A DNA stretch of 64,000 bases from Flavobacterium sp. SUN046. GTDB lineage: Bacteria > Bacteroidota > Bacteroidia > Flavobacteriales > Flavobacteriaceae. A program made the translations under genes and the position numbers. Below the pieces are notes generated by a model. It worked only from the letters and a program-made list of their open reading frames with translations. It did not search any database and was not told the DNA's origin. Numbering within the stretch: position 1 is the first letter of the stretch; each line of letters begins with the position of its first letter. Positions 1 through 64,000 of the stretch are shown here, in pieces. The DNA lies in the NCBI RefSeq assembly GCF_028867965.1, contig NZ_JAPQNT010000008.1, positions 1 through 64,000 on the forward strand. Reading direction: 5' to 3'.

Positions 1-1
1 A

Positions 2-193
2 GTTACTACAAACAGTGATGAGAATGTAAGCGTAAGAGTGTACGATATGTTAGGTAAACTAGTTGAAGATAGAAAAGTAAATGCTACTGATGTTGAAACA
101 TTAGAAGTAGGAGCGAGCTATCCGTCAGGAGTTTACAATGTAATTGTTACTCAAGGTGAGAATACCAAAACACTACGTGTTATAAAAAGATAG
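2..193 (+). CDS. C-terminal end of a T9SS-secreted protein (partial)
   Basis: The open frame enters from the left edge and ends at TAG 191-193, giving 63 residues. It reads as a type A T9SS C-terminal sorting domain: a [11 protein letters not shown] strand, then [10 protein letters not shown], and a basic end LRVIKR. Known families of this kind use the domain to cross the outer membrane and be attached to the surface or released. The last ~25 residues closely resemble the end of the giant carboxypeptidase encoded at 39523-49626 (YPSGVYSIIF ... IRIVKR), so the two cargo proteins may be related. The catalytic or binding part of this protein lies outside the window and cannot be named. Confidence 0.85.
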
Positions 194-216
194 TTTTAAA
201 TAAAAACTAAATAATT

Positions 217-249
217 AAACCCTTCTCAAGTAATTGAGAAGGGTTTTTT
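217..249 (+). terminator. Rho-independent terminator after the T9SS gene
   Basis: A 13-bp perfect stem (217-229 with 234-246) closes on a GTAA loop and runs into T residues. It lies 24 bp after the stop codon of the partial T9SS gene. The A-rich 5' side could also let it work for the minus-strand gene ending at 321. Confidence 0.85.
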
Positions 250-320
250 AATGTAAAAAAAAGTGAATAAAAAAAGCCATTCTATTACAAATGACTACTT
301 TTATTTATGTGTTGTTATTT

Positions 321-536
321 TTAAGCTTTTTTAGGAATGTTTTTTAACTTATAAAATGCAAAAACTAAACCTATAATTACTAAAATTATAATTTTGCTAT
401 TAATAGGTGCAGGAGCTGGATCAGTTCCTTCTAAACCACCACCACCATTATCATCTTCATCTCCTGGTTGTGCGAACATTACAAAGTCGGACAACAAGAA
501 AAAAGAAAACAAACAAATTTTAATCAAATTCTTCAT
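321..536 (-). CDS. Small secreted/membrane protein, 71 aa
   Basis: This 71-residue protein starts with a clear signal peptide (MKNLIKICLFSFFLLSDFVM, then FAQ as cleavage site). A short acidic, glycine- and proline-rich linker follows (PGDEDDNGGGG ... DPAPAPINSK), then one hydrophobic helix (IIILVIIGLVFAFYKL) and a basic tail (KNIPKKA). The layout predicts a mature peptide of about 49 residues anchored by one membrane helix, with the acidic linker outside the cytoplasm. Small proteins of this design are common in flavobacteria but have no function that I can name. A promoter-like pair of boxes lies directly upstream at 556-587, which supports it as a real gene. It is transcribed alone, convergent with the T9SS gene on its left. 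Confidence 0.7.
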   Translation of the reverse strand: MKNLIKICLFSFFLLSDFVMFAQPGDEDDNGGGGLEGTDPAPAPINSKIIILVIIGLVFAFYKLKNIPKKA

Positions 537-555
537 TAGAAACTATTTCAGTCTG

Positions 556-587
556 CAAATATAAAATCATTTTCCAAATAATGGCAA
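556..587 (-). promoter_or_regulatory. Promoter of the 71-aa membrane protein
   Basis: On the minus strand a TATATTTG box (556-563) matches the Bacteroidota -7 element TAnnTTTG. A TTG (585-587) lies 21 bp upstream, inside the usual spacing range. The start codon is 20 bp downstream of the box. Confidence 0.55.
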
Positions 588-651
588 GAAAATAGTAATA
601 ATCGATTAAAAGTAGAAAACATTCTACGAAAATTCGACTATTCTAACTATG

Positions 652-2241
652 TTAATCAAATTCTGATGTAAAATATAGTTTGACAGTAGGATATTTACTT
701 TGTGTCATGTGAATTGTGAAGTCAGAATCAGCTAAAAACACTAATTGTCCGTACTTATCGTGTGCTAGAAATTTTTGTTTCACACGCTTGAATTCTTTAA
801 ACTCTTCACTTTTACTGTTATCAGGTTTTACCCAGCACGCTTTGTGAACAGGAAAATTTTCATAGGTACATTTTGCTCCATATTCGTGTTCCAATCGGTA
901 TTGAATAACCTCATATTGTAAAGCTCCAACAGTTCCAATTACTTTTCTATTATTCATTTCTAAAGTAAACAACTGTGCAACTCCTTCATCCATTAATTGA
1001 TCAACACCTTTTTCAAGTTGTTTGGCTTTCATAGGATCGGCGTTATTGATGTATCTAAAATGTTCGGGTGAAAAACTCGGAATTCCTTTAAAACTCATCA
1101 TTTCACCTTCGGTTAAAGTATCTCCAATTTTAAAATTTCCAGTATCATGAAGTCCAACGATATCGCCTGGGTAAGAAATGTCAACAATTTCTTTCTTTTC
1201 TGCAAAAAAGGCATTCGGACTAGAAAATTTCAAACTCTTATTCAATCGTACGTGCATGTAAGGTTTATTTCTTTCAAATGTTCCAGAAACAATTTTGATA
1301 AACGCCAAACGATCTCGATGTTTAGGATCCATATTAGCATGGATTTTAAATACAAATCCTGATAATTTTTCTTCTTCAGGAAGTACTAATCTAGTATCAG
1401 AATCTTTAGGTTTAGGAGTTGGAGCAATTTCTACAAAACAATCTAATAGTTCTCTAACTCCAAAATTATTTAACGCTGAACCAAAAAACACTGGTTGTAA
1501 ATTCCCATCTAAATATTGCTGTCTGTCAAAAGCTGGATAAACCTCTTCAATTAATTCTAATTCCTCACGCAATTTATTTGCTGGCTTTTCTCCAATTAAT
1601 TTTTCTAAATCGGGACTCATTAAATCAGAAATTGCTATTGTATCTTCAATATTCTTTCGGCTATCACCACTAAATAAGTTGATGTTCTTTTCCCAAATAT
1701 TATAAATTCCTTGAAAATCATAACCCATTCCGATAGGAAAACTTAACGGAGTAACATGAAGTCCTAATTTTTGTTCTACTTCATCCATCAAGTCAAAAGC
1801 ATCTTTTCCTTCACGATCCATTTTATTTATGAAAACGATAATCGGAATTTTTCGCATTCTACATACCGAAACCAATTTTTCTGTTTGTTCCTCAACACCT
1901 TTGGCAACGTCAATAACAACAATAACACTATCAACAGCTGTTAGTGTTCTAAAAGTGTCTTCCGCAAAATCTTTATGTCCAGGCGTATCTAATATGTTAA
2001 TCTTTTTGTCTTGATAATTAAATGCCAGTACCGAAGTCGCTACCGAAATTCCTCTTTGGCGCTCAATTTCCATAAAGTCACTCGTAGCACCTTTTTTAAT
2101 CTTGTTATTCTTAACAGCACCAGCTTCTTGAATAGCACCTCCAAAAAGCAAAAGCTTCTCCGTTAAAGTTGTTTTTCCAGCATCGGGATGTGATATAATT
2201 CCGAAAGTTCTGCGACGTAATATTTCTTTTAAAAAACTCAT
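652..2241 (-). CDS. prfC: Peptide chain release factor 3 (RF3)
   Basis: This translational GTPase recycles class I release factors from terminated ribosomes. The GTP-binding domain shows G1 SHPDAGKTTL, the switch region ATSDFMEIERQRGIS, G3 DTPGHKDF and G4 INKMD. It is followed by RF3-type domain II and C-terminal domains (LFTLEMNNRKVIGTVGALQ). An open frame extends upstream to a TTG at 2262, but the ATG at 2241 gives 529 aa, the same length as E. coli RF3, with MSFLKEILRRRTFGI as start, so I use it. The gene stands alone on the minus strand, divergent from the isomerase operon. It ends about 115 bp before the start of the small membrane protein gene, with no clear terminator. Confidence 0.95.
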   Translation of the reverse strand: MSFLKEILRRRTFGIISHPDAGKTTLTEKLLLFGGAIQEAGAVKNNKIKKGATSDFMEIERQRGISVATSVLAFNYQDKKINILDTPGHKDFAEDTFRTLTAVDSVIVVIDVAKGVEEQTEKLVSVCRMRKIPIIVFINKMDREGKDAFDLMDEVEQKLGLHVTPLSFPIGMGYDFQGIYNIWEKNINLFSGDSRKNIEDTIAISDLMSPDLEKLIGEKPANKLREELELIEEVYPAFDRQQYLDGNLQPVFFGSALNNFGVRELLDCFVEIAPTPKPKDSDTRLVLPEEEKLSGFVFKIHANMDPKHRDRLAFIKIVSGTFERNKPYMHVRLNKSLKFSSPNAFFAEKKEIVDISYPGDIVGLHDTGNFKIGDTLTEGEMMSFKGIPSFSPEHFRYINNADPMKAKQLEKGVDQLMDEGVAQLFTLEMNNRKVIGTVGALQYEVIQYRLEHEYGAKCTYENFPVHKACWVKPDNSKSEEFKEFKRVKQKFLAHDKYGQLVFLADSDFTIHMTQSKYPTVKLYFTSEFD

Positions 2242-2362
2242 AATTTTAATAATGGTTTGCAAAAATACTATTTATTAAATAAATAACTAATACAAGTTTT
2301 CTTTTCAAAATTTGATACCATTCAATCTGTTAATAAAATTTTGTTAATAGTATCAGGTAAAC

Positions 2363-2392
2363 TTGTATTATTAAGCCGATTTGTTACTTTTG
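2363..2392 (+). promoter_or_regulatory. Promoter of the isomerase operon
   Basis: A TTG (2363-2365) and a TACTTTTG (2385-2392) are separated by 19 bp, a textbook Bacteroidota -33/-7 pair. Transcription should begin near 2399, leaving a leader of about 60 nt before the ATG at 2459. Confidence 0.65.
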
Positions 2393-2458
2393 TTGATTGT
2401 AACTTATCTATTTAAGAGTTACTAATTTTTAAACTACTTATTTTAAAACTATTATAGA

Positions 2459-4423
2459 ATGAAGTTGAAATATTTGATTTTAGGATTGTTATTGAGCGTT
2501 GGTTTTATGTCTTTCGCTCAAACTAATTCCAAAGAAGTTTTGTTTACTATTGATGGTAAACCCTATTACACCGATGAATTTATAAGAGTTTATAACAAAA
2601 ACTTAGATTTAGTTAAAGACGAATCTCAAAAAGATTTGAATCAATATCTTGATTTATTTGTCGGCTATAAATTGAAAGTAACTAAAGCAAATAAATTAGG
2701 ACTTAATGACGGTTCTCAGTATCAAAGTGAACTAAAATCCTATAGAATGCAGTTGGCAAAAACATACACAACCGATTCTAAAGTTACCAAAGAGCTTGTT
2801 GATGAAGGTTACAAACGCCTTCAAAAAGAGGTTAATGCCTCTCATATTCTAATTTTAGTTGATGAAAATGCAGCGCCAGCCGATACTTTAATAGCTTATA
2901 AAAAAGCACTTGCAATTCGAGAAAGAATAACTAAAGGTGAAGATTTTGGTACTGTTGCTCAAGAAGTTTCTCAAGATCCATCTGCCAAAGAAAATAAAGG
3001 TAATTTAGGTTACTTTACCAGTTTTAGAATGGTTTATGCGTTCGAAAATGGCGCTTACAAAACTCCAGTAGGAATAGTTTCTATGCCAGTAAGAACTCGT
3101 TTTGGATACCATTTAATTAAAGTAAATGATATTAGAGACAATAGAGGCGATGTTTTAGTGGCGCACATCATGATTTTAAAACAAAAAGATGGTGTTGATG
3201 TTCCAGAAGCGAAAGCTACTATTGAGGATATTAACAAAAAACTACAACAAGGAGAAAAATTTGAAGAACTAGCCAAACAATTTTCTGAAGATAAATCATC
3301 AGCTTCTAAAGGTGGTGTTTTAAATAGATTTGGATCAGGTCAACTTAGTTCTGAAGAATTTGAAAACCAAGCATTTGCATTAACTAAAGAAAATCCTATA
3401 TCTAAACCATTTGAAACACAATTTGGTTGGCATATTGTAAAGTTATTGGATAAATTTCCGATAAAATCGTATGATGATTCAAGAGTAGAATTAGAAAATA
3501 AAATCAGTAAAGACGATCGTTCTAGGTTGATAACTAATTCGTTGACTGAAAAACTGAGAAAAAAATATCCTATAAAAAGAGATACTAAATTATACAATTC
3601 TTTAGTAAAATTGGTTACCAATGATTTTTATGAATCTAAATGGACGCTTCCAGCAGATGCCAAAAAATATTCAGCTACATTATTTACTGTAGGAACTAAA
3701 AATTTAACAGGTACTAACTTTTTAGATTATGTTTACTCGCAACAAAAATCTGGAATTGCAATAAAACCTTTAGACAAATTATTGGATAAATTATATGAAA
3801 ACTTCACTGATGATCAGCGAAATCAATACAATAATGATAATTTAGAAAATGAATTTCCAGAATTTTCAGCTGTAATGGACGAATACCGAGACGGATTATT
3901 ACTTTTTGATTTAATGGATAAAGAAATCTGGCAACGTTCTAAAAATGATAGTGTTGGGCTAAAAGCGTTTTATGAAACTCAAAAAGACAAACACCAATGG
4001 AAAACAAGAGTAATTTCTGAAGTGTATTCTTCAACCAAACTAGAAACAATGAAAAAAGTTTTAGCTATGGTTAAGAAAAATCAAACTCCAAAAGAAATTA
4101 GAGATAAATTCAACACCACCGAAGTTGTTAATGTAATGTGCTACGAAGGCGTTTATGAAGAAGGTGCTGATGCTTTACCTAAAGGAACTAAAATGGAATT
4201 GGGAATTTCTGAAATAACTAATAAAGGCGATTATTATTTTATCACTAAAGTTACCAAAGTGCTTCCGGCTGGTCCGAAAACAATAGAGGAATGCAGAGGA
4301 AAATTAGTAAATGATTACCAACAATATTTAGAACAAAATTGGGTTAGTGAACTAAAAAAAGAGTTTGCTGTTAAAATAAACCAAGACGTTTTTGAAAAAG
4401 TAAAAAAACAAATTAAAAAATAA
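2459..4423 (+). CDS. Periplasmic peptidylprolyl isomerase with two parvulin domains
   Basis: This 654-residue protein begins with a signal peptide (MKLKYLILGLLLSVGFMSFAQ). Two PpiC/rotamase domains follow. The first is at about residues 120-225 (NASHILILVDENA ... RTRFGYHLIKVND). The second is at about 230-335 (VAHIMILKQKDG ... KPFETQFGWHIVKLLDK). The remaining C-terminal half is helical and has no recognisable domain. The family catalyses cis-trans isomerisation of prolyl bonds and, as in SurA, helps outer-membrane proteins fold in the periplasm. A second parvulin gene starts 10 bp after its stop, so the two almost certainly form one transcript from the promoter at 2363-2392. The exact clients are unknown. 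Confidence 0.9.
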   Translation: MKLKYLILGLLLSVGFMSFAQTNSKEVLFTIDGKPYYTDEFIRVYNKNLDLVKDESQKDLNQYLDLFVGYKLKVTKANKLGLNDGSQYQSELKSYRMQLAKTYTTDSKVTKELVDEGYKRLQKEVNASHILILVDENAAPADTLIAYKKALAIRERITKGEDFGTVAQEVSQDPSAKENKGNLGYFTSFRMVYAFENGAYKTPVGIVSMPVRTRFGYHLIKVNDIRDNRGDVLVAHIMILKQKDGVDVPEAKATIEDINKKLQQGEKFEELAKQFSEDKSSASKGGVLNRFGSGQLSSEEFENQAFALTKENPISKPFETQFGWHIVKLLDKFPIKSYDDSRVELENKISKDDRSRLITNSLTEKLRKKYPIKRDTKLYNSLVKLVTNDFYESKWTLPADAKKYSATLFTVGTKNLTGTNFLDYVYSQQKSGIAIKPLDKLLDKLYENFTDDQRNQYNNDNLENEFPEFSAVMDEYRDGLLLFDLMDKEIWQRSKNDSVGLKAFYETQKDKHQWKTRVISEVYSSTKLETMKKVLAMVKKNQTPKEIRDKFNTTEVVNVMCYEGVYEEGADALPKGTKMELGISEITNKGDYYFITKVTKVLPAGPKTIEECRGKLVNDYQQYLEQNWVSELKKEFAVKINQDVFEKVKKQIKK

Positions 4424-4433
4424 TAATCAAGTA

Positions 4434-5840
4434 ATGATGAGTGTAATGAATAATAAAAGAGTACTGAGTATTTTCCTTTTTTTAATTGGTTTTTCAGTTT
4501 TTTCACAAGAGATAATTAAAGAAAAAGAGCCCGAGAAAAAAGCGGCTACACAACAAAGACGCCAAAAAGTTGACGGAATTATTGCAACAGTTGGTGATTA
4601 TACCGTTTTAGACTCAGATATTGATAAAGCGTTTTTAGAAATTGAAGGCTCAGGTGGATCAATTAAAGACATTACAAGATGTCAAATGTTGGGTAAACTA
4701 CTTGAAGATAAATTGTATGCACATCAAGCTATTCAAGATTCAATTGTTGTAAAAGATGAAGAAGTAAAAGAAAAAATGAATCAGCAAATTGACTATATGG
4801 TCGAGCAATTAAAGTCAATGGACGCTGTTGTAAAATACTTCAAAAAGAACAATGAAGATGAATTTAAAACAGAACTTTTTGAAATTCTAAAGCAACAGAA
4901 ATTAGCTTCAGAAATGCAAAAGAAAATCATCGACCCAATTCAAATTACTCCCGAAGAAACTAGAAATTTCTTTAAAAAAATACCTGAATCTGAACGACCA
5001 CTTTTGGGTGCCGAATTAGAAATTGCTCAAATTGTAATTACACCCAAAGTATCACAAGTCGAAAAACAAGCAGTTATTGATAGGCTAAAAGAAATTAAAA
5101 GGCAAGTGCTAGAAGGTGCAAGTTTTACTACTAAAGCAGTTCTTTACACCGAAGATCCGGGTTCTAGATCAAGCGGTGGTTTTTATAAAATCAATAAAAA
5201 AACGCCTTTTGTTAAAGAGTTTAAAGACGTTGCTTATTCGCTTCAAGAAGGAGAAATCTCTGAGCCATTTGAAACCGAATTTGGTTTTCATATCATTTAT
5301 CTAGAGAAAATAAAAGGTCAAGATTTAGAATTGCGTCACATTTTAATGACTCCAAAAGTTACACCAGATGCACTAAAAGAAGCCAAAGACAAAATCGAAT
5401 TGATAAAAAAACGTGTTCAAGATAAAGAGATAACTTTTGCAGAAGCTGCAAGAACAATGTCTGACGAAAAAGAAACTCGTGCTAATGGTGGAACATTAAT
5501 TAATCCTAAAACGCAAGATACTCATTTCGAATTGACTAAAATGGATCCTGAATTGTATGCGCAAGTTTCTAATATGAAAAGTGGTGAAATTTCTAATGTT
5601 TTATTAGATGAAGATCCAAAAGCCGGTAAGCGTTACAAAATAATAATGGTTACTAACAAAATTGAAGATCATATTGCCGATTTTAGTAAAGATTATACTA
5701 AAATTAAAGATTTAGCACTAAAAGAAAAGCAAATTAATGCCATTGCTAAATGGTCTGAACAAAAAATTAAAGAAACCTATATCAAAATTAATGGTGAATA
5801 CAGAGATTGCGTGTTTACAAATAATTGGTTGAAAAAATAA
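4434..5840 (+). CDS. SurA-like peptidylprolyl isomerase
   Basis: This protein of up to 468 residues has an N-terminal signal peptide and a SurA-type helical N domain (VDGIIATVGDYTVLDSDIDKAF). Two parvulin domains follow at about residues 195-300 (LEIAQIVITPKV ... ETEFGFHIIYLEKI) and 305-410 (LELRHILMTPKVT). In-frame ATG codons stand at 4434, 4437 and 4446. The last gives the most typical signal peptide (MNNKRVLSIFLFLIGFSVFSQ), so the true start may be 4446. It is the second gene of the isomerase operon and probably a chaperone for outer-membrane beta-barrels such as SusC-type transporters. The SurA-like domain order makes it the closer of the two to E. coli SurA. Confidence 0.9.
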   Translation: MMSVMNNKRVLSIFLFLIGFSVFSQEIIKEKEPEKKAATQQRRQKVDGIIATVGDYTVLDSDIDKAFLEIEGSGGSIKDITRCQMLGKLLEDKLYAHQAIQDSIVVKDEEVKEKMNQQIDYMVEQLKSMDAVVKYFKKNNEDEFKTELFEILKQQKLASEMQKKIIDPIQITPEETRNFFKKIPESERPLLGAELEIAQIVITPKVSQVEKQAVIDRLKEIKRQVLEGASFTTKAVLYTEDPGSRSSGGFYKINKKTPFVKEFKDVAYSLQEGEISEPFETEFGFHIIYLEKIKGQDLELRHILMTPKVTPDALKEAKDKIELIKKRVQDKEITFAEAARTMSDEKETRANGGTLINPKTQDTHFELTKMDPELYAQVSNMKSGEISNVLLDEDPKAGKRYKIIMVTNKIEDHIADFSKDYTKIKDLALKEKQINAIAKWSEQKIKETYIKINGEYRDCVFTNNWLKK

Positions 5841-5903
5841 TATTAAATTTCAGATTTTGACTGTGAAAATAATTAAAATCTAAAATCTAAATCTAAAATT
5901 ACT

Positions 5904-6857
5904 ATGTCTGACGTTACCGCGATACAAAATCTAGTTCAAAAAAGAACCGAATTAAAAAAGGAAATTTCTAAGATAATTATTGGTCAAGATGCTGTTGTAG
6001 ATCAAATACTATTGAGTATTTTTTCTGGCGGACATGCTTTGCTAGTTGGTGTTCCTGGTTTGGCCAAAACATTAATGGTTAATACAATTGCACAAGCTTT
6101 AGGATTGGATTTTAAACGAATTCAGTTCACGCCCGATTTAATGCCATCAGATATTTTAGGAAGTGAAATTTTAGACGAAAACCGTCAATTCAAATTCATT
6201 AAAGGACCAATATTTTCGAATATTATTCTTGCCGATGAGATTAATAGAACGCCACCAAAAACGCAAGCTGCTTTGCTAGAAGCCATGCAAGAACGTGCTG
6301 TAACAATTGCGGGTCAAAATTATAAATTAGATTTACCGTATTTTGTTTTAGCAACACAAAACCCAATTGAGCAAGAAGGAACTTATCCGTTGCCTGAAGC
6401 GCAATTAGACCGTTTTATGTTTGCTATAAAATTAGATTATCCAACTTTTGCCGAAGAAGTTGATGTTGTAAAAAGCACAACCTCTGACAATAAACCAACG
6501 GTAAACGCCTTATTTTCTGCACAAGAAATTATAGATTTTCAGCAATTAATTCGCAGAATTCCAGTTGCCGATAACGTTATTGAATACGCAGTTACCTTAG
6601 TTGGGAAAACGCGTCCAAAAAGTACACTTGCTACAGATTATGTAAATAATTATTTAGATTGGGGTGCTGGACCAAGAGCATCACAAAATTTGATTTTGGC
6701 AGCCAAAGCCAATGCCGCATTCAACGGAAAATTCTCTCCAGATATTGAAGATGTAAAAGCAGTAGCAACAGGAATCTTACGTCACAGAATTATAAAAAAT
6801 TATAAAGCCGACGCCGAAGGAATTACTGAAGAAATGATTATCGATAAGTTGATGTAA
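5904..6857 (+). CDS. MoxR-family AAA+ ATPase
   Basis: This 317-residue cytoplasmic ATPase has Walker A GVPGLAKTLM (around residue 48), Walker B ILADEINRTPP and the MoxR signature QAALLEAMQERAV. The sensor motif is ATQNPIEQEGTYPLPEAQLDRF, shown here only by its ends ATQNPI and AQLDRF. Length is normal for the family. MoxR proteins act as chaperone-like partners of von Willebrand factor A proteins, usually encoded alongside; no such partner follows here, because the gene ends in a strong terminator. It lies 63 bp after the second isomerase and may be co-transcribed with it, which would place it in an envelope-maintenance context. That link is inference. Confidence 0.92.
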   Translation: MSDVTAIQNLVQKRTELKKEISKIIIGQDAVVDQILLSIFSGGHALLVGVPGLAKTLMVNTIAQALGLDFKRIQFTPDLMPSDILGSEILDENRQFKFIKGPIFSNIILADEINRTPPKTQAALLEAMQERAVTIAGQNYKLDLPYFVLATQNPIEQEGTYPLPEAQLDRFMFAIKLDYPTFAEEVDVVKSTTSDNKPTVNALFSAQEIIDFQQLIRRIPVADNVIEYAVTLVGKTRPKSTLATDYVNNYLDWGAGPRASQNLILAAKANAAFNGKFSPDIEDVKAVATGILRHRIIKNYKADAEGITEEMIIDKLM

Positions 6858-6878
6858 ACTTATTTTTAAATACAATCA

Positions 6879-6915
6879 AGCCCTTTATTGAAATTTCGAT
6901 AAAGGGCTTTTTTTA
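6879..6915 (+). terminator. Terminator after the MoxR gene
   Basis: The stem 6879-6889 / 6899-6909 (AAGCCCTTTAT with ATAAAGGGCTT) is followed by a run of T. The inner part GAAATTTC can extend the helix. Confidence 0.85.
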
Positions 6916-6980
6916 TTATTAAACAATAATTTCGCATTGTGTTTAATGTAAAAGTTTTATTAATGTTTATTGAGAATTGT

Positions 6981-6988
6981 TATATTTG
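6981..6988 (+). promoter_or_regulatory. Possible -7 box for the GNAT gene at 7063
   Basis: TATATTTG matches TAnnTTTG and lies about 75 bp before the ATG at 7063. No TTG was found at a normal distance upstream, so this is weak. Confidence 0.35.
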
Positions 6989-7062
6989 AGATATGATTTA
7001 CTAAAAAAGTAGTCTTATTTTTAGTTAGTTGCAGGCGCTCTAAAATTTGAATAAAAGACAAT

Positions 7063-7581
7063 ATGGAAACTATAACGACACAAAAAATAACTGTTAAAGA
7101 CTTAGAAAAGTTGCAGAGAATTGGGAGGCAAACTTTTAAAGAAACATTTTCAGAATTCAATTCTGAAGCGAATATGAGGAATTATTTGGACGAAGTATTT
7201 TCAAAAGAAAAACTCATGGCAGAACTAGAAGAAAAAAACTCTGAGTTCTATTTTGCAACCTTGAAAGATGAAGTTATTGGTTATTTGAAAGTAAATTACG
7301 GAGATGCACAAACGGAAATAAAAGATAGTAAAGCGTTGGAAATTGAGAGAATTTATGTTTCAAAAGAATTTCACGGAAAAAGCGTTGGACAGTTATTATA
7401 TGACAAAGCGATTGAAATAGGACTACAGAAAAAAGTAGTATATGTTTGGTTGGGTGTTTGGGAGGAAAATTTAAGAGCAATTCACTTTTACAAGAAAAAT
7501 GGTTTTGTAGAATTTGACAAACACATTTTCAAATTAGGCGATGATGAACAGACCGACATAATGATGAAGTTGGAGCTTTGA
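7063..7581 (+). CDS. GNAT family N-acetyltransferase, 172 aa
   Basis: The protein has the GCN5-related acetyltransferase fold. The acetyl-CoA binding region is IERIYVSKEFHGKSVGQLLYDKAIEIG (quoted in full only as IERIYVSKEF and GKSVGQLLYDKA). It is followed by VWLGVWEENLRAIHFYKKNGFVEF, the usual beta5/alpha4 segment, here seen as WLGVWEENLRAI and FYKKNGF. The N-terminal QRIGRQTFKETF region resembles that of spermidine- or peptide-type acetyltransferases, but the substrate cannot be read from sequence. It transfers an acetyl group from acetyl-CoA to an amine in the cytoplasm. The gene stands alone between the MoxR terminator and the long leader of aconitase. Confidence 0.88.
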   Translation: METITTQKITVKDLEKLQRIGRQTFKETFSEFNSEANMRNYLDEVFSKEKLMAELEEKNSEFYFATLKDEVIGYLKVNYGDAQTEIKDSKALEIERIYVSKEFHGKSVGQLLYDKAIEIGLQKKVVYVWLGVWEENLRAIHFYKKNGFVEFDKHIFKLGDDEQTDIMMKLEL

Positions 7582-7670
7582 GGCAAGCGTTTGCTAACCT
7601 TACATCTAATAATAATTTATTTTTTAGTGTATTATTAAAATTGGAATGTAGTATTAATTACTAATTATAA

Positions 7671-7699
7671 AAAAATCAATCTCTTACTGATTTTTAATT
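7671..7699 (+). terminator. Weak AT-rich hairpin after the GNAT gene
   Basis: AAAAATCA (7671-7678) pairs with TGATTTTT (7688-7695) around a 9-nt loop and continues into T-rich DNA. The stem is AT-rich and short, so termination is only possible. Confidence 0.3.
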
Positions 7700-7775
7700 T
7701 GTTAGTAGGTTTTTTATTTAACAACGATTAACAATTAAATTTAACAATTATCAATATTTAGATATTAAAATACGA

Positions 7776-7814
7776 TTTTGATAAAAATTACATATCAAAA
7801 ATAGTATTTTGATA
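7776..7814. promoter_or_regulatory. Three TTTTGATA half-sites upstream of aconitase
   Basis: The 330-bp gap 7582-7911 contains TTTTGATA at 7776-7783 and 7807-7814, and its inverted copy TATCAAAA at 7793-7800. The last two form an 8-bp dyad with a 6-bp spacer. The two direct copies are 31 bp apart, about three helical turns. The site lies 60-100 bp upstream of the -7-like box at 7874 and could be an operator for the aconitase gene. No regulator is identified. Apart from the weak hairpin at 7671 and the box at 7874, I see nothing else in the gap. Confidence 0.35.
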
Positions 7815-7873
7815 AATTAACTAAAAGAAATAACTTATTTGGTTAAAAACTTTTTAATAGAACATCGATTTCG

Positions 7874-7881
7874 TAAATTTG
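7874..7881 (+). promoter_or_regulatory. -7 box of the aconitase promoter
   Basis: TAAATTTG matches the consensus exactly and lies 30 bp before the ATG at 7912. Only a TTT, not a TTG, is found at the -33 position. Confidence 0.45.
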
Positions 7882-7911
7882 CATTGCAAACAAAAAATAA
7901 CCTATTATATT

Positions 7912-10176
7912 ATGGCTTTTGATATTGAAATGATTAAAAAAGTTTATGGTACAATGGCAGAGCGTGTAGACAAAGCACGTGAGTTAGTTGGACGACCATT
8001 AACACTTTCTGAAAAGATTTTATATTCACACTTATGGGATTCATCTCCTTCGCAAGCATTCTCTAGAGGAAAAGATTATGTTGACTTCGCTCCAGATAGA
8101 GTAGCTTGTCAAGATGCAACGGCTCAAATGGCTTTATTGCAGTTCATGCATGCCGGAAAAAAGACAGTTGCTGTTCCAACAACAGTGCATTGTGATCACT
8201 TGATTCAAGCTAAAGTTGGTGCTACTACTGATTTGGCCGTGGCGAATTCACAATCTAAAGAAGTTTTCGATTTCTTATCGTCAGTTTCTAATAAATACGG
8301 AATTGGTTTTTGGAAACCAGGTTCAGGAATTATCCACCAAATTGTTTTAGAAAATTATGCATTTCCAGGTGGAATGATGATTGGTACCGATTCACATACA
8401 GTAAATGCTGGTGGATTAGGTATGTTGGCAATTGGTGTTGGTGGTGCCGATGCTGTAGATGTAATGTCAGGAATGTCTTGGGAATTAAAATTTCCGAAAC
8501 TTATTGGTGTTAAATTGACAGGTAAATTAAATGGTTGGACGGCTCCAAAAGACGTTATTCTAAAAGTAGCCGATATTCTTACTGTTAAAGGTGGAACTGG
8601 TGCTATTGTAGAATATTTTGGTGAAGGCGCAACTAACATGTCTTGTACCGGAAAAGGTACCATTTGTAATATGGGTGCCGAAATTGGTGCAACAACTTCT
8701 ACATTTGGTTACGATGATTCCATGAGACGATATTTAGCTTCAACTGGTCGTCAAGATGTTGTTGATGCAGCTGATAAAGTGGCTACCTATTTAACTGGTG
8801 ATGCTGAAGTTTATGCTAACCCAGAAACTTATTTTGATCAAGTTATCGAAATCAATTTGTCGGAATTAGAGCCACACATTAACGGACCATTTACTCCAGA
8901 TAGAGGAACTCCAGTTTCTAAAATGAAAGAAGAAGCGGCTAGAAATGGTTGGCCTTTAAAAGTGGAATGGGGTTTAATTGGTTCATGTACCAATTCGTCT
9001 TATGAAGATATGGCTCGCGCAGCATCAATTGTGCAACAAGCTGTTGATCATGGAATTACTCCAAAAGCTGAATTCGGAATCAATCCAGGTTCAGAGCAAA
9101 TTAGATATACAATAGAAAGAGACGGAATAATCGCAACTTTCGAGAAAATGGGAACCAAAGTATTTACCAATGCTTGCGGACCATGTATTGGACAATGGGA
9201 CAGAGCAGGAGCAGATAAAGGAGAAAAAAATACGATTGTTCATTCATTCAACAGAAATTTCTCTAAACGTGCTGACGGAAATCCAAATACTCATGCCTTT
9301 GTAACTTCGCCAGAAATGGTTGCTGCTTTAGCAATTTCAGGCGATTTGTCATTCAATCCTTTAACAGATACTTTATTGAATGATAATGGAGAAGCTGTAA
9401 AATTAAATCCGCCTCATGGTGATGAATTGCCAACAAGAGGATTTGCTGTTGATGACAACGGTTTTCAAGCTCCAGCAGCTGATGGTAGCGGAATTGTAGT
9501 TGCGGTTTCTGAAACTTCAGATCGTTTACAACTATTAGCTCCATTTAATGCTTGGGATGGAAAAAACATTACAGGCGCAAAATTATTAATCAAAGCTTTC
9601 GGAAAATGCACAACCGATCATATATCTATGGCTGGGCCATGGTTGCGTTTCCGCGGACATTTAGATAATATTTCTAATAACATGTTAATTGGTGCTGTTA
9701 ATGCTTATAACCAAGAAGCTAATAAAGTCAAAAATCAATTAACAGGTGAATATGCTGCTGTACCTGCTGTTGCAAGAGCATACAAAGCTGCTGGTGTGGC
9801 AAGTATTGTTGTTGGTGATCAAAATTATGGCGAAGGTTCATCTCGTGAACATGCCGCAATGGAACCACGTTTCTTAGGTGTAAAAGCGGTTTTAGTAAAA
9901 TCGTTTGCACGTATTCATGAAACGAATTTGAAAAAACAAGGAATGTTAGGATTAACTTTTGCAAATGAAGCGGATTATGATAAAATTCAAGAAGACGATA
10001 CTATCAATTTCTTAGATTTAACAGAATTTGCTCCAGCAAAACCACTAACATTAGAATTTGTTCACAAAGACGGTTCCAAAGATATTATTTTAGCTAATCA
10101 TACTTATAACGATTCTCAAATTGGATGGTTCAAAGCTGGTTCAGCATTGAATTTAATTGCAGCAGATAATGCATAA
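7912..10176 (+). CDS. Aconitate hydratase (mitochondrial-type aconitase)
   Basis: The enzyme interconverts citrate and isocitrate in the TCA cycle with a [4Fe-4S] cluster. The cluster ligands are visible as [11 protein letters not shown] and, further on, [10 protein letters not shown] with two cysteines. Other family blocks are [15 protein letters not shown], the swivel-domain [14 protein letters not shown] and [13 protein letters not shown]. The upstream frame reaches a TTG at 7879, but that codon lies inside the -7 box. The ATG at 7912 ([13 protein letters not shown]) gives 754 aa, the usual size for the mitochondrial-type enzyme. It is monocistronic, closed by a terminator at 10204. I give no symbol because naming of this type varies. 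Confidence 0.95.
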
Positions 10177-10203
10177 CTAAATTTAGAAAATAGTTTATAT
10201 TAA

Positions 10204-10232
10204 AAAACGCTCCTGTTAAAAGGAGCGTTTTA
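10204..10232 (+). terminator. Terminator after aconitase
   Basis: AAAACGCTCCT (10204-10214) pairs perfectly with 10221-10231 around GTTAAA. Symmetric A and T runs mean it can also serve the minus-strand gene ending at 10243. Confidence 0.88.
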
Positions 10233-10242
10233 AATTTATATC

Positions 10243-10659
10243 TTATTCATCACTATCAGCTATTGAAATTGTACTCGGTGTAATTGGATTTGGATTTTTA
10301 TAAACTTCGGTTAAACCAGATTTCCATTCAACCGATTCATAATGAAACTCTACCGAGGTTAATGTTCCTTTTATTTTTATTTTATAAGTTCCTTCAACTA
10401 CAGCGTCATTAGCAATTATTGTAATTTTTTCACCATCAATTGGAGACTTCTCTTTAAAATAATTATATACATTAACTGCAACTTCATCTTTAATTGTTGG
10501 CCTAGAATTAAAAGTACTGATAATTACAGTAGTACCATTTTTGTTTTTTACAATGTATTCTATTCCATTTTTGCCATAGTTGTAATCTTCTACTTTATTA
10601 CTTTTTTGACCAAAAGAGCAATAGGTAGTCAACAACATAAGAATAATAATTTTTCTCAT
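10243..10659 (-). CDS. Small secreted protein, paralogue of the next gene (138 aa)
   Basis: I do not recognise a named family. The protein has a signal peptide (MRKIIILMLLTTYCSFGQ) and a compact mature domain of about 120 residues rich in beta-type sequence. It shares a framework with the protein at 10921-11322: YGKNGIEYIV ... STFNS ... VYNYFK in the first half, and LTSVEFHYESVEWKSGLTE near the end, shown as LTSVEF and EWKSGLTE. The C-terminus carries a short extra tail (NPITPSTISIADSDE). A small periplasmic or secreted role is likely, function unknown. The gene stands 261 bp from its paralogue, and the terminator at 10866 separates the two transcripts. Confidence 0.75.
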   Translation of the reverse strand: MRKIIILMLLTTYCSFGQKSNKVEDYNYGKNGIEYIVKNKNGTTVIISTFNSRPTIKDEVAVNVYNYFKEKSPIDGEKITIIANDAVVEGTYKIKIKGTLTSVEFHYESVEWKSGLTEVYKNPNPITPSTISIADSDE

Positions 10660-10865
10660 AGTGTAGGTTAAGTTTGTAGATAGATTTGGGGAAAATACCT
10701 AGATTTTTAAATAAAGAACGTTCAATAGATTTGGGATTATAATATTACCTTTATTTCGGTTAAATAGCAAATAAAATCGTTGAAATACATAAAATATTAT
10801 TTTAAATATATATAAATCTTACAAAATAAATAATTCGCAAATGACATTCTATAAGTAACAACAAA

Positions 10866-10896
10866 AAAAACGCTTAGCATTGCGCTAAGCGTTTTT
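10866..10896 (-). terminator. Terminator after the second small secreted gene
   Basis: A 13-bp perfect stem (10866-10878 with 10884-10896) encloses a 5-nt loop, with A and T runs on either side. It ends the minus-strand transcript from 11322. Confidence 0.85.
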
Positions 10897-10920
10897 AATA
10901 TTTAAATATTTTACTTTTGG

Positions 10921-11322
10921 TTATCCTAACTTTTTACAAAACAATTCAGTTATTCCAGAGTTCCATTCTATTTTTTCGTAATAAAATTCTACTGCGGTAA
11001 GTCTTCCTTTTTTTGTAATTAAGCATTTCCCAGTAACTCTTGCATTATTTCCATCAATAATAACAACTTCATCTGGTGTAAAACAATTATTATCTTTATT
11101 GATTTTGTAATAATTATAAACCCTTTTTGCGATATCTTCTTTAAGTTCTAACTTAGAATTAAAAGTACTTACAATAATTGTTTCTTTAGAAGAAGTTACA
11201 ATTAGTTCCATCCCATTGTGACCGTATTTGTAGGTAATTGTTTTATCGTTTTCAGATTTTAGTTCTTGGCTAGAAACAAACTGAACAGCAAGCAGTATAA
11301 CACAAGCAATTATTTTTCTCAT
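10921..11322 (-). CDS. Small secreted protein, paralogue of the previous gene (133 aa)
   Basis: This is an unrecognised secreted protein with signal peptide MRKIIACVILLAVQFVSSQ. The mature part matches its neighbour at 10243-10659 in order and spacing: YGHNGMELIV, IIVSTFNSKLELKEDIAKRVYNYY (seen as STFNS and RVYNYY) and LTAVEFYYEKIEWNSGITE (LTAVEF, EWNSGITE). It differs by three cysteines, including a CF and a C close to GKCLI, absent from the paralogue. Tandem duplication is the simplest history. The function is unknown; the size and signal peptide suggest a periplasmic or secreted binding domain. Confidence 0.75.
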   Translation of the reverse strand: MRKIIACVILLAVQFVSSQELKSENDKTITYKYGHNGMELIVTSSKETIIVSTFNSKLELKEDIAKRVYNYYKINKDNNCFTPDEVVIIDGNNARVTGKCLITKKGRLTAVEFYYEKIEWNSGITELFCKKLG

Positions 11323-11414
11323 ACAGTAGTTTGGGTTTGAACCATTAATTTGCTAAAATATAAAAGTTTTTCAATTAATTAACCTTTCTAATAGATATTA
11401 ATCAAATCTTAATA

Positions 11415-11451
11415 AAAAAGTCTGTTCATTTATTAGATGAACAGACTTTTT
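11415..11451 (-). terminator. Terminator after GAPDH
   Basis: A 15-bp stem (11415-11429 with 11437-11451, core GTCTGTTCAT) sits about 20 bp beyond the GAPDH stop codon. It carries flanking A and T runs. Confidence 0.88.
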
Positions 11452-11471
11452 ATTTGAATTAATAAAAACAA

Positions 11472-12920
11472 TTAATAATAAGTGTATCGTCTAACTTTTG
11501 CTATATATTTTGCCAATCGAATTACTTGATGGCTGTAACCGTATTCATTGTCGTACCAAATATAAAGGACAATATTTTTTCCGTCACCAGAAACGATTGT
11601 TGCGTTACTATCATAAATTGCAGGTGCAGAAGTTCCAACAATATCCGATGAAACCAATTCGTTATTCAAAGAATATTTAATTTGTTCAACAAGTTCGCCT
11701 TCAAGTGCATAATGTCTCATGATTTCATTAATTTCGGCAACTGAAGTTGTTTTGTTCACTTCTAAATTCAAAACCACTAAGGAACCATTCGGCACAGGAA
11801 CACGAATAGCATTTGAAGTTAATTTTCCAGCTAAACTTGGTAATGCCTTTGCAACAGCACTACCAGCACCAGTTTCGGTAATTACCATATTTAGAGCTGC
11901 AGCACGACCACGACGGTATTTTTTGTGCATATTGTCAACTAAATTTTGGTCATTTGTGTAAGCATGAATCGTTTCTAAATGACCTTTTACAACGCCAAGT
12001 GTGTTTTCAACAGCTTTCAAAATTGGAGTAATCGCATTAGTTGTACAAGATGCAGCCGAAAAAATGTTTACTTCATCTGGATTGAATTCATTATGGTTTA
12101 CGCCATAAACGATATTCGGAATTCCTTTTCCTGGTGCAGTCAACAATACTTTGTGAACTCCTTTAGAAACTAAATGACGTTGCAACGCTTCTTCATTTGT
12201 AAAAACACCAGTATTATCAATTACTAAAGCATCTTCAATTCCATAAGTTGTATAGTCAATTTCTTCGGGCGAATTTGCTGTAATAATATGAACGGTTGTT
12301 CCATTTATAATCAAAGCATTATTTTCAGTATCGGCAGAAACCGAACCTTCAAAATCACCATGAACCGAATCATAACGCAATAATGAAGCTCTTTTTTCTA
12401 ATGATTGTGCATCATTTCTATCACGAGTTACAATGGCTCTTAATCGAAGTTGTTGTCCTTTACCAATTTTACTCATCATTTCACGCGCCAACAAGCGACC
12501 AATTCGCCCAAATCCGTATAGAACAACATCTTTAGGTTTGATTTCTTGCGATTTTTTTGCGCCTTTTAATTTGTCAATTACAAATGCTCTTGCATCGTGG
12601 TATTTGTTGTCTTCCAAATGATATTCGTAAGTCAATTTACCAATGTCAATTCGTGATGGTGGCAAATCTAAATTCATGATTGCATTTGCAATTTCAACGG
12701 TATCAAAGACATTAATTGGTTTTTGTACAAATTCGCCAGCATATTCATGCAAATTGATAATATCACTTACATTTCTATCAATTAATTGATTTCTAAAAAG
12801 TACCAATTCAATCGATTTATCATACCATAAATCACTGATAATTTTAATAAATTCGACTCCAGCTTTTCTACGGTCGGCTTGAAATGCAAGTTCTTTTTCG
12901 TATAATTTGTTGTTGTTCAT
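11472..12920 (-). CDS. gap: Glyceraldehyde-3-phosphate dehydrogenase, long form
   Basis: The enzyme oxidises glyceraldehyde-3-phosphate with NAD(P)+ and phosphate in glycolysis. The Rossmann motif is VVLYGFGRIGRLLARE (from residue ~132), the catalytic cysteine lies in AASCTTNA, and TETGAGSAVAKALPSL and WYDNEYGYSHQV follow. At 482 aa it is about 145 residues longer than the classic enzyme. Residues 1-130 form an extra helical, charged N-terminal region with no motif that I recognise. Long GAPDH forms of this kind occur in Bacteroidota, so this is probably native rather than a fusion artefact. The gene is monocistronic, with a TACTTTTG box upstream at 12992. Confidence 0.93.
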   Translation of the reverse strand: MNNNKLYEKELAFQADRRKAGVEFIKIISDLWYDKSIELVLFRNQLIDRNVSDIINLHEYAGEFVQKPINVFDTVEIANAIMNLDLPPSRIDIGKLTYEYHLEDNKYHDARAFVIDKLKGAKKSQEIKPKDVVLYGFGRIGRLLAREMMSKIGKGQQLRLRAIVTRDRNDAQSLEKRASLLRYDSVHGDFEGSVSADTENNALIINGTTVHIITANSPEEIDYTTYGIEDALVIDNTGVFTNEEALQRHLVSKGVHKVLLTAPGKGIPNIVYGVNHNEFNPDEVNIFSAASCTTNAITPILKAVENTLGVVKGHLETIHAYTNDQNLVDNMHKKYRRGRAAALNMVITETGAGSAVAKALPSLAGKLTSNAIRVPVPNGSLVVLNLEVNKTTSVAEINEIMRHYALEGELVEQIKYSLNNELVSSDIVGTSAPAIYDSNATIVSGDGKNIVLYIWYDNEYGYSHQVIRLAKYIAKVRRYTYY

Positions 12921-12991
12921 TGGAAAAAAAATAAGTTAAGTTGTGTGTTGTTTAATCTAAAATTAATTCAGATTCTTTTTTAATTTCGGTG

Positions 12992-12999
12992 CAAAAGTA
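12992..12999 (-). promoter_or_regulatory. -7 box for GAPDH
   Basis: The minus strand reads TACTTTTG, a full match to TAnnTTTG, about 70 bp before the start codon. No TTG is found at the proper distance. Confidence 0.4.
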
Positions 13000-13049
13000 A
13001 TCAACTATAACGTTTTCGTATAATTATTTATAACTTTTTTTTTATAAAA

Positions 13050-13079
13050 AAAACCATCTTGAAATTTCAAGATGGTTTT
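13050..13079 (-). terminator. Terminator after the HtrA protease
   Basis: A 30-bp perfect palindrome (core CCATCTTGAAATTTCAAGATGG in two halves around AATT) with A and T ends lies 22 bp beyond the protease stop codon. Confidence 0.85.
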
Positions 13080-13101
13080 CCAACACATTATTAACCAATT
13101 T

Positions 13102-14493
13102 TTAAATGATGATTCTAATTATTTGTCCCATTTTATTAATCATTTCAATATTAACACTTTGATTTTCGTCTTTGTCATCGGCTAATTTTGTTACAGTTTC
13201 AATATCGGTAGCTTTTGCGCCATCAATAGTAAGTATGATATTTCCGCTTAATTCATTTTCATAAGGTTTCAATCGGTCGTTGTTGACTTCTTTGATTTTT
13301 ACACCATAATCTATTTTGAATTTTTTCTTGTCAGAAGCATCTATGTTTTCTAATTCTAAACCTTTAAAATCAGTATTTATAACATCATTTTTCACTAAGT
13401 TAACTGGAATTACTTGATTTTTCCCATCACGAATTACAGTAACTTGCACTTTATCGTTCGGACGTTTTGTACTAATATATCCAGTCAATTCTGGATATGT
13501 TGAAATAGCTTGATTGTCTAATTTTACAATGACGTCACCTTTTTTCAAGCCAGCTTTTTCAGCACCAGAATTTTTAATTACGCTTGAAACATAATAACCT
13601 TGTGTTTGTTTGATGCCTAATTCTTTAGAAGTTGGACCATTCAATTCATTACCAACAACACCAAGAACGCCGCGTTGCACATTTCCGAATTCCATAATAT
13701 CTTCAATGATTTTGCGAGTAATATTCGACGGAATTGCAAACGAATAACCAGTATAACTTCCGGTTGGAGAAGAAATCATCGTATTAATTCCAATTAATTC
13801 ACCACGAGTATTTACCAACGCGCCACCAGAATTTCCTGGATTAACAGCAGCATCGGTTTGAATAAATGACTGAATTCCGTTGGTGTCTAAATTTCTAGCT
13901 TTCGCAGAAACAATTCCAGCGGTAACTGTTGACGTTAAATTGTATGGATTTCCAACTGCCAAAACCCATTCGCCAATTTTTACTTGATCAGAATCGGCAA
14001 AAGTTGAATAAGGTAATTTTTCATCAGCATCAATTTTTAATAAAGCAATGTCCATTTTAGAATCGGTTCCAATCAATTTTGCTTTGTATACTTTTTTGTT
14101 GTTTAAAGTCACTTCTAAATCAGATGCATCTTTAATAACGTGGTTGTTAGTAACAATATAACCATCTTCGGAAATAATTACGCCCGAGCCAGTCCCTACT
14201 TGTTCTTGTTGCTGACTTCCGCCACGCGAACCATAAAAGAATTCCATAATTGGGTTGTAAACCGTTCTTGTAGAAACATTTTTTACGTGAACTACCGTAT
14301 GAATAGATTTATCGGCTGCAGCGGTAAAATCAATATTTTCAGCACCCATTCCAACCGTTTTTCCATAATAACTTGGAGCTTCGGTTACAATAGAATTTTT
14401 GCCAAAATCCTTTTCGATAAATAATTTGTAAGCACCTAGCGTAGTTGCTCCGCTTAACAAAGACACTAAAAATAAACTTGATAATCGTTTCAT
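13102..14493 (-). CDS. htrA: HtrA/DegP-type periplasmic serine protease
   Basis: This 463-residue envelope protease starts with a hydrophobic export segment (LSSLFLVSLLSGATTLGAYK). The trypsin-like domain has the triad His in IVTNNHVIKDASD, Asp in SKMDIALLKI and Ser in NPGNSGGAL. A PDZ domain follows (GYYVSSVIKNSGAEKAGLKKGDVIVKL, seen as GYYVSSVIKNSG and KKGDVIVKLD), then a degenerate second PDZ near the C-terminus (LSGNIILTIDG). The family degrades or refolds misfolded periplasmic proteins. A glycine/glutamine stretch (GGSQQQEQ) near residue 92 corresponds to the LA loop. It is divergent from dapF; a TAATTTTG box 30 bp before its ATG may be its promoter. Confidence 0.93.
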   Translation of the reverse strand: MKRLSSLFLVSLLSGATTLGAYKLFIEKDFGKNSIVTEAPSYYGKTVGMGAENIDFTAAADKSIHTVVHVKNVSTRTVYNPIMEFFYGSRGGSQQQEQVGTGSGVIISEDGYIVTNNHVIKDASDLEVTLNNKKVYKAKLIGTDSKMDIALLKIDADEKLPYSTFADSDQVKIGEWVLAVGNPYNLTSTVTAGIVSAKARNLDTNGIQSFIQTDAAVNPGNSGGALVNTRGELIGINTMISSPTGSYTGYSFAIPSNITRKIIEDIMEFGNVQRGVLGVVGNELNGPTSKELGIKQTQGYYVSSVIKNSGAEKAGLKKGDVIVKLDNQAISTYPELTGYISTKRPNDKVQVTVIRDGKNQVIPVNLVKNDVINTDFKGLELENIDASDKKKFKIDYGVKIKEVNNDRLKPYENELSGNIILTIDGAKATDIETVTKLADDKDENQSVNIEMINKMGQIIRIII

Positions 14494-14522
14494 ATTTATT
14501 ACTATATTAAATTATTTAACAT

Positions 14523-14530
14523 CAAAATTA
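14523..14530 (-). promoter_or_regulatory. Possible -7 box for the HtrA gene
   Basis: The minus strand reads TAATTTTG, matching TAnnTTTG, 29 bp before the ATG at 14493. No -33 TTG is visible. Confidence 0.35.
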
Positions 14531-14599
14531 ATGATTTATTATTTTCGAAAAAATGCTTTAACGCACGTTTAACAATCTTTAACGTATCATTAATATTTG

Positions 14600-14607
14600 T
14601 ACTTTTG
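14600..14607 (+). promoter_or_regulatory. -7 box for the dapF operon
   Basis: TACTTTTG lies 47 bp before the dapF ATG. The -33 position holds TTT instead of TTG. It shares the intergenic gap with the divergent HtrA promoter. Confidence 0.45.
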
Positions 14608-14654
14608 CGAGGAACGAAGCAATCTTCTTTTGCTTTTGATAAATTTGTTATAGT

Positions 14655-15455
14655 ATGCAAATAAAATTTCACAAATACCAAGGAACCGGAAACGACTTCG
14701 TGATGATTGACAATCGAGAAGGATTTTTTCCAAAAGAGAATACTCAATTAATTGAAAAATTATGCGACCGACGTTTCGGAATAGGTGCAGACGGATTGAT
14801 ATTGTTGGAAAATGATGCGGCTACCGATTTCAAAATGGTGTATTACAACTCTGATGGAAACGAAAGTTCAATGTGTGGAAACGGCGGACGATGTTTAGTA
14901 GCTTTCGCCAAAAGTTTGAATGTTATAAATAGCAAGGCAAATTTCATTGCTACAGATGGATTACATCAAGCCGATATTTTAGAAAGCGGAATAATATCTT
15001 TACAAATGAAAGATGTAAATGATGTGAAAATTTATACTGATTATGTTTTTTTAAATACTGGTTCGCCACATCACGTTATGCTTGTGGATGATTTGAATAA
15101 TTTTGATGTTAAATCTAATGGAGCTGCAATTCGATATTCTGATTTGTATGGAAAAACAGGTAGTAATGTGAATTTTGTGAATCAATTGTTTTTGCGAGAT
15201 TCGAAGCAATCTAATCATTTTCGATTAAGAACTTACGAACGTGGAGTAGAAGATGAAACGTTATCTTGTGGAACAGGAGCTACTGCAACCGCTATTGCCA
15301 TGAACGCTCTTGGAAAAACCAATTCCAATGTAATAAATCTTGATGTTGAAGGCGGAACATTAAAAGTTTCATTTGACAAAAAAGGAACCGACTATTTCAA
15401 TGTTTACTTAGAAGGAAAAGCTGAATTTGTTTTTGAAGGAATAATTGAGGTATAA
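14655..15455 (+). CDS. dapF: Diaminopimelate epimerase
   Basis: This cofactor-free racemase converts LL- to meso-diaminopimelate, needed for lysine and for peptidoglycan cross-links. The two catalytic cysteines are visible in MCGNGGRC (about residue 75) and LSCGTGATA (about residue 213). Other family blocks are YQGTGNDFVMID at the N-terminus and GSPHHVML. The length of 266 aa is normal. It is the first gene of a tight cluster: a GNAT gene begins 2 bp after its stop and mltG follows 11 bp later, so a cell-wall transcript is likely. Confidence 0.96.
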   Translation: MQIKFHKYQGTGNDFVMIDNREGFFPKENTQLIEKLCDRRFGIGADGLILLENDAATDFKMVYYNSDGNESSMCGNGGRCLVAFAKSLNVINSKANFIATDGLHQADILESGIISLQMKDVNDVKIYTDYVFLNTGSPHHVMLVDDLNNFDVKSNGAAIRYSDLYGKTGSNVNFVNQLFLRDSKQSNHFRLRTYERGVEDETLSCGTGATATAIAMNALGKTNSNVINLDVEGGTLKVSFDKKGTDYFNVYLEGKAEFVFEGIIEV

Positions 15456-15457
15456 GT

Positions 15458-15991
15458 ATGATTACTTTAAAAGGAAATAATATAAGTTTAAGAGCATTAG
15501 AACCCGAAGATTTAGAGTTTATCTATCACATAGAAAACGACGAAAACATTTGGGAAGTAAGCAATACACAAACTCCGTACAGCAAATTTTTAATTCATCA
15601 GTATCTCGAAAATGCCCATCAGGATATTTATGAAGCCAAACAATTGCGATTGGCTATTTGTAAAAACGATTCGAGAAATCCAATTGGACTAATAGACTTA
15701 TTCGATTTTGATCCAAAAAATAATCGCGCTGGAATCGGAATAGTAATCCAAAATGAAATCGATAGAACGCAAGGTTTCGGAAAAGAAGCATTGGGTTTAC
15801 TGATAGATTATTCGTTTAATCAATTGCAATTGCACCAACTTTATGCAAATATTGGCATTGATAATGTTTCAAGTATAAACCTTTTTGCTACTTTTGGTTT
15901 TCAGAAAATTGGCATCAAAAAAGATTGGATTTATTTCAATAATTCCTACCACGACGAAGCCATTTATCAATTAATTAATCACCAACATTAA
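15458..15991 (+). CDS. GNAT N-acetyltransferase of the RimJ/RimL type
   Basis: The 177-residue protein begins ITLKGNNISLRALEPEDLEF, the typical RimJ/RimL-like start. The acetyl-CoA segment is IVIQNEIDRTQGFGKEALGLL (seen as IDRTQGFGKEAL), followed by LHQLYANIGIDN and SINLFATFGFQKIG. The family acetylates N-terminal amino groups of ribosomal proteins, or small molecules and antibiotics; the substrate here is unknown. It starts 2 bp after dapF and ends 11 bp before mltG, so it is translated from the same mRNA. A role in the cell wall is only suggested by that position. Confidence 0.88.
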   Translation: MITLKGNNISLRALEPEDLEFIYHIENDENIWEVSNTQTPYSKFLIHQYLENAHQDIYEAKQLRLAICKNDSRNPIGLIDLFDFDPKNNRAGIGIVIQNEIDRTQGFGKEALGLLIDYSFNQLQLHQLYANIGIDNVSSINLFATFGFQKIGIKKDWIYFNNSYHDEAIYQLINHQH

Positions 15992-16002
15992 AATAAAATC
16001 AA

Positions 16003-17037
16003 TTGAATAAGAAATTAAAAACCATTTTAGGAATAGGAGCAGGGTTATTTTTCATAGCCGCTATTTTTGGATATGTGAAGTTTTTCTCGAATAATACTAC
16101 TATTTCTAAACCAGAATTGTATGTAACTGTTCCAACAGGTTCAATCTACGAAGATGTCAAAAAAATCATATCGCCTTATGTTGCAAGTATGAGCGGATTT
16201 GAAATGATGGCAAGTCTTCGAAAATACAATTCAAATGTAAAACCAGGTCGTTTTTTAATCAAAAAAGGAATGGGAAATTTTGCTTTAGTAGCTTCATTAC
16301 GAAAAAATGCTCCAGTAAAATTGGCTTTTAATAATCAAGAACGATTGGAAGATTTGTGTGTAAGATTCAGTTCTCAAATAGAACCAGATACTACAAAATT
16401 ACTTGCTGCTTTTAGAGATTCCATTTTTTTAAAGCACAACGGATTTACCAAAGAAAATGTGATTGCAATGTTTATTCCGAATTCGTATGAGTTTTATTGG
16501 AATACATCTGCAGAGAAATTTCGTGATAAAATGCTTTCAGAATACAAGAATTTTTGGAATAAAGAGCGTTTGGCGAAAGCAGAAAAATTAGGATTGACTC
16601 CAGTTCAAGTAATTACATTAGCATCAATTGTGCACAAAGAAACCGTGAAAACAGATGAACGTCCTAAAGTTGCCAAAGTATATTTGAATAGATTAGAACA
16701 AGGAATGCCGTTGCAAGCTGATCCAACTGTAATTTATTCCTTAAAATTACGTGATAACGATTTCAATCAAGTAATCAAACGTGTTCTATATAATGATTTG
16801 ACAATCAGTTCACCTTACAATACTTATGTAAATATTGGTTTGCCTCCAGGTCCAATTGCGCTTCCAGATATTTCTGCTATTGATGCAGTTTTGAATCCAG
16901 ATAATAACGATTATATTTATTTCTGCGCTAGTGTTGAACGATTTGGATACCATGAATTTGCGTCAACTTATGCGCAACATCAAGTGAATGCTAAAAAATA
17001 TGCCGATTGGTTGAATACTACTGGAACTAATAGATAA
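16003..17037 (+). CDS. mltG: Endolytic murein transglycosylase MltG
   Basis: This 344-residue inner-membrane protein has one N-terminal helix (LKTILGIGAGLFFIAAIFGYVKF, seen as ILGIGAGLFFIAAIFGY) and a periplasmic YceG/MltG domain. The catalytic glutamate lies in ASIVHKET, followed by AKVYLNRLEQGMPLQADPTV (seen as VYLNRL and LQADPTV) and NTYVNIGLPPGPI. MltG cuts nascent glycan strands and sets their length. The start codon appears to be TTG at 16003: no ATG occurs before residue ~60, and a later start would lose the membrane helix. It is the third gene of the dapF cluster. Confidence 0.93.
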   Translation: MNKKLKTILGIGAGLFFIAAIFGYVKFFSNNTTISKPELYVTVPTGSIYEDVKKIISPYVASMSGFEMMASLRKYNSNVKPGRFLIKKGMGNFALVASLRKNAPVKLAFNNQERLEDLCVRFSSQIEPDTTKLLAAFRDSIFLKHNGFTKENVIAMFIPNSYEFYWNTSAEKFRDKMLSEYKNFWNKERLAKAEKLGLTPVQVITLASIVHKETVKTDERPKVAKVYLNRLEQGMPLQADPTVIYSLKLRDNDFNQVIKRVLYNDLTISSPYNTYVNIGLPPGPIALPDISAIDAVLNPDNNDYIYFCASVERFGYHEFASTYAQHQVNAKKYADWLNTTGTNR

Positions 17038-17074
17038 ATTTTAGTATTTAGGTAATGTATTTATAAATATTTAC

Positions 17075-17082
17075 TAAATTTG
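17075..17082 (+). promoter_or_regulatory. -7 box for the toxin-antitoxin pair
   Basis: TAAATTTG, 16 bp before the ATG at 17099. No TTG is visible at the -33 position, so confidence is limited. Confidence 0.4.
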
Positions 17083-17098
17083 ATAGAAATAGAATAGT

Positions 17099-17308
17099 AT
17101 GAGTACAATAGAAATTAAAAATGAGCTTCATCAAATTATTGATAATAGTAATCCAACTATTGTTCAAAATTTTTATGATATGATTAAAGGATTTCTCAAA
17201 AATTCAGAAGAAAGCACTATGATTTTAGAATCAGAAGACGATATTAATTCTAGCAAAATTCATAGCCAAGATGATGTTGTTAAAATAATTAAAAGTTGGA
17301 AAGAATAA
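17099..17308 (+). CDS. Putative antitoxin of a RelE/ParE-type module (69 aa)
   Basis: This 69-residue acidic helical protein (EIKNELHQIIDNSN ... FYDMIKGFL) ends in DDVVKIIKSWKE. The gene runs 13 bp into the following toxin-like gene, the classic layout of a type II toxin-antitoxin pair in which the antitoxin comes first. The N-terminal half is a likely dimerisation helix pair and the polar C-terminal part the likely toxin-binding segment. No standard DNA-binding fold is obvious, so the family name is left open. Function is inferred from the neighbour and gene order, not from direct similarity. Confidence 0.6.
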   Translation: MSTIEIKNELHQIIDNSNPTIVQNFYDMIKGFLKNSEESTMILESEDDINSSKIHSQDDVVKIIKSWKE

Positions 17309-17619
17309 TAAAACCAATTTTTTGGACTACTCGTTCTGTAAAAGATTTGGAGAAAATTACTAGATTTAATAGCAAATTATATGGTTTTGAAAAAGCTATT
17401 GAAATTGCTTTAGAAATTAGAAAACATACAGAGGTTCTAGAATCTATTGATTCTGATTTTTCTAAAATTGGTTCAATTGATGCCACTTTTTCTCATTTGA
17501 AAAGAAATTACAGAAAATTAATTTTTAATTATTGTAAAATTACTTATCGTGAGGGAAATGATAAAGTATTTATAAATAGAGTTTTTGATACACGTCAAAA
17601 TCCAAATAAGAACAAGTAA
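17296..17619 (+). CDS. RelE/ParE-family toxin-like protein (107 aa)
   Basis: The sequence has the RelE/ParE plan: a first strand IIKPIFWTTRSVKDLEKI, two helices (SKLYGFEKAIEIALEIRKHTEVL, seen as GFEKAIEIALEI), then YRKLIFNYCKITYREGNDKVFINRVFDTRQNP, seen as YRKLIFNYCKITYR and VFINRVFDTRQNP, ending like other members. Such toxins cleave ribosome-bound mRNA or poison gyrase; which applies cannot be told here. There is no ATG near the start. A TTG at 17296 overlaps the upstream gene by 13 bp and would couple translation to the antitoxin. It is followed after 3 bp by the DUF2279 gene. Confidence 0.72.
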   Translation: MERIIKPIFWTTRSVKDLEKITRFNSKLYGFEKAIEIALEIRKHTEVLESIDSDFSKIGSIDATFSHLKRNYRKLIFNYCKITYREGNDKVFINRVFDTRQNPNKNK

Positions 17620-17622
17620 ATT

Positions 17623-18537
17623 ATGACTTCATTAAAGTACTCAATTGTTCTTTTTTTGGGTTTAATAGCTTCTTGTTTTGCTCAATCTCAAGTAAATTCT
17701 TTTCTAAAACCATCCGATACTTTAAATAAACCAAGACTTAAAGGTGTTGTCATTTCTGAAACTGCTTTGGCTTCTGCAGCTTTAGTTGGTTTGAGTCAAC
17801 TTTGGTATACTGATTATCCGCAATCCGGTTTTCATACTGTTGATGATAGTTCTGAATGGTTGCAAATGGACAAAGCTGGACATTTATTCTCGACCTATCA
17901 TTTAGGAAGTTTTGGTGCCAATGCTCTAAAATGGTCTGGAACTTCCAGAAAGAGTCAGTTATTATACGGTTCAACTATCGGATTCGCGTTTATGTCGGTT
18001 GTTGAGGTTTTCGATGGAAATTCGTCACAATGGGGATTTTCATGGAGCGATATGGCTGCCAATGCTGCTGGAACTGGTTTGTATGTGTCGCAAGAATTGC
18101 TTTGGAAGGAGCAACGAATTGTTCCGAAATTTTCTTTTCACACTACAGAATATGCTGCAATGCGACCAAATGTTTTAGGAAGTTCTATTTCACAACAAAT
18201 TCTGAAAGATTATAACGGACAAACGTATTGGCTTTCGGCAAATTTACATTCGTTTTTCAAGCATTCAAAAATTCCAAAATGGATGAATATTGCTGTTGGA
18301 TATGGAGCCGACGGAATGATAACTGGAAGAAGTGAATCAACCGACGTTTTTTTGTATCCAAATACCCAAAGAACGCGACAATTTTACCTAAGTTTGGATG
18401 CCGATTTGACAAAAATTAACACAAAATCACATTTTTTAAAGACTTTTTTCGCTGTTTTTAATTCAATAAAAATTCCTGCTCCAACCTTTGAAATCAATGG
18501 CTTAGGAGTTGTTAAATTTCATTATTTGTACTTCTAA
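17623..18537 (+). CDS. DUF2279 family envelope protein, 304 aa
   Basis: The protein has an export signal (LKYSIVLFLGLIASCFAQ); IASC could also be a lipobox, so lipoprotein processing is possible. The DUF2279 (YfiM-like) domain is recognised by WYTDYPQSGFHTVDDSSEWLQMDKAGHLFS (seen as SSEWLQMDKAGHLF), a glycine-rich helix segment (GSTIGFAFMSVVEVFDG) and WGFSWSDMAANAAGTGLY. The C-terminal part is beta-rich and may be membrane-associated. The biochemical role of the family is not established. It begins 3 bp after the toxin-like gene and is followed by a gene for a lysozyme-like protein, so an envelope function is plausible. Confidence 0.8.
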   Translation: MTSLKYSIVLFLGLIASCFAQSQVNSFLKPSDTLNKPRLKGVVISETALASAALVGLSQLWYTDYPQSGFHTVDDSSEWLQMDKAGHLFSTYHLGSFGANALKWSGTSRKSQLLYGSTIGFAFMSVVEVFDGNSSQWGFSWSDMAANAAGTGLYVSQELLWKEQRIVPKFSFHTTEYAAMRPNVLGSSISQQILKDYNGQTYWLSANLHSFFKHSKIPKWMNIAVGYGADGMITGRSESTDVFLYPNTQRTRQFYLSLDADLTKINTKSHFLKTFFAVFNSIKIPAPTFEINGLGVVKFHYLYF

Positions 18538-18581
18538 AAATCATAAGTATCTGATTTTCAATTTTATTTAAAAATAAGTTG

Positions 18582-18589
18582 TATATTTG
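18582..18589 (+). promoter_or_regulatory. -7 box for the lysozyme-like gene
   Basis: TATATTTG lies 45 bp before the ATG at 18635. It also overlaps the TTG at 18587 that an extended frame would need, arguing against that longer start. Confidence 0.45.
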
Positions 18590-18634
18590 CACCGTCAATA
18601 TCAAGATGGTGACAGCACTTGGAAATTACAATTT

Positions 18635-19270
18635 ATGATAAATAGATGGTCGTTTTACATAGGAATCTTTGTAGTAGTTGTGTTTATAAGTTCTGCTTTT
18701 AAGCCGACGGATACTTTAAATCAAAAATGGTTTCATGTAAACGAGAATGAGGAATTGTTGTATCAATTTCCTTCAGAAAAACCTTCAGATTACGTCAATC
18801 AATCATTACCTTTTCTTGGAAAACATTTTGTTGGATTCAAAGAAGCTGTTGCTTTTAAAGAATCGCAAGGAAAATACCGTTTGGTCAACTCACTAGGTTA
18901 CATGGGTAAATATCAATTCGGAACTGATGCTTTGCGTTTTATTGGTATAAAAAATAATGCCGAATTTTTGAACAGTCCAGAATTACAAGAAAAAGCTTTT
19001 GTTGCTTTGTTAAAAATCAATAAATCAAAGTTGAAGGATGTTATTGAAGACTATAGAGGTAAAACAATTGATGGCGTTAGAATAACTGAATCGGGAATTT
19101 TAGCTGCTGCTCATTTAGGTGGCGCAGGTTCTGTTAGAAAATATTTAGAATCTAACGGAAGAAAAAAATGTAAAGACGGCTACGGAACTACTATTAAAAG
19201 TTATTTAAAACAATTTGGTGGCTACGAAACGCACAATATTAAAGCGGATAGTACTGCTAAAGTAAAATAA
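18635..19270 (+). CDS. Secreted lysozyme-like / peptidoglycan-lytic protein
   Basis: The 211-residue protein starts with a hydrophobic export segment (MINRWSFYIGIFVVVVFISS). The domain from about residue 70 looks like a lysozyme fold: AVAFKESQGKYRLVNSLGYMGKYQFG (seen as FKESQGKYRLVN and GYMGKYQFG), with the glutamate of KESQG at the catalytic position, then GILAAAHLGGAGSVRKYL. These are features of transglycosylases that cut glycan between MurNAc and GlcNAc. Substrate and activity are not proven by sequence. The ATG at 18635 is preferred over a TTG at 18587 that sits in the promoter. The gene ends at a terminator shared with the convergent methyltransferase gene. Confidence 0.75.
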   Translation: MINRWSFYIGIFVVVVFISSAFKPTDTLNQKWFHVNENEELLYQFPSEKPSDYVNQSLPFLGKHFVGFKEAVAFKESQGKYRLVNSLGYMGKYQFGTDALRFIGIKNNAEFLNSPELQEKAFVALLKINKSKLKDVIEDYRGKTIDGVRITESGILAAAHLGGAGSVRKYLESNGRKKCKDGYGTTIKSYLKQFGGYETHNIKADSTAKVK

Positions 19271-19289
19271 TAAATAAGTTTATTAAACA

Positions 19290-19320
19290 AAAAAACATCA
19301 GCGTTAACTGATGTTTTTTT
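19290..19320. terminator. Bidirectional terminator between convergent genes
   Basis: A 12-bp stem (19290-19301 with 19308-19319, core ACATCAG) with flanking A and T runs lies between the stop codons at 19270 and 19324. Confidence 0.85.
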
Positions 19321-19323
19321 TGT

Positions 19324-20049
19324 TTAATACATTTTATGAATGATATAAATCGTCGGTCGATTGTGTAAATCAATTGCAACTTTTTTCCACTCAGAAACTT
19401 TCATTGTTTTAATGTATTCTGTTGGAAGTGTGATGTCTGCAGCCACACATAAGTGCGTATTAGGTTGTAGTGTTTGAATTAAATCTTCCAAAAATTTATT
19501 GTTTCGATAAGGTGTTTCAATAAAAATTTGAGACTGATTTTTATCAAAAGATAATTTTTCAAAATTCTTTATAGCCGATTTTTTATCTGATTTATCAATT
19601 GGTAAATAACCGTTAAACGCAAAACTTTGTCCGTTCATTCCCGAACCCATCATCGCCAATAAAATCGAAGATGGTCCAACCAACGGAACAACTTGTATGC
19701 CTTTTTCATGGGCAATTTTCACAATAGCAGCACCAGGATCAGCAACACCAGGACAACCAGCTTCACTCATTAATCCAATGTTAATTCCTTGCAAACAAGG
19801 TTGTATCATTTCATTGTGTTCAGCAACTTCGGTGTGTTTGTTTAAAGTGCTTAATAATAGAGAAGATTGTACTTTTTCAGGGTTAACGCTTTTGATGAAT
19901 TTGCGAGCAGTTTTCTCATTTTCAACAATGTAACAGTCGATAAATTCTATAGCTCTTTTAACTGTTTGAGGCAAAACATCATCTGGATTACTTTCTCCAA
20001 GAGTTGTCGGGATCAAATAAAGTTTGCCAATTGATATTGCTGGTTTCAT
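19324..20049 (-). CDS. SAM-dependent methyltransferase, RsmI-like (tetrapyrrole methylase fold)
   Basis: This 241-residue protein has the tetrapyrrole-methylase fold of RsmI, which 2'-O-methylates C1402 of 16S rRNA. Visible blocks are GKLYLIPTTLGE at the N-terminus, GLMSEAGCPGVADPGA as SAM-binding loop, VVPLVGPSSILLAMMGSG and FIETPYRNNKFLEDL. True RsmI normally reads close to ATPIGN in the first block; here it is PTTLGE, and the protein is about 45 residues shorter than E. coli RsmI, so I treat it as a divergent sister group. Its ATG shares one base with the stop codon of the upstream phosphatase gene (TAATG), indicating coupled translation. Confidence 0.85.
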   Translation of the reverse strand: MKPAISIGKLYLIPTTLGESNPDDVLPQTVKRAIEFIDCYIVENEKTARKFIKSVNPEKVQSSLLLSTLNKHTEVAEHNEMIQPCLQGINIGLMSEAGCPGVADPGAAIVKIAHEKGIQVVPLVGPSSILLAMMGSGMNGQSFAFNGYLPIDKSDKKSAIKNFEKLSFDKNQSQIFIETPYRNNKFLEDLIQTLQPNTHLCVAADITLPTEYIKTMKVSEWKKVAIDLHNRPTIYIIHKMY

Positions 20050-20516
20050 TAAGAATGTTTTTCAATTAACTTTTTTGCCAATAAATCGGTTGCTTCATCT
20101 AGCATTTCATACACCATATCAAATCCGTTTTGTAAACCGTAATATGGGTCTGGCACATCAACATTATCACCTGGAAAAAGTTCGTCAAGAATTAATTTTA
20201 CTTTAGCTTTTTGTTCTTCAGATTTGGCTAAAAAAGTAACATCGTCAAGATTAGAACCATCCATTACGTAGATGTAATCAAATTCATTAAATAGTTTTGG
20301 AGTAAAATGCTTGCCACGTTGTTTAGAAATATCGATTCCATGTTTTTTTGCTGTAGCTATTGAGCGCTCGTCGGGTTGCCGTCCAACGTGCCATTCGCCA
20401 GTTCCAGCAGAATCAACAAGAAATTTATCTTTAGGAAGTTTGGATGCTAAAATACCTTCTGCCAATGGTGATCGACAGATGTTACCTAAACAAACCATTA
20501 AAATTTTAACGGGCAT
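20049..20516 (-). CDS. Low-molecular-weight protein-tyrosine phosphatase
   Basis: The P-loop CLGNICRS near the N-terminus contains the catalytic Cys and Arg of the CX5R motif. The general-acid loop is DPYYG (DP near residue 120). With 155 aa it has the normal family size. The enzyme removes phosphate from tyrosine residues, often on regulators of capsule or exopolysaccharide export, but the substrate here is unknown. It lies between dnaA and the RsmI-like gene on the minus strand and overlaps the latter by one base, so all three may share an mRNA starting upstream of dnaA. Confidence 0.93.
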   Translation of the reverse strand: MPVKILMVCLGNICRSPLAEGILASKLPKDKFLVDSAGTGEWHVGRQPDERSIATAKKHGIDISKQRGKHFTPKLFNEFDYIYVMDGSNLDDVTFLAKSEEQKAKVKLILDELFPGDNVDVPDPYYGLQNGFDMVYEMLDEATDLLAKKLIEKHS

Positions 20517-20569
20517 AATAATTGTGTTACTTTTTACTTTTCAAATGCAAAAGTAAGAAATAGCTATAA

Positions 20570-21997
20570 CTATAATGATAATTTTTTGTGAATATCTTCA
20601 ACAAATTTTTTGAATTGCTTATCCGTAGAAACCAAGTTGTCTACAGTCTTACATGCGTGCAAAACGGTAGCGTGATCTCTATCTCCAATTTGTGAACCAA
20701 TATTTGCTAATGAAGCTTTTGTGAATTTCTTTGCGAAAAACATTGCCAATTGTCTGGCTTGAACTACATGACGTTTTCTAGTTTTAGATTGCAAAGTGTC
20801 TAAATCCAATTGAAAATAATCGGAGACTACTTTTTGTATGTAATCAATTGAAATTTCACGTTTTACATTTTTAACAAATTTTTCTACGATGCTTTTAGCT
20901 AAATCTAGTGTTACCTCTTTTTTGTTAAAAGACGATTGTGCAATTAACGAAATTATTGCGCCTTCAAGCTCTCTAACATTTGATTTGATATTTTGAGCAA
21001 CATATTCTACTATTTCGCTTGGCATTTCAACGCCGTCACGGTATAAAATATTATTCAAAATTGAAACTCGTGTTTCGTAATCAGGTTGGTGCAATTCAGC
21101 AGATAATCCCCATTTGAATCTTGATAACAAACGTTGTTCGATATCTTGCATGTCAACAGGCGCTTTGTCTGAAGTAAGAATTACTTGTTTTCCATTTTGG
21201 TGTAGGTAATTGAAAATATGGAAGAAAACATCTTGTGTACCAGTTTTTCCTGAAAGAAATTGAACATCGTCAATAATCAACACATCTATCAATTGATAAA
21301 AATGGATAAAATCGTTACGGTTATTTTTCTTAACCGAATCTATATATTGTTGTGTGAATACTTCGGCAGAAATATACAACACGGTTTTTTCTGGATATTT
21401 ATCTTTAATTTCAACACCTATAGCATGTGCTAAATGTGTTTTTCCTAAACCAACTCCGCCAAAAATCAATAATGGGTTGAACGAGGTTCCACCAGGTTTG
21501 TTAGCTACAGCCATTCCAGCCGAACGCGCTAATCGGTTAGAATCACCTTCTAAAAAATTATCAAAACTATAATTTGGGTTAAGTTGCGACTCGATTTTTA
21601 AATTTCTAATTCCCGGAATTACAAACGGATTTTTTAATTCAGGATTTAAGTTCTTAAAAGGAGCATCAACTTCTTGCGATTTTATTGGACTCCGGTGTGC
21701 ACTTGGTAATTGTTCCGTAAACGGTTGTTTATTACCATAAGTGTTTTCCATTTTAATTTTATAGAGTAACTTTGCATTTTTACCAAGTTCTTTGGTTAAG
21801 GCAACTTTTAGTAATTTTACGTAATGTTCCTCTAGCCATTCATAAAAGAATTTGCTAGGAACTTGAATGTAAAGTGCGTTGTCTGATAGTTCAACTGACT
21901 TAATTGGTTCAAACCAAGTTTTGTATGCTTGCTCTTGAATATTGTCCTTTATAAAAGACAGACAGTTTTCCCATACCGATTGCGCAGTTTTGTTCAT
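20570..21997 (-). CDS. dnaA: Chromosomal replication initiator DnaA
   Basis: DnaA binds the origin and melts it to start replication. The 475-residue protein has the N-terminal DnaB-interaction domain (SVWENCLSFIKDNI), AAA+ Walker A GGVGLGKTHLAHAIG, Walker B VLIIDDVQFLSG, and the C-terminal DnaA-box binding signature GDRDHATVLHACKTV. The start ATG at 21997 is standard. It heads a minus-strand cluster with the LMW phosphatase and methyltransferase genes; this order is familiar from flavobacterial chromosomes, where dnaA is often used as coordinate zero. The upstream gap (21998-22182) has only one weak DnaA-box-like site, so this need not be the origin. Confidence 0.97.
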   Translation of the reverse strand: MNKTAQSVWENCLSFIKDNIQEQAYKTWFEPIKSVELSDNALYIQVPSKFFYEWLEEHYVKLLKVALTKELGKNAKLLYKIKMENTYGNKQPFTEQLPSAHRSPIKSQEVDAPFKNLNPELKNPFVIPGIRNLKIESQLNPNYSFDNFLEGDSNRLARSAGMAVANKPGGTSFNPLLIFGGVGLGKTHLAHAIGVEIKDKYPEKTVLYISAEVFTQQYIDSVKKNNRNDFIHFYQLIDVLIIDDVQFLSGKTGTQDVFFHIFNYLHQNGKQVILTSDKAPVDMQDIEQRLLSRFKWGLSAELHQPDYETRVSILNNILYRDGVEMPSEIVEYVAQNIKSNVRELEGAIISLIAQSSFNKKEVTLDLAKSIVEKFVKNVKREISIDYIQKVVSDYFQLDLDTLQSKTRKRHVVQARQLAMFFAKKFTKASLANIGSQIGDRDHATVLHACKTVDNLVSTDKQFKKFVEDIHKKLSL

Positions 21998-22082
21998 ATT
22001 ATTGTTAAAATTACTAATTTATTTAAAGGTTCTCTTACAAAAGAAACAGGGATTTCTTTAGTGTTTTTTGGGTTAACAAATA

Positions 22083-22091
22083 TGTGAACAA
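22083..22091 (-). promoter_or_regulatory. Relaxed DnaA-box-like site upstream of dnaA
   Basis: TGTGAACAA is the complement of TTGTTCACA, which differs from the DnaA box TTATCCACA at two positions. A single imperfect site may be chance, or may take part in autoregulation. Confidence 0.25.
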
Positions 22092-22182
22092 TTTTCTTTA
22101 AAAAAAAATTAAATGGCATTGATTTTTTAAAAATTTTGTTGTAAAGAGAATGTTAAGAATAGATAAAAAGCAAATAAAATAG

Positions 22183-22587
22183 ATGAACGGACACGAAGTA
22201 GAAGTTAGAGTTAGATATGGTGAAACCGACCAAATGGGAGTAGTATATCACGGTAGTTATGTGCCTTATTTTGAGATAGGACGCGTGGAATGGCTAAGAA
22301 ACAAAGGAGTTTCATATAAAAAGCTAGAAGAAAGCGGTATTGCTTTGCCAATAGTTTCAATGCATTTGAATTATAAAAAACCGGCGCGTTATGATGATGT
22401 GTTAACAATCAATACGAAGTTGAAGAAATACAGCGGTGTAAAGATTGAATTTGATTGTGAAATTCGTAACGAAAATAAAGAGTTATTAACAATTGCTCAT
22501 TTTATATTGGTTTTTGTAGATACAAAAAACGGAAAACCAATTGTACCACCACAGTATATTTTAGATATTTTAAATTCTGAAGTTTAA
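22183..22587 (+). CDS. Acyl-CoA thioesterase, 4HBT/YbgC type
   Basis: This 134-residue hotdog-fold enzyme hydrolyses acyl-CoA thioesters. The catalytic region reads VRYGETDQMGVVYHGSYVPYFEIGRVEWLR, seen as YGETDQMGVVYHGSY with the catalytic aspartate in TDQMG, then FEIGRVEWLR. MHLNYKKPARYDDVLTI follows as in YbgC homologues. The preferred acyl chain is not evident. It is divergent from dnaA. Its stop codon at 22585-22587 overlaps the stop of the yigZ-tail remnant on the other strand by two bases, a trace of a former convergent neighbour. A hairpin of that remnant probably ends its transcript. Confidence 0.92.
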   Translation: MNGHEVEVRVRYGETDQMGVVYHGSYVPYFEIGRVEWLRNKGVSYKKLEESGIALPIVSMHLNYKKPARYDDVLTINTKLKKYSGVKIEFDCEIRNENKELLTIAHFILVFVDTKNGKPIVPPQYILDILNSEV

Positions 22588-22654
22588 TCCTTCAATTTAA
22601 TCTCAATTTCAAATAAATTTGTAAAAATGTCGAATACTATTTCGGCATTTTTTT
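22584..22654 (-). pseudogene. yigZ 3'-end remnant, copy 1 (displaced tail)
   Basis: The minus strand encodes a short readable end: KNAEIVFDIFTNLFE followed by IEIKLKD and a stop. It closely matches the true yigZ end (NAEQILDIFNNLFEIEI), encoded more than 5 kb away. There is no start or upstream domain. The stop overlaps that of the thioesterase gene. It is best read as the original 3' end of yigZ left behind when other genes were inserted or duplicated. In plus orientation its hairpin (22623-22652) works as the thioesterase terminator. Confidence 0.7.
22623..22654 (+). terminator. Terminator after the thioesterase gene, inside the yigZ remnant
   Basis: AAAAATGTCGA (22623-22633) pairs with TCGGCATTTTT (22642-22652) with one G-T wobble and runs into T. 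In minus orientation the same stem has a C-A mismatch, so it favours the plus strand. Confidence 0.65.
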
Positions 22655-22665
22655 AATTGAAAAAT

Positions 22666-24255
22666 TTAGATTTTTATTATTTTGAATGTAATTTTTTGGT
22701 TACTTTTATTTTTTAACTCAATAAAATAAAAGCCAGATTGGGTTTCGATTGAATTTGTATAAATATTTGTTGTACTTATATTTTCTTGTTTTACTATTTG
22801 TCCTAAATAATTGCGAATAGTTATCGTATAATTTTCAAAAGTGGAATTAAATTTTATGTTGAAAATTCCAGATGTTGGATTGGGATAAATAGAAAATGTA
22901 GATGAGTCTAAAGTATTGTTTGAAAGATTATCTGGTGATAACTTTATTATCCAATAGTCTTGACCAGTTGCAATTTCAGTCTTTTCGCCAGAAATACCTG
23001 AAAGAGAATTTGCTCCTATAATTAATCCATTATCGGAAGTGCTTATGATATTGTCTTTTTTTAAGTAGTCGTGTTCATTACCACCAATTGTTTTATCCCA
23101 AAGAATAGTTCCGTTTTCATCAATTTTAACAATCCATATATCGTCAACGCCTCTGTTTAATTCGGTTTTGTCTCCTGAAATAGAAGATAATGAATTACCA
23201 CCTAATATAAAATTTCCTTCTTGCGTCCTATCTATGCTAGCAAAATCATCAGACAAACTACCTCCAAAACTTTTTTGCCAAATAATTGTACCTGCAAAAT
23301 CCAATTTTAATACCCAATAATCAAAATTACCATTATTATTTACAGTTTTATTTCCAGAAATTAGTGAGTTTGAACTACCTCCAACAACAAAATCACCTTG
23401 TGGTGTTGGGTATAATGATGTGTTATTTTCTGTTGAATCTCCACCATAACTTTTTTGCCATATTATGTTTTTATTTTGATCTAATTTAATAATCCAATAG
23501 TCAGATTCTCCATAAGTATCAATTGTTTTATTCCCGGAAATTTGTGAATAAGAATAACCTGAAATAATATAACCATCATCAAAAGTTTTGCAAATAGAAT
23601 TTACAAAATCATTAGCTGAACCACCAATTGTTTTTTGCCATAAAATTTCACATTGATTATTTAACTCTAAGACCCAATAATCATATAAACCATAATTTAT
23701 TTCTGTTTTATCGCCAGAAATTGATGAAATTGATGTCACAGCCATTAGAATATTCCCATTTGATTCTATTTCAATACTTGATAATGCATCATAGTTTGAT
23801 CCACCAATTGATTTCTGCCATAATATGTTTCCTGAATTGTCAAGTTTCAATATCCAAACATCATCACCTCCATTGGTATTGACTGTTTTGTTGCCTGAAA
23901 TTCCTGAATTTGATGTTCCAGCAACAATGTAAGTGCCATCTAAATTTTGTCTTACTATTGGATTATCATTGAATAAAGTTCCTCCAAATGATTTTTGCCA
24001 CATTATTAAACCAATACTATTAATTTTAACTACCCAAAAATCAAATGTTCCTATATAAAAAGATGATTTATCTCTACCAATGCTTGAATTTGAATAACCG
24101 CTTAATATGTAACCACCATCCAAAGTCTCTTTTATACTACTTATAACATCGCTTTGATATCCACCAATAGTATTTTGCCATTGAATAACCGGTACTTGTG
24201 CATAAGTTATGTTAAAAAAAGATAAAATTGATATTATGATTGCAATGTTTTTCAT
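22666..24255 (-). CDS. T9SS-secreted protein with seven propeller-like repeats (paralogue A)
   Basis: The 529-residue protein has a signal peptide (MKNIAIIISILSFFNITYA) and a T9SS type A sorting domain in the last ~75 residues (FSIYPNPTSGIFNIKF ... GFYFIEL). Between them lie seven repeats of about 58 residues built on D-x-W-I-x-K-x-x-x-x-G-x-I-x-W-Q-K-x-I-G-G followed by GGYIxxGxSxSxISGxKT. The first IQWQNTIGG and the last DYWIIKL would complete one blade between them, a typical velcro closure, so a seven-bladed beta-propeller is predicted. The binding partner is unknown. It begins 2 bp after the stop of the M43-like protease gene, so the two are one transcript and may act together. Confidence 0.82.
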   Translation of the reverse strand: MKNIAIIISILSFFNITYAQVPVIQWQNTIGGYQSDVISSIKETLDGGYILSGYSNSSIGRDKSSFYIGTFDFWVVKINSIGLIMWQKSFGGTLFNDNPIVRQNLDGTYIVAGTSNSGISGNKTVNTNGGDDVWILKLDNSGNILWQKSIGGSNYDALSSIEIESNGNILMAVTSISSISGDKTEINYGLYDYWVLELNNQCEILWQKTIGGSANDFVNSICKTFDDGYIISGYSYSQISGNKTIDTYGESDYWIIKLDQNKNIIWQKSYGGDSTENNTSLYPTPQGDFVVGGSSNSLISGNKTVNNNGNFDYWVLKLDFAGTIIWQKSFGGSLSDDFASIDRTQEGNFILGGNSLSSISGDKTELNRGVDDIWIVKIDENGTILWDKTIGGNEHDYLKKDNIISTSDNGLIIGANSLSGISGEKTEIATGQDYWIIKLSPDNLSNNTLDSSTFSIYPNPTSGIFNIKFNSTFENYTITIRNYLGQIVKQENISTTNIYTNSIETQSGFYFIELKNKSNQKITFKIIKI

Positions 24256-24257
24256 GG

Positions 24258-25832
24258 TTATTGCTTAAAAAATGTAGTTTCAACTTTAGCTCCAGATTGT
24301 GTGTCTTTTCTTAATTTGTAATAATATTGACTTAATAATTTATCGAATAATTCAGGGTCTTTGACTTGAATTGCACTCAATTCTTCAATAGTTACATTCA
24401 TAGAGAGTAAAGTTTCTGATGATAGTAATACACCACCAATAAAGGGTTCATCATTACATAGAACACCTCTTGTGCAATCTAAAATTGCAAATCCAGTGCC
24501 AGAAGATAAATTAGTTTGACCAGGAGCAAGTTGAGCAATATTTACTCGGTAATTATAAGTATGATGGCTAACTATAGGGATTTCCTCAACTGTAGCAGTC
24601 ATTGTGTCTGGTGCTTCATTTTGTGGGAAAGTATAAGTAAATCCTTTTTGAAATTTATCTTCAGCTAGAAGGTTTCTGCAAACATTTGCAGTTCCATTAC
24701 CATTGTCAGTAGTACTTATAATGACATTGCCACTAATATCAGTTCTTTTATAGGGTTGATAAAGACTTTCTACTGTATTCATTACATATATCAAACTATT
24801 TCCAGGTGTTCCAGATAAAGGATTTAATATGTAACTCCTCATAGCTGCTTTTTGACCAGGAGTAAAATATAAAGTACGAGTATTTGGAAATGAAGAATCG
24901 TAAATAGGATTATATTTAAAAGGCATTGACATAAAATTACCATAGATGGTATGTTCAAAATCAAATGTAGCTCCTTGACAATCTGTGCTAGTTGTAGCTC
25001 CTAATGGGTTTAGTTGACCATCATTTGCACTATTTTTAATGAATTTATCGCAAAAATTATTTATTTGTGCAGGTGTATCTACGACTGCATCTCCAATTGT
25101 ACTGGCATTAAAAAGTGGTGAATCTGGATTTCTTGTTACATGCTCACAAACGAGAGTTGTCCCTACTTGTGTATAATCGTATGGATGACGTAATCCTAAC
25201 ACATGTCCCATTTCGTGACAAATCATTAAATCTTTGTCAAAGGTTGGATTAAAAAGTGATGGAGTGTCGCCAGCAGGTATTCCAGCGTATGCAGGCATTG
25301 ATATTAGAAAAGTTGGTTTTCCTAAAAATGTTACTCCGTAGTTAGGTGAATGAGTTGCAGTTGCTGTAGGAGGAGAAGATGGTAGCTCACATTGTTGAAC
25401 AAAGTTTATATTTATAGCATCTTTCTCACACAAATCATTCATGGCGTTAAAATAATAATTTGAGTTAGTGTTGTTGTAATAAGTTAAATTAGAACTATTG
25501 TAAAAATTATATCCTAAATATTTGAAGAAGATATTAAATTGATTGTAATTTACATTCAACATTTTGACAATATCTAAAAATTCATCTTCTCCAAAAGGAA
25601 TAGGAGGTGTTTGACTACTGAAATAATTTAATCCATTGTCAAAATTAAAAACATTAATTCTGACATTCAGTACCAATGGTGTTAATGGGTTGTCAATAAT
25701 TGTTGGATTATTGATGATATTTAACTTTTGAGTATTAAACTCTACAGAATCAAAAGTTGAACAAAATGTTGTAGTTACTTGTGAAAATGAGTTTAGGCTG
25801 TAAAGTAGGAAAAGAAGTATTGTTTTTTTCAT
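24258..25832 (-). CDS. Secreted M43-like zinc metalloprotease
   Basis: The 524-residue protein has a signal peptide (KKTILLFLLYSLNSFSQ). Near residue 206 it shows the metzincin zinc site HEMGHVLGLRH (HExxHxxGxxH). Further M43/pappalysin marks are GDAVVDTPAQ, a probable Met-turn in NFMSMP and FTPGQKAAMRSYIL. It should cut proteins outside the cytoplasm. No T9SS sorting domain is visible at the C-terminus (it ends AKVETTFFKQ), unlike the neighbouring gene, so it may remain periplasmic or rely on another route. The last ~150 residues have no recognisable domain. It is co-transcribed with the propeller gene 2 bp downstream. Confidence 0.85.
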   Translation of the reverse strand: MKKTILLFLLYSLNSFSQVTTTFCSTFDSVEFNTQKLNIINNPTIIDNPLTPLVLNVRINVFNFDNGLNYFSSQTPPIPFGEDEFLDIVKMLNVNYNQFNIFFKYLGYNFYNSSNLTYYNNTNSNYYFNAMNDLCEKDAININFVQQCELPSSPPTATATHSPNYGVTFLGKPTFLISMPAYAGIPAGDTPSLFNPTFDKDLMICHEMGHVLGLRHPYDYTQVGTTLVCEHVTRNPDSPLFNASTIGDAVVDTPAQINNFCDKFIKNSANDGQLNPLGATTSTDCQGATFDFEHTIYGNFMSMPFKYNPIYDSSFPNTRTLYFTPGQKAAMRSYILNPLSGTPGNSLIYVMNTVESLYQPYKRTDISGNVIISTTDNGNGTANVCRNLLAEDKFQKGFTYTFPQNEAPDTMTATVEEIPIVSHHTYNYRVNIAQLAPGQTNLSSGTGFAILDCTRGVLCNDEPFIGGVLLSSETLLSMNVTIEELSAIQVKDPELFDKLLSQYYYKLRKDTQSGAKVETTFFKQ

Positions 25833-25905
25833 AATTATTTAATAATTAAGTGTTTTGAATTATAAAAGTAGTTTTTTTATTTTAACAAATTCAAAAAAGC
25901 TCCAT

Positions 25906-25972
25906 TTATTTCAATTTTATCTCAATTTCAAATAAATTATTAAAAATGTCGACTATTTGTTCGGCATTTTTT
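25906..25972 (-). pseudogene. yigZ 3'-end remnant, copy 2
   Basis: The minus strand reads KNAEQIVDIFNNLFEIEI, then KLK and a stop: 21 codons almost identical to the end of yigZ but without any gene body. It lies 11 bp beyond the stop codon of propeller gene B, exactly as copy 1 lies beyond propeller gene A. The arrangement repeats as [propeller gene + yigZ tail]. It contains the same imperfect hairpin and may also act as terminator. Confidence 0.7.
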
Positions 25973-25983
25973 AACTGAAAAAT

Positions 25984-27567
25984 TTAGATTTTTATTATTT
26001 TGAATGTAATTTTTTGATGATTTTTATTTTCTAACTCAATAAAATAAAAGCCAGATTGGGTTTCAATTGAATTAGTATAAGTGTTAATTGTACTTATATT
26101 TTCTTGTTTTACTATTTGTCCTAAATAATTGCGAATAGTTATCGTATAATTTTCAAAAGTGGAATTAAATTTTATATTGAAAACTCCAGTTGTAGGATTT
26201 GGATAAATTGAAAAGAGCGATGAATCTAGAGTATTGTTTGAAAGATTATCTGGTGATAACTTTATTATCCAATAGTCTTGACCAGTTGCAATTTCAGTCT
26301 TTTCGCCAGAAATACTAGATTTTGAGTTAGAACCTATAATTATTCCATTATCTGGTGTAGATTGAATTTTTATATTATAATCTTGGTCGTTACCACCAAT
26401 TGTTTTATCCCAAAGAATAGTTCCGTTTTCATCAATTTTTACTAGCCAAATATCTTCTAATCCTCTACTATTTTCTGTTTTATCACCTGAAATTGGTGAA
26501 GAAGATGTGCCAGCTAATAAAAAATTACCATCTATTGTTTTATCAATTGATGCAATTCCATCACTCGTTGTTCCTCCAATAGTTTTTTGCCAAATTATTT
26601 CACCTAACGAGTTCAGTTTTATCACCCAAAAATCATCAGCACCTTTTGAAGGTTCTGTTTTATTCCCTGATATACCTGAACTAGAATTACCACCTATCAA
26701 GAAACCATTATCAACCATTTCAATTACAGCGTTGCATTGTTCTATTTCTGTTCCACCAATGGTTTTTTGCCACAAAATATTTTTATCTGAATCTAATTTT
26801 ACAATCCAAAAGTCATTTTGACCATAACAATTTTCTGTTTTATTTCCCGAAATACCTGAACTTGAATATCCACCAATTATATAACCATTATCAGTTGTTT
26901 TATTAAATGAAGTTAGAGTTTCATTACTTGAACCTCCTAGTGTTTTTTGCCATAAAATAGTTCCTGATTCATCAAGTTCTAAAACCCAATAATCATAAAT
27001 TCCATAATTTATATCGCTTTTATCTCCTGAAATTGATGAAGCTGAAATGGCACCAATTAATATGTTATTATTAGTTAAAATATTTAGCGACATTGGTTGA
27101 TCAGCATTACTACCTCCAATGGATTTTTGCCAAACAATAGTTCCAATATTGTTTAATTTTAAGAGCCAAATATCATCTACTCCTTTTGTATTTATAGTTT
27201 TGTCTCCAGCAATATTTGAACTTGAAGCTCCAATAACAATAAAACCTCCATCTGTAGTTTCTTTAATTAATGTGTTGCTATTAATACCATTCGCTTTGAT
27301 TGTGTTCTGCCATACAATAGTGCCAACAGCATTTAATTTTACAATCCAAAAATCAAAAGTTCCAAAAAACTGTTCAGTCTTATCTCTTGAAATTACAGAA
27401 TTTGAATAGCCACCTATAATGTATCCGCCATCTGTAGTTTGACTTATATCTGTTATTCTATCAATTTGGTTTCCACCAATAGTATTCTGCCATTCTATTG
27501 TAGGAGTTTGGGCATTGATATTGCAACAATAAGTAATTAATAGTACTATGATTACAACATTTTTCAT
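25984..27567 (-). CDS. T9SS-secreted protein with seven propeller-like repeats (paralogue B)
   Basis: The 527-residue protein is a clear paralogue of the one at 22666-24255. It has a signal peptide (MKNVVIIVLLITYCCNINAQ) and seven ~58-residue repeats with WQKTIGG and SSGISGNKT cores. The T9SS sorting domain (FSIYPNPTTGVFNIKF ... IVKQENIST) is nearly identical to that of paralogue A. Conservation is far higher in the last third than in the repeats, pointing to recent duplication or gene conversion at the 3' end. A surface or released binding protein with a predicted seven-bladed propeller is most likely. It lies between yigZ and the remnant at 25906 and seems to have its own transcript. Confidence 0.82.
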   Translation of the reverse strand: MKNVVIIVLLITYCCNINAQTPTIEWQNTIGGNQIDRITDISQTTDGGYIIGGYSNSVISRDKTEQFFGTFDFWIVKLNAVGTIVWQNTIKANGINSNTLIKETTDGGFIVIGASSSNIAGDKTINTKGVDDIWLLKLNNIGTIVWQKSIGGSNADQPMSLNILTNNNILIGAISASSISGDKSDINYGIYDYWVLELDESGTILWQKTLGGSSNETLTSFNKTTDNGYIIGGYSSSGISGNKTENCYGQNDFWIVKLDSDKNILWQKTIGGTEIEQCNAVIEMVDNGFLIGGNSSSGISGNKTEPSKGADDFWVIKLNSLGEIIWQKTIGGTTSDGIASIDKTIDGNFLLAGTSSSPISGDKTENSRGLEDIWLVKIDENGTILWDKTIGGNDQDYNIKIQSTPDNGIIIGSNSKSSISGEKTEIATGQDYWIIKLSPDNLSNNTLDSSLFSIYPNPTTGVFNIKFNSTFENYTITIRNYLGQIVKQENISTINTYTNSIETQSGFYFIELENKNHQKITFKIIKI

Positions 27568-27636
27568 GATTATGGTTTATAAAATCTGAATTATATTTTT
27601 AATTAATTTCAAATAGTAAATATAATGTATTTGATA

Positions 27637-27707
27637 TCAATTCTTTATTACAATCTCAATTTCAAATAAATTATTAAAAATGTCGAGTATTTGTTCGGCA
27701 TTTTTTT
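27637..27707 (-). repeat. yigZ 3' end, copy 3 of a triplicated ~65-bp sequence
   Basis: The intact gene end shares ~55-60 nearly identical bases with 25906-25972 and 22584-22654 (common core TCTCAATTTCAAATAAATT, then AAAAATGTCGA and TTCGGCATTTTTT). The three copies divide the region into two intervals of about 1.7 and 3.3 kb, each beginning with a remnant tail next to a propeller gene. Confidence 0.75.
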
Positions 27708-28242
27708 TGCGTGTTGCAATTTCAATTTCGCAACTTTCGTTCATATTTTGAGAAATGATATTGAGATTTTTTTCTTTAATCACACGCATTACTTTATTCA
27801 TGTTTTTATAATCGAATGAAATAATATAATGAATATCAATAGTTTTTTCGATAATTTCTGATGCTTCTAATGCCATTTGTGCTGAAGTTCTATAGGCCGA
27901 AATCAATCCGCCAACGCCTAACTTGATTCCACCAAAAAAACGAACTACAACAACTAAAACATTGGTTAATCCAAAGGATTGAATTTGACCATAAATTGGA
28001 GCGCCAGCAGTATTACTTGGTTCGCCATCATCGTTGGCTCTATATTGAATTTTATCGGTTCCAATTTGAAAAGCGTAACAAAAATGAACGGCACCATAAT
28101 GTTGCTTGCGCAAACTATCTAAATGATTTTTAATTTCCTCTTCTGTAGTTACAGGAAATGCGTAACCATAAAACTTACTGTTTTTCTCTTTAAATAGAAT
28201 TTCTTCCGAAGGTGAAGCAATGGTTTTGTATGTGTCAGTCAT
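27637..28242 (-). CDS. yigZ: YigZ/IMPACT family protein
   Basis: The 201-residue protein has the UPF0029 (IMPACT N-terminal) domain: GYAFPVTTEEEI, HFCYAFQIG, the conserved RANDDGEPSNTAGAPI and VVVVRFFGGIKLGVGGL, then a small C-terminal UPF0029 domain. The family is linked to translation or nucleic-acid binding, with no settled activity in bacteria. The open frame extends to a TTG at 28266, but the ATG at 28242 (MTDTYKTIASPSEE) gives the usual length. Its last ~21 codons (27637-27707) exist as two further copies at 22584-22654 and 25906-25972, showing that DNA was added at its 3' end without destroying it. Confidence 0.92.
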   Translation of the reverse strand: MTDTYKTIASPSEEILFKEKNSKFYGYAFPVTTEEEIKNHLDSLRKQHYGAVHFCYAFQIGTDKIQYRANDDGEPSNTAGAPIYGQIQSFGLTNVLVVVVRFFGGIKLGVGGLISAYRTSAQMALEASEIIEKTIDIHYIISFDYKNMNKVMRVIKEKNLNIISQNMNESCEIEIATRKKNAEQILDIFNNLFEIEIVIKN

Positions 28243-28305
28243 TATAAATTCAAAATTCCAATTCAAGTAAAATTATTTCGGATTTGAAATTTTTTTTGAG
28301 TTTTT

Positions 28306-28914
28306 TTAAAGCGGTAACTGTTTTTGTTCAAATAAATCGACTACATCTTCTTTGCCAACTTGTAAATTCCAAACATGAATTCCGATGCTTGCTGCGGCAT
28401 CAGTATTGGTTTTTTTATCATCAACAAATAAGGTGCGTTTTGGAGATAAATCGTGTTTGTTTATAATATAACTGTAAATACCTGAATCTGGTTTTCGCAT
28501 TCCCATTTCATAGGAGTAATATACTTTTTCAAAACATTGGTAGAAATCGCTAAAAAACGAAACGCCAACATTGTGTTCAAATTTACTTATGTGTATTTCA
28601 TCAGTATTGGTTAATAAAAACAAACGGTATCTGCTAGAAAGCATTTGCAAAAACTCCAATCTATATAAAGGAAATTCACCAATAATAGTGTTCCAAGCTT
28701 CTCTAATTTCTTCAATCGTTGCATTCGGAATGAATTTATGAAAACAAGTTATGAACTCCATTTCTGAAACTTTTCCTTTTTCAAATAAATCATTCATTTC
28801 AACAAGTTCTTCGTTTGGACCTGGCAAACCTAATTTTTTGAACGCTTCTACTTGAGCATCTTTCTCTAAATTAATAAAAATATCACCGAAATCGAAAATT
28901 ATTGTGTCAATCAT
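28306..28914 (-). CDS. HAD-superfamily hydrolase
   Basis: This 202-residue cytoplasmic hydrolase has the HAD motifs in order. Motif I is IIFDFGDIFINL with the nucleophile Asp in FDFGD, motif II LLTNTDE, motif III lysine in MRKPDSGIY and motif IV LFVDDKKTNTDAA. Members of this subgroup dephosphorylate small phospho-metabolites; the exact substrate is unknown. Its start overlaps the end of ribD by 8 bases, so they are co-transcribed. A phosphatase is missing from many descriptions of riboflavin synthesis between the RibD product and the next step, and a HAD enzyme fills that role in other bacteria. That link is an inference from position only. Confidence 0.88.
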   Translation of the reverse strand: MIDTIIFDFGDIFINLEKDAQVEAFKKLGLPGPNEELVEMNDLFEKGKVSEMEFITCFHKFIPNATIEEIREAWNTIIGEFPLYRLEFLQMLSSRYRLFLLTNTDEIHISKFEHNVGVSFFSDFYQCFEKVYYSYEMGMRKPDSGIYSYIINKHDLSPKRTLFVDDKKTNTDAAASIGIHVWNLQVGKEDVVDLFEQKQLPL

Positions 28915-29914
28915 GATTGAAAAATATTAAAAGTTCATCCTCTAAAATTTGTTGTCTTTTGATGTTTTTAAAATTTATTTTGGGTGCTTTTGTACCGTTT
29001 TTAAAATTGATTCGACCTTTAAAAACTCGAGCTTCGTCCCATAAATTTTCATCAATAAATGTTTGCAATGTTTGTCTTCCGCCTTCAATTATAATTGATT
29101 GAATTTCTTCATAAAATAACAAATCGGTAATTTTTTGACCTAAATTGTTTGTGAAATTGAAATTGTCATTTGAAATCGAAATCGTTTTTGCCTGATTATC
29201 AAAGATAAGATTTTCTTTTGAAATTCTATTATTTTGGTCTAAAACTATTCTAATCGGATTATTTCCAGTCCAATCTCTTGTTGTTAAACTTGGATTATCG
29301 TCAATAACGGTATTTGTTCCAACTAAAATTGCTTGTTCTTCACTACGCCATTTATGAACCAATTGACGTGAGTATTCATTGGTTATCCAAACTGGTTTTT
29401 GATTTTCTTTTGATGATGGTGCAATAAATCCGCCTTGACTTTCAGCCCATTTCAAAATAATATAAGGTCGTTTTTTAGTATGAAATGTAAAAAATCGTTT
29501 GTTTAATTCGTTGCATTCTTCTTCTAAAATTCCAATTGTAACATTTTTTCCAGCTTCGATTAGCTTTTTAATTCCGTTTCCAGCAACTTTTGCGAAAGGA
29601 TCGATGGTCCCAATAACCACATTCGGAATAGCATTAGCAATTATCAAATCGCAACAAGGCGGCGTTTTTCCAAAATGGCTACAAGGTTCTAAACTCACAT
29701 AAATAGTTGATTTGTTTAGTAATGATTTATCTTTTACTGAATTTATAGCATTCACTTCAGCATGCGGTTCACCAGCTTTTCGGTGCCAACCTTCGCCAAT
29801 AATTTCGTTATTATAAACGATAACGCTACCAACCAGCGGATTTGGATATGTAGTTCCCAAACCATTTTTGGCTAATTCGATGCAACGTTTTATGTAAGTT
29901 TCGTGTGTTTTCAC
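28907..29914 (-). CDS. ribD: Bifunctional pyrimidine deaminase/reductase RibD
   Basis: RibD carries out the second and third steps of riboflavin synthesis: deamination of the pyrimidine and NADPH-dependent reduction of the ribose. The deaminase zinc site is HAEVNAI and PCSHFGKTPPCCD (residues ~50-87). The reductase domain from ~145 shows ILKWAESQGGFIA, AILVGTNTVIDDNPSLTTR (seen as GTNTVIDDNPSLT) and IIEGGRQTLQTF. The start codon is GTG (29912-29914), since no ATG exists nearby and MKTHETYIKRCIELAKNG-type alignment begins here. A perfect TACTTTTG box ends only 4 bases upstream, so the mRNA may have no leader. Confidence 0.94.
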   Translation of the reverse strand: MKTHETYIKRCIELAKNGLGTTYPNPLVGSVIVYNNEIIGEGWHRKAGEPHAEVNAINSVKDKSLLNKSTIYVSLEPCSHFGKTPPCCDLIIANAIPNVVIGTIDPFAKVAGNGIKKLIEAGKNVTIGILEEECNELNKRFFTFHTKKRPYIILKWAESQGGFIAPSSKENQKPVWITNEYSRQLVHKWRSEEQAILVGTNTVIDDNPSLTTRDWTGNNPIRIVLDQNNRISKENLIFDNQAKTISISNDNFNFTNNLGQKITDLLFYEEIQSIIIEGGRQTLQTFIDENLWDEARVFKGRINFKNGTKAPKINFKNIKRQQILEDELLIFFNHD

Positions 29915-29918
29915 TATA

Positions 29919-29926
29919 CAAAAGTA
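29919..29926 (-). promoter_or_regulatory. -7 box touching the ribD start
   Basis: The minus strand reads TACTTTTG, TATA, then the GTG start. Transcription from this box would start at or near the start codon. No TTG lies at a normal -33 distance. Confidence 0.4.
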
Positions 29927-30018
29927 CTATTTTTGTAATGTAATTTAATAATTCAAAAGTATTTGATTTTTTGAATTTTGAATATCCAACTTATAATAAC
30001 AAATTTTGAATTTTAGAA

Positions 30019-30498
30019 ATGATAATTAGAGCCATCCAACCAGAAGATAACCAACAAATTGCCAACGTAATTCGTCAAGTTTTTATATCAGATGATTATC
30101 CTAAAACTGGAACTGCATTTGCCGATTCGCAATTGGATTTTATGTTTGAAACTTACAATAAACCCAAATCAATTTATTTTGTAGTTGAAGATGGCGGAAA
30201 AATAATTGGTGGTGCAGGCATAAGTCAGTTGGATAATTCAGAAGAAAATATATGCGAATTGCAAAAAATGTATTTCTTGCAAGAAGCTCGTGGCAAAGGA
30301 ATTGGATTTGAAATGATTCAAAAATGTTTGCAAAACGCAACAGCATTCGGTTATGAAAAATGTTATTTAGAAACCTTACCCGAAATGCTAAATGCTCAAA
30401 AATTGTATAAGAAAGTTGGTTTTGAATATCTTTGTGAACCACTTGGAGGAACTGGTCATACTAGTTGTCCGGTTTGGATGTTGAAGAGTTTACAATAG
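30019..30498 (+). CDS. GNAT family N-acetyltransferase, 159 aa
   Basis: The protein begins MIIRAIQPEDNQQIANVIRQ, typical of GNATs, and has the acetyl-CoA pocket in ELQKMYFLQEARGKGIGFEM (seen as MYFLQEARGKGIGFEM) and NAQKLYKKVGFEYL near the C-terminus. The family moves acetyl groups to amines; the acceptor is unknown. It is divergent from ribD and is followed after 15 bp by prmC, so the two are probably one transcript. Confidence 0.9.
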   Translation: MIIRAIQPEDNQQIANVIRQVFISDDYPKTGTAFADSQLDFMFETYNKPKSIYFVVEDGGKIIGGAGISQLDNSEENICELQKMYFLQEARGKGIGFEMIQKCLQNATAFGYEKCYLETLPEMLNAQKLYKKVGFEYLCEPLGGTGHTSCPVWMLKSLQ

Positions 30499-30513
30499 TT
30501 TAATTTGTTTAAA

Positions 30514-31368
30514 ATGGTTTTAAAAGAATACAAATCTATATTTCTACAAGAGCTTTCTACGGTATATGATGCAATGGAAATTGAAAGTTTCTTCTACATT
30601 ATATTAGACTGTTTTCATAATAAAAAGCGAATCGATTTAGCTCTTAATCCAGCAATGGAAATAGATGCTTTAGATTTATTGCGATGGGAAAGTGTTTTGT
30701 CAGATTTAAAAAAGCAAAAACCAATTCAATATATATTAGGAGAAACTGAATTTTATGGATTGAAATTTTTGGTTAATGAAAACACTTTAATTCCGAGACC
30801 AGAAACTGAAGAATTGGTTGAATGGATTTTAGAAAGTACGAAGTTAGAATTACAAAATACTAAGTTGAAACTTATAGATATTGGAACGGGTAGTGGTTGC
30901 ATTGCGATTTCGTTGGCAAAAAATCTTCAAAATTCAGAAGTTTCGGCTGTTGATGTTTCTGAAAAAGCATTGGTTATGGCTAAAAAAAATGCTGAAATCA
31001 ATAAAGTTGATGTGAATTTTATTCTGAAAAATATTTTGGAAACTAATGATTTGGAAGTGCAATATGATGTAATTGTTTCCAATCCGCCTTATGTTCGCAA
31101 TCTTGAAAAAGGTGAAATCAAAACCAATGTTTTAGAATTTGAACCGCATTTGGCGTTGTTTGTTGAAGATAACGATGCGTTGCTATTTTATCGAAAAATT
31201 GCTGAGTTGGCTTTGAAAAATTTATCTGAAAACGGAACGTTATATTTTGAAATCAATCAATATTTAGGTAAAGAAACGATTGAATTACTTGAAAATATGG
31301 GTTTTAAAAACATCGAATTGAAGCAAGATATTTATGGAAATGACCGAATGATTCGATGTATGAGGTGA
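30514..31368 (+). CDS. prmC: Release factor glutamine methyltransferase PrmC
   Basis: PrmC methylates the glutamine of the GGQ loop in release factors RF1 and RF2. The 284-residue protein has the N-terminal helical domain with the PIQYILGETEFYGL block, the SAM motif DIGTGSGCIAISLA and the catalytic SNPPYVRN. The frame could start at a TTG (30505), but the ATG at 30514 (MVLKEYKSIFLQEL) is better. It follows the GNAT gene by 15 bp. With prfC earlier in the window, two factors of translation termination are present, but they are far apart. Confidence 0.94.
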   Translation: MVLKEYKSIFLQELSTVYDAMEIESFFYIILDCFHNKKRIDLALNPAMEIDALDLLRWESVLSDLKKQKPIQYILGETEFYGLKFLVNENTLIPRPETEELVEWILESTKLELQNTKLKLIDIGTGSGCIAISLAKNLQNSEVSAVDVSEKALVMAKKNAEINKVDVNFILKNILETNDLEVQYDVIVSNPPYVRNLEKGEIKTNVLEFEPHLALFVEDNDALLFYRKIAELALKNLSENGTLYFEINQYLGKETIELLENMGFKNIELKQDIYGNDRMIRCMR

Positions 31369-31369
31369 T

Positions 31370-31451
31370 TTTTTGTCATTTCGACAGAAGAGAAATCTCA
31401 TTAAGGTTTAAAAATTATGTGATTTCTCCCAAAAGGTCGAAATGACAAAAA
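31370..31451. repeat. 82-bp palindromic intergenic element
   Basis: A 16-bp perfect outer stem (31370-31385 with 31436-31451, core GTCATTTCGAC) and an inner stem AGAAATC/GATTTCT (31391-31397 with 31421-31427) make a long hairpin 2 bp after the prmC stop. From memory, GTCATTTCGA-type palindromes are dispersed in flavobacterial genomes. It could end prmC transcription or be a small non-autonomous mobile repeat. Confidence 0.75.
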
Positions 31452-31504
31452 TAAAAACTTTCTATTTTCAATCTCGTACTTCGTATTTCTTAGCTCGTAC
31501 CTAA

Positions 31505-32749
31505 TTATTCATAACGTAACGCCTCAATAGGATCTAATTTTGATGCTTTAATTGCTGGATACAAGCCAGAAACTAATGCGACAATAAAACTAGTAATTAC
31601 CGCTGCAACAATGGCGCTCCACGGAATTACAAATCCGAATTCCATTAAACTTGCCATTAAATAACCAATTAATATTCCTAAAATAATTCCGAGTAAACCG
31701 CCTAATTGTGCAATAATTAAAGTTTCCATAAAAAATTGCCAAGCGATTGTACCTTTTTTAGCTCCAAGTGATTTTCTAACTCCAATTTCACGCGTTCTAT
31801 CGGTAACCGAAACAATCATAATATTCATTAAGGCAATCGATGAACCAAGAATAGTTATAATGCCGATAATCCATGCTGAAACACTTAAAAAACCTGTCAT
31901 TTCGGCAATTCTATTCACTAAATCATCACTTCTTGAAACACCAAAATTAGTTTCTTCAACCGGATTTAACTTTCTAATTTTTCGCATCGTTACCATTGCA
32001 TTGTCAACGGCTGGCTCTAAAAATTCTTTTTTGTCAACCATAGTACTAATGGTGTAATTAATACTTGGCGCTGAAAATAAAGATCGTGCTACTTGAATCG
32101 GAATAAGTACACGTAAATCTTGACTGTTTCCAAACGTAGAACCTTTTTCTTTTAAAACTCCAATTACTTTAAATTTTGCACCTCTAATTGAAATAATTTT
32201 ATCAATTGGGTTGACGTCTTTTAGCAAACCTTTAGTAACAAAATCGCTTCCAAGAATACACATGTATGCATTGTTAGAAATATCAAAACTGGTAAAATTT
32301 CTACCTTGCGTAACTTCAAGTCCGTTATTGGCTGTAAAATATTCATCAATTCCTAAAACTGCAATTTCGGGATCCGTTTTTTCGTTTTCAAATTTTACTT
32401 CGGCTGCTGATGTTGCTGTAAATGATAATGACGTATGCGTAAACGGATAATCATATTTTTCTTTATATTCTCGAGCTTCGGGATAAGAAATAATCGGATT
32501 TATTTTTTCGATTTCGCCACCGCCTTGGTTTCGGGTTTTAAATTCGTATTGATTTATGCTAAAAGTATTGGAACCCATTGAAGCAAATTTGGAATTTAAC
32601 GTGTTATCAATAGCCGAAACTACTGTTAGAATTCCAACTAATGCTGTAATACCAATAGCAATAATAACGATTGTAAGTATCGTTCGGAGCAATTGGGCTT
32701 TAATTGAACCCATTGCAATCTTTATATTTTCTCTGAAAACTGCATTCAT
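31505..32749 (-). CDS. MacB/FtsX-type ABC transporter permease
   Basis: The 414-residue protein has a first membrane helix ([20 protein letters not shown]), a large MacB-type periplasmic domain (about residues 45-280) and three more helices in the FtsX domain ([54 protein letters not shown]). The signature [16 protein letters not shown] is typical. Such permeases couple ATP hydrolysis in the cytoplasm to export or mechanical work in the envelope. The ATPase partner is not adjacent, so it must be encoded elsewhere. The gene stands alone on the minus strand; its substrate is unknown. Confidence 0.9.
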
Positions 32750-32845
32750 AATTACTATTTGACACGAAATTACGGTTTTTGTTACAAGTTTATGGTATAA
32801 GAATTACGAATTATTTTAAAAAGTATGATATTTGTAGCATAATTT

Positions 32846-32876
32846 TAGATATCAGATTTTAGACATCAGATATCTA
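32846..32876. repeat. Small hairpin in the hisS leader
   Basis: TAGATATC (32846-32853) is inverted as GATATCTA (32869-32876). The following DNA to the hisS start is built of AAAATCTAA-like words, resembling the leader of the MoxR gene at 5860-5903. Confidence 0.35.
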
Positions 32877-32907
32877 CTATCCAAAATTTAAAATCTAATA
32901 TTTAAAA

Positions 32908-34551
32908 ATGGCATCTAAACCAAGTATTCCAAAAGGCACACGCGATTTTTCACCAATTGAGGTTTCTAAACGTAATTATATTATTTCAATAATGCGAAAT
33001 CATTTTGAGAATTATGGTTACCAACCTATTGAAACGCCAAGTTTTGAAAACTCGGATACGTTGATGGGAAAATATGGCGAAGAAGGCGATCGATTGATTT
33101 TTAAGATATTGAATAGTGGAGATTATTTGAAAGAAGTTAGAAATGATGTCTTTTATTCAGGTAATATTAGTGCTGTTTTTTTTGATGTTTTTGATAATTT
33201 GATAAACTTTTCAATTGATCAATCTGAAAAATTTGATGAATATCTTGAAAAGTTTTTAAGTATTTATTTGAAGTTTAAAATTAGTACTGAAGAAAAACTG
33301 ATTTTAAATGAAGTTTTTGAAAACAATAAAAATAGATTATTAGAATTTGATAATAATAAAGGAATTGAAAATCCTAATTTAATTCCATTTAGAAGAGAAG
33401 TTTTTACAGACTTTTATAAAAGATATATTGATGTTTTTCCAGCATTGAATTCCAATAAAGCAACAAAAATCATCTCTGAAAAAGCTTTACGTTACGATTT
33501 AACCGTTCCATTTGCTAGATACGTTGTGCAACACCAAAACGAAATTGAGTTTCCGTTTAAGCGGTACCAAATTCAACCAGTTTGGCGTGCCGATAGACCA
33601 CAAAAAGGTCGTTTTAGAGAATTTTATCAATGTGATGCCGATGTGGTTGGTTCGACTTCATTATGGCAAGAAGTAGAATTGGTACAATTGTATGATGCTG
33701 TTTTTGCTGAATTGGGTTTGAATGGTGTTACTATCAAAATTAACAATCGTAAAATATTATCTGGAATTGCCGAAGTCATTGGAGCTTCCGATAAATTGAT
33801 TGACTTTACTGTTGCTTTAGATAAACTTGACAAAATAGGTGAGGACGGCGTTAAAAAAGAACTACTTGAAAAAGGAATTTCTGAAGAAGCTATTTTAAAA
33901 GTACAGCCGTTATTTAATTTTACTGGCACAATTCAAGAGAAAATCGGAAAGTTATCTGAATTATTATCCTCTTCTGATGAAGGAAGAAAAGGTATCGAAG
34001 AACTGCGTTTTATTTGTGAAAACGTTCAAAAATTAGGTTTGAAAAAAGCCACTTTAGATTTGGATGTAACTTTGGCGCGTGGATTGAATTATTACACTGG
34101 AGCTATTTTTGAAGTAGCTGCTCCAGCTGGAGTTGCAATGGGTTCAATAGGTGGCGGTGGAAGATATGATGATTTGACAGGAATTTTCGGATTGAAAAAT
34201 ATGAGTGGAGTAGGGATTTCTTTTGGATTGGATCGAATTTATTTGGTGCTTGAAGAATTGGGATTGTTTCCAGAAACGGTTACTAATGCTACTAAAGTGA
34301 TGTTTTTGAATTTTGGTGACAACCAAGCGTTTGAAGCATTACAAGTTATTCAGAAATTGCGTTCGCAAAATATCAAAGCTGAATTATATCCAGATGCAAC
34401 TAAGATTGATAAACAATTTAAGTATGCCGAACGAAGAGCAATTCCGTTTGTAGTAAAAGAGATTTTAGGAGATAAATTTATATTAAAAAATATAGTGTCG
34501 GGTGAACAATCTCAAGTTAACTTTGAAGAATTATTAGATTTACTTAATTAA
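32908..34551 (+). CDS. hisS: Histidyl-tRNA synthetase with an in-frame insertion
   Basis: This class II synthetase charges tRNA-His. Family blocks are PKGTRDFSP at the N-terminus, [33 protein letters not shown] (seen as [12 protein letters not shown]), [22 protein letters not shown] and [13 protein letters not shown] with [11 protein letters not shown]. The anticodon-binding domain occupies the last ~95 residues. At 547 aa it is about 85-90 residues longer than I expect for a flavobacterial HisRS. The extra part is residues ~81-180 (33148-33447), between the NSGDYLKEV block and [10 protein letters not shown]. It is helical, charged and AT-rich, with no intein motifs. All catalytic motifs are intact, so the enzyme should work. 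Confidence 0.93.
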
Positions 34552-34572
34552 AATATTTTCTTAGTTTAATAT

Positions 34573-34602
34573 AAAAAGCCACGCTAATCGCGTGGCTTTT
34601 TC
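34573..34602. terminator. Terminator between hisS and the LamG-like T9SS gene
   Basis: A 12-bp stem AAAAAGCCACGC (34573-34584) pairs with 34590-34601 around TAATC, with A and T runs on both sides. It serves convergent genes. Confidence 0.88.
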
Positions 34603-34626
34603 GTCGTCAAACTAATTGCTTAAACC

Positions 34627-37600
34627 CTAATTAAAAACAATTTTTCTTGTAGTTTCACCTTTGTCTGTTTTTACTTTTACAATGTAAGTTCCAGAACTCA
34701 AGTTTTTGATAGGCAATTGAATGTTGTCTTGGCTTTGATTTTTTACATCAAAAGTTGAAACCAATTGTCCTAACATATTAAAAAGTGACACTTTTTCTAC
34801 CGTGGTATCTACCACATTATTTTTTATTCCTAATGTATTTGTTCCATTTGCGTATGCTATTATAATTCCGTTATTCAAATTAAAAGCATCATTTGCAAGC
34901 AATGAATGGTTGTCTTTAAAGGTCAACGAGAATCTGTTATCTGTCAATCCTATTGGAAGTTCTACTATCCAAGGTTGGTTAGTAATTTCGTGATAAACAC
35001 CGTCTGTATTGTCTAAGATGAATAATTTTTGGTTAGCATCTAAGTTTTCAGTAGTATCTACCATTATTTTAACTTCACCTGTTACATTTGTTTTAATTCC
35101 GATTGGATATACATTATTCGGATTGAAAAATCCTTCACCTTGAATGTTAAGTTTAGCACCACTGTTCATGAAATACATATCATTAGGTTGGTTGTCAAAA
35201 TTTGGTGCATCATATCCAAAATCAATTGCACTTGTTGCATTTTGTTCCATAAATCCTAATAGAATTTGACGGTGGTAATTGTCTTTAGAAGTTAATCCTA
35301 AACGAACTCTTTTATAAACATCTTCAGAAAAATTGTCTTCAGAGTTATCATTAAAGTGATCAACAACTAACATGTTAGCACTTCTAAACAATGTGTTAGA
35401 GCTTGCATTATCTTCTTTAACAAACGCTCTTTGATCATTATTGAAAGATACTGTTCCACCAGTAGCTGAACCAACAATAAAGAAACCTTGACTTACAGGA
35501 ATGAATCTTCCAGGTACTTTTGTACTAGCACCAACACCATTAATTCCGGCTGGAGCAGTAGGAGGAGTTCCACCTGTTAAGTTTCTAACAGAGTATCCAC
35601 CTTGATAATTAACTAATACGTGAGTATTGTTAGTACTTGAGTGTTCCCAGAAATATAAATTACCTGTTGTTGAAGCACTGTTGGCTGATATGAAAGCATT
35701 AGCATCAATTGAAGACGCATAAGGATTTCCAGCTAAGTTCAAGTTTCCTGCAGCTACTGTTGTTGTTATTGGACCATTATTAGGTTTACCAACAAAAGTA
35801 TAATTTTGATTTGATGCTGCTGAACCACTACCTTTTAATGTAAACCCTTGAGCTGCATTTAAAGTTCCGTTTTGTCCTGCACTTGCCCAATTTGCATAGC
35901 TGTTACTTAAATTTTGGAATTTGAATATCCAATAGCTGCTTAATGTCACTGGACTTGTTGGGCTTCCGTTTAATCCAGTTGTCCAAGTAATATTTTGTGG
36001 CGTACTAGTTGTACCATCTTTCATAACACTAGCAACAGTAAATGTATTGTTGTTAGTAGTATTATTAATAGCTCCAACAGGTGATGACCAATAGTTATAG
36101 TTATAAATGTTTTTAGTTCCTTGTTGATCTCTTTCTAATGAACCTGCGCTTGTTGCATCTAAATCACTGTTTATTGTTTGAATTAATTGAGATTTACCTT
36201 GTAAGTCAATTTTTCCGTCTAATTTTAAGTAATGTGATACTTCAACTTTAGAATCGTTAGATGCGCTTAGAGTATTTGAATTTACAAATAAGCCTAATAC
36301 CACTTTATTACCATTAGAATCAATATTGTGTAACGTTCTAACTATGTTCCAATCAATTGGCGTTGTACCATTAACAATTGATAAACTGTAAGGTAAATCT
36401 TGAGTTCCGCCATTAGCCCATGAAGCAGTTGATGCCCAAGAACCATTTGCAGCACTTATGTAAGGCATTGGTGCCGTTTGTGAATTGATAGATATTTTAT
36501 TTGGTATAATTAAACTACCTCTGTGAAGATTACCTGAGTCGTCATCAAGATGCGTTCCAATGTAAGAGTTCATTGAGTAGTATGCGAATAGGTTAGACCA
36601 TAATAATGAATTTACATCATTTTTAGTTACTGTTGTTGGAATAATTGTTCCTTTAGTTCCAGTTCCATTTTGAAGAATTTCTTGGTTTAATAAGAAACGT
36701 ATTTCAGTAGGTGATAACACTCTGCTCCACATTCTTAATTCGTCAATATCGCCTTTAAATAAGTTATTAATTGTTGTTTTATTTACATAATTAGAGCCAA
36801 TACTAAAGATACTTGTTGATGCCGTTGGAGGCACTAAAATTGTAGCTGACTTGTCTAGAACTCCATCGATGTACATACTTAAAGTACTACCGCTAGTGTA
36901 AGTAACCGCTATGTTATGCCACTTTTGGTCTGGAAATGGCGTGTTAGTAACAGTACTATATGTTACACCAAGAACAGTCCATTCCATTCTTACTCTATTA
37001 TCAGCTTGTAATACTAATTTATATCCACCTAGTGCGTCAGCTTTTTTAGAAACTATTACTCTTTCATCTGCCAAAGTATTGTTTCCATTTGGTCTAATCC
37101 AAGTCATTACAGTAAAGTTTGGACTTAACTCATTAGAATCGGATATTCTTACATAATCATCAATACCATCAAGGCTAATGTGTAGTGGGTTGGTTGCTCT
37201 GTGTGCAACACCAAAAGTGAAATATCTTGTGCCATCAAAGTCGTATAATAAAGTTTGATTTGCTCCAGAGGTTGTCATAAAAACAGTTTCAAGGCTACTT
37301 GTAAAAGCTGCATCATCTGCAATAATCATTACATAAGCATCTGTTGGTCCTAGAGCTGGTAATCCACTAACAAATGCTGCTGTTGGAATTGAAACTCTTG
37401 TTGTTGGAACATCTCCACCAGTTTCAACTATTTTCCATCTTCTGTTTACGATTTCAGTAAAGGTAGTTACAGTTGTTGGTCCTAAATTGATTGTAAATGG
37501 TGTTCCAGTATTAGTCATTGCTCCACCATTAGAACCCCAAACTAGGTAATTTCTATTTGTAGGAAATGTATTTGTATTTGTATCGTTAGTACTTAATATA

Positions 37601-39174
37601 TCGGTTAGACCAATAGTCATAACTTCAGTAGTGTTAATGCTTTTAGACTGTTTTTGTGAATGTTGTGATGCATCATCTCTAAAGATTCCCGCAATATCAA
37701 AATTATATCCAGTGTTCGTAGTTGAATTCCATACTACATTACCGTTAGAATCTTCGTAATTCATTGAAGTACCATTTACTCCTAATGTTATTCCATATTT
37801 TAAAGCTAAATAGGTTTCTATTCTTCTTCTTTCGGTTACATCATTTTTTCTGCTAGAGAAAGAAATTACTTCTGCAATTCTTCCACCAAAACTTCCATTC
37901 CACACTTGACTTCTTCCAAGCCAGTATCTTCTATTAGCAACATTTGCAAATTGCGGTTGTCCTACCTCAGTATTATCAATTCTATTTGCATTAAAATAAA
38001 TTTCTTGACCATTGATAGCGGCATTATTTCTAGCACTTAAAATACTTATCGCATTGGAATAGTTTTTGGTTGTGCTAACTTCTGCCACGCCATAACCTCT
38101 TAAATTGATAGCAGGATTTGGTGTTGGACTTGAACCTATACAATAACTTACAATTTCATTATCCATTCTAATAGTATATTTTCCATACCCAAAACCTGTA
38201 CCATCATTATCCCAAGGATTTATATTTTGGGAACAATAAATATCGGTACTTGGTGTTGTTGCATCATAAGTTGATGGTGTATCGTTAACTATAACTAAAT
38301 ACTGCTCGTTAGTAAAAAAACCTCCTGTTCCGTTCAATTCTGCTTGATTGGTCAAACCTGTAAAATCTGATATTCCACTGGTTGCCGGGTTGTTATTAAA
38401 ATAGACTACTGGATTAAAATTAATATTGTCTGTAGTATTATTTTTAAATTTTGGTCTATTGTTTAAACTAGCATTTGAAGGGTCAATAACCGTTGCGTCA
38501 TTTCCTTTTCCAATATCTTCCCATCGGTCTACGTTAGTATTGTCTGTGCCAACACCAGTACCATTTACTTTATCTGCTCTCAACCAAGTTTCAAGGTTAG
38601 CTGTAACTCCTCCCGGACCATTTGAAATAGTGTTGAATGTTGTTCCTATTATGCTAACATTATCTAAGTAAATAAATCTACTAGAATTACCTATAACTGC
38701 AACAAATTGAAATTGTCCTACTGGAGAAAAAGTTGAAGTAGTAGAAAATAAAGTTGCATAGAAGGCATAATAAGTATTGTTGACTCTAATATCTTTTGTT
38801 GCATCAACTGTGTAAGTTCTTATTGTAGTCCATGCAGCAAGTGTTGACGATCTATATTGCAATGCTATAGATTCACCTGTATTAGCAGCAGTTCTAACAA
38901 AAAATTTAACATCTATCTTATTGTAAGGAAGAATATTAATTCCAGACGTTGGAGTAGTTAACGTCATGTTAGTAGTTCCTCTAAATCTACAAGCGTTACT
39001 TCCTTGATAAGGTGCAGTTCCGTCTTGCGCAACATTTGATCCTCCAGGAGTCCAAATACCTAATCCTGATTCAAAGGTTGTAGAATTAATAACTGTTTGT
39101 GCAAAGTTTTTTATTGGTATTAACAAAAATACCATGATAAAAAAAGTTGATTTAATTAAGGTAAAATTTTTCAT
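34627..39174 (-). CDS. Giant T9SS surface protein with LamG-like domain (1,515 aa)
   Basis: The protein has a signal peptide (FFIMVFLLIPIKNFAQ) and an N-terminal beta-sandwich-like part (FESGLGIWTPGG ... NACRFRG). A region at ~445-465 reads NDVTERRRIETYLALKYG, a mark of a flavobacterial surface domain (DUF8202 type, from memory). A LamG/concanavalin-like domain lies at ~665-850 (LDGIDDYVRISD ... WHNIAVTYTSGSTLSMYIDG, seen as WHNIAVTYTSG). It ends in a T9SS type A sorting domain (LFNMLGQLVSTFDVK ... GTYIVKVKTDKGE). No catalytic site is evident, so an adhesin or matrix-binding role is likely. Its promoter region has the same architecture as that of the giant carboxypeptidase gene. Confidence 0.85.
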   Translation of the reverse strand: MKNFTLIKSTFFIMVFLLIPIKNFAQTVINSTTFESGLGIWTPGGSNVAQDGTAPYQGSNACRFRGTTNMTLTTPTSGINILPYNKIDVKFFVRTAANTGESIALQYRSSTLAAWTTIRTYTVDATKDIRVNNTYYAFYATLFSTTSTFSPVGQFQFVAVIGNSSRFIYLDNVSIIGTTFNTISNGPGGVTANLETWLRADKVNGTGVGTDNTNVDRWEDIGKGNDATVIDPSNASLNNRPKFKNNTTDNINFNPVVYFNNNPATSGISDFTGLTNQAELNGTGGFFTNEQYLVIVNDTPSTYDATTPSTDIYCSQNINPWDNDGTGFGYGKYTIRMDNEIVSYCIGSSPTPNPAINLRGYGVAEVSTTKNYSNAISILSARNNAAINGQEIYFNANRIDNTEVGQPQFANVANRRYWLGRSQVWNGSFGGRIAEVISFSSRKNDVTERRRIETYLALKYGITLGVNGTSMNYEDSNGNVVWNSTTNTGYNFDIAGIFRDDASQHSQKQSKSINTTEVMTIGLTDILSTNDTNTNTFPTNRNYLVWGSNGGAMTNTGTPFTINLGPTTVTTFTEIVNRRWKIVETGGDVPTTRVSIPTAAFVSGLPALGPTDAYVMIIADDAAFTSSLETVFMTTSGANQTLLYDFDGTRYFTFGVAHRATNPLHISLDGIDDYVRISDSNELSPNFTVMTWIRPNGNNTLADERVIVSKKADALGGYKLVLQADNRVRMEWTVLGVTYSTVTNTPFPDQKWHNIAVTYTSGSTLSMYIDGVLDKSATILVPPTASTSIFSIGSNYVNKTTINNLFKGDIDELRMWSRVLSPTEIRFLLNQEILQNGTGTKGTIIPTTVTKNDVNSLLWSNLFAYYSMNSYIGTHLDDDSGNLHRGSLIIPNKISINSQTAPMPYISAANGSWASTASWANGGTQDLPYSLSIVNGTTPIDWNIVRTLHNIDSNGNKVVLGLFVNSNTLSASNDSKVEVSHYLKLDGKIDLQGKSQLIQTINSDLDATSAGSLERDQQGTKNIYNYNYWSSPVGAINNTTNNNTFTVASVMKDGTTSTPQNITWTTGLNGSPTSPVTLSSYWIFKFQNLSNSYANWASAGQNGTLNAAQGFTLKGSGSAASNQNYTFVGKPNNGPITTTVAAGNLNLAGNPYASSIDANAFISANSASTTGNLYFWEHSSTNNTHVLVNYQGGYSVRNLTGGTPPTAPAGINGVGASTKVPGRFIPVSQGFFIVGSATGGTVSFNNDQRAFVKEDNASSNTLFRSANMLVVDHFNDNSEDNFSEDVYKRVRLGLTSKDNYHRQILLGFMEQNATSAIDFGYDAPNFDNQPNDMYFMNSGAKLNIQGEGFFNPNNVYPIGIKTNVTGEVKIMVDTTENLDANQKLFILDNTDGVYHEITNQPWIVELPIGLTDNRFSLTFKDNHSLLANDAFNLNNGIIIAYANGTNTLGIKNNVVDTTVEKVSLFNMLGQLVSTFDVKNQSQDNIQLPIKNLSSGTYIVKVKTDKGETTRKIVFN

Positions 39175-39250
39175 AACTTATTGGGTTTAGCATATGATTT
39201 TTTTATTGTATGAAATCATAAATCATACTTGGTAATCTAATTTGACATTA

Positions 39251-39258
39251 CAAATGTA
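39251..39258 (-). promoter_or_regulatory. -7 box of the LamG-like gene
   Basis: The minus strand reads TACATTTG, about 77 bp before the ATG. The box-to-dyad distance equals that at the giant carboxypeptidase promoter. The -33 position is T-rich but has no TTG, which would fit an activator-dependent promoter. Confidence 0.6.
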
Positions 39259-39288
39259 GAACTGTAATTCAAATAAAAAAAATATTTT

Positions 39289-39327
39289 ATCGATAAAATA
39301 CATATAAAATCGATTAAATGCATTTAT
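39289..39327 (-). promoter_or_regulatory. Two ATCGAT-centred dyads, 20 bp apart (copy at the LamG-like gene)
   Basis: ATCGAT occurs at 39289-39294 and 39309-39314 with flanks resembling CATTTAATCGATTAAATG. The 19-bp stretch 39309-39327 is identical to 49686-49704 at the other giant gene. The proximal ATCGAT begins 31 bp from the -7 box in both. The rest of the 348-bp gap 39175-39522 is AT-rich with only the terminator at 39470. Confidence 0.65.
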
Positions 39328-39469
39328 TTTCAATATAACAAGATTAATTCTTACAAAATTAAATTTTTATTATAGTTGGAATTCTACAATTTTCAAAGAA
39401 TATACGTTGAACCTTTACGAAGAGATTTATTTTTAAAATAAATAATAGCATATTTAGTTATTTTAAAAG

Positions 39470-39505
39470 AAAAATGCCACCAGTTTAGTACTGATGGCAT
39501 TTTTT
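39470..39505 (-). terminator. Terminator after the giant carboxypeptidase gene
   Basis: AAAAATGCCACCAG (39470-39483) pairs with CTGATGGCATTTTT (39491-39504) with one C-A mismatch, loop TTTAGTA. It lies about 20 bp beyond the stop codon. Confidence 0.8.
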
Positions 39506-39522
39506 AATGTATATGCTATTTA

Positions 39523-42500
39523 TTATCTTTTTACGATTCTAATAGTTTTAGTTATTTCTCCTTGAATAAAAATTATTGAATAAACTCCGCTTGGATAGGA
39601 TGATCCTATCGATGTTGACTCTAAATCTCTTGATTCAAATTGTTTACTTTCTATTAATCTTCCCATTAAATCATAAACTGAGATACTAATTTTGTCATCT
39701 GAGGTTAAATCAGCTTTAATATTGAAGCTATCATTAAAAGGATTAGGATAAACCGTAACCGTAGTAAGTTGTTGTTTACTAGTACTAGTTGTTGTAAAAT
39801 TTGCTACCGTTGCATTTCCGCCTTTTACAATAGTACACGTTTGATTATATGGGCCAAAGTCATTTTGATTAGACATTTTAACACATACTTGAACATAATA
39901 GGTTCCTGGTGCTGTTAATCCAGGGAAATTACTTAATGTAAATCGGTTAGTTGCGCTATCAAAAGTAGCATCATATCCAGAATTATTATACAATCTAAAC
40001 CTGTATGATACAGCTCCTGAAACAGCATCAGCGTAGATAAGCTCGCTATTGCTTGTTACAGCATAATTACTACATTGATTAGATTTTAATTGAGTAGTAG
40101 GATGAGCTGGAGTTTTAATAATACAACCTGGTCCTTCTGGTAAATAAGTTCCATCAGTATTTCTCAATGCAGTTCTTACAAAATAATTAGTTCCATAAGT
40201 TTGATTTGAAACTTGCAGTTGACTCAAATTGAATTTACTCATAGTAGAATAAATATATTGAGTTTGATTATTAAATTGATTAGTTACTTCATATCGGTAA
40301 CCCGTTATATTTGCAACAGTGTTCACATTTACATATTGACTAAATGATGTTAATGTAGTTCCACATTGGTTAGTAATAACTGTTGTTGGAGAAGGTGTCG
40401 TTACATAACATGGATTTCCGTAAAAACCTTGCCAAACTCCGTTAAATTTTACTGCAATCTCAACTTTATATTGTGTTGCAAAAGTAACTCCAGGTAAATT
40501 TGAAAATTGAAACGAAACGGTTGGACTGTCAACTGTTTGAACAGCCATCGTTATCATATTTGTAATTCTAAATCTAAATCCTTGAGCTCCAGGTGAATTT
40601 GAAGCAGTTATAATTGTATTTAATGCAGTGATAGTACCACCACAAGTTGCAGTTGGTAAATTACTAATTTTTGGAGTACAACCACCAGGCAATCCAACAT
40701 TGTCGATATTTCCATTACAGTCATTATCTATTCCATCATAGCAAATATCAACGGCTCCAGGATGTACCGCAGTTTTTGTATCATCACAATCTAAACTATT
40801 AGTAACATATCCAGCAGGTTGCGTACAAGAAGATATCGTAACACTAAGATTACCAAATCCGTCACCATCAGCATCTTGATAATAAGTTGTCAAAGCATTT
40901 TGAGTAGTACTATTATCATTACAATCTAAATTATTAGTCACATATCCAGCAGGTTGTGAACAAGCTTGAGTAGAAACATTTGGATTACCAAAAGTATCAC
41001 CATCTAAATCTTGATAGAAGGTAATTAATACATTTTGTGATGCATTGTTGTCGTTGCAATCTGTATTGTTAGTTACACCACAAGCAACTTGAGTTAAAGA
41101 ACCGTAACCGTCTCCATCAACATCAGCGTATTGAATTTGGTTATCATTACAATCCGTTGCATTAGTAACATATCCAGCAGGTTGTGAACAAGCTTGAATC
41201 GTAGCATTTGGATTACCGAAAGTATCTCCGTCTAAATCTTGATAGAAGGTAATTAATACATTTTGTGATGCATTGTTATCGTTACAATCTGTAGCATTAG
41301 TAACATATCCAGCAGGTTGTGAACAAGCTTGAATAGTAACATTTGGATTACCGAAAGTATCTCCGTCTAAATCTTGATAGAACGTAATTAATATATTTTG
41401 TGATGCATTATTGTCGTTACAATCTGTATTATTTGTTACACCACAAGCAACTTGAGTTAAAGAACCGTAACCGTCTCCATCAACATCAGCGTATTGAATT
41501 TGGTTATCATTACAATCTGTTGCATTAGTAACATATCCTGCAGGTTGTGAACAAGCTTGAGTAGAAACATTTGGATTACCAAAAGTATCACCATCTAAAT
41601 CTTGGTAAAACGTGATTAATACATTTTGTGATGCATTGTTATCGTTACAATCTGTATTATTTGCAACACCACAAGCTACTTTAGTTGAAGAACCGTAACC
41701 GTCTCCATCAATATCAGCGTATTGAATTTGGTTATCATTACAATCAGAAGAATTTAAAACATATCCAACTGGTTGTGAACAAGCTTGAATTGAAGCATTT
41801 GGATTACCAAAAGTATCACCATCTAAATCTTGGTAGAAAGTTAAAATAGCTCCACCATTAGTAACTTCAATATTTTGTGTTTGAGTTGAGGTGTTTCCAT
41901 TTCCATCGTCATATGTCCAAGTTACAATGTAATTTCCTTGTATACTATATGTTGTAGGGTCATTTGTAGTTCCTGTAATAGTTCCAGAGCAGTTGTCTGT
42001 TGCAGTTGGAGCTGTAACTGTAGCTGAACATTGACCAGTAATAGTTGCAAGCGAAGCTACGTTAGCAACTGGCGCAGTAGTATCATTTATTACAACTGAT
42101 TGTGTTTGAGTTGAAGTATTTCCTTTAGCATCCGTATAAGTCCAAGTAATAGAATACGTTCCTTGAGCAGAATACGTTAAAGGATCATTTGTAGTTCCAG
42201 TAATTTGACCTGAACAATTATCTGTAGCAGTTGGCGCAGTAAGTGCAACCGAACATTGACCAGTAACCGTAGCAAGTGAAGCTACATTAGCCACAGGCGC
42301 AGTAGTATCATTTACAACAACTGATTGTGTTTGAGTAGATGAATTTCCTTTAGCGTCAGTATAGGTCCAAGTTACAGTTGCTGAAGCTGTCACTGGAGAA
42401 ACTGTAGTAGTTGTTCCAGTAATTTGACCCGAACAATTATCTGTAGCAGTTGGCGCAGTAAGGGCAACCGAACATTGACCATTCAACGTTGGAAGTGAAG

Positions 42501-45500
42501 CTACATTAGCCACTGGCGCAGTAGTATCATTGATTACAACTGATTGTGTTTGAGTAGAAACATTTCCTTTAGCGTCAGTATATGTCCAAGTTACCGTTGT
42601 TGAAGCTGTCACTGGAGAAACTGTAGTAGTTGTTGCAGTAATTTGACCTGAACAATTATCTGTAGCAGTTGGCGCAGTAAGTGCAACTGAACATTGACCA
42701 TTTAAAGTTGGAAGCGAAGCTACATTAGCCACTGGCGCAGTAGTATCATTTACTATAACTGATTGTGTTTGAGTAGATGCATTTCCTTTAGCGTCAGTAT
42801 AAGTCCAAGTAATAGAATACGTTCCTTGAGCAGAATACGTTAAAGGAGAAGTTGTAGTTCCAGTAATAGTTCCAGAGCAGTTGTCTGTTGCTGTTGGAGC
42901 TGTAACTGTAGCTGAACATTGACCAGTAACAGTTGGAAGCGAAGCTACATTAGCCACTGGCGCAGTAGTATCATTTACAACAACTGATTGTGTTTGAGTA
43001 GAAACATTTCCTTTAGCGTCAGTATATGTCCAAGTTACCGTTGTTGAAGCTGTCACTGGAGAAACTGTAGTAGTTGTTGCAGTAATTTGACCTGAACAAT
43101 TATCTGTAGCAGTTGGCGAAGTAAGTGCAACTGAACATTGACCATTTAAAGTTGGAAGCGAAGCTACATTAGCCACTGGCGCAGTAGTGTCATTTACTAT
43201 AACTGATTGTGTTTGAGTTGAGGTATTTCCTTTAGCGTCAGTATAAGTCCAAGTAATAGAATACGTTCCTTGAGCAGAATACGTTAAAGGAGAAGTTGTA
43301 GTTCCAGTAATAGTTCCAGAGCAATTATCTGTAGCTGTTGGAGCTGTAACTGTAGCTGAACATTGACCAGTAACCGTAGCAAGTGAAGCTACATTAGCCA
43401 CTGGCGCAGTAGTATCATTTACAACAACTGATTGCGTTTGAGTTGAAGTATTTCCTTTCGCATCAGTATACGTCCAAGTTACCGTTGTTGAAGCTGTCAC
43501 TGGAGAAACTGTAGTAGTTGTTGCAGTAATTTGACCTGAACAATTATCTGTAGCAGTTGGCGCAGTAAGTGCAACCGAACATTGACCAGTAACCGTAGCA
43601 AGTGAAGCTACATTAGCCACAGGCGCAGTAGTATCATTTACAACAACTGATTGTGTTTGAGTTGAAGCATTTCCTTTCGCATCAGTATAGGTCCAAGTTA
43701 CCGTTGTTGAAGCTGTCACTGGAGAAACTGTGGTAGTTGTTGCAGTAATTTGACCTGAACAATTATCTGTAGCAGTTGGCGCAGTAAGTGCAACCGAACA
43801 TTGACCATTTAAAGTTGGAAGCGAAGCTACATTAGCTACTGGCGCAGTAGTATCATTTACAACAACTGATTGTGTTTGAGTTGAGGCATTTCCTTTAGCG
43901 TCAGTATAAGTCCAGGTAATAGAATACGTTCCTTGAGCAGAATACGTTAAAGGCGATGTTGTAGTTCCAGTAATAGTTCCAGAGCAGTTGTCTGTTGCTG
44001 TTGGAGCCGTAACAGTAGCTGAACATTGTCCAGTAATAGTTGGTAAAGAGGCTACGTTTGCCACTGGCGCAGTAGTATCATTTACAACAACTGATTGCGT
44101 TTGAGTTGAGGCATTTCCTTTAGCATCAGTATACGTCCAAGTTACCGTTGTTGAAGCTGTCACTGGAGAAACTGTAGTAGTTGTTGCAGTAATTTGACCT
44201 GAACAATTATCTGTAGCAGTTGGCGCAGTAAGTTCAACCGAACATTGACCATTTAAAGTTGGAAGCGAAGCTACATTAGCTACTGGCGCAGTAGTATCAT
44301 TTACTATAACTGATTGAGTTTGAGTTGAAGTATTTCCTTTCGCATCAGTATACGTCCAAGTTACCGTTGTTGAAGCTGTCACTGGAGAAACTGTAGTAGT
44401 TGTTGCAGTAATTTGACCTGAACAATTATCTGTAGCAGTTGGCGCAGTAAGTTCAACCGAACATTGACCATTTAAAGTTGGAAGCGAAGCTACATTAGCT
44501 ACTGGCGCAGTAGTATCATTTACTATAACTGATTGAGTTTGAGTTGAAGCATTTCCTTTCGTATCAGTATAGGTCCAAGTAATAGAATATGTTCCTTGTG
44601 CATTATACGTTAAAGGAGAAGTTGTAGTTCCAGTAATAGTTCCAGAGCAGTTGTCTGTTGCTGTTGGAGCTGTAACTGTAGCTGAACATTGACCAGTAAC
44701 AGTTGGAAGCGAAGCTACATTAGCCACTGGCGCAGTAGTATCATTTACAACAACTGATTGTGTTTGAGTTGAGGCATTTCCTTTAGCATCAGTATAGGTC
44801 CAAGTAATAGAATACGTTCCTTGTGCATTATACGTTAAAGGAGAAGTTGTAGTTCCAGTAATAGTTCCAGAGCAATTATCTGTAGCAGTTGGCGCCGTAA
44901 CTGTAGCTGAACATTGACCAGTAACCGCAGCAAGCGAAGCCACATTAGCCACTGGCGCAGTAGTATCATTGATTACAACTGATTGTGTTTGAGTAGAAAC
45001 ATTTCCTTTAGCGTCAGTATAAGTCCAAGTAATAGAATACGTTCCTTGAGCAGAATACGTTAAAGGAGAAGTTGTAGTTCCAGTAATAGTTCCAGAGCAG
45101 TTGTCTGTTGCTGTTGGAGCTGTAACTGTAGCTGAACATTGACCAGTAACAGTTGGAAGCGAAGCTACATTAGCCACTGGCGCAGTAGTATCATTTACAA
45201 CAACTGATTGCGTTTGAGTTGAAGTATTTCCTTTCGCATCAGTATACGTCCAAGTTACCGTTGTTGAAGCTGTCACTGGAGAAACTGTAGTAGTTGTTGC
45301 AGTAATTTGACCTGAACAATTATCTGTAGCAGTTGGCGCAGTAAGTTCAACCGAACATTGACCATTTAAAGTTGGAAGCGAAGCTACGTTAGCTACTGGC
45401 GCAGTAGTATCATTTACTATAACTGATTGTGTTTGAGTAGATGCATTTCCTTTAGCGTCAGTATAAGTCCAAGTAATAGAATACGTTCCTTGAGCAGAAT

Positions 45501-48500
45501 ACGTTAAAGGAGAAGTTGTAGTTCCAGTAATAGTTCCAGAGCAGTTGTCTGTTGCTGTTGGAGCTGTAACTGTAGCTGAACATTGACCAGTAACAGTTGG
45601 AAGCGAAGCTACATTAGCCACTGGCGCAGTAGTATCATTTACAACAACTGATTGTGTTTGAGTTGAGGCATTTCCTTTAGCATCAGTATACGTCCAAGTT
45701 ACCGTTGTTGAAGCTGTCACTGGAGAAACTGTAGTAGTTGTTGCAGTAATTTGACCTGAACAATTATCTGTAGCAGTTGGCGCAGTAAGTGCAACCGAAC
45801 ATTGACCATTTAAAGTTGGAAGCGAAGCTACATTAGCCACTGGCGCAGTAGTATCATTTACAACAACTGATTGTGTTTGAGTTGAGGCATTTCCTTTAGC
45901 ATCAGTATAGGTCCAAGTAATAGAATATGTTCCTTGTGCATTATACGTTAAAGGAGAAGTTGTAGTTCCAGTAATAGTTCCAGAGCAATTATCTGTAGCT
46001 GTTGGCGCCGTAACTGTAGCTGAACATTGACCAGTAACCGCAGCAAGCGAAGCCACATTAGCCACTGGCGCAGTAGTATCATTGATTACAACTGATTGTG
46101 TTTGAGTTGAGGTATTTCCTTTAGCGTCAGTATAGGTCCAAGTAATAGAATACGTTCCTTGAGCATTATAAGTTAGAGGAGAATTTGTAGTTCCAGTAAT
46201 AGTTCCAGAGCAATTATCTGTAGCTGTTGGAGCTGTAACTGTAGCTGAACATTGACCAGTAACAGTAGCAAGCGAAGCTACGTTAGCCACAGGCGCAGTA
46301 GTATCATTGATTACAACTGATTGTGTTTGAGTTGAGGTATTTCCTTTAGCATCAGTATAGGTCCAAGTAATAGAATATGTTCCTTGTGCATTATACGTTA
46401 AAGGAGAAGTTGTAGTTCCAGTAATAGTTCCAGAGCAATTATCTGTAGCTGTTGGAGCTGTAACTGTCGCTGAACATTGACCAGTAACAGTAGCAAGCGA
46501 AGCTACATTAGCCACAGGCGCAGTTGTATCATTTACAACAACTGATTGAGATTGAGTTGAGGTATTTCCTTTAGCGTCAGTATAAGTCCAAGTAATAGAA
46601 TAGGTTCCTTGAGTATTATAAGTTAAAGGAGAATTTGTAGTTCCAGTAATAGTTCCAGAGCAATTATCTGTTGCTGTTGGAGCTGTAACTGTAGCTGAAC
46701 ATTGACCAGTAACAGTAGCAAGCGAAGCTACGTTAGCCACAGGCGCAGTAGTATCATTTACAACAACTGATTGAGATTGAAATGATTGATTTCCGCGACT
46801 ATCAGTATACGTCCATACGATAGTGTAATTTCCTTGTGTAGAGTAAGTTAAAGGATCACTTGTTGTTGCATTAATCGTACCCATACAATTATCGGTAGCG
46901 GTTGGCACAGTAACAGTAGCAGAGCATTGTCCTGTAATAGTAGGTAAAGAAGTTACATTTGCAACTGGAGCTACAGTATCCGTTATACTAACTGTTTGAA
47001 ATTGATTAGATACGTTGCCGTTTCCATCATTATAAGTCCAATAAATTTGATAATTTCCTTGAGCAGAATACGTTAAAGGCGATGTTGTAGTTCCAGTAAT
47101 TTGTCCATAGCAATTACTTGTAGCTGTTGGTGGCGTAACAGTAGCTGAACATTGACCAGTAATAGTTGGCAATGAAGCAATGTTTGGAACAGGCGCAGTA
47201 CAAGCAGCTGCAATTGTAAATGTTTGTGATGGTGATACTACTGAATTACAAGTATTAAATATTGTTACTGAAGCTGAACCAGCAGTTGTGACATCAGCAG
47301 CAGTAATTGATGCAGTTAATTGAGTTGCACTTACAAATGTTGTAGTTCTATTTGTTCCATTCCATCTAACTATTGATTCACCGCTTACAAAATTGGTTCC
47401 ATTTACTGTTAATGTAAATGCACCACTTCCTGCAATTTTTGAAGTAGGAGCAATAGAAGCATTGGATGGATTAGGTTTTACAGTAACAATGACTTGATCT
47501 CTATTGCTTTTTATTGGTTCAAATTTCCAATTAAAGAATTGAAAGAATGTACCAGTTCCGCCATTAGCAGTAATGTTTATTGTTCCATTTGTCATCGGAT
47601 AAGTAATTCCGCTTGTAGCACAAGTTAGGCTTAATCCTGATATTTCACGTGAAACTAATCTTAAATTTGTTCCAACAGGAATAAAAAAATCTAATGGGAT
47701 GTCTTGATTTCCTGCAGCAGTTAATCTGATTGCTTTAGATTCTAACATTACTCCAGCACTAGTTTGTAATTCTACTAATATTTGACCAACAGCAGATGTG
47801 GTAATTGAAACTGATTTTAATTTGGTTGGAGTAGTACAACTAAAAATCAAGTATTTATTTGCAACAGTAGCTGCAGCAGTAGCAGTTCCAGAAACAGTTG
47901 CTGGACCTACGTTTGCAATAGCAACCTCGCTTTCTACCCAATAAGATGTAGTAGTTGATAACGCTGGAGTTGTAAAAGCAGCTGTAGAAGCCAAAGCACT
48001 AGTTGAAGTTAAACTGTTGTACCATTTAATAGTTCCTGTTCCTGTAGCTGATAATGAAGCTGTTTGACCTTGGCAAATTGTTGCATCACTTGCAACCGGA
48101 GTAGCTGTAATAGGAACCATAGTAACATTCAAAGTAGTTGCAGCACCATTTGTTAACGTCGTAGATATTGTTTGAGAGGCATATCCCGGAGATTCGAATA
48201 GTACGCTATAAGTTCCTGCAACTTGTACTTTGTGATAATCACCATTTGTAGCAGATGTTTCAACCCAAGAGCCAAAACCATCCGATGTGCCTGATACATA
48301 AACTTTTGCATGTAATGGTTTTCCAGCTTGATCCGTTACAATACCTTGTAAACCATAACTTGCTTGTTTCATAAAGTTTAACAAACTTTGTCTGTTTAAA
48401 GTATAAAATAATGGCAATTGACTTGCTGGAGGAGTTTTAGTTGCAGAAATTTCAATTGTTACTTCTTTATTGTGATTATAAAAATTATTATAATCTTGTC

Positions 48501-49626
48501 TTCCACCTTTTACGGTATACCAAATGGCTCCGTTTGTTGTTCCAGCAAACTGTCCAGTGCCATATACATCATCCATGTAAAGTTGATTGTTATCAGCCGT
48601 TTGAGCAAGTTGTGCATATTCTGTTGAAACTACTCTAAAGTATGCATCATGAGGATGAACATTTACTTGAGAAGTTCCAGTTGCACCATTTGAAGTATCC
48701 CATGGAAAATTTACAACTTCTGCACCACCATGATAATTAGCAGCTAAAACAAAATTTCTAGTAGCTTCAAAATTTAAGAAAGCTAACGTCTCAGCTCTAT
48801 ATACTAATGCATCTGGATGTAATCCTCCAATTGGATCTGGATAATTTCTATTTAAATCGGTACCATCTTGATTGGCTCTCGTTGGTGCATTTCCAGATGA
48901 ATTAAAAATATCATTTCCAGGAGCTTTGTACGAACCATCAGGATTTGCTAATGGACAAAAATACATTTCGGTATTGTTAACTAAATTAGTCAATTCAGTA
49001 TTTGATCCATAACTTGTTAAAAGTTCATCAATTAAATGTAACAAAACAGGATAACCTGTAATTTCGTCACCGTGCATTGAAGAAGTGTATAAAAATTCTG
49101 GTTCAGTTTCATCCGCACTTGCATTATCAGATATTTTTAAAACGTAAAGAGCTCTTCCGTTTGTTGTAGAACCAATATTTTGTAAAGTACAAATGCTTGG
49201 ATAGGTTGTAGCCCAATATTGCATTTTTGCAACATACTCAGAATATTTAGGATAAGCATCCCAAGTTGAATCCCAGGCAGCTGTTGCTCTGTTTGCATTA
49301 GTTGTTCTTGCAGTGAATTCTTGGGGAATTTCATTGTCTTCTTTTCTAACTTCATATTGTAAGCCATAAGTTAAAAACCTTTTAAATTGGTCTTTATTTG
49401 CATAAGCTTCAACTTCTAGTGATTGTTCGTCAACTCTTTTGTGACTTACAGATAAGAATTCATTAAGTTCTAAAAATTGCGCTTTACTACTAGCTTTAAA
49501 ATTTAGGACAACTTCTCCTTTTTCTTTCAAATAATAGTTTGCTTTTTCAAGTGAACTGCCTTTTTGAGCAAACGAAACGCTTGAAAACAAAACAGTTAGC
49601 ATCAGAATAAGTGTAATTTTTTTCAT
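39523..49626 (-). CDS. Giant T9SS protein: M14 carboxypeptidase with HYR-like and MopE-like repeats (3,367 aa)
   Basis: The ATG at 49626 gives a good signal peptide (MKKITLILMLTVLFSSVSFAQ); an upstream frame to 49677 would cross the promoter. A prodomain-like part (~20-110) is followed by an M14 zinc carboxypeptidase (~110-420) with zinc ligands in HGDE (H185, E188) and NYHGG, and the catalytic Glu in EVTIEIS. Next come a carboxypeptidase regulatory-like domain (~423-505), an Ig-like part, an IPT/TIG domain (~726-806), 24 HYR-like repeats (~809-2591) and MopE-type repeats (~2593-2979). Three unknown beta domains with GFRFRI/GYRYEV motifs and a T9SS sorting domain (YPNPFNDSFNIK, last ~75) end the protein. 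It is probably a surface-anchored or released peptidase held on a long stalk. Confidence 0.9.
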   Translation of the reverse strand: MKKITLILMLTVLFSSVSFAQKGSSLEKANYYLKEKGEVVLNFKASSKAQFLELNEFLSVSHKRVDEQSLEVEAYANKDQFKRFLTYGLQYEVRKEDNEIPQEFTARTTNANRATAAWDSTWDAYPKYSEYVAKMQYWATTYPSICTLQNIGSTTNGRALYVLKISDNASADETEPEFLYTSSMHGDEITGYPVLLHLIDELLTSYGSNTELTNLVNNTEMYFCPLANPDGSYKAPGNDIFNSSGNAPTRANQDGTDLNRNYPDPIGGLHPDALVYRAETLAFLNFEATRNFVLAANYHGGAEVVNFPWDTSNGATGTSQVNVHPHDAYFRVVSTEYAQLAQTADNNQLYMDDVYGTGQFAGTTNGAIWYTVKGGRQDYNNFYNHNKEVTIEISATKTPPASQLPLFYTLNRQSLLNFMKQASYGLQGIVTDQAGKPLHAKVYVSGTSDGFGSWVETSATNGDYHKVQVAGTYSVLFESPGYASQTISTTLTNGAATTLNVTMVPITATPVASDATICQGQTASLSATGTGTIKWYNSLTSTSALASTAAFTTPALSTTTSYWVESEVAIANVGPATVSGTATAAATVANKYLIFSCTTPTKLKSVSITTSAVGQILVELQTSAGVMLESKAIRLTAAGNQDIPLDFFIPVGTNLRLVSREISGLSLTCATSGITYPMTNGTINITANGGTGTFFQFFNWKFEPIKSNRDQVIVTVKPNPSNASIAPTSKIAGSGAFTLTVNGTNFVSGESIVRWNGTNRTTTFVSATQLTASITAADVTTAGSASVTIFNTCNSVVSPSQTFTIAAACTAPVPNIASLPTITGQCSATVTPPTATSNCYGQITGTTTSPLTYSAQGNYQIYWTYNDGNGNVSNQFQTVSITDTVAPVANVTSLPTITGQCSATVTVPTATDNCMGTINATTSDPLTYSTQGNYTIVWTYTDSRGNQSFQSQSVVVNDTTAPVANVASLATVTGQCSATVTAPTATDNCSGTITGTTNSPLTYNTQGTYSITWTYTDAKGNTSTQSQSVVVNDTTAPVANVASLATVTGQCSATVTAPTATDNCSGTITGTTTSPLTYNAQGTYSITWTYTDAKGNTSTQTQSVVINDTTAPVANVASLATVTGQCSATVTAPTATDNCSGTITGTTNSPLTYNAQGTYSITWTYTDAKGNTSTQTQSVVINDTTAPVANVASLAAVTGQCSATVTAPTATDNCSGTITGTTTSPLTYNAQGTYSITWTYTDAKGNASTQTQSVVVNDTTAPVANVASLPTLNGQCSVALTAPTATDNCSGQITATTTTVSPVTASTTVTWTYTDAKGNASTQTQSVVVNDTTAPVANVASLPTVTGQCSATVTAPTATDNCSGTITGTTTSPLTYSAQGTYSITWTYTDAKGNASTQTQSVIVNDTTAPVANVASLPTLNGQCSVELTAPTATDNCSGQITATTTTVSPVTASTTVTWTYTDAKGNTSTQTQSVVVNDTTAPVANVASLPTVTGQCSATVTAPTATDNCSGTITGTTTSPLTYSAQGTYSITWTYTDAKGNVSTQTQSVVINDTTAPVANVASLAAVTGQCSATVTAPTATDNCSGTITGTTTSPLTYNAQGTYSITWTYTDAKGNASTQTQSVVVNDTTAPVANVASLPTVTGQCSATVTAPTATDNCSGTITGTTTSPLTYNAQGTYSITWTYTDTKGNASTQTQSVIVNDTTAPVANVASLPTLNGQCSVELTAPTATDNCSGQITATTTTVSPVTASTTVTWTYTDAKGNTSTQTQSVIVNDTTAPVANVASLPTLNGQCSVELTAPTATDNCSGQITATTTTVSPVTASTTVTWTYTDAKGNASTQTQSVVVNDTTAPVANVASLPTITGQCSATVTAPTATDNCSGTITGTTTSPLTYSAQGTYSITWTYTDAKGNASTQTQSVVVNDTTAPVANVASLPTLNGQCSVALTAPTATDNCSGQITATTTTVSPVTASTTVTWTYTDAKGNASTQTQSVVVNDTTAPVANVASLATVTGQCSVALTAPTATDNCSGQITATTTTVSPVTASTTVTWTYTDAKGNTSTQTQSVVVNDTTAPVANVASLATVTGQCSATVTAPTATDNCSGTITGTTTSPLTYSAQGTYSITWTYTDAKGNTSTQTQSVIVNDTTAPVANVASLPTLNGQCSVALTSPTATDNCSGQITATTTTVSPVTASTTVTWTYTDAKGNVSTQTQSVVVNDTTAPVANVASLPTVTGQCSATVTAPTATDNCSGTITGTTTSPLTYSAQGTYSITWTYTDAKGNASTQTQSVIVNDTTAPVANVASLPTLNGQCSVALTAPTATDNCSGQITATTTTVSPVTASTTVTWTYTDAKGNVSTQTQSVVINDTTAPVANVASLPTLNGQCSVALTAPTATDNCSGQITGTTTTVSPVTASATVTWTYTDAKGNSSTQTQSVVVNDTTAPVANVASLATVTGQCSVALTAPTATDNCSGQITGTTNDPLTYSAQGTYSITWTYTDAKGNTSTQTQSVVINDTTAPVANVASLATITGQCSATVTAPTATDNCSGTITGTTNDPTTYSIQGNYIVTWTYDDGNGNTSTQTQNIEVTNGGAILTFYQDLDGDTFGNPNASIQACSQPVGYVLNSSDCNDNQIQYADIDGDGYGSSTKVACGVANNTDCNDNNASQNVLITFYQDLDGDTFGNPNVSTQACSQPAGYVTNATDCNDNQIQYADVDGDGYGSLTQVACGVTNNTDCNDNNASQNILITFYQDLDGDTFGNPNVTIQACSQPAGYVTNATDCNDNNASQNVLITFYQDLDGDTFGNPNATIQACSQPAGYVTNATDCNDNQIQYADVDGDGYGSLTQVACGVTNNTDCNDNNASQNVLITFYQDLDGDTFGNPNVSTQACSQPAGYVTNNLDCNDNSTTQNALTTYYQDADGDGFGNLSVTISSCTQPAGYVTNSLDCDDTKTAVHPGAVDICYDGIDNDCNGNIDNVGLPGGCTPKISNLPTATCGGTITALNTIITASNSPGAQGFRFRITNMITMAVQTVDSPTVSFQFSNLPGVTFATQYKVEIAVKFNGVWQGFYGNPCYVTTPSPTTVITNQCGTTLTSFSQYVNVNTVANITGYRYEVTNQFNNQTQYIYSTMSKFNLSQLQVSNQTYGTNYFVRTALRNTDGTYLPEGPGCIIKTPAHPTTQLKSNQCSNYAVTSNSELIYADAVSGAVSYRFRLYNNSGYDATFDSATNRFTLSNFPGLTAPGTYYVQVCVKMSNQNDFGPYNQTCTIVKGGNATVANFTTTSTSKQQLTTVTVYPNPFNDSFNIKADLTSDDKISISVYDLMGRLIESKQFESRDLESTSIGSSYPSGVYSIIFIQGEITKTIRIVKR
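40690..41850 (-). repeat. MopE-type Asp-rich repeat block in the giant protein
   Basis: The block encodes FYQDLDGDTFGNP-like units five times, one YYQDADGDGFGN, and three interleaved YADIDGDGYGS-type units with ACGV. Each unit closes on DCNDN. It ends in DCDDTKTAVHPGAVD and DGIDNDCNGNID, the canonical MopE form. The many DxDGD loops suggest calcium binding. Neighbouring units are nearly identical in DNA, showing recent duplication. Confidence 0.8.
41855..47200 (-). repeat. Array of 24 HYR-like repeats (about 5.3 kb)
   Basis: There are 24 units beginning APVANVASL. Type A (75 aa, 225 bp) carries TGQCSATVTAPTATDNCSG and SPLTYSAQGTYSITWTYTD; type B (73 aa, 219 bp) carries NGQCSVALT and TTTTVSPVTASTTVTWTY. 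Each has two cysteines (GQC, DNC), probably a disulphide. The order by my reading is A1-6, B7, A8, B9, A10-12, B13-14, A15, B16-17, A18, B19, A20, B21-22, hybrid 23, A24. The outer units 1, 2 and 24 are the most divergent, the inner ones nearly identical. Confidence 0.88.
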
Positions 49627-49647
49627 TTTTATTAGGGTTTTGAGAGA

Positions 49648-49678
49648 CAAACCTAAATAATACCTAAATTCTGACAAA
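49648..49678 (-). promoter_or_regulatory. Promoter of the giant carboxypeptidase gene
   Basis: On the minus strand a TTTG (49675-49678) and TAGGTTTG (49648-49655) are 19 bp apart, a full consensus pair. The ATG at 49626 lies 21 bp downstream. Confidence 0.75.
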
Positions 49679-49685
49679 ACTTTTT

Positions 49686-49723
49686 ATCGATTAAATGCAT
49701 TTATAATCGATTAAATGTAAATT
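49686..49723 (-). promoter_or_regulatory. Two ATCGAT-centred dyads, 20 bp apart (copy at the giant gene)
   Basis: ATCGAT occurs at 49686-49691 and 49706-49711. The flanks fit CATTTA-ATCGAT-TAAATG. The pair sits just upstream of the -33 box, a position typical of activator sites. The remaining 343-bp gap up to 49969 is AT-rich; I see no clear promoter for the plus-strand gene in it. Confidence 0.65.
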
Positions 49724-49969
49724 AAGTATTATATTGTAATTTTTAACTTACATATTTTAAAAATGAGTATTAAATTAAAATAAACATTGAAAATACACTT
49801 AATTTAAAAATACGATTAGTAATTGTTAATAGTTCAATAATTTTGATTCAAATTTATTTTAATTCAAAAATTTCGGATAAATTTTCAATTAACATTTGAC
49901 ATTATCGTACAAACATTTACTGTTTTATAATTGTAGTTTTACATTTAATAAATTAGACTGTTTAAAATT

Positions 49970-51070
49970 ATGAATTCACAAAAAAAGTACCTTGTTCTTT
50001 TACTATTGTCATTTTCACTAGTAGCTTGTTCACAAAAATTAGTAGATTCTATTCAAGTTTATGATTATTCAGGACGACTTGAACATAAAGATACTAATAG
50101 CACACTTTTAATTGGTTCAGCTGCATCAGTAGCATTTAATTTTTCAGGTAACAAATGTGCTATTTCTTTAAAAAGTGTCGATTCTTATGAACACCATAAT
50201 TTTGTTTCACTAGAACTCGACGGAAAATATATAGGTCGTTTAAAAGTTGAAAAAGGAGCCACACAATCCTATCCAATTACTATTTCAGAAGAGAAAAAAG
50301 AACATCATTTAACTATTTTTAAAGCAACCGAAGCTTCCAATGGTGGTGTCTTATTTGAAGGAACAACTGCAACTTTAACTCAAATTAAATCAATAAAGAA
50401 AAAGAAAATCGAATTTATTGGCAATTCTATAACGTGCGGAATGGGTAACGATACTAAAGAAATTCCTTGCGGAACAGGCGAATGGTACGACCAACATAAT
50501 GCCTATTGGGCTTACGGACCAATTTTATCAAGAAGTTTGAATGCCGATTTTTTATTAAGTTCAGTTTCAGGAATTGGGATGTATCGCAATTGGAATGATG
50601 AACACGAAAAGGAAGCAATTATGCCCGATGTTTATGAAAATTTATACTTAAATAAAGACAATAAAACACCTTATGACTTTAAGTTTCAACCTGATTTAGT
50701 AAGTATTTGTCTGGGAACAAATGATTTATCAGATGGCGACGGAAAAAAACCAAGACTTCCGTTTGACCAAGAAAAATATGTTTCTAATTATATTAATTTT
50801 ATTAAAATGGTGTACAATCACTCTCCCAATACTAGAATCATTTTGCTAACAAGCCCAATGATTTCAGGTGATAAAAATGGTATTCTAGTAAATTGTCTGC
50901 AAAGAGTTATTGCAGCATTTGAATTGGATAAAAAACACAAGCCTATTACTTTATTTCAATACCAACCAATGACTCCCAAAGGTTGTGGTTATCATCCAGA
51001 TATTGAGGATCACAAAATTATGGCAGCGCAATTGGAAACTACTTTTAAAAAATTATTAGATGAAAAATAA
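49970..51070 (+). CDS. CE2-like acetyl esterase, SGNH hydrolase lipoprotein
   Basis: The 366-residue protein has a lipoprotein signal (LLLSFSLVACS, lipobox VAC). It has the two-domain plan of CE2 esterases: an N-terminal jelly-roll-like part (~25-140) and a C-terminal SGNH hydrolase. The catalytic serine lies in EFIGNSITCGMG, block III is SICLGTNDLSDG and the Asp/His pair is in GYHPDIEDH. CE2 enzymes remove acetyl groups from xylan, mannan or similar glycans. It begins the plus-strand arm of the polysaccharide locus, and its last 11 bases overlap the next esterase gene, so the two are translated together. The exact glycan is unknown. Confidence 0.85.
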   Translation: MNSQKKYLVLLLLSFSLVACSQKLVDSIQVYDYSGRLEHKDTNSTLLIGSAASVAFNFSGNKCAISLKSVDSYEHHNFVSLELDGKYIGRLKVEKGATQSYPITISEEKKEHHLTIFKATEASNGGVLFEGTTATLTQIKSIKKKKIEFIGNSITCGMGNDTKEIPCGTGEWYDQHNAYWAYGPILSRSLNADFLLSSVSGIGMYRNWNDEHEKEAIMPDVYENLYLNKDNKTPYDFKFQPDLVSICLGTNDLSDGDGKKPRLPFDQEKYVSNYINFIKMVYNHSPNTRIILLTSPMISGDKNGILVNCLQRVIAAFELDKKHKPITLFQYQPMTPKGCGYHPDIEDHKIMAAQLETTFKKLLDEK

Positions 51071-52433
51071 CAAACTACTTTTTTTAGTTTTACTATTTTG
51101 TAATTTACTTCAAGCTAATGTTACTTTACCTAATTTCTTTTCAGATAATATGGTTTTGCAACGCAATTCTGACGTGAAAATTTGGGGTTGGGCCAATCCT
51201 AAAGAAGAGATTACAATTCAACCTTCTTGGAATAATCAATTGTATAAAGTTATGCCTAATAGTCTAGCCAATTGGAGTTTGTCAATTCCTACACCAAAAG
51301 AAGGCGGACCATACACATTATCAATTAAAGGTTACAATACAATTATTTTAAAAAACATTCTAATTGGTGAAGTTTGGTTATGTTCAGGGCAATCTAATAT
51401 GGAAATGACACCAAGTTGGGGAATTTTAAATGGTGATGATGAGGTCAAAAAAGCAATAAATTCATCCATCAGATTCTTTACTGTTCAAAAAGCATCTTCG
51501 AGTACAAAACAGATAAATCTTTCAGGAAACTGGCAAGAGTGTTCGCCAGAAACAATGAAAAATTCTAGTGCAATTGCTTATTTTTTTGCGCAACATTTAC
51601 AAGAAGATTTAAAAAATGTTCCCATCGGATTACTAGTTTCTGCTTGGGGTGGAACTGCTGCCGAATTATGGATTCCGCAAGAAATTATAGAAAATGAGAA
51701 TCTATTGAAAACCGCTGCAAGCAAAATCAACCCAAATGAATATTGTCCTAATTTGTCAGGATACTGTTTCAACACAATGATAAATCCACTAATTGGATAT
51801 TCAATTGCAGGCACTATTTGGTACCAAGGTGAAAGTAATGTTGGTTCTAATTCTTACAATACAACATTTGAAGCACTAATTAATTCATGGCGCAAACTTT
51901 GGAACTCAGATTTTCCGTTTTATTTTGTGCAAATAGCACCTTATAATGATGGATTTAAACATTTTGGAAGTGTTCTAATTAGAGATTTTCAAAGACAAAC
52001 ACTTAAAATTCCTAATACAGCAATGGTTGTAACTTCTGATATTTCTACAACAGATGATATTCATCCTAAAGATAAAAAATCAGTCGGAATTAGATTGGCA
52101 AATTTAGCTTTAACAAACCATTATAAAACCAATTCAAATCTAGTAAACGGACCACTTTTTAAAGATTTTAAAATCGAAAAAAATAAAGTTTTAGTAAATT
52201 TTGATTATGCTGATGGTTTGTATTTTAAGAATAAAACAACAACTCAATTTGAAATTGCTGGTGCAGATTCTGTTTATTATTCTGCCAAAGCAATTATTAA
52301 AAACAATACTGTTTTGTTACACTCTGATCAAGTAAAAAATCCAACAAAAGTTCGTTTTGCATGGAAAAATGATGCACAATCAGAACTGTTTAATAAAGCT
52401 AATTTACCAGCTTCTTCTTTTATTTCAGAATAA
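51060..52433 (+). CDS. Sialate O-acetylesterase-type (SASA) esterase
   Basis: The 457-residue protein has a signal peptide (KLLFLVLLFCNLLQA) and opens with LPNFFSDNMVLQRNSDVKIWGWA (seen as FFSDNMVLQR), typical of this family. The nucleophile is in WLCSGQSNMEM, a second block is IWYQGESNVG, and the D-H pair lies in DDIHPKDKKSVG. Despite the family name, members in plant-polymer loci deacetylate hemicelluloses. It overlaps the CE2-like gene by 11 bp, and a gap of 74 bp separates it from the GH3 gene. Two different esterases in tandem point to a heavily acetylated substrate. Confidence 0.88.
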   Translation: MKNNKLLFLVLLFCNLLQANVTLPNFFSDNMVLQRNSDVKIWGWANPKEEITIQPSWNNQLYKVMPNSLANWSLSIPTPKEGGPYTLSIKGYNTIILKNILIGEVWLCSGQSNMEMTPSWGILNGDDEVKKAINSSIRFFTVQKASSSTKQINLSGNWQECSPETMKNSSAIAYFFAQHLQEDLKNVPIGLLVSAWGGTAAELWIPQEIIENENLLKTAASKINPNEYCPNLSGYCFNTMINPLIGYSIAGTIWYQGESNVGSNSYNTTFEALINSWRKLWNSDFPFYFVQIAPYNDGFKHFGSVLIRDFQRQTLKIPNTAMVVTSDISTTDDIHPKDKKSVGIRLANLALTNHYKTNSNLVNGPLFKDFKIEKNKVLVNFDYADGLYFKNKTTTQFEIAGADSVYYSAKAIIKNNTVLLHSDQVKNPTKVRFAWKNDAQSELFNKANLPASSFISE

Positions 52434-52465
52434 TTTTTTGTTTCAAATTATAAACAGAATTTCCT

Positions 52466-52473
52466 TAAATTTG
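52466..52473 (+). promoter_or_regulatory. Possible -7 box for the GH3 gene
   Basis: TAAATTTG lies 34 bp before the ATG at 52508. The nearest TTG is 25 bp upstream, slightly too far, so an internal promoter is only possible. Confidence 0.35.
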
Positions 52474-52507
52474 AGAAATCTTTTAATCTTTGGTAAAATA
52501 ACTTCAA

Positions 52508-54793
52508 ATGAAAATAACATCAATTACACTACTTACATTTTTTGCAATCACAACTATGCACGCACAAACTAAGCCATATCTTGACAAAACCAAACCAACC
52601 GAAGAACGAATAACATTGTTAATGAAATTAATGACGTTAGAGGAAAAAGTAGGTCAAATGAATCAATACAACGGTTTTTGGGAAGTTACTGGCCCGGCTC
52701 CAAAAGGCGGTGATGCACAAACTAAATATGAACACCTTCGTAAAGGTTGGGTTGGCTCAATGTTATCGGTTAGAGGTGTAAAAAATGTTAGAGCTGTTCA
52801 AAAAATTGCTGTCGAAGAATCTCGATTGGGAATTCCGTTAATAATAGGTTTTGATGTTATTCATGGTTACAAAACTTTGAGTCCAATTCCGCTAGCCGAA
52901 GCCGCAAGTTGGGATTTAGATGCCATAAAAAAATCGGCGCAAGTTGCTGCCGATGAAGCGTCGGCATCTGGAATCAATTGGACTTTCGGACCAATGATGG
53001 ACGTTACGCGTGAAGCACGTTGGGGTAGAGTTATGGAAAGTTCAGGCGAAGATCCGTTTTTAGGGAGTAAAATTGCCATAGCAAGAATTAAAGGTTTTCA
53101 AGGCGATAAAATGGAAGATTTATTGAAAGTAAATACTATTGCGGCTTGCGCTAAACATTTCGCGGCGTATGGCTTTGCCGAAGCTGGACGCGATTACAAC
53201 ACCGTAGATATAAGTAATTCAACACTTTATAATGTTGTTTTGCCACCATTCAAAGCGGCAAATGATGCTGGAGTTAGAACTTTTATGAATTCGTTTAATA
53301 TTTTAAATGGAGTTCCAGCAACAGGAAATAGCTTTTTGCAAAGAGATATTTTGAAAGGTAAATGGAAATTCAACGGATTTATAGTTACTGATTGGGCATC
53401 AATTAGAGAAATGAAAAACCACGGATTTGCCAAAGATGATGCCGATGCCAGCGCTAAAGCAGTAACTGCAGGTGCCGATATGGATATGGAATCGCATTAT
53501 TATGTTGCCGAATTAGTAAATTTAGTAAAATCAGGAAAAGTAAAAGAAGTTTTAATAGATGATGCTGTTCGAAGAATATTGCGTGTTAAATTTGAATTAG
53601 GACTTTTCGACGATCCATACAAATATTGTGATGAAGCCAGAGAAAAGGCTGAAATAGGAAGCAAAGCCAATAATGATGCAGTTTTAGATATGGCAAAAAA
53701 GTCGATTGTATTGTTGAAAAATGAGGCTAATTTATTACCATTAAAAAAATCAGGACAAAAAATAGCACTTATTGGATCATTAGCTAACGATAAGACAAGT
53801 CCGCTTGGAAGTTGGCGAATCGCATCCGACGATGAAACTGCAATTTCTGTTCTTGAAGGAATGCAACAATACAAAGACAATACGTTAACATTCGAAAAAG
53901 GAGCAGACTTAACCATAGGAAAAACTACTTTTATAGACGAATTGGTTTTTAATACAACTGATAAAAGCGGTTTCGAAGCTGCTAAAAATGCTGCTAAAAA
54001 TGCAGATGTTGTAGTAATGGTTCTTGGCGAACATGGTTTTCAATCTGGTGAAGCACGCAGCCGAACTAATTTAGATTTACCTGGCGTGCAACAGCAATTA
54101 TTAGAAGAAATTTATAAAATAAATCCCAATATTGTTTTGGTTTTAAATAATGGTCGACCGTTGGCATTGCCTTGGGCAAGTGAGCATATTCCTGCTATTA
54201 TTGAAGCTTGGCAATTGGGCACGCAAACTGGTAATGCAGTTGCTCAAGTGTTGTATGGCGACTATAACCCGAGTGGTAAATTGCCAATGAGTTTTCCGAG
54301 AAATGTGGGTCAATGTCCAATTTATTATAACAATTACAGTACTGGACGACCAGTGGATGTTGATAAAAATGTATTTTGGTCACATTATTCTGATGTTGAA
54401 AAAACACCACAATTTCCGTTTGGTTTCGGATTGAGTTACACAACATTTGAATACAAAAATTTAAAAATCAATAAGTCAGAATTCAATAAAGGCGAAATTG
54501 TAAAAGTTTCGGTTGAGGTTACAAATACCGGAAATTATGACGGTAAAGAAGTGGTTCAATTGTATATTCATGATATTGTTGGCAGCTTAGCTAGACCTGT
54601 AAAAGAGCTAAAAGGATTTGAATTGACCAATTTGAAAAAAGGCGAAACTAAAACTATAACTTTCACTTTAACCGATAAAGAATTAGGTTTTTTTGACAAT
54701 CAAGGAAACTATTTAGTTGAATCGGGTACATTTAAAATTATGGTTGGCGGAAGTTCTGATAAAGGTTTGGAAAGTCAATTTGAATTGAAGTAG
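52508..54793 (+). CDS. bglX: Glycoside hydrolase family 3 beta-glucosidase (BglX-like)
   Basis: The 761-residue enzyme has a signal peptide (ITLLTFFAITTMHAQ), the GH3 TIM-barrel domain (KVGQMNQYNG ... IPLIIGFDVIHGYKT, seen as GFDVIHGYKT) with the catalytic aspartate in GFIVTDWASI, the second alpha/beta domain with GEARSRTNLDLPG, and a C-terminal fibronectin III-like domain (VTNTGNYDGKEVVQLYI). Length and order match E. coli BglX (765 aa). It should release terminal beta-linked glucose or xylose from oligosaccharides in the periplasm. It follows the esterase pair and fits the final trimming steps of the locus. Confidence 0.93.
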   Translation: MKITSITLLTFFAITTMHAQTKPYLDKTKPTEERITLLMKLMTLEEKVGQMNQYNGFWEVTGPAPKGGDAQTKYEHLRKGWVGSMLSVRGVKNVRAVQKIAVEESRLGIPLIIGFDVIHGYKTLSPIPLAEAASWDLDAIKKSAQVAADEASASGINWTFGPMMDVTREARWGRVMESSGEDPFLGSKIAIARIKGFQGDKMEDLLKVNTIAACAKHFAAYGFAEAGRDYNTVDISNSTLYNVVLPPFKAANDAGVRTFMNSFNILNGVPATGNSFLQRDILKGKWKFNGFIVTDWASIREMKNHGFAKDDADASAKAVTAGADMDMESHYYVAELVNLVKSGKVKEVLIDDAVRRILRVKFELGLFDDPYKYCDEAREKAEIGSKANNDAVLDMAKKSIVLLKNEANLLPLKKSGQKIALIGSLANDKTSPLGSWRIASDDETAISVLEGMQQYKDNTLTFEKGADLTIGKTTFIDELVFNTTDKSGFEAAKNAAKNADVVVMVLGEHGFQSGEARSRTNLDLPGVQQQLLEEIYKINPNIVLVLNNGRPLALPWASEHIPAIIEAWQLGTQTGNAVAQVLYGDYNPSGKLPMSFPRNVGQCPIYYNNYSTGRPVDVDKNVFWSHYSDVEKTPQFPFGFGLSYTTFEYKNLKINKSEFNKGEIVKVSVEVTNTGNYDGKEVVQLYIHDIVGSLARPVKELKGFELTNLKKGETKTITFTLTDKELGFFDNQGNYLVESGTFKIMVGGSSDKGLESQFELK

Positions 54794-54855
54794 ATTTTAG
54801 TGATTTTGATAAACGAGAAATTATTATTATTTCGATTTGGTATTAGCTGTCTTGT

Positions 54856-54922
54856 CCTGCAAGGTCTTTTTCGACCTTGTAGGTTTCAAATCATACCTGC
54901 AAGGTCAAAAAGACCTTGCAGG
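54856..54922. repeat. Tandem palindromic element CCTGCAAGGTC
   Basis: Two hairpins stand 12 bp apart: 54856-54883 and 54896-54922. Each is an inverted repeat of CCTGCAAGGTC (first copy with one change, CCTTGTAGG) around a T- or A-rich loop. The two also pair with each other. It lies 62 bp after the GH3 stop and may end transcription; such palindromes occur dispersed in flavobacteria (from memory). Confidence 0.75.
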
Positions 54923-55005
54923 AATTTAAAATAAGAATAATTACATAAAAATGAATGACTTATAATTCGAGTTCAGATTAATACTAATTGAAAAGTGTTT
55001 AAATA

Positions 55006-55320
55006 ATGGAATGCAAAGTTTATATTGAAAATGAAATAATTGGAACTGTTTTTTTTGAAATTATAGACGAAAGTATGGGAGTAATTAGTGGAGAATTGAA
55101 AGTTAATACAAATTACAAAAAGTATCAAAAAACAATTCAAAAACAAACTGAAGAAAAAGGTATCTCAAATAGTGAAAATTTCAAATATCGAATAGTAACA
55201 AATGATGAAATTGAAACTATTACAGAAGGCGGAATTGGAATTTCTGATTCAAAAGAATTTAATGAGATAATAATTGAGTCTGCTGGAGTTAATTTGTCAG
55301 ACTGGAAAAAAATAAAGTAA
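55006..55320 (+). CDS. Unrecognised small protein, 104 aa
   Basis: I do not recognise this 104-residue protein. It has no signal peptide or membrane helix and should be cytoplasmic. It begins MECKVYIENEIIGTVFFEII, a beta-rich start with a repeated hydrophobic pattern, has a lysine/glutamine-rich helix in the middle (YKKYQKTIQKQTEEKG) and ends DSKEFNEIIIESAGVNLSDW. The single-domain size and acidic surface resemble some small immunity or stress proteins, but nothing specific supports that. It lies between the palindromic element and the aldo/keto reductase gene, about 136 bp from the latter, and has no obvious tie to sugar metabolism. Confidence 0.6.
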   Translation: MECKVYIENEIIGTVFFEIIDESMGVISGELKVNTNYKKYQKTIQKQTEEKGISNSENFKYRIVTNDEIETITEGGIGISDSKEFNEIIIESAGVNLSDWKKIK

Positions 55321-55455
55321 TATGCTGACAGCCGTTTTAAGTGATTAAAATTAAATTACTAAATTCAATTTCTCTTCTGTAAACCATCTAAATTAAAAAT
55401 GTCGACTTCCAAATTTCGTCACATTTTAAAATCTAAAAAAATATAACTATTAAAA

Positions 55456-56421
55456 ATGAATTACAACAGAACAGGAAAAAGCGGTTTGTTACTACCACAA
55501 ATTTCTCTAGGATTATGGCATAACTTTGGCTCGGTTGATGATTTTTCAAATGGAGAAAATATTGTTAAAGAAGCATTTGATAAAGGAATAACACATTTTG
55601 ATTTGGCAAATAATTATGGACCAATTCCTGGTTCGGCAGAAACTAATTTTGGTCAAATTCTTAAAAATAATTTTCAAGGAAATCTTCGTGATGAAATTGT
55701 AATTTCTACTAAAGCTGGTTATAAAATGTGGAACGGACCTCATGGCGATTGGGGTTCAAGAAAATATTTACTATCAAGTTTAGACCAAAGTTTAAAGCGA
55801 ATGAATTTAGATTATGTCGATATTTTTTATTCGCATAGATTTGATCCTGAAACACCTTTAGAAGAAACTATGATGGCATTGGATTATGCTGTAAGAAGCG
55901 GAAAAGCCTTGTATGCAGGAATTTCCAATTACAATCCTGAACAAACTAAAAAAGCTACTGAAATTCTAAAGCAATTAGGAACACCGTGTTTGATTCATCA
56001 GGCTAAATATTCTATGTTGATGCGCGAACCTGAAAATGGTTTGTTAGATGTTTTAGATGAAAAAGGCATTGGTTGTATTGCATTTTCGCCTTTAGAACAA
56101 GGACTTTTAACTGATAAATATTTGAACGGAATTCCAGAAAATTCTCGTGCTTTTAACCCAAACGGACATTTGCAAACGGAACATGTTTCGGAAGATAAAA
56201 TTTTAAAAATTAAGGCTTTAAACCAAATCGCTAAAAATAGAAATCAATCGTTAGCACAAATGGCGCTGGCTTGGTTGCTAAAAGATTCCCGAATTACGTC
56301 AGTTTTAGTTGGAGCGAGTTCTGTAAATCAGTTGCGAAATAATTTAGAAAGTTTGTCTAATTTAAGTTTTTCAAGCAATGAATTGGAAGCAATTGAGATT
56401 ATTTTATCTAACAAAAACTAA
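55456..56421 (+). CDS. Aldo/keto reductase, YghZ-like
   Basis: The 321-residue NADPH-dependent reductase shows the family tetrad: Asp and Tyr in HFDLANNYGPIPGSAE, Lys in VISTKAGYKMW and His in DIFYSHRFDPETPLEET (seen as FYSHRFDP). The ending AWLLKDSRITSVLVGASS contributes the cofactor site. The YghZ group reduces L-glyceraldehyde-3-phosphate and other aldehydes; its place in the locus could be the reduction of a sugar aldehyde, but this is a guess. It is convergent with the GH27 gene, with only 6 bp between stop codons and no terminator there. Confidence 0.9.
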   Translation: MNYNRTGKSGLLLPQISLGLWHNFGSVDDFSNGENIVKEAFDKGITHFDLANNYGPIPGSAETNFGQILKNNFQGNLRDEIVISTKAGYKMWNGPHGDWGSRKYLLSSLDQSLKRMNLDYVDIFYSHRFDPETPLEETMMALDYAVRSGKALYAGISNYNPEQTKKATEILKQLGTPCLIHQAKYSMLMREPENGLLDVLDEKGIGCIAFSPLEQGLLTDKYLNGIPENSRAFNPNGHLQTEHVSEDKILKIKALNQIAKNRNQSLAQMALAWLLKDSRITSVLVGASSVNQLRNNLESLSNLSFSSNELEAIEIILSNKN

Positions 56422-56427
56422 AGTAAA

Positions 56428-57633
56428 TTATGGTTTATTAAGTCGAAGCGTTATTACATCATGAGATTTTAATTTAGCATTGAAAATATCTTTGGTATTT
56501 TTTAAATTCTTGGCATTCCAAATGTCTCTCACACTATAATTTAATTTATCAAATGAAGTTGATAGATTGTTGATTTCATCTACTATTGTATTTTGTTTCC
56601 AGTTGAAATTTATTTCTTTTTCGGTAGAACTTTTGTTAAAAAACGAAATTGCCCAATCGCCATTCTCGAGAGGTTTTACCCAAATTGCAATTCCATTTTC
56701 TTCAGAATATTTAAAACCTTGAATTCCTAAAGCATCTTGATTTATTGCAATTAATTCTTTATTGGTTAGCGTTTTTAAGGTTTGAGGTGTCATTTTTCTT
56801 AAATCATTTCCAGCAATCAATGGCGATGCCAATAAACACCAAAGTGCAAAATGCGATTTGTCTTCTTCTAATGTCATTCCGTCGCCAACTTCAAGCATAT
56901 CAAAATCGTTCCAATGATCAGGTCCAGAAAATTGTCGGATGTCTTTTCTCATTTCGGCAATTTTAAAAAATCCCCACGATGACCAACTTCCATGACTAAA
57001 TTCACAATCATAACACGGATAAATATCACCGGATATTCTCCATAAATTTGCAATTGGTTTTCCAAAATTCCAAGGTTGATTATCACCCCATTCACACATG
57101 CTGAATATTATTGGTTTGCCGGCAGTTTTTAGTGCAATACTCATTGTGGTGTAGGCTTCTTTGGCATTTATTCCTTCGGTATTACACCAATCATATTTTA
57201 AATAATCTATATTTAGACTGGCATAAAAACGCGCATCTTGATATTCAAATCCTCTGGTTCCTGGATAGCCGCCACAGGTTTTGGTTCCAGCACAATTGTA
57301 AAGTCCAAATTTTAATCCTTTAGAGTGCACATAGTCAATAAGATTTTTCAATCCGCTAGGAAATTTAATTGGATCAGGCACTAAATTGCCATTTACATCA
57401 CGCTCTTTTGCCATCCAACCATCGTCTAAAACAATATAGTTATAGCCAACTTCTTTCATTCCAGAGGAAACTAAAATATCAGCAGTTTCTTTAATTAGTT
57501 TTTCATCAATATTAGTTTCAAAAGTGTTCCAAGAATTCCAACCCATTGGTGGAGTAGGAGCTAATCCTTCAAATTTTTGTGAAAACGATGCAATTGAAAA
57601 TAGAAGAAATAAAAGATAAGTGTATTTTTTCAT
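56428..57633 (-). CDS. Glycoside hydrolase family 27 alpha-galactosidase
   Basis: The 401-residue protein has a signal peptide (KKYTYLLFLLFSIASFSQ); the ATG at 57633 is preferred over an upstream frame that reaches into the terminator at 57652. GH27 marks are PPMGWNSWNTF, IVLDDGWM, the nucleophile aspartate in YLKYDWCN and the acid/base aspartate in RISGDIYP. A short beta domain ends the protein. The family removes alpha-galactose, and in some members beta-L-arabinopyranose, from side chains. It stands just after the SusCD operon but is separated from it by a terminator, so it may have its own promoter or depend on read-through. Confidence 0.93.
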   Translation of the reverse strand: MKKYTYLLFLLFSIASFSQKFEGLAPTPPMGWNSWNTFETNIDEKLIKETADILVSSGMKEVGYNYIVLDDGWMAKERDVNGNLVPDPIKFPSGLKNLIDYVHSKGLKFGLYNCAGTKTCGGYPGTRGFEYQDARFYASLNIDYLKYDWCNTEGINAKEAYTTMSIALKTAGKPIIFSMCEWGDNQPWNFGKPIANLWRISGDIYPCYDCEFSHGSWSSWGFFKIAEMRKDIRQFSGPDHWNDFDMLEVGDGMTLEEDKSHFALWCLLASPLIAGNDLRKMTPQTLKTLTNKELIAINQDALGIQGFKYSEENGIAIWVKPLENGDWAISFFNKSSTEKEINFNWKQNTIVDEINNLSTSFDKLNYSVRDIWNAKNLKNTKDIFNAKLKSHDVITLRLNKP

Positions 57634-57651
57634 ACTGTGTTTTTTTAAAAA

Positions 57652-57685
57652 AAGAACCCTGAATGTCTCAATCATCAGGGTTCTT
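57652..57685 (-). terminator. Terminator between the SusCD operon and GH27
   Basis: AAGAACCCTGA (57652-57662) pairs with TCAGGGTTCTT (57675-57685), followed on the minus strand by a T run. It closes the operon that ends at 57728. Confidence 0.85.
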
Positions 57686-57727
57686 AAAACTAACTAACCT
57701 AAATTTATTTAATATAAAATCAATTTT

Positions 57728-58786
57728 TTATTGTAAAACAAATCCAACATCATCAAGATACAAAGTGTCACCACCAGCATTTCCATACTCTTGAAAAACT
57801 ATTTCGTTGATTGATGTTCCTGAATATCCTAAATCTGAAAACGGAATCACAAATGAAGTCCAATTGCTATTGAAAGTAATTTCTTTTCCGCCACCATAAT
57901 TTCCGTTAATAACCAATTTGAATTTTCCGGTATCTTTAGTGCTTTTTAATGAAACTCTAATTCCGCTATATCCAGCTGTGGCTACTGGTGTTGCATAAAT
58001 AGGAAACTTAAATCCTGTATATCCTGTAAATACCGCTTTTATAGAACTTGCTCCTTGAATTTTGATATCGGTATTTTGAGTAAAACCACTTCCATCCCAC
58101 GGACCTAAATAATTTTCTACAAACGATGCTCTGTCATCATCATATATAGCTGTTCCGATTGCTTGAGTGCTTGTGCTCGAACCCGAAATTGTAGTTACAG
58201 TAACATATTTATGATTAGAACCAGCAGGAACTACAACTTGAATTTCAGATAAAGTACTAGAAATTACAGTTGCAGGTGTGGTTCCAAAAGTTACAGTTGG
58301 ATTTAAAAAGAAAGATCCATAAATAGTAATTGTATCTCCATCGGCTGCATTTATTGAATTATAGCTTTGCAGTATTGGAGCTGGTGGAGCAACTGTAAAA
58401 TCAAATTCTGCTACACCATAATCGGTAATAACTTTTAATTTATTACTAGCATTTGCATAAGGTGTATTAATATTTATAGTTACAAAGATGCTAGAATCAG
58501 TTACAAAGTTAGGGTTAAACGATGCTTCGGTGTCATTAAACAACACCTTTTTAGTTGTACTAAAACCTGATCCTTGAATAATGTATAGGTTATTTGCATA
58601 ACCAATAGTTATAGGAGTTAACGCAATAGCTTGTCCGCTTTGATCAACCGAAGCGCTTACAGATGAAATTACTGGTTGTTGATTGGACGCGCTACTATCA
58701 TCGTTATTGCAAGATGATAACAAAGTGATAGATATAAATAGTGTTAGTAATAATCTACCGAAATTTTTAAAATTATTTTTTTTCAT
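57728..58786 (-). CDS. IPT/TIG surface glycan-binding lipoprotein (SusE/F position)
   Basis: The 352-residue protein has a lipoprotein signal (LISITLLSSC) in front of NNDDSSA, an acidic export tail typical of surface lipoproteins. Two IPT/TIG domains follow (~35-130 with YIIQGSGFSTTKKVLFND, seen as IIQGSGFSTTK; ~130-215 with GDTITIYGSFFLNPTVTFG, seen as TIYGSFFLNPTV). The C-terminal ~130 residues look like a carbohydrate-binding beta-sandwich (GKFKLVINGNYGG ... TLYLDDVGFVL). Such proteins sit beside SusCD and capture glycan at the cell surface. The gene lies 7 bp after susD and ends the operon at a terminator. Confidence 0.85.
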   Translation of the reverse strand: MKKNNFKNFGRLLLTLFISITLLSSCNNDDSSASNQQPVISSVSASVDQSGQAIALTPITIGYANNLYIIQGSGFSTTKKVLFNDTEASFNPNFVTDSSIFVTININTPYANASNKLKVITDYGVAEFDFTVAPPAPILQSYNSINAADGDTITIYGSFFLNPTVTFGTTPATVISSTLSEIQVVVPAGSNHKYVTVTTISGSSTSTQAIGTAIYDDDRASFVENYLGPWDGSGFTQNTDIKIQGASSIKAVFTGYTGFKFPIYATPVATAGYSGIRVSLKSTKDTGKFKLVINGNYGGGKEITFNSNWTSFVIPFSDLGYSGTSINEIVFQEYGNAGGDTLYLDDVGFVLQ

Positions 58787-58793
58787 AGTTTTA

Positions 58794-60392
58794 TTAATTA
58801 AAAGTATAAGGAACTGGTGCTTCTAAAAGTTTTGGATTTTTAGCAACATCATTAGTTGGATAAGGCAATGTAAAATCTTTATTTTCTGGTGTGAAATATT
58901 GCGCATTAAGTCGGTCACCTCTATTTTGTGCAGACATTATAGAAATTGCTTGCGATCTAGTAATTCTACCTAAATCAAACCAATAATCACCTTCAAATGC
59001 TAATTCTTTTCTGCGTTCAGCAAAAAGATCATTAAATGTAAAACTTGCTACACTTGGTAATCCAGCTCTGTTTCTTACAGAATTATAAGAGTTTAAAGCA
59101 TTAGCATCTGAAGTGCTGCTGTTACCTGCTAAAATAGCTTCTGCATGAATTAGTAACAATTCGGCATATCGCATTACATAAGTGTTGTTGTTCATCATTG
59201 CCCAAGCGTCAGTTGGACCAGTTACATCACCGTTTTGAATTCCGATGCAATATTTTTTAATTGCTGAACCAGCATTTTGACCACCTATTTGGTCTGCAGG
59301 CGGAACAACCAATGGTCCATATCCGCTTCCAATTTTAGCTTTTACATTAGGATAAGTGTCACCAGGAAGCATCAATGTTTCTTTTCTTCTAACATCACCA
59401 GTTGTATATAAACTCAGGATATCTTGTGATGGTGCAAAAACGCCACCATAAGAAGCATTTGATGTTGATATTGTTCCGTTGCTTATTCCAAATTGTGTGT
59501 TGCAATTACTTGCTGAGCCATAATTTCCGTCGCCTTTCCATTGAAAAGCTACTATTGACTCTTCGTTATTGTTGTTTCCATAAGTAAATAAATCTGCAAA
59601 TGTTTTACTAGGCAATAAACTTCCGCCGAACAACTTGAATTCACCACTACTAATAACTTCTTCTGCGGTAGCTTTAGCATTTGGATAATCTTTTAAATAA
59701 AGATAAACTTTAGCCAACATTGCTTTAGCCGAACCAACAGAAACATGCACATTACTGGCATAATTTGCTGTTCTAACTTTGGGATATAATAATCCGGCTG
59801 CTTTAACATAATCACGTCTAATGAATTCATAAACATCTTCAATTCTGTTAGTGTTTATTTGAGGAGCACTAGCATAATCTAAATTATTTTCAATTATTGG
59901 AACTGCGCCCCAAAGTCTAACTAAATAAAAATAAGCGGTAGCTCTCATAAAATAAGCTTCACCAATAGTGTTATTTAATACAGCAGTATCAACTCCTGGA
60001 CCAACTCTTGCTGCAAGAAAATTTATTATTGCATTTGATTGCGCAACATTTGCCCAAAGTGATTGCCAACCGTTATTAAGTTCAGGATCACTTCCGGTAA
60101 TTGAAAAGTTTCTCATGGCATTTACATCGCCCGAATTGGTGTACATGTTACCCGAACCAACTTCAGTAATTGCAAAAAAGAATTTGTTGTGAAACTGAAA
60201 CCATGTTCTGTTGTACATTGCATTGGTTGCAGAAGCCACTTGGTCGTTAGAACTATAATAAGCATCTAAACTTATTGAGTCTTCAGGCGGTCTATTAGTG
60301 AATTCTTCACTACAAGAACTTAAATTTAAAAGTAGTATTACTGCAAGTAATATCTTAAATCCGTATTGTGCTTTTATTGTTTTCATTTTCAT
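58794..60392 (-). CDS. SusD/RagB-family outer-membrane lipoprotein
   Basis: The 532-residue protein has a lipoprotein signal (ILLAVILLLNLSSC) and the SusD helical fold. Recognisable parts are MRATAYFYLVRLWGAVPII, AKAMLAKVYLYLKDYPNA and RYAELLLIHAEAIL, with the end FNDLFAERRKELAFEGDYWFDLGR (seen as ERRKELAFEGDYWFDL). A second start at 60386 (MKTIKAQ) is possible. SusD forms the lid of the SusC transporter and binds oligosaccharides. It is 5 bp from susC and 7 bp from the glycan-binding lipoprotein gene, so the three are one operon. Confidence 0.95.
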   Translation of the reverse strand: MKMKTIKAQYGFKILLAVILLLNLSSCSEEFTNRPPEDSISLDAYYSSNDQVASATNAMYNRTWFQFHNKFFFAITEVGSGNMYTNSGDVNAMRNFSITGSDPELNNGWQSLWANVAQSNAIINFLAARVGPGVDTAVLNNTIGEAYFMRATAYFYLVRLWGAVPIIENNLDYASAPQINTNRIEDVYEFIRRDYVKAAGLLYPKVRTANYASNVHVSVGSAKAMLAKVYLYLKDYPNAKATAEEVISSGEFKLFGGSLLPSKTFADLFTYGNNNNEESIVAFQWKGDGNYGSASNCNTQFGISNGTISTSNASYGGVFAPSQDILSLYTTGDVRRKETLMLPGDTYPNVKAKIGSGYGPLVVPPADQIGGQNAGSAIKKYCIGIQNGDVTGPTDAWAMMNNNTYVMRYAELLLIHAEAILAGNSSTSDANALNSYNSVRNRAGLPSVASFTFNDLFAERRKELAFEGDYWFDLGRITRSQAISIMSAQNRGDRLNAQYFTPENKDFTLPYPTNDVAKNPKLLEAPVPYTFN

Positions 60393-60397
60393 TTTTT

Positions 60398-63300
60398 TTA
60401 AAATTCAACATTAATACCTAAAGAGAATGTTCTCGGACTTGGATAGCGTCCATTGTCAACACCAGAAAGTAAAACATTTTGATTGAATGAACCAATCTCT
60501 GGATCATATCCTTTGTATTTGGTTAGAGTTAATAAGTTTTGAGCAGTAGCAGTTAATTTTATTCTATTAATTTTAGTTTTTGAAATTAAACTTTGTGGTA
60601 ATGAATATCCAAAAGTTAAATTTTGTAATCTCAAGTAAGAACCATCTTCAATATATCTATCTGAAATTTCTAGATTAGTATTACTTGTGCTTCCAATTGG
60701 TCTAGGAATATCAGTATTTGTGTTAGTTGGAGTCCAATAATTTAAAGCTTCTGTAAATTGATTTTGATACAATTGAGAATTACTTGTTCCAGCTCTTCTT
60801 GTTAAATTCATAACATCGTTACCAACTGAACCTTGAAGAAAAATAGATAAATCATAATTTTTATATTTGAATGTATTAGTGAATCCAAATGTAAAATCAG
60901 GATGTGGTGAACCAATGATAGTTTTGTCTTTGGCATCAACAATACCGTCTCCATTTACATCAACATATTTAACATCTCCTAAATAAGTTTGACCAGGCGC
61001 AGTTCCAACAGTTTGACCAAATTGTATTGGCGCACTACTTAATTGTGCTAAACTGTTAAATAAACCATCAGTTTTATATCCCCAAAAAGATCCAATTGCT
61101 TCACCTACGATAGTGTTAGTAACAACAACAGGTTGATATCCGTTGGTATTTACTTCTTGAGTTAGTGTTACGCCATTGTCTATAGATAATAATTTATTTT
61201 TATAATGCGAAATTACTAGAGAAGAACTCCAAGAAAAATTTCCTTTATTTTTAGTATTATAACCAAGAGTTAAATCAACTCCTTTATTTTGAACTAAACC
61301 AAGATTAGAATATGGAGGATCAATTCCACCATAATAAGATGAACCGCCAGTTAAATAATCAGGAAGTGGATATTGGAATAAGAATCCTTTAGATTTTTTA
61401 TCATAGAAATCTAAATTTACTGCCAATCTTGAGTCTAAAACTGTAAAATCTACACCATAGTTTGTTTGTTGTAACGATTCCCAAGTTAAATTAGGGTTTG
61501 GTGAATTTCCGACAAGAAAACTTCCTGCTTGCGGAACCAACAAGGCAGAATATCGGTTATTCGGAATTTGTTGATTACCTGTTTCACCATATCCAAGTCG
61601 GAATTTAATATTATCTACATATTTTTTTGTGCCTTCCATGAAAGATTCATTTGATAATTTCCATGAAAGCGCAATTGCAGGAAAATAACCTATTTGATTT
61701 TTTGTAGTTGGATCAAATTTAGAAGAAACATCTCGTCTTATTGATGCAGAAAGTCCGTATTTGTTATCAAAATCATAAATCAATCTTCCGAATAGCGAAG
61801 AAAGTGATTGACTGCCTTTGTAACTAGTAACAAATCTATTAAGCGGATCAGAAAGATTTAATGCATAAACATCATTTGTTTTAAATCCGTGTGCTTCAGC
61901 AAGAATTCCTTCCCAGTGAGAATCATTAGCTTCTTGACCAGCAAGTAATGTAAACTTGTGTTTTTTAATTGAAAAATCATAAGTCAATAAGTTTTTAACA
62001 TTGGTTGAATACCAATTTTGTCTTCTTTCATACAAATCGGCTGTTAAGTTGTATTGCGAACCTCTATCAAATGATGGAGCAAACTCAGTATTTTCTGAAA
62101 ATTCAGTATTTGCAGAAAGCTCAACTCTGTATTTCAAACCTTTAATTATACTAGCTTCTGCATACACATTACCAAGGAAATTTTTTCTCACTAAAGTATT
62201 TTTTTTAGTTAGTGCTTCAGCAACAGGATTAAAATAATTTACGTTTTGACCAGATGGTGGTGCGGCATAATTACCATCAAGATTTCTAATTGGTAAATCA
62301 GGCGCTTGTAATAAGGTGTTGCTTATTAAACCTGTAAAACTTTGATTAACAGTAATTTTTTCATTACTAATTCCAGTATTAATGTTGGTTCCAACTTTCA
62401 ACCAATCTTTAACTTTAGAGTCTAAGTTTAAACGCATGGTATATCTTTTGTAACCTGATCCTATTATATTACCTTCTTGATCTAAAAAACCACCAGATAA
62501 GTAATAATTGGTACCATCTTTAGCACCAGAAAAAGCTATTTGATGACTTTTAGCAATTGATGTTTGATATATTTCATTTTGCCAATTTGTACCATTTCCT
62601 AGTAATTCAGGATGTGCAAATTCAGCTCTTGGTGTATTTCCGAAAATTTGAGCCAAACCATTTTGATGAATTGCATATTCTCTTAAATTCAACACATCAA
62701 GTTTTTTGTAAATTGATGCCACTGAAGTATATCCATCATAAGTTATTTTACCTGTTCCTTTAGTGCCAGATTTAGTTGTAATAATAATTACACCGTTGGC
62801 ACCTCTTGAACCATAAATTGCAGTTGCAGAAGCATCTTTTAAAACGTCTATACTTAAAATATCATTAGGATTAATCAATGAAAGTGGTGATGCAGCGCTG
62901 TTTCCACTGCCTCCACTTGATGAAAAGTCATTTCCAGAAATTGGTCTACCACTTGTTGCTCTACCAGTAGCATCACCAGATATTGGCACACCATCTATAA
63001 TGTATAAAGGTTCATTAGTGCCATTAATAGAAGTAACACCTCTAACTCTTACAGATGCTGCTGCACCAGGTTGTCCGTTGCCATTTGTAACAGAAACTCC
63101 AGCCAATTTACCTTGTAGCATTTGATCAAGCGATACTTGTTTTAAATCTTGAATATCTTTGGTTTTTATGGATGAAACAGAACCATTTACATCATTTTTC
63201 TTTTGTGTTCCATATCCAATAACCACTACTTCATTTAAACTTTCTGAGGCTTCTTGTAGCTTAATACTTATTTTACTTTTACCATTAACCGCAACTTCTT

Positions 63301-63568
63301 GCTTAATGAATCCTATAAAATTAAATATTAAAGTAGCATCATTTGGCGCCGTAATTTGATAATTACCATTGTTATCTGTTAAAACTCCAATTTTAGTGTT
63401 TTTAATTGTAACACTTGCTCCAGGAAGTGAAATGCCTTTCAAGTCGGTTACAGTTCCAGAAACTTTAGTTTGGGCATTTAATAATGAAAATGCACTAAAA
63501 AGAAAAAATAAAGCAATTTTGTTTTTACTTTTTGCACATCGAGTGAAATAAAAAAGCAAGTCCCTCAT
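60398..63568 (-). CDS. SusC/RagA-family TonB-dependent outer-membrane transporter
   Basis: The 1,056-residue transporter has a signal peptide ending at LLNAQ. A carboxypeptidase-D regulatory-like domain follows (~35-110, SGTVTDLKGISLPGASV), then the TonB box region NEVVVIGYGTQKK, a plug domain (LAGVSVTNGNGQPGAAASVR, seen as KLAGVSVTNGNG; ASATAIYGSRGANGVIIITT, seen as AIYGSRGANGVI) and a long beta-barrel ending SLGINVEF with the terminal Phe. It imports oligosaccharides across the outer membrane using energy from TonB, with SusD as lid. It is the first gene of the operon. Confidence 0.96.
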   Translation of the reverse strand: MRDLLFYFTRCAKSKNKIALFFLFSAFSLLNAQTKVSGTVTDLKGISLPGASVTIKNTKIGVLTDNNGNYQITAPNDATLIFNFIGFIKQEVAVNGKSKISIKLQEASESLNEVVVIGYGTQKKNDVNGSVSSIKTKDIQDLKQVSLDQMLQGKLAGVSVTNGNGQPGAAASVRVRGVTSINGTNEPLYIIDGVPISGDATGRATSGRPISGNDFSSSGGSGNSAASPLSLINPNDILSIDVLKDASATAIYGSRGANGVIIITTKSGTKGTGKITYDGYTSVASIYKKLDVLNLREYAIHQNGLAQIFGNTPRAEFAHPELLGNGTNWQNEIYQTSIAKSHQIAFSGAKDGTNYYLSGGFLDQEGNIIGSGYKRYTMRLNLDSKVKDWLKVGTNINTGISNEKITVNQSFTGLISNTLLQAPDLPIRNLDGNYAAPPSGQNVNYFNPVAEALTKKNTLVRKNFLGNVYAEASIIKGLKYRVELSANTEFSENTEFAPSFDRGSQYNLTADLYERRQNWYSTNVKNLLTYDFSIKKHKFTLLAGQEANDSHWEGILAEAHGFKTNDVYALNLSDPLNRFVTSYKGSQSLSSLFGRLIYDFDNKYGLSASIRRDVSSKFDPTTKNQIGYFPAIALSWKLSNESFMEGTKKYVDNIKFRLGYGETGNQQIPNNRYSALLVPQAGSFLVGNSPNPNLTWESLQQTNYGVDFTVLDSRLAVNLDFYDKKSKGFLFQYPLPDYLTGGSSYYGGIDPPYSNLGLVQNKGVDLTLGYNTKNKGNFSWSSSLVISHYKNKLLSIDNGVTLTQEVNTNGYQPVVVTNTIVGEAIGSFWGYKTDGLFNSLAQLSSAPIQFGQTVGTAPGQTYLGDVKYVDVNGDGIVDAKDKTIIGSPHPDFTFGFTNTFKYKNYDLSIFLQGSVGNDVMNLTRRAGTSNSQLYQNQFTEALNYWTPTNTNTDIPRPIGSTSNTNLEISDRYIEDGSYLRLQNLTFGYSLPQSLISKTKINRIKLTATAQNLLTLTKYKGYDPEIGSFNQNVLLSGVDNGRYPSPRTFSLGINVEF

Positions 63569-63663
63569 AATTTTGTTTGTTTGGTTAATTAATAATGATT
63601 TCTAAATAAATAAATAATAAAATTCTGTTTTATGTAATTTTATAGTTCTTTTATTATGAATAA

Positions 63664-63671
63664 CAAATTTA
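63664..63671 (-). promoter_or_regulatory. Possible -7 box for the SusC operon
   Basis: The minus strand reads TAAATTTG about 95 bp before the start codon. A TTTTG is 14 bp upstream, shorter than usual. The remaining gap (63569-63845) is AT-rich and shows no other clear signal. Confidence 0.35.
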
Positions 63672-63845
63672 TGTGAGTTGTTAACCAAAAGTTAATATTA
63701 TTTTATCATTTCATTCTATTATTTCCGCTATCGATTTCGTAACTATTTGTAATTAATTTGACAAAATCATATTATATGTGCGAATTTTATCAATCACATA
63801 TTAATAAGAAACTAATTAAGTTGTAAATTAGATAAGGTTATTGCT

Positions 63846-64000
63846 TTATAAGAACCGTTTCATTCCGTAAAATTCTTCACGATATTGGCTGGGTGTAGTT
63901 TTTTTTATGCTTTTAAAAATTCTATTGAAATTGGCAATGTTGTTAAATCCTGATTTGAAAGCAATTTCAGAAATACTCAAGTCTTTTTCAACCAACCACC
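63846..64000 (-). CDS. AraC-type regulator, C-terminal end (partial)
   Basis: The right edge cuts this gene; the minus strand gives 51 complete C-terminal codons. They read LSISEIAFKSGFNNIANFNR, then IFKSIKKTTPSQYREEFYG and a stop at 63846. This is the second helix-turn-helix of an AraC DNA-binding domain (SEIAFKSGF ... FNRIFKS ... TPSQYR). In polysaccharide loci such domains are found in plain AraC regulators and at the end of hybrid two-component sensors; the visible piece cannot tell which. Its position next to susC suggests control of this locus. Confidence 0.85.
   Translation of the reverse strand, partial: WLVEKDLSISEIAFKSGFNNIANFNRIFKSIKKTTPSQYREEFYGMKRFL

Follow-up and report, generated by a model that had tools for sequence, protein, structure and literature searches.

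Promoters activated by BvgA in Bordetella carry several binding sites that follow one another at intervals of two turns of the helix and face the same side of the DNA, the nearest of them abutting the -35 region (PMC7250471). LytTR-type sites typically comprise two repeats of 9–11 nt with a spacer of 11–13 nt between them; the site bound by YpdB of E. coli is a direct repeat of GGCATTTCAT (PMC4847170). Control of T9SS machine genes is described for PorXY–SigP in Porphyromonas gingivalis (PMC10951265) and for the ECF-type SM6 promoters of F. psychrophilum (PMC9723704), both of which act via an ECF sigma factor; the latter source also gives the TAnnTTTG consensus of F. psychrophilum, with the box at -12 to -5. 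According to PMC10951265, no information was available for F. johnsoniae on whether a two-component system regulates T9SS, and PMC7807042 states that the regulatory system behind colony spreading was still to be identified.

The window considered here is the whole stretch of 64,000 nucleotides from Flavobacterium sp. SUN046 (contig NZ_JAPQNT010000008.1, positions 1 to 64,000), in which two giant genes for T9SS cargo proteins are preceded by a tandem element with a period of 20 bp. Its repeats stand two turns apart and end just upstream of the core promoter, an arrangement that matches BvgA-like activators and fits contact with the polymerase, and the leading candidate reader belongs to the same NarL class as BvgA. 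However, BvgA sites are spaced by 22 bp rather than 20 and consist of inverted heptads bound by head-to-head dimers, whereas the present element is an asymmetric direct repeat. LytTR sites are likewise two direct repeats, and the YpdB repeat resembles the TGCATTTTAT found here, but the LytTR spacer described there measures 11–13 nt, while here the period is 20 and the unit extends into ATCGAT. With PorXY–SigP and SM6 the element would share control of T9SS machine genes, although those systems rely on an ECF sigma factor and the present promoters combine a TAnnTTTG core with an upstream operator. No description of the motif or of a named regulator was found in searches of open-licence literature, which agrees with the suspicion of an earlier note on this DNA that the site is perhaps undescribed.

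The element is probably a tandem activator operator of sigma-A promoters that coordinates the T9SS machine with its cargo. In the proposed mechanism, a dedicated activator would occupy both copies of TGYATTTHATCGAT, placed with their 20-bp period directly upstream of a sigma-A core promoter, on one face of the DNA; once bound, it would help RNA polymerase to start through contact with the enzyme, and expression of the motor operon of T9SS (gldK) would thereby go together with that of the cargo genes. We infer binding, activation, the signal, co-regulation and the transcription start from sequence. The recurrence of the double word across Flavobacterium before gldK and several genes for secreted proteins makes it a probable docking site for a regulator of this secretion system. 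Standing in front of gldK and of cargo genes in a large number of Flavobacterium genomes, the element proposes a regulon, may be used as bait for the regulator, and makes the question of how flavobacteria control T9SS and gliding directly testable.

Layout of the two window promoters and of the repeat unit

Both promoters are read on the minus strand and contain the following features, in the order of transcription:

49706..49719, minus strand: distal repeat unit of promoter 1, TACATTTAATCGAT on the gene strand (model R1 match C35:49682-49717, E 6.7e-10)
49686..49699, minus strand: proximal repeat unit of promoter 1, TGCATTTAATCGAT, followed by AAAA
49675..49678, minus strand: TTTG of promoter 1, read from the sequence 19 bp ahead of the -7 box, which we take to be a possible -33 element
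49648..49655, minus strand: -7 box of promoter 1, TAGGTTTG, with a predicted transcription start at about 49643
39523..49626, minus strand: gene for a 3367-aa T9SS cargo protein with Peptidase_M14, LapB-type repeats, Por_Secre_tail and a type A sorting domain
39309..39322, minus strand: distal repeat unit of promoter 2, TGCATTTAATCGAT (model R1 match C35:39284-39323, E 6.1e-11)
39289..39302, minus strand: proximal repeat unit of promoter 2, TGTATTTTATCGAT, followed by AAAA
39251..39258, minus strand: -7 box of promoter 2, TACATTTG, with a predicted transcription start at about 39246
34627..39174, minus strand: gene for a 1515-aa T9SS cargo protein with Laminin_G_3, Por_Secre_tail and a type A sorting domain

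The ATCGAT words lie at 49686-49691 and 49706-49711 in promoter 1 and at 39289-39294 and 39309-39314 in promoter 2, so that the pairs 20 bp apart reported by the earlier note are exact to the base; its distance of 31 bp between the end of the TAnnTTTG box and the start of the proximal ATCGAT likewise holds at both promoters. On the gene strand, the double sites read ATTTAATCGATTATAAATGCATTTAATCGATAAAA in promoter 1 and ATTTAATCGATTTTATATGTATTTTATCGATAAAA in promoter 2, with the -7 box equally distant from each. This box is in both cases a TAnnTTTG of the Bacteroidota sigma-A type, and if it is set at -12 to -5 the ATCGAT cores are centred at about -45.5 and -65.5 in both promoters; inspection of the -33 position of promoter 2 revealed no TTTG. 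Both window proteins contain the C-terminal sorting domain TIGR04183 above its cut-off (40.2 and 37.1 bits vs 23). Within the M14 giant gene, a 225-bp unit is repeated about 23 times with 82% matches (window positions 41964-47169) and gives rise to the LapB-type repeats of the protein.

A stretch of 19 bp is indeed identical between the two promoters, although the identity is out of register: a proximal unit in one promoter is matched to a distal unit in the other. This is what is expected of copies of one repeated unit and not of a duplicated promoter, and duplication of the promoter was therefore rejected.

The description of the element as two ATCGAT-centred dyads fared less well. The conserved unit is TGYATTTHATCGAT, an asymmetric word with TGY on one side only that forms a direct repeat with a period of 20. 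In 86 sites, the columns that the search pattern had left free contain G in 78% and C/T in 96% of cases before the first unit, and G in 84% and C/T in 97% before the second. This conservation of TGY in columns that were not asked for indicates that the unit is TGYATTTHATCGAT, repeated directly. The 86 sites were oriented by mismatches alone, with five ties dropped, and this recount gives nearly the same figures as a weight matrix of 92 loci whose orientation was partly chosen by the TGY letters. Covariation of the letters flanking the core, as expected of a dyad, is absent at flanks 1–4 of the 86 sites, with weak complementarity at flank 5 (p 0.012–0.016), and it is not significant at flanks 1–5 in a set of 59 sites. 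Flanks 2–5 are complementary by composition in 59–84% of sites for the proximal unit, which is close to a palindrome, and in 48–71% for the distal unit, the covariation being weak and confined to flank 5. Given this scarce covariation and the asymmetry of the unit, a direct repeat fits better than paired dyads.

Occurrence, downstream genes and phase to the core promoter

The genome that contains the window (3,373,788 bases) has 11 ATCGAT pairs at spacings of 12–42, three of them at a spacing of 20, namely the two window promoters and a third pair inside an ORF. A degenerate 35-bp pattern of the double site, searched with up to three mismatches, matches this genome only at the two window promoters, both without mismatches, while a control pattern gave no match in the same search. 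A looser pattern of 16 bp for the single site is not significant in the window (6 matches vs 2.94 expected; at least 6 in 9 of 100 shuffles), and therefore the strength of the element lies in its pairing. Among 199 Flavobacterium genomes, the 35-bp double site with up to three mismatches was found in 83, compared with 2 for a reversed control. These controls, in the own genome and across the genus, put the equal phasing of the two promoters far beyond chance, as had been supposed.

The pattern search listed 112 distinct places, 91 of which make up a set of 92 loci (L079 repeats L039), 21 places being left out. Moreover, a sequence-only model, R1, was built from 59 sites chosen partly for having the box, a choice owing to which box counts are quoted first from the set selected by pattern alone. 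At E up to 0.001, R1 matches 155 of 198 Flavobacterium genomes, with up to 14 matches in one of them, and at E up to 1e-4 its matches within the family extend to 164 of 249 genomes, which represent 159 of 235 genera. The element thus stands before both giant genes as originally described, but it is not confined to them, since it also precedes gldK, an LRR-protein gene and other genes for secreted proteins and occurs in most sampled genera.

Many of the best Flavobacterium sites stand before gldK, which belongs to the motor operon of T9SS, or before large cargo genes of that system, further targets being an M4 peptidase and DUF5916 proteins. GldK (TIGR03525) itself has matches in all 121 of 121 genomes. 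From 20 long regions selected among the non-gldK sites of other genomes, 18 complete downstream proteins were obtained, one of which (L151) was dropped for masked bases; the T9SS sorting domain is above cut-off in 13 of the remaining 17 and absent in four. A search of the own genome for tandem sites and the genes behind them, as proposed by the earlier note, gave ten best places by R1 (E up to 0.0054) that are all intergenic, each lying ahead of the gene towards which it is directed. They precede the two window giants, the LRR-protein gene, gldK, three genes whose products start in the manner of secreted proteins, the gene of a 74-aa protein and a CAP-domain protein gene present in two copies. 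The proposed link to surface and secretion genes is supported, and both window genes encode T9SS cargo and share the element with gldK and secreted-protein genes.

Some of these neighbourhoods have features of their own. The LRR-protein gene (L184, 5842-8179, contig C1 of the own genome), with the tandem site in its promoter, lies about 10 kb from gldK, and the next two genes on its strand encode NarL-type response regulators; similar runs of LRR and regulator genes occur in L185 and L189 and are absent in L186, L187 and L192. The gene for the 74-aa protein, with the site upstream (L202, 1501-1851; C12:303379 of the own genome), is located beside a similar ORF of 66 aa; this protein has no Pfam or NCBIfam match, and relatives of its gene with the site are found in L023, L075 and L099. 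The two CAP-domain genes (L204 and L205; C3:1788 and C3:2627 of the own genome) are adjacent and apparently identical, with one repeat upstream of each.

The phase between element and box is conserved across the genus. In 24 of the 92 pattern-chosen loci, TAnnTTTG stands at the same offset of 36 bp, counted from the base with which the proximal ATCGAT begins; these loci comprise 12 gldK loci, seven relatives of the M14 giant, three relatives of the LamG giant and two loci of another secreted-protein family. These four downstream families have no mutual BLAST match at 1e-5. Likewise, the box stands at that offset in 28 of 136 unique sites, the next best offset having 5. As orthologs are not independent, the number of families weighs more than the number of sites, and the same offset in four unrelated gene families supports the idea of a common regulatory element that keeps a constant phase relative to a sigma-A type box. 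Among upstream regions of gldK, 12 of the 29 readable (from 30 loci), including that of the own genome, have the box at offset 36, and 17 are without it at that position. Most of the 12 also have the repeat, L052 having the box without a recognisable repeat, and the gldK promoter of the own genome contains TTGCATTTTATCGATAAAA plus a degenerate distal copy. Outside Flavobacterium, the box was found at offset 36 in none of 29 inspected sites, and the downstream genes are mixed, which makes the T9SS reading safe for Flavobacterium only. On the minus strand of L141 (genome G167), neighbouring M14-type genes have tandem sites at 149 and 5473, each at box offset 36, forming a pair parallel to that of the window.

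Candidate readers of the element

The leading candidate, put forward tentatively, is a conserved response regulator of the NarL/GerE type, whose gene, near gldB, is flanked by nadE and dnaG:

G000:C1:79415-80041, own genome: NarL-type candidate with receiver and GerE domains

In a GerE search of nine small or incomplete motif-bearing genomes, one NarL-type regulator was common to all, encoded between nadE and dnaG wherever both neighbours were present; by sequence, its best solved relatives are VraR and EvgA. All three of gldB, nadE and dnaG are present in 68 of 68 long named loci among the best 80 of 387 matches, the order gldB, nadE, regulator, dnaG having been read by eye in four loci, and the presence of the three neighbours having been tested in the other long ones. 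A record titled as a Bifidobacterium breve MAG (L363, CALPUN020000005.1) encodes a protein 100% identical to the Flavobacterium query regulator and is therefore probably mislabelled or contaminated.

Across 198 Flavobacterium genomes, the motif was detected in 153 of 174 with the NarL-type regulator vs 2 of 24 without it, and in 148 of 167 with an rpsF-linked LytTR gene vs 7 of 31 without. The cut-offs were E 0.001 for the motif, 1e-25 for the NarL regulator and 1e-50 for LytTR, and the Fisher p values for co-occurrence, 2.6e-15 and 1.9e-13, ignore relatedness. The two regulator-negative genomes with motif matches are G039 and G081 (E about 5e-4), and a gldK tree of 70 rows requires at least four changes to explain the absence of the regulator. 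The most telling single case for the NarL-type candidate is its joint loss with the motif in G026, a 90% complete genome that groups with G069 and the own genome. In the gldK promoter of G026, both the repeat and the box at offset 36 are gone while the leader stays almost the same; another TAnnTTTG, present 8 bp upstream in the own genome too, is retained.

Against this candidate, 21 of the 174 genomes keep the regulator without a detected motif, 15 of them, those aligned, with the same recognition helix, and G028 and G106 keep it although their gldK repeats are lost. Moreover, 21 of the 24 genomes without the regulator also lack the rpsF-linked LytTR gene, which indicates strong lineage effects. 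Weighing the asymmetric direct repeat, the motif-free genomes with the regulator and these lineage effects, we place the NarL-type protein first among several possible readers. Three further ideas were discarded. A changed recognition helix was rejected as the cause of motif loss, since the helix is invariant in 15 aligned motif-negative proteins (59 of 65 proteins were read in this alignment, those missing being G073, G038, G192, G195, G098 and G186). Autoregulation of the candidate is not good evidence either, as only 5 of 30 upstream regions score at least 12, two of the five coming from near-identical genomes and one overlapping the nadE coding sequence. Finally, the divergent NarL regulator that G068 has next to its M14 giant was dismissed as a general regulator, with no other match above 39% identity among those listed.

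It is conceivable, though slightly more doubtful than its role as reader, that the NarL-type protein near gldB is a master regulator of Flavobacteriaceae that reads the tandem box and sets the T9SS motor and cargo jointly, in which case it would supply the missing transcriptional control of secretion and gliding.

That the same tandem operator is read by another protein, of the AraC family or otherwise, is a serious possibility even if short of an even chance. Activators of the AraC type, too, recognise direct repeats that are spaced by about two turns and adjoin the core promoter, and no tested regulator explains the 21 genomes with the NarL-type regulator and no detected motif; however, the families covered were NarL and LytTR, so that no particular other family is favoured.

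Reading by a LytTR-type response regulator, with two monomers on the direct repeats, seems rather unlikely despite several points in its favour. The gene profiled for this purpose was the rpsF-linked one alone, which is one of nine LytTR matches in the own genome:

C12:169104-169796, own genome: rpsF-linked LytTR gene

The asymmetric direct repeat suits such a reader at least as well as a NarL protein, the YpdB repeat GGCATTTCAT is close to TGCATTTTAT of the double site, the rpsF-linked gene tracks the motif in the counts given above, and a weak model match (E 0.07) adjoins it. Nevertheless, seven genomes, all drafts, have the motif without this gene, G026 keeps the gene without the motif, and the period is 20 rather than 21–23, a 10-nt repeat leaving a spacer of 10.

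There is less room for the idea that the element serves repression, or control of the genes on either side, instead of being a plain activator site. In other genera, the sites of L452, L466 and L471 abut the start codon of a gene that is presumably histidine-phosphatase-like, where repressor sites are typically found, and it is common for sites to lie between divergent genes; in Flavobacterium, by contrast, 24 of 92 loci have the element at a fixed position immediately before the core promoter, as for activators. Chance similarity or a copied promoter, which the AT-rich DNA and the insignificance of the single 16-bp pattern in the window might suggest, is extremely improbable and strongly disfavoured by the control counts in the own genome and the genus, by the fixed phase in unrelated genes and by the out-of-register identity of the 19 bp.
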